Of a DNA stretch of 23,704 nt, positions 1-23,704 are shown one piece after another. Made by a program: the position numbers and the translations under genes. Position 1 is the first letter of the stretch. Every line of letters starts with the position of its first letter. The notes under the pieces are model-generated. The model was not told the DNA's origin. It was given only the letters and a program-made list of their open reading frames with translations, and made no database searches. The DNA comes from a virus. Location of the stretch: IMG/VR virus record IMGVR_UViG_3300023184_000520, positions 1 through 23,704 of that record. The stretch is one strand, 5' to 3'.

Positions 1-488
1 ACTATGTTGATGTACCAACATCAACATCTTTAGAAATAACGTCAGATTTAACAATTAATGTTTGGATTTTTAATACATTATCAAAGTCGGGTATTGGAAT
101 AGTAACAAAAGGTCCTTTATCAGATGATTATGATTATATGTTATATCTTACATCAAACTCAACACTTCTTAATTTTTGGAAAAAAAATTCAAGTGATGTT
201 ATAGAAAATGGGGGTGGTTTTATTACAACTATATTAAATACATGGGTTAATGTTTGTTTCACAAAACAGGGGACAACAATAAAAGGATATGAAAACGGTG
301 TTTTAAGACAAACTAACACATTTACCGATAGTAACATAAGAACAAGTTCTAACTCCCTAAAAATAGGTAATGGATGGGCTCCAGCATTTGGGGGAAACAT
401 ACCCCAAGTTCAAATATACAACAAAGCACTATCAGCATCAGAAGTTCTACAAAATTATAACGCAGCAAAAGGAAGATTTGGATTATGA
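1..488 (+). CDS. LamG-type phage tail/adhesin protein, 5' end cut by window
   Basis: The reading frame is open from position 3 through the left edge, so the start codon lies outside the window; the first internal ATG (138) is not the real start. The visible ~161 residues look like the last two thirds of a laminin G / concanavalin A-like lectin domain: a strand ending ITINVWIF-like near the left edge (seen as LTINVWIF), a WVNVCFTKQG segment, a NSLKIGNG turn and the closing IYNKALSASEVLQNYNAAK helix typical of phage LamG proteins. Such domains usually bind surface glycans, so a host-adhesion role at the tail or fibre tip is likely but inferred. The stop TGA overlaps the next start as ATGA, indicating translational coupling. 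The C-terminal 27 residues are closely repeated in the next gene, so the two are tandem paralogues. Confidence 0.8.
   Translation, partial: YVDVPTSTSLEITSDLTINVWIFNTLSKSGIGIVTKGPLSDDYDYMLYLTSNSTLLNFWKKNSSDVIENGGGFITTILNTWVNVCFTKQGTTIKGYENGVLRQTNTFTDSNIRTSSNSLKIGNGWAPAFGGNIPQVQIYNKALSASEVLQNYNAAKGRFGL
439..470 (+). repeat. 32-bp direct repeat, copy 1 (copy 2 at 1761-1792)
   Basis: The segment starting cagaagttctac near the end of the first LamG gene is identical over 32 bp to positions 1761-1792 near the end of the second. It encodes the C-terminal helix of the LamG domain (EVLQNYNAAK). It marks a tandem duplication or recent gene conversion between the two paralogues. Confidence 0.85.
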
Positions 489-1810
489 GTACAGTAGGAG
501 GAGGAGTAAATATTGTTAGAGATGGATTGGTTATGTATTTGGATACTTCCAATACAAAATCATTGGCTGATGTTCCAAGTCAAAATTTAATTACATATAG
601 CCAACAATTTGAAAATTGGGGTTATTATCAATCATCGGTTAGTGCTAATACAACAACAGCACCTGATGGAACTACTACTGCGGATACCAACATTGAAACA
701 AGTGGATTAACAGGTTGGAGAGGTGTTAATAAATTAATTAGTGGTATGACTAGTGGTCAAACCTATACATTTAGTGTATATGCAAAAAATTTTAATGGTA
801 GAAATATTCAAATGGCAATCTATGAATACCCTACTTATACAAATTGGTTCTATGCAAATTTTAATTTACAATCAGGAACCACATCAACAATATCAAATAT
901 AGGTACTGGTGTTCTAACGAACTCGTCAGTTGTTAGCGTTGGAGATGGGTGGTATAGATGTTCTATATCTGGATATATACCTAGTGCAACTGAATTACAA
1001 CCATATATAATGTTGCTTAATTCAGGAAATACAACTTCTTATACAGGTGATGGTGTTTCAGGTGTTTATTTATGGGGTGGACAATTTGAAGTGGGTACTG
1101 TTGCAACAACATACATACCAACAACAACGGTTCCTGTATCAAGAATACCAACATGGACCGACATATCAAAGGGTGGAAATAATGGAACATTATCAAGCGG
1201 ATTTACATACAACTATTCAAATGGTGGTAGTCTTGTTTTTGATGGTATTAGTAATTATGTGAATTGTGGGAATCCAGCAAATCTTCAAACATTTTCTCAA
1301 ATTACATTAAATACGTGGATTAAATTTTCAGGATTAGATTATGTAAATAATACAGGTAGTTTAGTTACATTTATTGACAAAGGTAAAACTGATAGTCCTC
1401 CAAGTACACCAAGTTCAGGTTTTTGGTTTGCTTATGAGAATAGACTTAATAGAAATTCCTTTAACTATACATGTTTTGGAAATACAGCAGGTGGTTACGC
1501 AGGGGGTGTTAATAACTTTGCCTCTAAATCATATACATTCACGAATGGTATTTGGTATAATATCACTGCTACTGTCAATTCCTCATCACAAGGAAATCTT
1601 TTTATAAATGGCGTACAGCAAGGAACACCAGTAACATTTAGTAACTTAAATTTATCAAATACTACCAATAATTTGCAAGTAGGTATGTATTTAAGTAACA
1701 ACTATTTTCTAAATGGTAACATTAGTCAAACACAAATATACAACAGAGCACTCTCATCAACAGAAGTTCTACAAAATTATAACGCAGCAAAATCAAAATT
1801 TGGATTATAA
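485..1810 (+). CDS. LamG adhesin with inserted carbohydrate-binding-like domain
   Basis: A 441-aa protein starting at the ATG that overlaps the previous stop (ATGA). Residues ~13-25 (GLVMYLDTSNTKS) are the classic first strand of phage LamG domains, and residues ~218-441 (TWTDISKGGNNGTLSSG, then LVFDGISNYV, then IYNRALSSTEVLQNYNAAK) are the rest of that fold. Between them, residues ~33-215 form a separate beta-sandwich-like unit beginning QNLITYSQQFENWG, with TYTFSVYAKN and GWYRCSISGYI, a pattern seen in carbohydrate-binding-like modules of phage tail proteins. The LamG fold therefore seems to be split by an insertion. Probably a glycan-binding tail protein; the exact ligand cannot be told. 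It is likely co-transcribed with the gene before it, because no promoter-like motif or gap separates them. Confidence 0.8.
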   Translation: MSTVGGGVNIVRDGLVMYLDTSNTKSLADVPSQNLITYSQQFENWGYYQSSVSANTTTAPDGTTTADTNIETSGLTGWRGVNKLISGMTSGQTYTFSVYAKNFNGRNIQMAIYEYPTYTNWFYANFNLQSGTTSTISNIGTGVLTNSSVVSVGDGWYRCSISGYIPSATELQPYIMLLNSGNTTSYTGDGVSGVYLWGGQFEVGTVATTYIPTTTVPVSRIPTWTDISKGGNNGTLSSGFTYNYSNGGSLVFDGISNYVNCGNPANLQTFSQITLNTWIKFSGLDYVNNTGSLVTFIDKGKTDSPPSTPSSGFWFAYENRLNRNSFNYTCFGNTAGGYAGGVNNFASKSYTFTNGIWYNITATVNSSSQGNLFINGVQQGTPVTFSNLNLSNTTNNLQVGMYLSNNYFLNGNISQTQIYNRALSSTEVLQNYNAAKSKFGL

Positions 1811-1821
1811 TAATATCCGAC

Positions 1822-1830
1822 ATATTTATA
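1822..1830 (+). promoter_or_regulatory. Late-promoter-like motif ATATTTATA
   Basis: ATATTTATA lies 38 nt before the ATG of the 468-aa fibre gene, in the 58-nt gap after the LamG gene. The same nonamer (once with a final T) precedes every plus-strand gene here that has an intergenic gap before it. No -35-like element is evident. Promoter function is inferred. Confidence 0.55.
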
Positions 1831-1868
1831 TTAAAATAACATTTACTGGAAAGGGAAAGTAAAACATT

Positions 1869-3275
1869 ATGGCAGCAGAATTTAACATAAAAAATGGTTT
1901 TATATCAAATAATAACTCCATTGTACAAGGTACTTTAACCGCAAATACAATAAATTTATCAGACACAACATTAGCAGGGTCTGGTTCTTTAAATGGTTCA
2001 GTGTTAAATATTGCACAAACTTGGAATACAGGAGGACTTCCTACAGCCATAAAATTAAATGTAACTGATACGGCTTCTGCTTCATCATCTTTATTGATGG
2101 ATTTACAAGTTACTGGTACAACTAAATTTTCAGTAACAAAAGATGGTACAGTTGCTGCATCCAATGGTTTTAGACAGAATATTTATCAAGCTTCATCAAC
2201 TAATTCTGGTGTTAGTATGAGATTTAATGGTGCTGCTTTTTTAACGACTTATGGTCTTAATGTTGAAAACGCTGGTAATGGTAATGTTTATAACTCTACT
2301 GGTGGTACGTTTAATTATATTCAATTATCATCAACTACATTTAACCCAACAATTGGAACTGCAGTTTTTAATGGTTATCAATTTGGTTCGGTAATAAATC
2401 AAACTGGTGGTGCAAGTGGTGTTACAAGAGGTTTATTTATTAACCCGATATTAACATCAGCAGCAGATTTTAGAGCCATAGAAACTACAAATGGTAAAGT
2501 AATATTTACTGATACAACTTCAGCAACCACTTTATTAGATTTAAGACAAACTTTGAATTCATCTGGAGCGTCAGTAACATCAATTAAATTAAATGTCACA
2601 GAATCAATTGTATCCACAGGGACAACAAATCTTATGGAGTTACAAGTGGGTGGTGTGAGTAAATTTACAGTGAGTAGGATTGGACTTGTTACCGCAGGGT
2701 CATCTATAAGTTCTAGTTCAAATATTTCAGCTGGAGCGTTTTATGCAAGAAATACAATTGCTGGTGGACAAGGATTTTATAATGTTGTTGGTATTGCGGC
2801 TAGTAATACAGGTGGTACATTATTTGATTATTATACAGGTTACCCATTTTCACCAACTTCAGGTACTGCAAACTACGCTGCTTTTGTATATAGTGGAACA
2901 GTTAATCAAACTGGTAGTGCAAGTGGTATAACTCGTGGATTATATATTAACCCAACTATTAGTGCGGCAACAGATTTTAGAGCAATTGAAGTTACTGGTG
3001 GTAAATTAGTCTTTTCAAGTACAATAACACCACCAGGAACAACTGGAGCTCAAACAATTAATAAAATATCTGGTAAAGTAAATGCTGCTGCTGGAACAAC
3101 TTCATTAGTGGTAACAAATTCAGCAGTGACAACATCTAGTATAGTTTTATGTGAATTAGGTACAAACGATGCTTCATGTGTAATAAAATCAGTAGTTGAG
3201 GGTACAAATTCAATCGCAATAAATTATTCAGCTCCTACAGCTGAAACAGTAATAAAATTCTTAGTAATAAATTAA
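1869..3275 (+). CDS. Beta-rich phage tail fibre protein with internal duplication
   Basis: A 468-aa, Ser/Thr/Gly/Asn-rich protein with no catalytic motif. Residues ~51-210 and ~228-378 are diverged copies of one module: each has an IKLNVT strand, an L(M)-x-L-Q-V segment, a KF(S/T)V segment, and later NQTG-x-ASG(V/I)TRGL(F/Y)INP followed by ADFRAIE or TDFRAIE. The C-terminal ~75 residues (from TGAQTINKISGKVNAAAGTTS to FLVIN) resemble a domain that commonly ends phage and prophage tail fibres. Residues 21-28 (GTLTANTI) share the linker motif repeated in the 2065-aa protein downstream. It probably forms a trimeric fibre or an adhesin on the tail. The ATG at 1869 is preceded by an A/G-rich leader. 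The next gene starts only 5 nt after its stop. Confidence 0.75.
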   Translation: MAAEFNIKNGFISNNNSIVQGTLTANTINLSDTTLAGSGSLNGSVLNIAQTWNTGGLPTAIKLNVTDTASASSSLLMDLQVTGTTKFSVTKDGTVAASNGFRQNIYQASSTNSGVSMRFNGAAFLTTYGLNVENAGNGNVYNSTGGTFNYIQLSSTTFNPTIGTAVFNGYQFGSVINQTGGASGVTRGLFINPILTSAADFRAIETTNGKVIFTDTTSATTLLDLRQTLNSSGASVTSIKLNVTESIVSTGTTNLMELQVGGVSKFTVSRIGLVTAGSSISSSSNISAGAFYARNTIAGGQGFYNVVGIAASNTGGTLFDYYTGYPFSPTSGTANYAAFVYSGTVNQTGSASGITRGLYINPTISAATDFRAIEVTGGKLVFSSTITPPGTTGAQTINKISGKVNAAAGTTSLVVTNSAVTTSSIVLCELGTNDASCVIKSVVEGTNSIAINYSAPTAETVIKFLVIN

Positions 3276-3280
3276 ACATT

Positions 3281-3547
3281 ATGATAAAAGTAGAACAAAT
3301 AAGATACATAGATTCACTAGATAATTTCAGTGATGTTGTTATTCAATTAAATTGGAGTTATTCATTAGAAGGGTTTCAAACAATAAGCGGTACATTAGAT
3401 TTACCAGCACCATCAGATAATTTTATTCCAATTGAACAATTGGACCAAGATACAATGGTTAATTGGGTGGTTACTATGATTAATCCAGCTTCTTATGAAT
3501 TACAACCTATAGTTGAAGAGCCAGTTATTAAAACGATAACTTTTTAA
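3281..3547 (+). CDS. Small tail-fibre-associated protein, unknown function
   Basis: An 88-aa acidic protein starting 5 nt after the fibre gene, so very likely on the same transcript. It reads as a small beta-rich domain: VVIQLNWSYSLEG, then SGTLDLPAPSDNFIPIEQL and MVNWVVTMINP. The order of a beta-strand pair, an LPAP-x-x-x-FIP turn and a WV helix recalls small proteins found among tail-fibre genes of T4-like cyanophages. That comparison is from memory and was not checked. No signal peptide or membrane segment is visible. Its position between two fibre genes suggests a fibre-assembly or adaptor role, but this is only context. Confidence 0.65.
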   Translation: MIKVEQIRYIDSLDNFSDVVIQLNWSYSLEGFQTISGTLDLPAPSDNFIPIEQLDQDTMVNWVVTMINPASYELQPIVEEPVIKTITF

Positions 3548-3554
3548 TTATATT

Positions 3555-3618
3555 AATATAAATAAGGTAAATAAAATTTTTGAATTTACATATTTTACCA
3601 TAACCTTATATTTATATT
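3555..3618. repeat. Long imperfect inverted repeat around fibre promoter
   Basis: The left arm at 3555-3568 (AATATAAATAAGGT) and right arm at 3603-3618 (ACCTTATATTTATATT) are complementary except for a 2-nt bulge, separated by 34 nt. The right arm contains the promoter-like ATATTTATA. The left arm holds its mirror, TATAAATA. It could be an operator, a weak hairpin terminator for the upstream operon, or simply two opposite-facing motif copies. Confidence 0.5.
3608..3616 (+). promoter_or_regulatory. Late-promoter-like motif ATATTTATA
   Basis: ATATTTATA lies 14 nt before the ATG of the 2065-aa fibre gene. With a start site a few bases downstream, the mRNA leader would be very short, and there is no Shine-Dalgarno sequence. 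A second copy at 3667-3675 is inside the coding region and is probably chance. Confidence 0.5.
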
Positions 3619-3630
3619 TAAACGTAATTA

Positions 3631-6600
3631 ATGTCAACACAAATAAAATCATATGAATTACCACCAATATTTATACAAGCTGGATATGGTATACCTGACC
3701 ATATATCTAGTTTAGGGTCTGAATATACTGATTTATATACAGCTCTAAAATATGTAAATAAAGATGGTTTAGCTTATTGGGTTCAAATGGTTGATTCTAC
3801 TTATACTGGCAGTACATTTACTGGTGGTATAGTAACTGGACCTACAATATTTACTGCTGGTTTAACTGCAAATACTATATCAGCAACTACTTATTATGGA
3901 AGTTCTTCTGGATTAACTGGTATTAACCATTATTATGTTAGTGGTTCAACACCTGTTGCCACTTTATATGATGGTGATAGATGGTTTGATACAACAAACG
4001 GTATTGAATTCGTTTATTTGGATGATGGAAATTCATCTCAATGGATTGAACCAAATCCAGGTCTTATAACCGCTTTAATAAGTGGTGGAACTGGTGGTGG
4101 TGCTACTTTTAGTGGTGGCAATGTAACTGGTTTTTCAACATTTTTAGCTGGTTTAGCTAGTACTAGTGTATCAGCAACAAATTATTACGGATTACCTTTG
4201 GATATATATGTAACTGGTGGTACTTATTCATCAGGAACACTTACTTTTAAAAATAGTTCAGGTGGTACATTTACCATACCTGGTTTTAATACTGGTGGAA
4301 CAATAACGGGTTCAACGTTTTTTTCTAATGGTTTATCAGCAAATACAATATCAGCAACAACATATTTAAATTTACCTATTAAATACTACGCTGAATCATC
4401 AATAGCACCTTCAACTAGTCCTGTAGCATCAGGTACTAGCTCTGTAGCTATAGGTAATGCAGCAAAAGCTTTAGGTAATAATATTTTATCTTTAGGTAGT
4501 GGTGCTGGTAATGCATCAACAGGTAATTCATTTTCAACCTTTGTTGGGTATTCAGCTGGATATCAAGCTAATAGTGCAAGTAGTTCAAATTTCTTTGGTT
4601 ATAATTCTGGTAATGCATCAACAGGTATTACGTTTTCAAATTTTATTGGTAGTAGTGGAATTTTTGCATCAAATATTAATTATTCTAATTTTATTGGTGC
4701 TAGTGTTGGTTATCAAGCATCTAATATAGATTATTCAAACTTTATAGGTTATCAAGCTGGATATCAAACAACAAATGCTGATAATTCAAACTTTATTGGA
4801 AATAATGCTGGTTATGGTGCAAATAATGCTGATAATTCAAACTTTATAGGTCAAAATACTGGATATCAAGCAAGTGGTAGTTATTTTTCAAATTTATTTG
4901 GTTATAACGTTGGTAAAAATGTTGTAGGTAGTATTGGTCCTAATAATATAATAATAGGTACTAATATTAGTTTACCACCATCAACATCTAATGCTATTAA
5001 TATTGGTGGTGTATTGTTTGGTACTGGTACTAATAATACAATTGGTGCTACACCAATATTAACACCAAATAATGGTAAAATTGGTATAAATGTAGTTACA
5101 CCATCAGAAGCATTACATGTATCTGGAAACACATTAATTAATGGTAATTTAACTGCAAATACTATATCTGCAACCACATATTTAAATTATCCATCAGTTT
5201 CAGGTTTATATTTACCATTATCTGGTGGTACGGTATTTGGTCCAACAAAGTTTACTAGTAGTCTTACGGCTAACACAATATCTGCAACTTCAATAAACAA
5301 AGTTGATTATATTGTGTTTAATACTGGGGCAACTGTTACAAATATTACAGGTGGTACGTTGTATTTTGATTTAGGTGAAAATGCATTATCGTATAAACCT
5401 ATCACAAATCAAAATGATGTTACGGTAAATTTGGGTCAAGAATCTTTAATAAGGGTTTATAATAATTTAGGGTACCAAATCAACAATGGCCAAGTTTTAC
5501 ACATTACAGGGTCTACAACAACAGGTGGTACACCAACAGTTGCTTTGGCAAACGCATCAAAACTTGCTACAACAACTACTCAAGGTTTAGCACAAACTTC
5601 AGGTGTTGCAACTCACGATATACCTAATGGACAATATGGATTTATGACAAACTTTGGTGTTGTTAGAGACATAAATACAAGTACATTTACAGCTGGTGAT
5701 GAAATATATTTATCCGATACGGTTGATGGGGGTTTAACCAACAATTCAAATAATATTGCACTTACATCAAGGGTGTCAAATGTAGGTTTTTGTTTGGAAT
5801 CAAGTCCAACAAGCGGTAAAATACTTGTTGTTATTTCAAATGAAAACAAGGTTCAAAGTTTAACACAAAAAGAGGTAAACGTTTTATTGGGTAATACAAT
5901 ATCTACAGGTGTTTTTAATTTTACTGGAATAACGTTGGCATCCAGCAATACATTTAACGTTGCACCAGTAGATGCTTGGTTTGTTGATAATACAACTAAC
6001 CCTTTAATACCAAAAGTTCTTTATGTTAACTATTCTGGTCAAACAAATATCCTATCACTTTATTATAATACAGCAACTGAAACATATTTGTTGCTTACTA
6101 GTGCTGGTACTATAACACAACAAACAACGTTTCCAACACCACAACAAAGAAGGCAAAATGTTTATTTGGGTAAAATGGGTCATGGTAATAAAACTAGTCT
6201 TATTAACGCATTCAACGAACCTGATTTAGACATATCACCATTATCACAATTTCGTGATATGTTTACACCAATCAAACTGATAAATGAAAATGTTTACCCA
6301 AGTCCAAACACTGGGTTGACTTTTAATACTAGTAGTGGAACTGTATGGGGTTTAGGTATTGGATTTATAACAAATCAACTTAACCCAAATAGTTTAAATG
6401 TATCAGGAAACTCATCAACAACATTCCAATATAGAACACAAACAGGTGGAACTGCAACCAACATAACTACAATTATTCCAGGAAGTTATGATTTAAATGG
6501 AGTAATAACAACAATTGGAAGTCCAGCAAAACAAGCAACAAATCAAAGGATATATTTATTACAAAATGGTCAATTTAGAATACAATATGGTCAAACAATA

Positions 6601-9600
6601 TATTCTGATTTAACAACCGCAATTTCAGCTGTTAACACCGAATCATTTACAACATTTTCAAACTTTAGAGATAATGCAGTATTAATTGCAATATTATCTA
6701 TTAGGTCAGATGCATCACTTTTAAGTGATATAGAACAAGCAAAATTTACTTTTGCATCAAAGTTTGGTGAAGCAGTAGGTGGAACTGGTGGTATTTCAAC
6801 TACAACTCTTCAACAAGCATATAATAATTCATCAAACCCAGAAATATTAACAAATTCAACGTTAGGTGGGTTAAGTATAAAAAATGGTACTGGAAATGCT
6901 GATGCAACAACTAATCTATTAGAAGGATTAAATACTGCTGGTAATACAACATCATTTATCCGTGCTGATGGTTTAATTTCTGGTATAACTTTACAAACAT
7001 CTAGTGTTACAGCTAATAATACTGGATTAAATGCTACCATAATATCAGCAACAACATATCAAAATTTACCAATTAAATACTATGCTGAATTTTCAGCTGC
7101 ACCTGTAACTAGTCCAATCGTACTATCAGGTAATAGTATAGCTATTGGTGATGGGGCTCAAGCAAGAAATATAAATATGTTTGTTGTTGGTAATTCTGCT
7201 GGACAATCAGCAACTGGTGCTAGTAATTCAAATTTTATTGGTTATTATACAGGTTATCAAGCAACAGGTGCTACTCACTCAAACTTTTTAGGTAATTCTG
7301 CTGGTTATGGTGCAACAGGTGCTTCTTATTCAAACTTTATAGGTCAACAAGCTGGTCAAAATGCAAGTGCTGCAAATGGTTCAAACTTTTTTAGTCAAAA
7401 TGCTGGTTATGGTGCAACAAACGCAAATAACTCAAATTTCTTTGGTGTCGCTGCTGGTCAAAACGCAACAAATGCAAATAACTCAAATTTCTTTGGTAAT
7501 TCTGCTGGACAATCAGCAACTGGTGCTTCTTATTCAAACTTTTTTGGTTATCAAGCTGGTCAAAACGCAACAGGTGCAGTTCAATCTAATTTTTTAGGTG
7601 GTTATGCTGGTTATCAAGCAACTGCAGCTCAAGGTTCAAACTTTTTAGGTTATCAAGCTGGTTATCAAGCAACAGGTGCTAGTTTTTCAAACTTTTTAGG
7701 TGGTGGTGCTGGTTATCTAGCAACAGGTGCTACTTTATCAAATTTTATAGGTAATGGTGCTGGTAATGGTGCAACTGATGCAACTGGTTCAAACTTCTTA
7801 GGTCAAAATGCTGGTCGTAGTGCAACAAATGCTTTTCAATCAAACTTTATTGGTCAACAAGCTGGATATCAAGCTAATGGTGCTAGTGCTTCAAATTTTT
7901 TAGGTCAAAATGCTGGTTATCTAGCAACAGGTGCAACTTTATCAAATTTTTTAGGTCAAGCTGCTGGTAGTAATGCAACAGGTGCAAGTAATTCCAATTT
8001 TTTTGGTTTAAATGCTGGTAGAGATGCAACAGCTGCAAATAATTCAAATTTTATAGGGCAAAATGCTGGTAATGCTGCAACTGGTGCTAGTAATTCAAAC
8101 TTTTTTGGTCAAAGTGCTGGTAATGCTGCAACAAGTGCTAGTAATTCCAATTTTATGGGTTATCAAGTTGGTTATCAAGCAACAGGTGCTAGTAATTCAA
8201 ATTTTATGAGTTATCAAGCTGGTTATCAAGCTAATAATGCTTCTAATTCAAATTTTATGGGTTATCAAGCTGGTTATCAAGCAACAGGTGCAAGTACATC
8301 AAACTTTATTGGTCAATATGCTGGTTATCAAGCAACAGGTTCTAGTAATTCAAATTTTTTAGGTAATCAAGCTGGTCAGGGTGCAACTAATGCTGGTTCC
8401 TCAAACTTTTTAAATGATTTTGCTGGTTATGGTGCAATTAATGCATTTAACTCAAATTTTTTAGGTAGTAATGCTGGTTATTTAGCAACAGGTGCTAGTA
8501 ACTCAAACTTTTTAGGTTTAAATGCTGGTAGAATTGCAATTAGTTCTACTTATTCAAATTTTATTGGTAATCAAGCTGGTTATTTAGCAACAGGTGCTAG
8601 TAACTCAAACTTTATTGGTGGTACTGCTGGTTATAGAGCAACAAATGCAACTGGTTCAAATTTCATTGGTTCAAGTGCTGGTTATAGTGCAACTGGCTCA
8701 ACGTATTCAACATTCATAGGTAGTAATGCTGGTTATCAAGCAACAGGTTCTAGTTATTCTAATCTTATTGGTTTTCAAGTTGGTCAAAGATTTGTTGGAA
8801 ATAATATTGGTTCAAATAATATAATTATAGGTACCAATATTTCATTACCTAATGGAACTACAAATAGCCTTAATATTGGTGGTATATTATTTGGAAGTGG
8901 TACATACAGTAATACAGGTAGTAACCCATCGATAACAGGACAAACAAATGGTAGAATTGGTATTAATGTGGTTACACCATCAGAAGCGTTACATGTATCT
9001 GGAAATACTTTAATACAAGGTTCTTTAACTGCTAATACTATATCTGCAACAACATTAACAGTACCATCTGTTATTGCTAACATTAGTGGATTAACGGTTA
9101 ATGCAAACACTACAATAACTGGAACAACATTTAAAGGTAACGGAACATTTACAAAATCTGGATATGCTAGTGGTGATATATTATTAGATAATAGTGGTAC
9201 TGATACACCAGGAATTTTAATGTATTATGGAAATAATAGTAACTATGGTATTGATAGTTGGAATGGTTCTTATGATGTCATAAGCGGTCAAATTTGGCGT
9301 ATTACAAATAATTTAAACGAGTCAGGTGGTGCTGTAAAATTGGCTATTGATACATCTGGAAATATGGTAGTTAATGGTTTTGTAAAAGCAAATGCATGGA
9401 GAGCTGGTCAGGTAATTAATGATATAATGTTATCAAATACTGATGTAACTATTAGTACTACAACTATAGCAACTAGTACTTCTGATACAGATTTTTTAAC
9501 GTATAGTTATACCCCGTTGAGTTCTAGTAGTTACTTGGTTATTCATTATCATTTAGCTAGTTATTCATTTGAGGGTGGAACTGGAAATGACTCATATTTT

Positions 9601-9828
9601 TCTAGAATAAAAGTTGATGGCGTTGAATATTCATATTCAAGACAAAGTACTGTTAACGGTAACCGTACAGGTGTTCTATTTCCGTTAACAGCTAGATACA
9701 CGAATTCAAATACAACCGCTAAATCGATAGTCGTTGCGTGTCGTAGGGATTCTGCTGATGATAATATAACAATAGTAAATACAGCAACTTCAATGTGGCT
9801 TAGAATAACAGAAATAGCAAGAGCATAA
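3631..9828 (+). CDS. Giant modular tail fibre / adhesin with YadA-like repeat arrays
   Basis: A 2065-aa protein, the largest in the window. The N-terminal region carries linker modules (GLTANTISATTY and DIYVTGGTYSSGT). Residues ~252-545 and ~1143-1808 are two versions of one cassette: an IKYYAE lead, a YadA-head-like S(V/I)AIG segment, an array of 17-residue repeats (283-436 and 1182-1725), an NNIIIGTNISLP cap, and IGINVVTPSEALHVSGNTLI. Residues ~550-1130 hold unrelated beta-rich modules of phage structural type (for example LIRVYNNLGYQINNGQ and GDEIYLSDTVDGGL). Residues ~1926-2065 resemble the beta-sandwich tip of many tail fibres, with a SYLVIHYHLASY strand and an LRITEIA end. There is no endosialidase-type chaperone. 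It is probably a trimeric receptor-binding fibre; the array as a beta-roll shaft is inferred. The next gene starts 3 nt after its stop. Confidence 0.8.
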   Translation: MSTQIKSYELPPIFIQAGYGIPDHISSLGSEYTDLYTALKYVNKDGLAYWVQMVDSTYTGSTFTGGIVTGPTIFTAGLTANTISATTYYGSSSGLTGINHYYVSGSTPVATLYDGDRWFDTTNGIEFVYLDDGNSSQWIEPNPGLITALISGGTGGGATFSGGNVTGFSTFLAGLASTSVSATNYYGLPLDIYVTGGTYSSGTLTFKNSSGGTFTIPGFNTGGTITGSTFFSNGLSANTISATTYLNLPIKYYAESSIAPSTSPVASGTSSVAIGNAAKALGNNILSLGSGAGNASTGNSFSTFVGYSAGYQANSASSSNFFGYNSGNASTGITFSNFIGSSGIFASNINYSNFIGASVGYQASNIDYSNFIGYQAGYQTTNADNSNFIGNNAGYGANNADNSNFIGQNTGYQASGSYFSNLFGYNVGKNVVGSIGPNNIIIGTNISLPPSTSNAINIGGVLFGTGTNNTIGATPILTPNNGKIGINVVTPSEALHVSGNTLINGNLTANTISATTYLNYPSVSGLYLPLSGGTVFGPTKFTSSLTANTISATSINKVDYIVFNTGATVTNITGGTLYFDLGENALSYKPITNQNDVTVNLGQESLIRVYNNLGYQINNGQVLHITGSTTTGGTPTVALANASKLATTTTQGLAQTSGVATHDIPNGQYGFMTNFGVVRDINTSTFTAGDEIYLSDTVDGGLTNNSNNIALTSRVSNVGFCLESSPTSGKILVVISNENKVQSLTQKEVNVLLGNTISTGVFNFTGITLASSNTFNVAPVDAWFVDNTTNPLIPKVLYVNYSGQTNILSLYYNTATETYLLLTSAGTITQQTTFPTPQQRRQNVYLGKMGHGNKTSLINAFNEPDLDISPLSQFRDMFTPIKLINENVYPSPNTGLTFNTSSGTVWGLGIGFITNQLNPNSLNVSGNSSTTFQYRTQTGGTATNITTIIPGSYDLNGVITTIGSPAKQATNQRIYLLQNGQFRIQYGQTIYSDLTTAISAVNTESFTTFSNFRDNAVLIAILSIRSDASLLSDIEQAKFTFASKFGEAVGGTGGISTTTLQQAYNNSSNPEILTNSTLGGLSIKNGTGNADATTNLLEGLNTAGNTTSFIRADGLISGITLQTSSVTANNTGLNATIISATTYQNLPIKYYAEFSAAPVTSPIVLSGNSIAIGDGAQARNINMFVVGNSAGQSATGASNSNFIGYYTGYQATGATHSNFLGNSAGYGATGASYSNFIGQQAGQNASAANGSNFFSQNAGYGATNANNSNFFGVAAGQNATNANNSNFFGNSAGQSATGASYSNFFGYQAGQNATGAVQSNFLGGYAGYQATAAQGSNFLGYQAGYQATGASFSNFLGGGAGYLATGATLSNFIGNGAGNGATDATGSNFLGQNAGRSATNAFQSNFIGQQAGYQANGASASNFLGQNAGYLATGATLSNFLGQAAGSNATGASNSNFFGLNAGRDATAANNSNFIGQNAGNAATGASNSNFFGQSAGNAATSASNSNFMGYQVGYQATGASNSNFMSYQAGYQANNASNSNFMGYQAGYQATGASTSNFIGQYAGYQATGSSNSNFLGNQAGQGATNAGSSNFLNDFAGYGAINAFNSNFLGSNAGYLATGASNSNFLGLNAGRIAISSTYSNFIGNQAGYLATGASNSNFIGGTAGYRATNATGSNFIGSSAGYSATGSTYSTFIGSNAGYQATGSSYSNLIGFQVGQRFVGNNIGSNNIIIGTNISLPNGTTNSLNIGGILFGSGTYSNTGSNPSITGQTNGRIGINVVTPSEALHVSGNTLIQGSLTANTISATTLTVPSVIANISGLTVNANTTITGTTFKGNGTFTKSGYASGDILLDNSGTDTPGILMYYGNNSNYGIDSWNGSYDVISGQIWRITNNLNESGGAVKLAIDTSGNMVVNGFVKANAWRAGQVINDIMLSNTDVTISTTTIATSTSDTDFLTYSYTPLSSSSYLVIHYHLASYSFEGGTGNDSYFSRIKVDGVEYSYSRQSTVNGNRTGVLFPLTARYTNSNTTAKSIVVACRRDSADDNITIVNTATSMWLRITEIARA
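4477..4938 (+). repeat. Array 1: nine ~17-residue SNFIG repeats
   Basis: Nine coding repeats (residues 283-436) with consensus SNF(I/F)G-x-x-(A/S)G-x-x-A-x-x-A-x-x. Most units are 17 residues (51 bp), with one of 16 and a longer first unit. It is preceded by SVAIGNAAKALG, which matches the YadA head motif, and followed by the NNIIIGTNISLP cap. It is less regular than the second array. Confidence 0.85.
7174..8805 (+). repeat. Array 2: thirty-two 17-residue SNFIG repeats
   Basis: Thirty-two coding units (residues 1182-1725), with consensus SNF(L/I/F)GQNAGYQATGASN. The 30 internal units are all exactly 17 residues, with no indel over about 1.5 kb. Variable positions cluster at residues 6-7, 10-11 and 16-17 of the unit. 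At DNA level the period is 51 bp, with strong identity between neighbours around the SNF and AGYQATG codons. A repetitive beta-roll or beta-solenoid shaft is the simplest reading. Confidence 0.9.
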
Positions 9829-9831
9829 AAT

Positions 9832-10902
9832 ATGATAAATTTTCCTTCTTCACCAATTTTAAATCAAACATATTCCTACAACAATTTAAGTTGGCAATGG
9901 AATGGTTCCGCATGGGTTGTATATAGTGCACCTTTAGGTATAAATGCAGCAACTGGTGGAACATATTCTAGTTTAACAGGTGTAATAACTCTTTCAGGTA
10001 CTGGTACTTTAGGTACAATATCTGGAATAACCGCTGGAGGTGGTGGTACTACATTTACTGGTGGAACCGTAACTGGCCCAACAAGATTTACCAATGGTTT
10101 AACAGCAAATACATTTAGTGCCACAACATATTTAGGGTTACCTAAAGACATATATGTAACTGGTGGAACTTATTCTTCAGGAACAGCTACGTTTAAAAAT
10201 AATTCAGGTGGAACATTTAATGTGACAGGATTTAGTACTGGTGGTGGTGGTGCGATACAAGTTTTAGATGAAGGTTTACCAATAACTTCTAATTTGGTAT
10301 CTATGAATTTTGCTGGTGCTGGTGTTACTGCAACTTCTGATGGTTTTGATAATGTTACAGTAACAATTCCTGGTAGTACTCCAAGTACCCCATGTACTAC
10401 GACATTAATTGCATCAAGTTCTGCAAATTATAGTAATATACCCTTAGGAGCTGACCAATATCAAGTTGGTGATAGTAGATGTGGTTGGAATGGATGTGAA
10501 CTTGATGTTGTTTTTATTGCTGGTGACGCAATAGACCTACCACAAATAAATTGTGGTATTCCTTTTCCTATGGATGTAACTACAGGTGATAAAATTACTC
10601 TTTGTGGTATGGCTTATTGTGCTGATTCAGTAGATGGAAATAAGTTTTATACTATGATGGAAACATTTTCATGTGCTGGATTTCTTGATAATCAAATTAA
10701 TGCTAATGTATTGACTTCAGAAAATTTTGATACGTTTAGTCATAACTATGTATGTTTTTCTAGAAGTTATACACTAGTAGAAGGAGAAAAATATGATGCA
10801 TGTAATAATTTTATTACCGTAGGATTTAGAAATGAAATTGAAAGTACAGCACCTGTTGTTTTAACATGGACACTTAATATACAAAGAGGTTGTAAAGCAT
10901 AA
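9832..10902 (+). CDS. Tail fibre protein with Cys-rich C-terminal domain
   Basis: A 356-aa protein starting 3 nt after the giant fibre gene, probably cotranscribed with it. Residues 1-32 (NFPSSPILNQTYSYNN, then WQWNGSAWVVYS) are a short N-terminal motif common in phage tail proteins. Residues ~74-137 repeat the module found near the N-terminus of the giant fibre (FTGGTVTGPTRF, GLTANTFSATTY, then KDIYVTGGTYSSGT). Residues ~141-180 (VLDEGLPITSNLVSMNFAG onwards) are another recurring tail-fibre segment. The last ~170 residues hold ten cysteines (188, 217, 222, 241, 258, 263, 281, 308, 324 and 354), unlike the other fibres here. That domain may be a disulphide- or metal-stabilised receptor-binding tip, which I did not recognise. 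The shared module suggests both fibres assemble on related parts. Confidence 0.75.
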   Translation: MINFPSSPILNQTYSYNNLSWQWNGSAWVVYSAPLGINAATGGTYSSLTGVITLSGTGTLGTISGITAGGGGTTFTGGTVTGPTRFTNGLTANTFSATTYLGLPKDIYVTGGTYSSGTATFKNNSGGTFNVTGFSTGGGGAIQVLDEGLPITSNLVSMNFAGAGVTATSDGFDNVTVTIPGSTPSTPCTTTLIASSSANYSNIPLGADQYQVGDSRCGWNGCELDVVFIAGDAIDLPQINCGIPFPMDVTTGDKITLCGMAYCADSVDGNKFYTMMETFSCAGFLDNQINANVLTSENFDTFSHNYVCFSRSYTLVEGEKYDACNNFITVGFRNEIESTAPVVLTWTLNIQRGCKA

Positions 10903-10903
10903 T

Positions 10904-11053
10904 CTATTCACCATATAAATCTTTTTTAGGTGTACATTTCTCTTTAATAAGCCTCTCCACAAAAGCAAACATTTTTAAACCATTTTCTTCACAATACTTT
11001 TTTAATAGTTCATGTGTGGTTGGTGTTATTTTAAGGTTTTTATCTCTTTTCAT
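10904..11053 (-). CDS. Small ribbon-helix-helix-like DNA-binding protein
   Basis: A 49-aa ORF reading leftward from the ATG at 11053 to a TAG ending 1 nt from the end of the fibre gene. The protein is MKRDKNLKITPTTHELLKKY, followed by CEENGLKMFAFVERLIKEKC and a short tail ending LYGE. A beta-like KNLKITPT strand, a helix (HELLKKYCEENG) and a second helix (KMFAFVERLIKEK) are the layout of Arc/MetJ-type ribbon-helix-helix regulators, which are often about 50 residues and bind palindromic operators as dimers. A host-type promoter and three AGTATG/CATACT half-sites lie just upstream, so autoregulation is plausible. The gene is in an otherwise rightward late region. Function is inferred from fold pattern only. 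Confidence 0.7.
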   Translation of the reverse strand: MKRDKNLKITPTTHELLKKYCEENGLKMFAFVERLIKEKCTPKKDLYGE

Positions 11054-11069
11054 ATTCTTTTATCTGATA

Positions 11070-11100
11070 AGTATGTCAAAAGTATGTTTTTTTTCATACT
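11070..11100. promoter_or_regulatory. AGTATG half-site cluster, candidate operator
   Basis: AGTATG occurs at 11070-11075 and 11081-11086, 11 bp apart (one helical turn), and its inverse CATACT at 11095-11100. The last two form a 6-bp inverted repeat around eight T residues. The middle copy overlaps the -7 box of the 49-aa ribbon-helix-helix-like gene, as an autoregulatory operator would. Confidence 0.5.
11077..11084 (-). promoter_or_regulatory. Bacteroidota-type -7 box TACTTTTG
   Basis: Read leftward, TACTTTTG matches the Bacteroidota TAnnTTTG -7 consensus 23 nt before the ATG at 11053. The -33 region is weak (TTTC at about N20 rather than TTTG at N19). This suggests reading by host RNA polymerase. 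Confidence 0.5.
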
Positions 11101-11147
11101 AAAAGAAATTATTATTATGTTTAGATATCTCTTTTGAAAAAAACTGA

Positions 11148-11156
11148 ATATTTATA
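11148..11156 (+). promoter_or_regulatory. Late-promoter-like motif ATATTTATA, tail sheath
   Basis: ATATTTATA lies 48 nt before the sheath ATG, the longest leader among the plus-strand genes. The leader is A-rich with no Shine-Dalgarno sequence. The sheath must be made in high amounts, and the longer leader may matter for this. Confidence 0.55.
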
Positions 11157-11204
11157 ATAAAGAATAGAATAAAGTAATAATAACAAAAATAAAAACAAAA
11201 CAAC

Positions 11205-14066
11205 ATGTCACAAAATGTATTCGTAAGTCCTGGTGTTTATACCTCAGAAAAAGACATTTCATTCATCACTCGTCAAGTTGGTGTAACAACTCTTGGATTA
11301 GTAGGTGAGACAACAATTGGACCAGCTTTCCAACCAATATTCATCACTAATTATGGTGAATTCCAATCTTTCTTTGGTGGTCAAAACGCTACTAAAGTAA
11401 AAGATACTGGTGCTCCACAATATGAGTTACCTTATATTGCAAAATCATATTTATCACAAGCAAATCAATTATTTGTAACTAGAATATTAGGTTTTTCTGG
11501 TTATAAAGCTGGTTTTGCATGGGGTATTGCTTTAGATGCTAATATGGACCCTGCAACTAGTGGTACTTCATCAGTAGCAACTACAGCAACAACATTATTT
11601 AATTTTACAGCAACAACTGGTTCAAATAGTGTAATAACAAATTTAGTAAGTACTGATACAATCTTACAAACTCTTTGGAATAAAGGTTTATTAACAACAT
11701 CATTAGGGGTATTAGGTAATCAATCTACTGGTACTACTGGTAGTGTTCCACAATTAATGTATAAAACAACCAATGGAATTAATTTTACAGGTGAATCATT
11801 TACTTATACGTTAGTTAATAAAGGAACTAATCTTGCTGGTTTAATTACTGGTAGAACTAGTGGAGTAACAATTAGTTATTCAGGTACTTCTTATACTGAT
11901 GTTAATAATCAAATTGTTGGTTTATTACGTTCTAGAGGTAGTATAAATTCTGCAACTCAATTACCAGCTTTTGAAGTAACAGCTTCAACACAAGTTATAT
12001 TTGACCCAGCATATTCAGGTGCAACTGAAGACCCAATGGGAGATTTTTCTTTGAGTGGTTTTTCAACTCTTCAAGGTAATTTTGATTATACTTTATCTTT
12101 AGATAGTACTAAAATGAATTATTTACCTAGAGTTTTAGGTAGAAGTGCTCAAGATGGTAAAACAGCTTTGTTTTTAGAAGAATTTTTCCCTAATATGTTT
12201 GCTGATGCAATGAATATGGGTAAAGTAAGAGGTATTAAACAATTTCCAATTTATTATAGTAATAAATTTGAAGAATATCGTAAAGAATACCAACCAGCTG
12301 AAACACCTTATGTTGTTTCTGAGTTACGTGGTAATAAAGTATTAAGACTTTTCAGATTTATCACTATTTCAGATGGTAATGCAGCAAATGAACAATTTAA
12401 AGTTTCTATTGTTAATATTAAACCAGATGCTAAAGAATTTGACGTATTGGTTAGAGCTTTTTATGATACTGATGCTCAACCAACAATTTTAGAACAATTT
12501 AGCCGTTGTACAATGGACCCTAATTCAGCTAACTTTATTGGTAGAAGAATTGGTACATTAGATGGTTTATATATGTCAAAATCAAATTATATACTTGTTG
12601 AATTAGATGAAGAATCTGATACTTCAGAAGCATTCCCAGCAGGTTTTGTTGGTTATCCAATCCGTGATTACCAAGCAAATGCTCAAACTAGTGTTATTGA
12701 CCCAGTTATGACATTTAAAACAAAATATGGTGAATTTGAAAATAAACGTAAATTCTTTTTAGGTCTTTCTGAAACTGAAGGCATTGATTCTGATTTCTTT
12801 GATTACAAAGGTAAACCAATAGTAGGTTCATCATATTTTGAATGGACTGGTTTAACTTCAGGATTCCACATGGATATTGATGCTTCAGGTGTTACTATTG
12901 ATGATGTTGTTATGCCATTAGGAACTGGTGGTACTTATAATCCAATATTTGAATTCCAAACAGGTGATTGGGAATTTAGAACAGATGCTGGTTTAGTGGG
13001 TGGACCATATGAAAAAATATTTGCTCGTAAATTCACATTTGCACCTTATGGTGGATTTGATGGATGGGATATCTATAGAACAAGAAGAAGTAATACTGAT
13101 AATTTTATAATTAATGGTCAAGCTGGTATTGCTGGTCTTGGTGATAAAGTTAATGGTGCGTTTACACAGATGTCTTTGAAAAATGGTGATTTAGCTATTA
13201 ATTCTGATTATTATGCTTATTTAGAAGCTATTTACACATTCCAAAACCCAGAAGCGGTAAATATTAATGTATTTGCTACACCAGGTATTGATACATGGGA
13301 TAATACAAATTTAGTTGAAGCTGCAATTGAAATGGTTGAACAAGATAGAGCAGATTCACTTTATATAGTTACAACTCCAGATTATGGAAATGGTGGTGAA
13401 TTATCAGTACAAGAAGCTGTAGATATTATGGATGGTAACTACGATAGTAACTATACATGTACTTATTGGCCATGGATTCAAATTAATGACACTGAAAACA
13501 ATGTATTAATTTATGTTCCACCAACAAGAGATGTCGTAAGAAACATTGCGTTAACTGACAATATTGCATTCCCATGGTTTGCAGCTGCAGGTATCCAACG
13601 TGGGGATGTTGATGCTATTAAAGCTCGTAAAAAACTTACTCTTTCTGATAGAGATAATTTATACGAAAATAGAATTAACCCTATTGCAACATTTACAAGT
13701 GATGGTATTAAAATTTGGGGTAACAAAACTCTTCAAGTTAAAGAATCAGCTCTTAACCGTATCAACGTTAGAAGACTTTTATTACAAGCAAGAAAACTTA
13801 TTTCTGCTGTATCTATCAGACTTCTTTTCGAACAAAATGATTCAGTTGTTAGAAACCAATTCTTAGGACTTGTTAACCCAATCTTAGATAACATTAGAAC
13901 TGAAAGAGGTCTTACAGACTTTAGAGTGGTGCTTTCAAACAGCCCAGAAGATATTGATAGAAATCAATTAACTGGACAAATATTCTTGAAACCAACACGT
14001 GCTTTAGAATTTATTCAATTAGAATTTGTGATTATGAACACTGGTGCATCTTTCACAAACATCTAA
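11205..14066 (+). CDS. Contractile tail sheath protein (T4 gp18-like)
   Basis: A 953-aa protein that polymerises around the tail tube and contracts to drive injection. The N-terminus (FVSPGVYTSEKDISFITRQV, then TLGLVGETTIGPAFQP and a YGEFQSFFGG segment) is typical of T4-like sheaths. The C-terminal ~120 residues (WGNKTLQ, INVRRLLLQARKLI, FLGLVNPILDNIRTERGL, and an FRVVLSNSPEDIDRNQL strand pair) are the conserved sheath core that forms the inter-subunit mesh. At 953 residues it is far longer than T4 gp18 (659). The extra length includes a Thr/Ser-rich region around residues 115-270 and further mid-protein insertions that probably face outward. It is monocistronic, between its own promoter-like motif and a strong terminator. 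The ATG at 11205 is chosen because it begins the conserved N-terminal motif. Confident call. Confidence 0.95.
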   Translation: MSQNVFVSPGVYTSEKDISFITRQVGVTTLGLVGETTIGPAFQPIFITNYGEFQSFFGGQNATKVKDTGAPQYELPYIAKSYLSQANQLFVTRILGFSGYKAGFAWGIALDANMDPATSGTSSVATTATTLFNFTATTGSNSVITNLVSTDTILQTLWNKGLLTTSLGVLGNQSTGTTGSVPQLMYKTTNGINFTGESFTYTLVNKGTNLAGLITGRTSGVTISYSGTSYTDVNNQIVGLLRSRGSINSATQLPAFEVTASTQVIFDPAYSGATEDPMGDFSLSGFSTLQGNFDYTLSLDSTKMNYLPRVLGRSAQDGKTALFLEEFFPNMFADAMNMGKVRGIKQFPIYYSNKFEEYRKEYQPAETPYVVSELRGNKVLRLFRFITISDGNAANEQFKVSIVNIKPDAKEFDVLVRAFYDTDAQPTILEQFSRCTMDPNSANFIGRRIGTLDGLYMSKSNYILVELDEESDTSEAFPAGFVGYPIRDYQANAQTSVIDPVMTFKTKYGEFENKRKFFLGLSETEGIDSDFFDYKGKPIVGSSYFEWTGLTSGFHMDIDASGVTIDDVVMPLGTGGTYNPIFEFQTGDWEFRTDAGLVGGPYEKIFARKFTFAPYGGFDGWDIYRTRRSNTDNFIINGQAGIAGLGDKVNGAFTQMSLKNGDLAINSDYYAYLEAIYTFQNPEAVNINVFATPGIDTWDNTNLVEAAIEMVEQDRADSLYIVTTPDYGNGGELSVQEAVDIMDGNYDSNYTCTYWPWIQINDTENNVLIYVPPTRDVVRNIALTDNIAFPWFAAAGIQRGDVDAIKARKKLTLSDRDNLYENRINPIATFTSDGIKIWGNKTLQVKESALNRINVRRLLLQARKLISAVSIRLLFEQNDSVVRNQFLGLVNPILDNIRTERGLTDFRVVLSNSPEDIDRNQLTGQIFLKPTRALEFIQLEFVIMNTGASFTNI

Positions 14067-14088
14067 CTAAAACAATAACCAAATAATT

Positions 14089-14114
14089 AAACCCTCCAAA
14101 AAGAGGGTTTTTTT
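14089..14114 (+). terminator. Rho-independent terminator after tail sheath
   Basis: A perfect 8-bp stem (AAACCCTC / GAGGGTTT) with a 6-nt CAAAAA loop is followed by a T tract to 14114. It lies 23 nt after the sheath stop and just before the next promoter-like motif. Confidence 0.9.
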
Positions 14115-14125
14115 ATTTTATATAG

Positions 14126-14134
14126 ATATTTATA
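14126..14134 (+). promoter_or_regulatory. Late-promoter-like motif ATATTTATA
   Basis: ATATTTATA ends 13 nt before the ATG of the 142-aa gene, right after the sheath terminator. The arrangement terminator, then motif, then start argues for promoter function. Confidence 0.6.
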
Positions 14135-14147
14135 CTAAAACAATACT

Positions 14148-14576
14148 ATGACAAAGTTAATTATTACTGAAAGACAATATAAAGCGATATTAGAGCATCA
14201 AAAACAAAAACTAATACAAACAGCTAATTCAATACTAAATGAAGCTGAAAAAGCTATTACAATCGATTTAGGGGTTCTTTTAGCTCTTGGAACTATTTTA
14301 GGGTTTAACATTACTGGTCATAATAAAATAAAAGCTGAAAACGCTTTAAAAGACCAAAAAACATTTAAAGCAATTAAAGATATTTTATCTTCTGAAGATA
14401 AAATAAAAGAATTAATTAGTTCTTTTGAGGTTAAAGGAATGCCAGACCCAAAGAAAAAATTATTTGATACTAAAAGTCAATTAATAACTAAATTTAATAG
14501 ATTATCAAAAGAAAAAGGTTTTGATGTTAAATTAGGTTCTAAGGAGTTGGTAAATTTACATCATTTAGGTCAGTAA
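14148..14576 (+). CDS. Unknown 142-aa virion-type protein with shared N-terminal motif
   Basis: A 142-aa, Lys-rich protein of unknown function. It begins MTKLIITERQYKAIL, matching the first residues of the 880-aa and 337-aa proteins downstream (K-x-I-I-x-T-E-x-Q-Y/H pattern). At residue 32 is LNE followed by A, which fits the L-x-E cleavage pattern known for the T4 prohead protease. Residues ~36-57 (AITIDLGVLLALGTILGFNI) are one hydrophobic segment able to cross or insert into a membrane. The rest is charged and probably helical. Position between the sheath and tube genes suggests a virion or tail-related role, but I cannot name it. Its 3' end overlaps the convergent 101-aa gene by 38 bp. Confidence 0.7.
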   Translation: MTKLIITERQYKAILEHQKQKLIQTANSILNEAEKAITIDLGVLLALGTILGFNITGHNKIKAENALKDQKTFKAIKDILSSEDKIKELISSFEVKGMPDPKKKLFDTKSQLITKFNRLSKEKGFDVKLGSKELVNLHHLGQ

Positions 14577-14844
14577 GTATTTCATAAATCATATGAATTA
14601 TTTGTGGAACACCATATTGTGTACGCCATTCTTCATTAGTAAGGTTTAAATTACTTATTTGGTTTGAATATATTTTATATAATTCTTGTGGTGTAACATT
14701 TAATTGGTTTTCATCTCTAGAGATAATACTATGTACCAAACCACAAACTTCTTCACCAGTAAAATGTGTTTTCCAATCACATTCGTCTAGAATACTATTT
14801 GTTAATCTATTATATTCTATTAATAATTCTTCTTCTTTAATCAT
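14539..14844 (-). CDS. Unknown 101-aa protein, probably early-expressed
   Basis: A 101-aa acidic soluble protein read leftward from the ATG at 14844 to a TAG at 14539. It starts MIKEEELLIEYNRLTNSILD and is mostly helical, with a Trp/Cys-containing region (ECDWKTHFTGEEVCGLVHSI). No known family was recognised. Its reality is supported by a well-formed Bacteroidota promoter just upstream, by its even amino-acid composition, and by filling the gap that otherwise holds no gene. It faces the opposite way to the late genes and overlaps the 142-aa gene at the 3' ends. It may be an accessory or host-takeover gene expressed early; that is inference from the promoter only. Confidence 0.65.
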   Translation of the reverse strand: MIKEEELLIEYNRLTNSILDECDWKTHFTGEEVCGLVHSIISRDENQLNVTPQELYKIYSNQISNLNLTNEEWRTQYGVPQIIHMIYEILTDLNDVNLPTP

Positions 14845-14861
14845 AATACTAATTTTATTTG

Positions 14862-14892
14862 CAAATATACCAACTTTTTATTTATTATCAAA
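14862..14892 (-). promoter_or_regulatory. Bacteroidota-type promoter, TTTG-N19-TATATTTG
   Basis: Read leftward, TTTG (14892-14889), a 19-nt spacer and TATATTTG (14869-14862) match the Bacteroidota consensus in sequence and spacing. The ATG at 14844 is 17 nt further on. The -33 TTTG shares base 14892 with the rightward ATATTTATA motif, so the two promoters may compete. Confidence 0.75.
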
Positions 14893-14900
14893 TATTTATA
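14892..14900 (+). promoter_or_regulatory. Late-promoter-like motif ATATTTATA, 880-aa gene
   Basis: ATATTTATA lies 14 nt before the ATG of the 880-aa gene. It abuts and shares one base with the -33 box of the leftward promoter. The leader is short and A-rich. Confidence 0.6.
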
Positions 14901-14914
14901 ATAAAAAGTTTAAA

Positions 14915-17557
14915 ATGGCAAAAAAAATTATATTAACAGAAGAACAACACGCACTCATTATTAACGAAATTCTTAAGGAAACTATTCAAAATATTAATAA
15001 CGTTAAAGCTGATGAAAATTTAGATGAAGGTGTTTGGGATTCAGTAAAATACGGATTATCTAAATTAGGTAGATATAAAGCCAATGGTAAAATATTTGGT
15101 AAAGGTAAAATTGACCAAGAAGCTGGTAGACAAATTCAACAAATTATAGATAAAAAAGGTAATGAATTAATCAAAAACCTTGATGCTAAAATTAAAGAAA
15201 CAAATCCTGAATTTCCTAATGGTAAAGACCCACAACAATTTCTAACAACTGTTATGGAAATTGCTGAAATTTATGATTCAATAATTGCTGGAACTAAACA
15301 ATCAAAAGATGGTAAAGAAGCTATTCCTGTAGAAGCGGCTAACGCTATTATTAAAGATTTAAGAGATTACACAAAAAAATTCTTAGATACTGATTTAGCT
15401 GCCGTTTATTCTGGTTTTGATGAGAGTGAAGATAAACTAGGTCAAACTGACCTAATGAATGAAGAATATGAACTTGATGAAGAACAAATTAAACAAATCG
15501 ATGAACGTTTTGGTTTAAATGAAGCTCCAAATCAACTTCAAGCAAGAAATAATAATTCACAAGTTCCAGCAACTAATACTCAAAACCCAAATGTTAGTGG
15601 AAAAGCTACTGGTGGTAGTTATCAACCAAATGACGATATTGAAGATGTGGATTATGAAGAGGTTCCAAATGATTCTAATGGTCAAGCTGCTGAAAAAAGT
15701 AATTTAAACTCTAAAGATATTAGAGCTAATTTACAAGCAAAAAAAGGTGATGGTAAAGATTTTGATAGTACTAGAATGGATACTCTTAAATCTAACAAAT
15801 TACCAATGACACTAGTTGGTGTTGGAGCTTCTTTGGGTGCTTTTTCATGGTTAGTAAATACTGAATGGTTCAAACACTTATTTGATGTGGTTACTAAAAA
15901 CCCATCTATTGAATATATAAAACAAGCTGTTCAAGAAAAAACAAACGTATTTGCGTCAATTCAACCTAACGAAGGTATGACTCAAATCATGAATAGATTG
16001 AATGGTATGAACCTTAACCCAAATTCTTCTCCAGAAGAATTTATTAATGGTGTTAAAGCTTTAGGTGGTGGTAATGTTAATGATGGTATTAACGCTTTAT
16101 CACAACAAGGTGGTATATTTAAAGACCCTGTAGCTGCTAAAAAAGTATTAACTGAAATAGTTAATAACCCTCATGGTCACGGTAATAATTTAGGTCAAAT
16201 ATTTCAAGGTAAATGGGCTGGTACAGGTAGGTCATTAGGTGATTCTCTTGTAACTCAAACAGGTGGTGGTTTAAAAGGTATTGTTATAAATACAATTATT
16301 AAAGCAGTTCCAAAATTAGTAATGAGAACTGGTTTAAAAACTGGTGCTGGTTATATTGCCGCTAAAGGTTTTGGTGCTATTTTAGGTCCTATAGGTCTTG
16401 GTTTAGTTACTGCTGGTGCTCTTGTTAAATTAATTAGAATTAAAGGTCAAAAATCATCTAGAGCTGCAACTCTTAATGCATTATATCAATCTATGCGTGA
16501 TGTATCTGGTGGTGAAGAAACAGGTCTAGCAACAACTGGTGACCAAACTAATACAGGTTTAACTGCAGGTGGTGATAATGGTGCTGATACTACAGATACT
16601 GGAAATAGTAATGCTGGTGCGTTAGGTACTGGTGATGTTAATGCACGTACAGGTGCTATATCAGGAAATGGTATAGGTAATATTACTGGTATAGGTGCTG
16701 GAAACACTTCAAATACTGACACTGGAAATGCTGGTGCATTAGGTACTGGAAGTAACACAGGTAAGCCAACAAATACTGCCACACCAACTAGTACAGCTAC
16801 TGGTGGTAACGCAGCAGCTAATAAAACTAAAACACCTCCTACAACTGATGAATTATATGATGATTTAGATAAATTATTTAAATTTATTGTTAATAATAAG
16901 AATATTATTAACAATAAAACTAAACCAACACAAAAACAAACTCCTTTAACTGAAGGTAGATATCTTGGTAAAGATACAATTTTACCATATTTATCGAAAA
17001 AAATCGGTGTTGATAAAGTTACAAATTTTGAAAAATTAATGCTTAGAATTGAAAATATTAGAAATGTACTTAAAAAAATTGGTACTAATACTGGTGATAA
17101 AACTTTAGATAATTTTTTAAAACAATTAGATTCAAACCCAATAATGTTAACTAGTTTTATAAAACTTACAAAAGTTAATCCATCTGATACAAATGAGATA
17201 GATGGCTTAGGGAAATTTATAAACCAAACATTAGCAAATGTTTATAATAGTAATTCTGAATTTGGTAGTATGGTTAATAAACTTAATGAAGCTGAAGCAT
17301 ATAGTGCTACAGCACCAAGTGAAGATTTTATTAGAGATGCAAATAGTAGACAAACATTTAATAAGAATTTAACAAATTTCTTAAATACTATCATAGGGAT
17401 ATTTCAATATTTACAACAAAAGAAAACTAACGCATCACAACAACCACAAACAGATAATCAAGAACCTAAACCAGGTGACCAACTTAAAGCTGACTTACAA
17501 GAAAATCAAAAATTGATGGAAGAAATACAAAGAATTAAAAAAATTATGTTAAGTTAG
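14915..17557 (+). CDS. Unknown 880-aa virion-type protein, multi-domain, L-x-E sites
   Basis: An 880-aa protein between the sheath and tube genes. Residues 1-22 (MAKKIILTEEQHALIINEIL, then KE) match the N-termini of the 142- and 337-aa proteins. Layout: a charged helical part (~39-200), an acidic Asn/Asp-rich linker (~205-290), a hydrophobic segment (~297-314), a helical part, a Gly-rich hydrophobic stretch (~471-506), a Gly/Thr/Asn-rich low-complexity linker (~536-640, with NAGALGTG twice), then helical regions ending in a coiled-coil-like LMEEIQRIKKIML. L-x-E followed by a small or Thr residue occurs at residues 22, 38, 203, 680 and 792, mostly at region boundaries, so it could be processed. 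No enzyme motif was recognised. A tail-associated or injected role is possible but unproven. Confidence 0.7.
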   Translation: MAKKIILTEEQHALIINEILKETIQNINNVKADENLDEGVWDSVKYGLSKLGRYKANGKIFGKGKIDQEAGRQIQQIIDKKGNELIKNLDAKIKETNPEFPNGKDPQQFLTTVMEIAEIYDSIIAGTKQSKDGKEAIPVEAANAIIKDLRDYTKKFLDTDLAAVYSGFDESEDKLGQTDLMNEEYELDEEQIKQIDERFGLNEAPNQLQARNNNSQVPATNTQNPNVSGKATGGSYQPNDDIEDVDYEEVPNDSNGQAAEKSNLNSKDIRANLQAKKGDGKDFDSTRMDTLKSNKLPMTLVGVGASLGAFSWLVNTEWFKHLFDVVTKNPSIEYIKQAVQEKTNVFASIQPNEGMTQIMNRLNGMNLNPNSSPEEFINGVKALGGGNVNDGINALSQQGGIFKDPVAAKKVLTEIVNNPHGHGNNLGQIFQGKWAGTGRSLGDSLVTQTGGGLKGIVINTIIKAVPKLVMRTGLKTGAGYIAAKGFGAILGPIGLGLVTAGALVKLIRIKGQKSSRAATLNALYQSMRDVSGGEETGLATTGDQTNTGLTAGGDNGADTTDTGNSNAGALGTGDVNARTGAISGNGIGNITGIGAGNTSNTDTGNAGALGTGSNTGKPTNTATPTSTATGGNAAANKTKTPPTTDELYDDLDKLFKFIVNNKNIINNKTKPTQKQTPLTEGRYLGKDTILPYLSKKIGVDKVTNFEKLMLRIENIRNVLKKIGTNTGDKTLDNFLKQLDSNPIMLTSFIKLTKVNPSDTNEIDGLGKFINQTLANVYNSNSEFGSMVNKLNEAEAYSATAPSEDFIRDANSRQTFNKNLTNFLNTIIGIFQYLQQKKTNASQQPQTDNQEPKPGDQLKADLQENQKLMEEIQRIKKIMLS

Positions 17558-17576
17558 AATAAAAAATAAAAACAAC

Positions 17577-17585
17577 ATATTTATA
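17577..17585 (+). promoter_or_regulatory. Late-promoter-like motif ATATTTATA, tail tube
   Basis: ATATTTATA lies 38 nt before the tube ATG. It continues into TATAAATA at 17582-17589, so the local sequence is palindromic and either orientation is present. Confidence 0.55.
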
Positions 17586-17623
17586 AATAAATAAAATAAT
17601 AATACACTTAAAACAAAAAGAAC

Positions 17624-18112
17624 ATGGCTGATTTATTAATGAAAATGCCCTTACCATACGAGCCTAAGAAAAAAAATCGTTGGTTAATTACATTCCCTGC
17701 CGATTTAGGTATCCAACAATGGTGGTTATCTACAGCGTCTAGACCTTCAATTACTCAAAATGAGGTTGAAATTCAATTCCTTAATACATCTACGTGGGTT
17801 TTAGGTAGATTTACTTGGGAATCAATTGATGTTACATTCCGTGACCCAATCGGACCATCTGCTACACAAGCAATTATGGAATGGGTACGTTTACACTCTG
17901 AATCTATTACAGGTCGTCAAGGTTATGCTGCTGGTTATAAAAGACCTGTAGAACTTGAAATGCTTGACCCAACTGGGGTAGTTATCGAAAAATGGTTGTT
18001 AGATGGAACAATGCTTACTAACGTAGGTTTTGGTGATTTAGCAATGGATGATGATAGTATCGCTGAAGTAACGGCTACGTTACGTTTTGATAGGGCAATA
18101 CTTTTGTTTTAA
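17624..18112 (+). CDS. Tail tube protein (T4 gp19-like)
   Basis: A 162-aa protein that stacks into the inner tube of a contractile tail. It shows the T4 gp19-like pattern: an N-terminal MKMPLPYEPKKKNRW with FPADLGIQQWWL, then TWESIDVTFRDPIGPSATQA and MEWVRLHSESITGRQGYAAG. It ends with strands VELEMLDPTGVVIEKWLLDG and EVTATLRFDRAILLF. The length is typical for the family. In T4 the tube gene directly follows the sheath gene; here 3.6 kb of other genes separates them. The gene has its own promoter-like motif and a terminator, so it is transcribed alone. Confident call. Confidence 0.95.
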   Translation: MADLLMKMPLPYEPKKKNRWLITFPADLGIQQWWLSTASRPSITQNEVEIQFLNTSTWVLGRFTWESIDVTFRDPIGPSATQAIMEWVRLHSESITGRQGYAAGYKRPVELEMLDPTGVVIEKWLLDGTMLTNVGFGDLAMDDDSIAEVTATLRFDRAILLF

Positions 18113-18140
18113 AATTTTGATTACCAATTACTTATAAATA

Positions 18141-18175
18141 AAAAACCACAATATTTCAAATATTGTGGTTTTTTA
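18141..18175. terminator. Bidirectional rho-independent terminator
   Basis: The hairpin CCACAATATTT / AAATATTGTGG (18146-18167, with a practical loop of a few nt at TTTCAAA) has an A tract on its left and a T tract on its right. It can end both the rightward tube transcript and the leftward 203-aa gene transcript, whose stop is at 18177. Confidence 0.85.
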
Positions 18176-18176
18176 T

Positions 18177-18788
18177 TTATATTTGAATTGCGTTAAGTTT
18201 AATCAACTTAGCTTTCTTTTTTAGTAATTTAGGGTTATCTTGGATACTAAATACTTTTTTAGATGCGGCATCTTCCATTTCTTTAACTTCTTTAAGACTT
18301 GGTTTAGATTCTCTGTTAACATCTTCATTATGTGCTATTACAGCTTCAGGGTCATAAAATAATGGACTGGTGTTTACAACTCTTATCGCATTGTTTTCAT
18401 TTCTAGCTCGACTCATTCTTTCGAAATAAAGTTCTTTTTCATATTTTTGAGTTTCATATATTTTTTTCTTACCTTCTTCTAAAGTCTTTAATATTCTTTC
18501 ATGTATTGTTAACTTTTTTTCTATTTTAATTTTTTTAAGTTCTGGTTCGATAAAATATTTGTAAAATAAACCTTTGAAGTAATTTTTAATTCTAGTATAT
18601 AAACCAATCTTAGGTTCTGGAATTAAAACTTTAGGTGACTCTACAATATTTTCTATAGTTTTGAAATCTCTTGTCATTTCAATAATTTTTTTAATGTAAG
18701 CAGAGTTTTTTTGAATTCTTTTTGTTTGTTCTGCTACTAGTTTTGGGTCATGCCCAAGGTACGGTTTAATTTTTTTGTTATTTATCAT
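18177..18788 (-). CDS. Unknown 203-aa Lys-rich helical protein
   Basis: A 203-aa basic protein read leftward from the ATG at 18788. It is rich in Lys, Glu and Ile and reads as mostly helical: NKKIKPYLGHDPKLVAEQ, then KKIIEMTRDFKTIENIV, a YTRIKNYFKGLFYKYFIEP segment with amphipathic character, and charged helices to a KLLKKKAKLIKLNAIQI end. There is no signal peptide, clear membrane segment or known motif. It lies between the tube and hub genes, opposite in direction to both, and ends at the shared bidirectional terminator. The -7-like box upstream suggests early expression. It could be a nucleic-acid-binding or host-directed accessory protein, but that is a guess from charge and context. Confidence 0.7.
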   Translation of the reverse strand: MINNKKIKPYLGHDPKLVAEQTKRIQKNSAYIKKIIEMTRDFKTIENIVESPKVLIPEPKIGLYTRIKNYFKGLFYKYFIEPELKKIKIEKKLTIHERILKTLEEGKKKIYETQKYEKELYFERMSRARNENNAIRVVNTSPLFYDPEAVIAHNEDVNRESKPSLKEVKEMEDAASKKVFSIQDNPKLLKKKAKLIKLNAIQI

Positions 18789-18816
18789 AAAAATTTATTT
18801 AGTTTTTGTTTATATT

Positions 18817-18824
18817 CAAATATA
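18817..18824 (-). promoter_or_regulatory. Bacteroidota-type -7 box TATATTTG
   Basis: Read leftward, TATATTTG matches TAnnTTTG 28 nt before the ATG at 18788. The -33 region is weak (TTTA at N18). It is the same -7 octamer as at 14862-14869. Confidence 0.55.
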
Positions 18825-18870
18825 GGTCTTAATTCATAAAAATAAAGAATATAAACATTATTCATGAATA

Positions 18871-18879
18871 TATAAATAT
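18871..18879 (-). promoter_or_regulatory. Leftward copy of ATATTTATA motif
   Basis: On the minus strand this reads ATATTTATA, 82 nt before the ATG at 18788. It may give the 203-aa gene a second, late promoter, or may be chance in this AT-rich gap. A 12-bp palindrome (TATTCATGAATA, 18859-18870) lies next to it. Confidence 0.3.
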
Positions 18880-18909
18880 CTTACCATTTACAAAAAAACT
18901 AAAACTAGT

Positions 18910-18918
18910 ATATTTATA
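18910..18918 (+). promoter_or_regulatory. Late-promoter-like motif ATATTTATA, hub gene
   Basis: ATATTTATA lies 41 nt before the hub-gene ATG. The 171-nt gap 18789-18959 holds only this motif, the leftward promoters and the palindrome, and no other gene. Confidence 0.55.
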
Positions 18919-18959
18919 CCTAAAGAGTTATAATAAATTATTAATAAGTTTTAAAACAA

Positions 18960-20246
18960 ATGAGTGAAAAAAGACCGCAGGTAATCCCTACAAAGGACCA
19001 AATGGCTTCGTCCAATGCTGACAGAGCTAAAAAAGAAGCTTTTGAAGCTGAGAAAAATCTTGCCACCAATGAAATCTACATGGGGCCAACAAAATTACAA
19101 GATACACCACTTGGACATGCCGATGCTCTAGCTGCAATGCAAGAACGTACTGCTAGACAATTGGAACAAAATAAAATGTATGGTAATGTTGTTGAACCAG
19201 AATTAGCCGAAAGTACTACAAAAATCAATATGGAAGCTTCTAGAAGACGTAGCGAAGAACAAATTGAAGCTCGTGATGCTCAACTACAAAAGAACATTGA
19301 ACAAACCAAAAATTATCAAAGATTAGCTGAAGAAGCTACTACTAGAAAATATCAAACAAACTCTTACGAAGAAAATATGACAACTAATCAATCTTACGAA
19401 CAAGGTTACACACCTCGTCCAGTTCCATCACAACAAACTATTAGTCAACCTACACCTGTAGCACCTGCGTCTAATACTACTAACCCTTATCTTTTAGAGA
19501 TAAGTCAACCAAATTATAACTCACCTTTTGATGTTATTCCATTACCTTCACAGGGTAAAGTTTATCGTAATAAAAAACAAAATATTAGAGTTAGTTATAT
19601 GACTACAGCTGATGAAAATATTCTTAGTAGCCCTAATTTATTACAAAGTGGTGAATTTTTAAGTATTCTAATTAATAGAAAAATACTTGAACCAGAATTA
19701 AGATATAAAGACTTATTGGTTGGTGATAGAAATGCTATTATGATTTGGTTAAGAGCAACAGGGTATGGTGAAATGTATCCAGTAACAATTTTAGATGAAA
19801 ATGAAAATCCATTTGAAGCTGAAATTAATCTTAATGAACTTAAAACTAAAAATTTAGGTGCTGAACCAGATGAAGAAGGGTTATTTGATTATAAATTTAA
19901 ATTATCACAAGTTGATGCTAAATTTAAATTTCTTACTTGTGGGGAAATAGAAGATATTGATAAATTAGTTGAATCTGAAAAAGAAAATGGTGTATTAGTT
20001 GATAATTCAACAACATATATGTTTGAAAAAATGATTGTTCAAATTAATGGAAATAGAGATAAAAACGCAATTAAAGATTTTGTATCTTCAATTAGAATTA
20101 AAGATGGTAAAGATTTTAACAAATATGTTCAATCAATTGAAAGTGGTATTGATTTAAATATTAGTGTTGGGACCCCTGGAGGTGGTTCCGTAGATACATT
20201 TCTTCCGCTTAACCTCGGATTTTTTTGGCCTGACTTCCGAGTATAA
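18960..20246 (+). CDS. Baseplate hub protein (T4 gp26-like) with long N-terminal extension
   Basis: A 428-aa protein. Residues ~188-428 match the T4 gp26-like baseplate family pattern: FDVIPLPSQGKVYRNKKQNI, VSYMTTADENILSSPNLL, then LLVGDRNAIMIWLRATGYGE, and a C-terminus ending LGFFWPDFRV. T4 gp26 (208 aa) is part of the baseplate hub. Residues 1-180 are an extra, charged, helical and Gln/Pro-rich extension without a recognised domain. The gene lies upstream of the tape measure, as hub genes often do. Near its end, local GC content rises to about half and a T7 run lets the ribosome slip into the +1 frame, which continues into the gp51-like ORF. A fused product of about 513 aa is predicted if this happens. 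Confidence 0.85.
   Translation: MSEKRPQVIPTKDQMASSNADRAKKEAFEAEKNLATNEIYMGPTKLQDTPLGHADALAAMQERTARQLEQNKMYGNVVEPELAESTTKINMEASRRRSEEQIEARDAQLQKNIEQTKNYQRLAEEATTRKYQTNSYEENMTTNQSYEQGYTPRPVPSQQTISQPTPVAPASNTTNPYLLEISQPNYNSPFDVIPLPSQGKVYRNKKQNIRVSYMTTADENILSSPNLLQSGEFLSILINRKILEPELRYKDLLVGDRNAIMIWLRATGYGEMYPVTILDENENPFEAEINLNELKTKNLGAEPDEEGLFDYKFKLSQVDAKFKFLTCGEIEDIDKLVESEKENGVLVDNSTTYMFEKMIVQINGNRDKNAIKDFVSSIRIKDGKDFNKYVQSIESGIDLNISVGTPGGGSVDTFLPLNLGFFWPDFRV
20218..20229 (+). other. Candidate programmed frameshift site (T7 run)
   Basis: The hub frame reads GGA TTT TTT TGG, and a +1 shift on the seven T residues (20220-20226) gives TTT TTT GGC, entering the frame of the small downstream ORF. 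The product would read LGFFGLTSEYKAPLLEEIY across the junction. A -1 shift would instead meet TGA within three codons. The downstream frame is open from 20194 but has no ATG or GTG before 20254. Confidence 0.6.
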
Positions 20247-20253
20247 GGCACCG

Positions 20254-20502
20254 TTGTTAGAAGAAATATATATTTGCACCCAACATATGGATGGTTTTAC
20301 TTATTCAGATGTTTTAGCGTTGCCAGTTTATGAAAGAAGGTATTTTTTAAGTCTTAAGGCTAGAGAAATCAATAAACAAAAAGAACATCATGAAGAACAA
20401 ACAAAAGCAGCAAAATCAAATTCTAAAGGTAATCGTTCATCAACAGTAAGTGGTGATGCTTTAAAAAATAGAATGAAAAATGGTGATATCCCATTAAATT
20501 AA
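20254..20502 (+). CDS. gp51-like hub assembly protein, probably expressed by frameshift
   Basis: From the TTG at 20254 the ORF gives 82 aa; the frame is open back to 20194 without an ATG or GTG. Read from the T7 run, the sequence is GLTSEYKAPLLEEIYICTQH, then a GFTYSDVLALPVYERRYFL segment and a polar, Lys/Ser-rich tail. The GFTYSDV and LPV-x-ERR-x-F pattern recalls the small baseplate-hub assembly proteins (T4 gp51 type) encoded after gp26 in other myoviruses; this was not checked by search. In T4, gp51 acts in hub assembly. Coding-like sequence upstream of the TTG favours expression as a frameshifted extension of the hub protein. Initiation at TTG 20254 or ATG 20287 are the alternatives. A terminator follows directly. 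Confidence 0.65.
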   Translation: MLEEIYICTQHMDGFTYSDVLALPVYERRYFLSLKAREINKQKEHHEEQTKAAKSNSKGNRSSTVSGDALKNRMKNGDIPLN

Positions 20503-20503
20503 T

Positions 20504-20536
20504 AAATACCTGCGTCAATTGCAGGTATTTTTATTT
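20504..20536 (+). terminator. Rho-independent terminator after hub/gp51-like genes
   Basis: A perfect 10-bp stem (AAATACCTGC / GCAGGTATTT) with a 7-nt loop (GTCAATT) is followed by a T-rich tract, starting 2 nt after the stop codon. Confidence 0.9.
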
Positions 20537-20542
20537 TATAAG

Positions 20543-20551
20543 ATATTTATT
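20543..20551 (+). promoter_or_regulatory. Late-promoter-like motif variant ATATTTATT
   Basis: ATATTTATT lies 17 nt before the ATG of the 337-aa gene and immediately after the terminator. It differs from the other copies only in the last base, and likely serves both this gene and the tape measure gene. Confidence 0.5.
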
Positions 20552-20568
20552 AACAAAACACTTTTAAT

Positions 20569-21582
20569 ATGAAAAGAAAAATTATTATTACTGAATCTCA
20601 ATATATAAAATTACAAGAACTATTGTTTGAAACTGCTGATATTAATCACACACTAGATTTTGTTAATGTTGGTGATGTTTTAAAATTTAAAACACCTGCT
20701 GGCAGTGATTACACTTTAGACATTAAGAGTGTTGACCAAACTAGTGGTGAAATACTTGCTGATAATCACGGTAATAAAATAAAACTTATGTTTAATTCAT
20801 ATGATGAACAAACTAAAAAACTTAATTACCAAGAATTAAATAAAAATACCAATCAATATGTCGATAAATCAGATGAGGTTATTGAATTAGATATTATAAG
20901 AAATGGTAAAATTGTTGATATACGTCCTGGTAGTGGTAGCAAACACCCAAAACCAAAAAAACCAGATAATAAAAATAATTTACCAGCAGAAATAGACCCT
21001 AACGCTAAAATAACCGATAAAGAAGATGGTTACGATGATAATGATTATAAAGAAATGATTAAAAATATTGATGCCGAGATGGAAAGTGATAATGTTTTTA
21101 GACAAGCATTATACAAACAACCTAATTTTTGGGAAAGATTAACTGGAAATAATCCAAGTGGTCATGGTATTATAATTGCAAACAAATTGCTTGATTCTTA
21201 TAAAGATAAAGGTAGTAATGAATATTTAGGTGGAAATTTCATAAAAAACAATATAGCTCGTTATAAAACTTTAAAAGAATATAATATACCATATTATGTT
21301 GAAGATAAACCATATTATCTCACATTTAAAGCAGGTGGTGAAAGAGAAGCTAAAGTTGGTAATGTTAGTGAAAACAACAAACAAAGAAATTTAACAGATA
21401 AAGGTGGAAAATTTAAATTAATAGTGACAAAAAATATTAGTAAAGAAAACACACCTAATTTATTTCTTTGTTATATTATTACATATTCTACAAAAAAAGG
21501 AAATCAAATACCAAATAAACCAATTCCTATTGAATTACAATTTTTACAATCAACAGGTTTTAATATTAAACAAGAAAAATAA
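20569..21582 (+). CDS. Unknown 337-aa virion-type protein with shared N-terminal motif
   Basis: A 337-aa charged soluble protein. It begins MKRKIIITESQYIKLQELLF, followed by ETAD; this matches the N-termini of the 142- and 880-aa proteins and again puts an L-x-E (LFE, residue 21) shortly after. Residues ~29-95 look like a small beta-barrel (NVGDVLKFKTPAGSDYTL and EILADNHGNKIKLMF). Residues ~122-170 are a Lys/Pro/Asp-rich linker, followed by an alpha/beta part with NFWERLTGNNPSGHG and a C-terminal strand region (KFKLIVTKN, NLFLCYIITYS). No family was recognised and no membrane segment is seen. Its stop overlaps the tape measure start (TAATG), so the two are translationally coupled and probably act in the same tail structure. 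Confidence 0.7.
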   Translation: MKRKIIITESQYIKLQELLFETADINHTLDFVNVGDVLKFKTPAGSDYTLDIKSVDQTSGEILADNHGNKIKLMFNSYDEQTKKLNYQELNKNTNQYVDKSDEVIELDIIRNGKIVDIRPGSGSKHPKPKKPDNKNNLPAEIDPNAKITDKEDGYDDNDYKEMIKNIDAEMESDNVFRQALYKQPNFWERLTGNNPSGHGIIIANKLLDSYKDKGSNEYLGGNFIKNNIARYKTLKEYNIPYYVEDKPYYLTFKAGGEREAKVGNVSENNKQRNLTDKGGKFKLIVTKNISKENTPNLFLCYIITYSTKKGNQIPNKPIPIELQFLQSTGFNIKQEK

Positions 21583-23704
21583 TGGCAAGTAATAGTATTA
21601 AAGATTTATTAGAAGAAGCTAGATTAAGAGCTGAAATATCAAAAAACTTAAGTGGTTATTTAGAAGGTATTGAAAAATTAAAAATTTATCAAAAAACGAT
21701 AAATGATAACGTAAAATATTATGCTAAGTTAATACAACAACAAAATGAAGCTAGAGTTAGAGGTGAAACTGATGTTGTTAATAAAATAGAAGAACAACTT
21801 AAGTATATCAGAGAACAAAATGAAGAGTATGATAGACAAATAACGATGTTAAAATTAGCTGTTAAAGAAGCTAATAAATATCAAATGGCATTAATAGCAA
21901 CAGGTAAAGCTGGTATTAATGGTTTGGCAAAGTTACCTGGTTTAGTACAACAAAACTGGGGTAAACTTAAAAGTTTTGGTTTATTTGAAATGGAAAAAGC
22001 TGTTAAAATGTCAGCTCTTCAAATGGGTTTATTAGGTAAAGAAGGTAAATCATATTCTCAATCTATTAGAAAAACAGCAGCAGATACTAACGAAATTGGT
22101 GTTGGTATTGAAGCATTGGCTAAAATGCAAGGTCAATATACCGAAGATTTAGGTAGAAGCGTAATGCTTGGTGATAAAGGTCTTAAATCAATGGCTGCAA
22201 TGTCAGTTGCTACAGGATTAAGTGCTGAAGGTGTTGGTGAATTAGCAGCTAATATGGATGAAGTTGGTCTTTCAGCTGAACGTACTGGTGATTACATTAA
22301 TCAAACTATGAATGACTCACATAAAATGGGTCTTAATGCTTCTAAAGTTGTTAAAAATATAGCTGGTAACATTAAAATGCTTAATAAATTCCATTTTAAA
22401 GATGGTATTAAAGGTTTAGCTAAAATGGCGGAATTATCAGCTAAATTAGGTGTTAAAATGGATTTTGTTGGTGGTATGGCTGATAAAATGTGGGATATTG
22501 AAGGTGCTGTTGATATGTCAGCTCAATTACAAGTTATGGGTGGTGCATGGGCTAAGCTTGCTGACCCTTTCCATTTAATGTATATGGCTCGTGAAGACGC
22601 TGCTGGTTTAACAGAAGAAATCGCTAAAGCTTCTCAAGCTTCTATGCATTTTGCTAAAGATGGTAGTATTGAAATGTCTAGTATGGAAATGTCTAGACTT
22701 AAAATCATTGCTGAAAAAACAGGTTTGGAATACGATGATTTAGTAAAATCTGGTAAAGAAATGTTTAAACTAAATAAAGTTAGTTCTCAAATAAAATTAT
22801 CAGGTGTTGATGATGATATGAAAGAATTCATTGCAAACACAGCACAATTAGATAAAAACGGTAAAGCAACAATTGAAATTGATGGTGACACTAAATTAGT
22901 AAGTCAATTAACTAATGCCGATAAAACATGGGTTAAAACACAAGTTGGATTGAGAGCATCAATGGCTGACAGAGCCAAAGCCGCTCAAAACTTTGATGAT
23001 AAAATAACCAATCTTATTAATCAAATAAAAACATATATGTTACCAATAATTGATGGTATCAATGAAACACTTGGTCCTATTGTTGATAAATTTATGGCAA
23101 ATAAAGATTGGAAAAAAGATTTAATTCAATTTGGTAAAGATATTGGTAATTTTATTACTAAATTAAAACCAATATTTACAACTATTGGTGATTTAATAAT
23201 GACTCTTGGACCTAAAGGAACACTTGCTGTTTTATTTGGTGGTAAATTATTTTTTGATTTAGGTAAATGGTTTCTTAATGGTCTTTCATTGGCTAGTGGG
23301 TTTTTAATGGGAACAAAAGGATTCATGGGTACTTCAGCTATGGCTAGTTCTTCTGGTACATTGGGGTTAGGTCCAGGTACTACAGCTGCTGGTACTACAG
23401 CTAGTAATTTTGGTGCTAACTTTAATACTGCGTTAGGTTCTAAAATGTTAAAACTAGGTGGTGTTGCAGCTGGGTTACTTACAGCATATAATGAATATCA
23501 AAACAATAAAGCTAATGGTATGAGTAAAGGTGAAAATTTAGGTAGGTCTGGTTTAAAAGGTGTTGGTGCTGGTTTAGGAGCATATGGTGGTGGTGCTGCT
23601 GGTGCTGCTATAGGTACCATGATTTTTCCAGGTATTGGTACTCTTATTGGTGCTGGTATTGGTGCTGGTTTAGGAGCATATGGTGGTGGTGCTTTGGGTG
23701 AAGG
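21582..23704 (+). CDS. Tape measure protein, 3' end cut by window
   Basis: The frame is open from the ATG at 21582 to the window end (707 residues seen, no stop), and starts within the previous stop codon. Residues 1-110 are a charged coiled coil (EEARLRAEI, EKLKIYQKTINDN, EEQLKYIREQNEEYDRQI). Residues ~150-400 have the Ala/Met/Gly-rich helical repeats of tape measure proteins (for example MAAMSVATGLSAEGVGELAA and AELSAKLGVKMDFVGGMADK). Hydrophobic stretches follow near residues 485-505 and 540-570, and a glycine-zipper region at ~655-707 with the repeat GAGLGAYGGGA twice. The protein sets tail length inside the tube and may form a membrane channel at injection. Position after hub genes fits. 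Confident call; full length unknown. Confidence 0.9.
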   Translation, partial: MASNSIKDLLEEARLRAEISKNLSGYLEGIEKLKIYQKTINDNVKYYAKLIQQQNEARVRGETDVVNKIEEQLKYIREQNEEYDRQITMLKLAVKEANKYQMALIATGKAGINGLAKLPGLVQQNWGKLKSFGLFEMEKAVKMSALQMGLLGKEGKSYSQSIRKTAADTNEIGVGIEALAKMQGQYTEDLGRSVMLGDKGLKSMAAMSVATGLSAEGVGELAANMDEVGLSAERTGDYINQTMNDSHKMGLNASKVVKNIAGNIKMLNKFHFKDGIKGLAKMAELSAKLGVKMDFVGGMADKMWDIEGAVDMSAQLQVMGGAWAKLADPFHLMYMAREDAAGLTEEIAKASQASMHFAKDGSIEMSSMEMSRLKIIAEKTGLEYDDLVKSGKEMFKLNKVSSQIKLSGVDDDMKEFIANTAQLDKNGKATIEIDGDTKLVSQLTNADKTWVKTQVGLRASMADRAKAAQNFDDKITNLINQIKTYMLPIIDGINETLGPIVDKFMANKDWKKDLIQFGKDIGNFITKLKPIFTTIGDLIMTLGPKGTLAVLFGGKLFFDLGKWFLNGLSLASGFLMGTKGFMGTSAMASSSGTLGLGPGTTAAGTTASNFGANFNTALGSKMLKLGGVAAGLLTAYNEYQNNKANGMSKGENLGRSGLKGVGAGLGAYGGGAAGAAIGTMIFPGIGTLIGAGIGAGLGAYGGGALGE
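23563..23597 (+). repeat. 35-bp direct repeat, copy 1 (copy 2 at 23659-23693)
   Basis: The segment containing ggtttaggagcatatggtgg is identical over 35 bp to positions 23659-23693. The period is 96 bp (32 codons), so it is in frame and encodes the glycine-zipper unit GAGLGAYGGGA in the tape measure protein. Confidence 0.85.

Follow-up and report, generated by a model that had tools for sequence, protein, structure and literature searches.

The viral record IMGVR_UViG_3300023184_000520, a 23.7-kb piece of an uncultivated phage genome that was analyzed over its whole length (the window, 23,704 nucleotides), encodes a predicted Arc-like ribbon-helix-helix (RHH) protein of 49 amino acids, and among relatives the candidate operator of this protein keeps a constant spacing, in helical phase, to the promoter motif of the divergent tail sheath gene. 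Judged from sequence, this tie between a sheath promoter and an Arc-type regulator is unexpected and strongly constrained. On balance, the protein appears to be a dual regulator, acting as an autorepressor and, from upstream, as a probable activator of the sheath gene.

Profile searches with Pfam and PHROGs identified tail genes in the window (sheath, tail tube, and baseplate). The RHH gene occupies positions 10904-11053 on the minus strand (MKRDKNLKITPTTHELLKKYCEENGLKMFAFVERLIKEKCTPKKDLYGE), and its extent and ATG start agreed with the original prediction to the base. Relatives of the 49-aa protein were encoded in 388 IMG/VR stretches when a single query was used and in 409 when an alignment was used. 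The best 80 of these 388-409 relatives were full length with 80-96% identity to the protein, and in 80/80 of them the RHH gene was divergent from a tail sheath gene. A search among named phages returned zero matches. One relative (L082) was located within a contig of the Prochlorococcus single-cell assembly AG-409-L21, which may represent contamination, an attached virus, or an infection. The pooled pN/pS was approximately 0.13 for the RHH gene against 0.40 for the sheath gene, both values being rough because synonymous sites are close to saturation in the two genes. The relatives and the pN/pS indicate that the open reading frame is a real gene under purifying selection. Further RHH paralogues were sought in the contigs, where a single copy was found in each; the two exceptions were G013, with the tandem remnant of a fusion, and G016, with a match at chance level. 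The RHH gene appeared broken in L178, which has shorter homopolymers than L167, and this was set aside as a probable assembly error.

The earlier description of the product as RHH-like was supported by matches to two PHROGs, both Arc-like repressors (phrog_582, E=3.1e-4; phrog_3180, E=4.8e-4), and by a helix-helix prediction. The phrog_582 profile was matched by 24/24 diverse aligned family members, and the best Pfam score of the 49-aa protein, to RepB-RCR_reg (E=0.0012), was under the cut-off of that family. A phmmer comparison with Arc gave a weak alignment (E=0.41) in which N6 and K8 were opposite N11 and R13, which are base-contacting residues of Arc. Residues K5, N6, K8, I9, and T10 were invariant in the family, the nuclease-fused copy included. 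An AlphaFold2 monomer model with a pLDDT of about 70 contained helices at 11-24 and 27-39 (11-23 and 28-39 in a second prediction) and a bridge residue at most for the strand, with no confident ribbon. A Foldseek search against the PDB returned no RHH match and was uninformative for a monomer of 49 aa. Matches to SUMO in the PDB were discarded as a chance likeness over 15 residues. Given the pLDDT of the model and the Foldseek result, the fold assignment rests on the sequence profiles, by which the protein is a putative Arc-like RHH DNA-binding protein. Its inter-helix loop is G-x-K; the corresponding loop of RelB has been described as G-x-[S/T/N] (PMC2812701), and the difference is a point against the proposed reading.

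Upstream of the RHH gene, a conserved operator of three half-sites was identified at 11070-11100, reading AGTATG-N8-CATACT-N5-CATACT on the gene strand. On the minus strand, the inverted half-site 1 reads AGTATG (11095-11100), and half-sites 2 (11081-11086) and 3 (11070-11075) both read CATACT. These are the CATACT and the two AGTATG copies, with starts 11 bp apart, that had been predicted, and each was confirmed at its position. The 11-bp register of half-sites 2 and 3, about one helical turn as had been proposed, was conserved in relatives. Three half-sites in 36 bp or a direct N5 pair occurred in 0/300 shuffles of the window under a dinucleotide model. At least 17/18 half-site bases were matched in 48/60 distinct upstream regions, and the information per base among 57 distinct sequences was 1.67 bits in the half-sites, 1.10 in the spacers, and 0.75 and 0.69 in the flanks, with an extended half-site consensus of TCATACT[T/A]. 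The L032/L049/L081 group had a rearranged version of the operator, and L012 an additional repeat in the 11-bp register.

The operator also followed the gene in its distribution. Relatives that keep the gene were checked for missing half-sites, and nearly all of them retain the operator, which left the original prediction standing. In L179 and L180 the sheath gene was present, both the RHH gene and the operator were absent, and the usual place of the RHH gene was empty; since these contigs cover 12.5 and 64 kb of incomplete genomes, the complete phages may still have the gene. The idea that more sites exist in the genome was pursued in 15 large contigs of up to 368 kb, and the search returned one good operator site per contig. 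A genome-wide regulon was rejected, as additional sites with two mismatches in these 15 contigs did not outnumber those of a reversed-pattern control. Conserved together, jointly absent, and present once per genome, the gene and the site support the pairing that had been suggested, in which this is the candidate operator of the 49-aa protein itself. Avoidance of AGTATG was considered and rejected: the window contained 7 copies against 16 expected, yet the loci contained 140 against 153 (Markov expectation). An Rfam search of the window for an RNA element gave zero matches.

A motif shared by many genes of these loci was identified as a candidate promoter. The motif ATATTTAT occurred on the sense strand upstream of 93/186 ORFs of at least 120 aa, with approximately 5 expected, and its reverse complement occurred upstream of 14 of the same ORFs against 9 expected. 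The T4-type late motif TATAAATA was found 20 times on the sense strand against approximately 9 expected, leaving ATATTTAT as the enriched motif. It is probably the late promoter motif of the phage group, and this putative late motif differs from TATAAATA of T4. In the window, sense-strand copies of ATATTTAT were located 10-60 nt upstream of late genes at positions 1869, 11205, 14148, 14915, 17624, 18960, and 20569.

A near-copy of this motif, ATACTTAT (ATAcTTAT), lies over half-site 3 at 11067-11074 on the minus strand and probably serves the RHH gene as a promoter element. In 49/60 regions, ATA[CT]TTAT was found no more than 40 nt from the RHH start, and an exact ATATTTAT was found at such a distance in L008, L032, L049, L080, L081, L167, L168, and L178. 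Because ATAcTTAT overlaps half-site 3 in most loci, the operator would cover the probable promoter of the RHH gene itself. The half-sites had earlier been thought to overlap a -7 box (the Bacteroidota type, TAnnTTTG), which did not hold among relatives: an intact TACTTTTG was present in the 40 nt next to the start in 21/60, and 18 had TACTTTTA. A search for sigma-70-like promoters at 10850-11260 gave no clear excess over shuffles. Additionally, L040, L042, L043, L045, and L059 carry an insertion of about 110-150 nt with AAATCAAATTTACCCCTATA repeats in the RHH leader, between the operator and the RHH gene.

The tail sheath gene, of 953 aa, is encoded at 11205-14066 on the plus strand (Phage_sheath_1; phrog_23, E=1e-57). 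Its ATATTTAT late motif (11148-11155, plus strand) is 47 bp from the operator and is closely preceded by a conserved CTTTTGAAAAAAA / CTTTTGAAAAA block (11131-11143, plus strand); a similar block is also found in L179, a contig without the operator. The distance from the operator to the sheath ATATTTAT was 47 bp in 47/54 distinct segments and 46-48 bp in 52/54. The exceptions were 58 bp in L051 (+11) and 37 bp in L032/L049 (-10), each a shift of approximately one helical turn and together coming from few lineages (two), and 44 bp in L178, a contig with homopolymer errors. The spacer itself was near random, with a median identity of 0.42 over 24 variable positions against 0.35 expected. The operator-to-RHH-gene distance ranged from 15 to 501 nt, and the sheath leader length from 37 to 52. 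Since the distance to the sheath promoter is fixed and helically phased in relatives, the operator probably controls both genes, which strengthens the earlier suggestion that the sheath gene is perhaps regulated as well.

A phased site some 50-75 bp upstream of a promoter core is a classic position for an upstream activator, and this position together with the fixed, phased distance led to the model of autorepression combined with sheath activation. A small Arc-like RHH repressor would probably be made late in infection, and its dimers would bind the three half-sites cooperatively in the RHH/sheath intergenic region. With half-site 3 over the late-type promoter element of the RHH gene, binding would stop RHH synthesis. 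The same complex would be held on a fixed helix face, 47 bp ahead of the late motif of the sheath gene (about -60 to -90 from the presumed sheath start if ATATTTAT is the -10 element), and from there it would probably activate or time sheath transcription. We infer that the 49-aa protein binds and represses its own gene and that its effect on the sheath promoter is positive, the sign being a matter of judgement; a constraint unrelated to activation could also account for the constant spacing.

The same spacing bears on the alternatives. A regulator that represses its own gene only, as an orphan Arc- or CopG-type protein for which the adjacent sheath gene is incidental, would agree with the overlap of half-site 3 and the RHH promoter element, with the single operator per genome, and with the generally stable order of phage structural genes. 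However, the operator lies anywhere from 15 to 501 nt away from the RHH gene, whereas its separation from the late motif of the sheath gene is constant apart from the helical-turn exceptions, and insertions are tolerated on the RHH side only, so that we consider this account unlikely. Most known RHH proteins are repressors, and the same anatomy would allow repression of both promoters, where sheath synthesis would also be delayed or capped, for example through DNA bending or polymerase trapping. The phasing would also fit a looped or wrapped complex, but the sheath motif is left uncovered, with the operator 47 bp away on its upstream side, and we give this possibility rather little weight. A free-standing antitoxin that serves counter-defence by neutralizing a toxin of the host, and whose autoregulation through the operator is a side effect, is highly improbable: RHH antitoxins do autoregulate (PMC4803016) and several antitoxin-like genes are described for moraphages (PMC12619734), but an adjacent toxin gene is absent, the divergent neighbor is the sheath gene in all loci, the 3' side has no small partner (in the window, a convergent tail gene of 356 aa ends at 10902), the approximately 10 residues after the RHH core leave scant space for a toxin-binding tail, and the strict sheath linkage and phased spacing would stay unexplained.

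Several relatives of the predicted dual regulator have an additional gene at the same locus. Genes encoding a GIY-YIG nuclease domain followed by an RHH copy at the C-terminus were found in the stretch that separates half-site 3 from the start of the RHH gene in L163 (860-1324, minus strand), L165 (=L166; 876-1325, minus strand), and L011, and a remnant of such a fusion gene was found in L159 (1129-1290, minus strand). The match to PF01541 was over the cut-off for the L165 protein (E=6.4e-5) and just below it for the L163 protein (E=2.7e-4). The strand KNLKIT was identical in the fused RHH copy, and the remaining sequence had drifted. A truncated fusion remnant was retained in L003/L004, and L025, when read by eye, resembles a deletion scar of the fusion gene. 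Other GIY-YIG relatives had different tails and were located elsewhere, the RHH fusion being found only in the gap between the operator and the RHH gene. A homing endonuclease apparently copied the DNA-binding domain of the phage regulator. The insertion splits the operator from the RHH gene and leaves the operator-sheath promoter unit whole. We tentatively suggest, as a possibility that falls short of being probable, a dual switch (autorepressor and class-I-like sheath activator) joined by a GIY-YIG nuclease whose captured RHH domain is aimed at the operator while the operator-sheath unit is spared. The theme of a nuclease with a DNA-binding repressor has precedents, as T4 I-TevI is both a GIY-YIG homing endonuclease and a late-promoter autorepressor (PMC2988022), and CcdA/HicB-like antitoxins (RHH-type) are described beside Pac-I-like homing endonucleases in moraphages (PMC12619734). 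A nuclease fused to the domain of a neighboring repressor was not found in a limited literature search. In L179, a different endonuclease-like gene of the ICPIHGEFEQSP type is located leftwards from about 1347 (minus strand), next to the sheath gene, where the RHH gene would otherwise stand.

Gene content provided an indication of the lineage. The histone H1-like Hc1 (PF07432) was present in 8/8 large contigs with the RHH gene, which are relatives and not the 23.7-kb window (those holding L012, L018, L020, L022, L024, L073, L077, and L078), and in 1/14 control genomes, a Bacteroides. According to PMC12619734, an H1-like Hc1 gene is reported in four complete moraphages, moraphages are large aquatic phages with Bacteroidota as predicted hosts, and HSP70 occurs in only some of them; HSP70 was sought in 11 contigs of relatives and was not found. 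As Hc1 is common to the large contigs and rare in the controls, the phage group is likely moraphage or close kin, and the hosts of these large uncultivated phages are probably Bacteroidota.

Late transcription in large Bacteroidota phages has, to our knowledge, been little studied. The locus offers a specific, testable regulator-operator pair linked to one structural gene. It also provides a motif that may be the late promoter of the entire group, and its spacing variants amount to a natural experiment. Should the operator be bound by the fusion nuclease as well, this would directly exemplify a homing endonuclease that is aimed by the phage's own repressor.

Among known systems, moraphages resemble this group in being large phages of aquatic origin that are predicted to infect Bacteroidota and that carry Hc1 (PMC12619734), the kinship here being drawn from gene content; the accessible text of that report has no mention of an RHH gene linked to the sheath, and the term 'ribbon-helix-helix' was not found there. 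The fusion genes of L163, L165/L166, and L011 resemble I-TevI of T4 in combining a nuclease with a DNA-binding domain near an operator and a late-type promoter that overlap each other. In contrast to I-TevI, the fusion has as its DNA-binding part an RHH domain with homology to the neighboring regulator, the gene is free-standing, and the nuclease is a predicted one. The 49-aa protein itself is most readily compared with P22 Arc, of 53 aa, which is similar in size and has N and R where the 49-aa protein has N and K, at strand positions that contact bases in Arc. The predicted beta-helix-helix order, the short half-sites spaced by one helical turn, and the expected autoregulation also agree with Arc. 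The protein differs from P22 Arc and the Arc-like repressors phrog_582 and phrog_3180 in the phage lineage, the late-type promoter, the strict association of its gene with a tail sheath gene, the G-x-K loop, and the three half-sites that are phased to a second promoter. The system would appear, by these comparisons, to be Arc-type regulation in a new form, tied to the promoter of the tail sheath gene.
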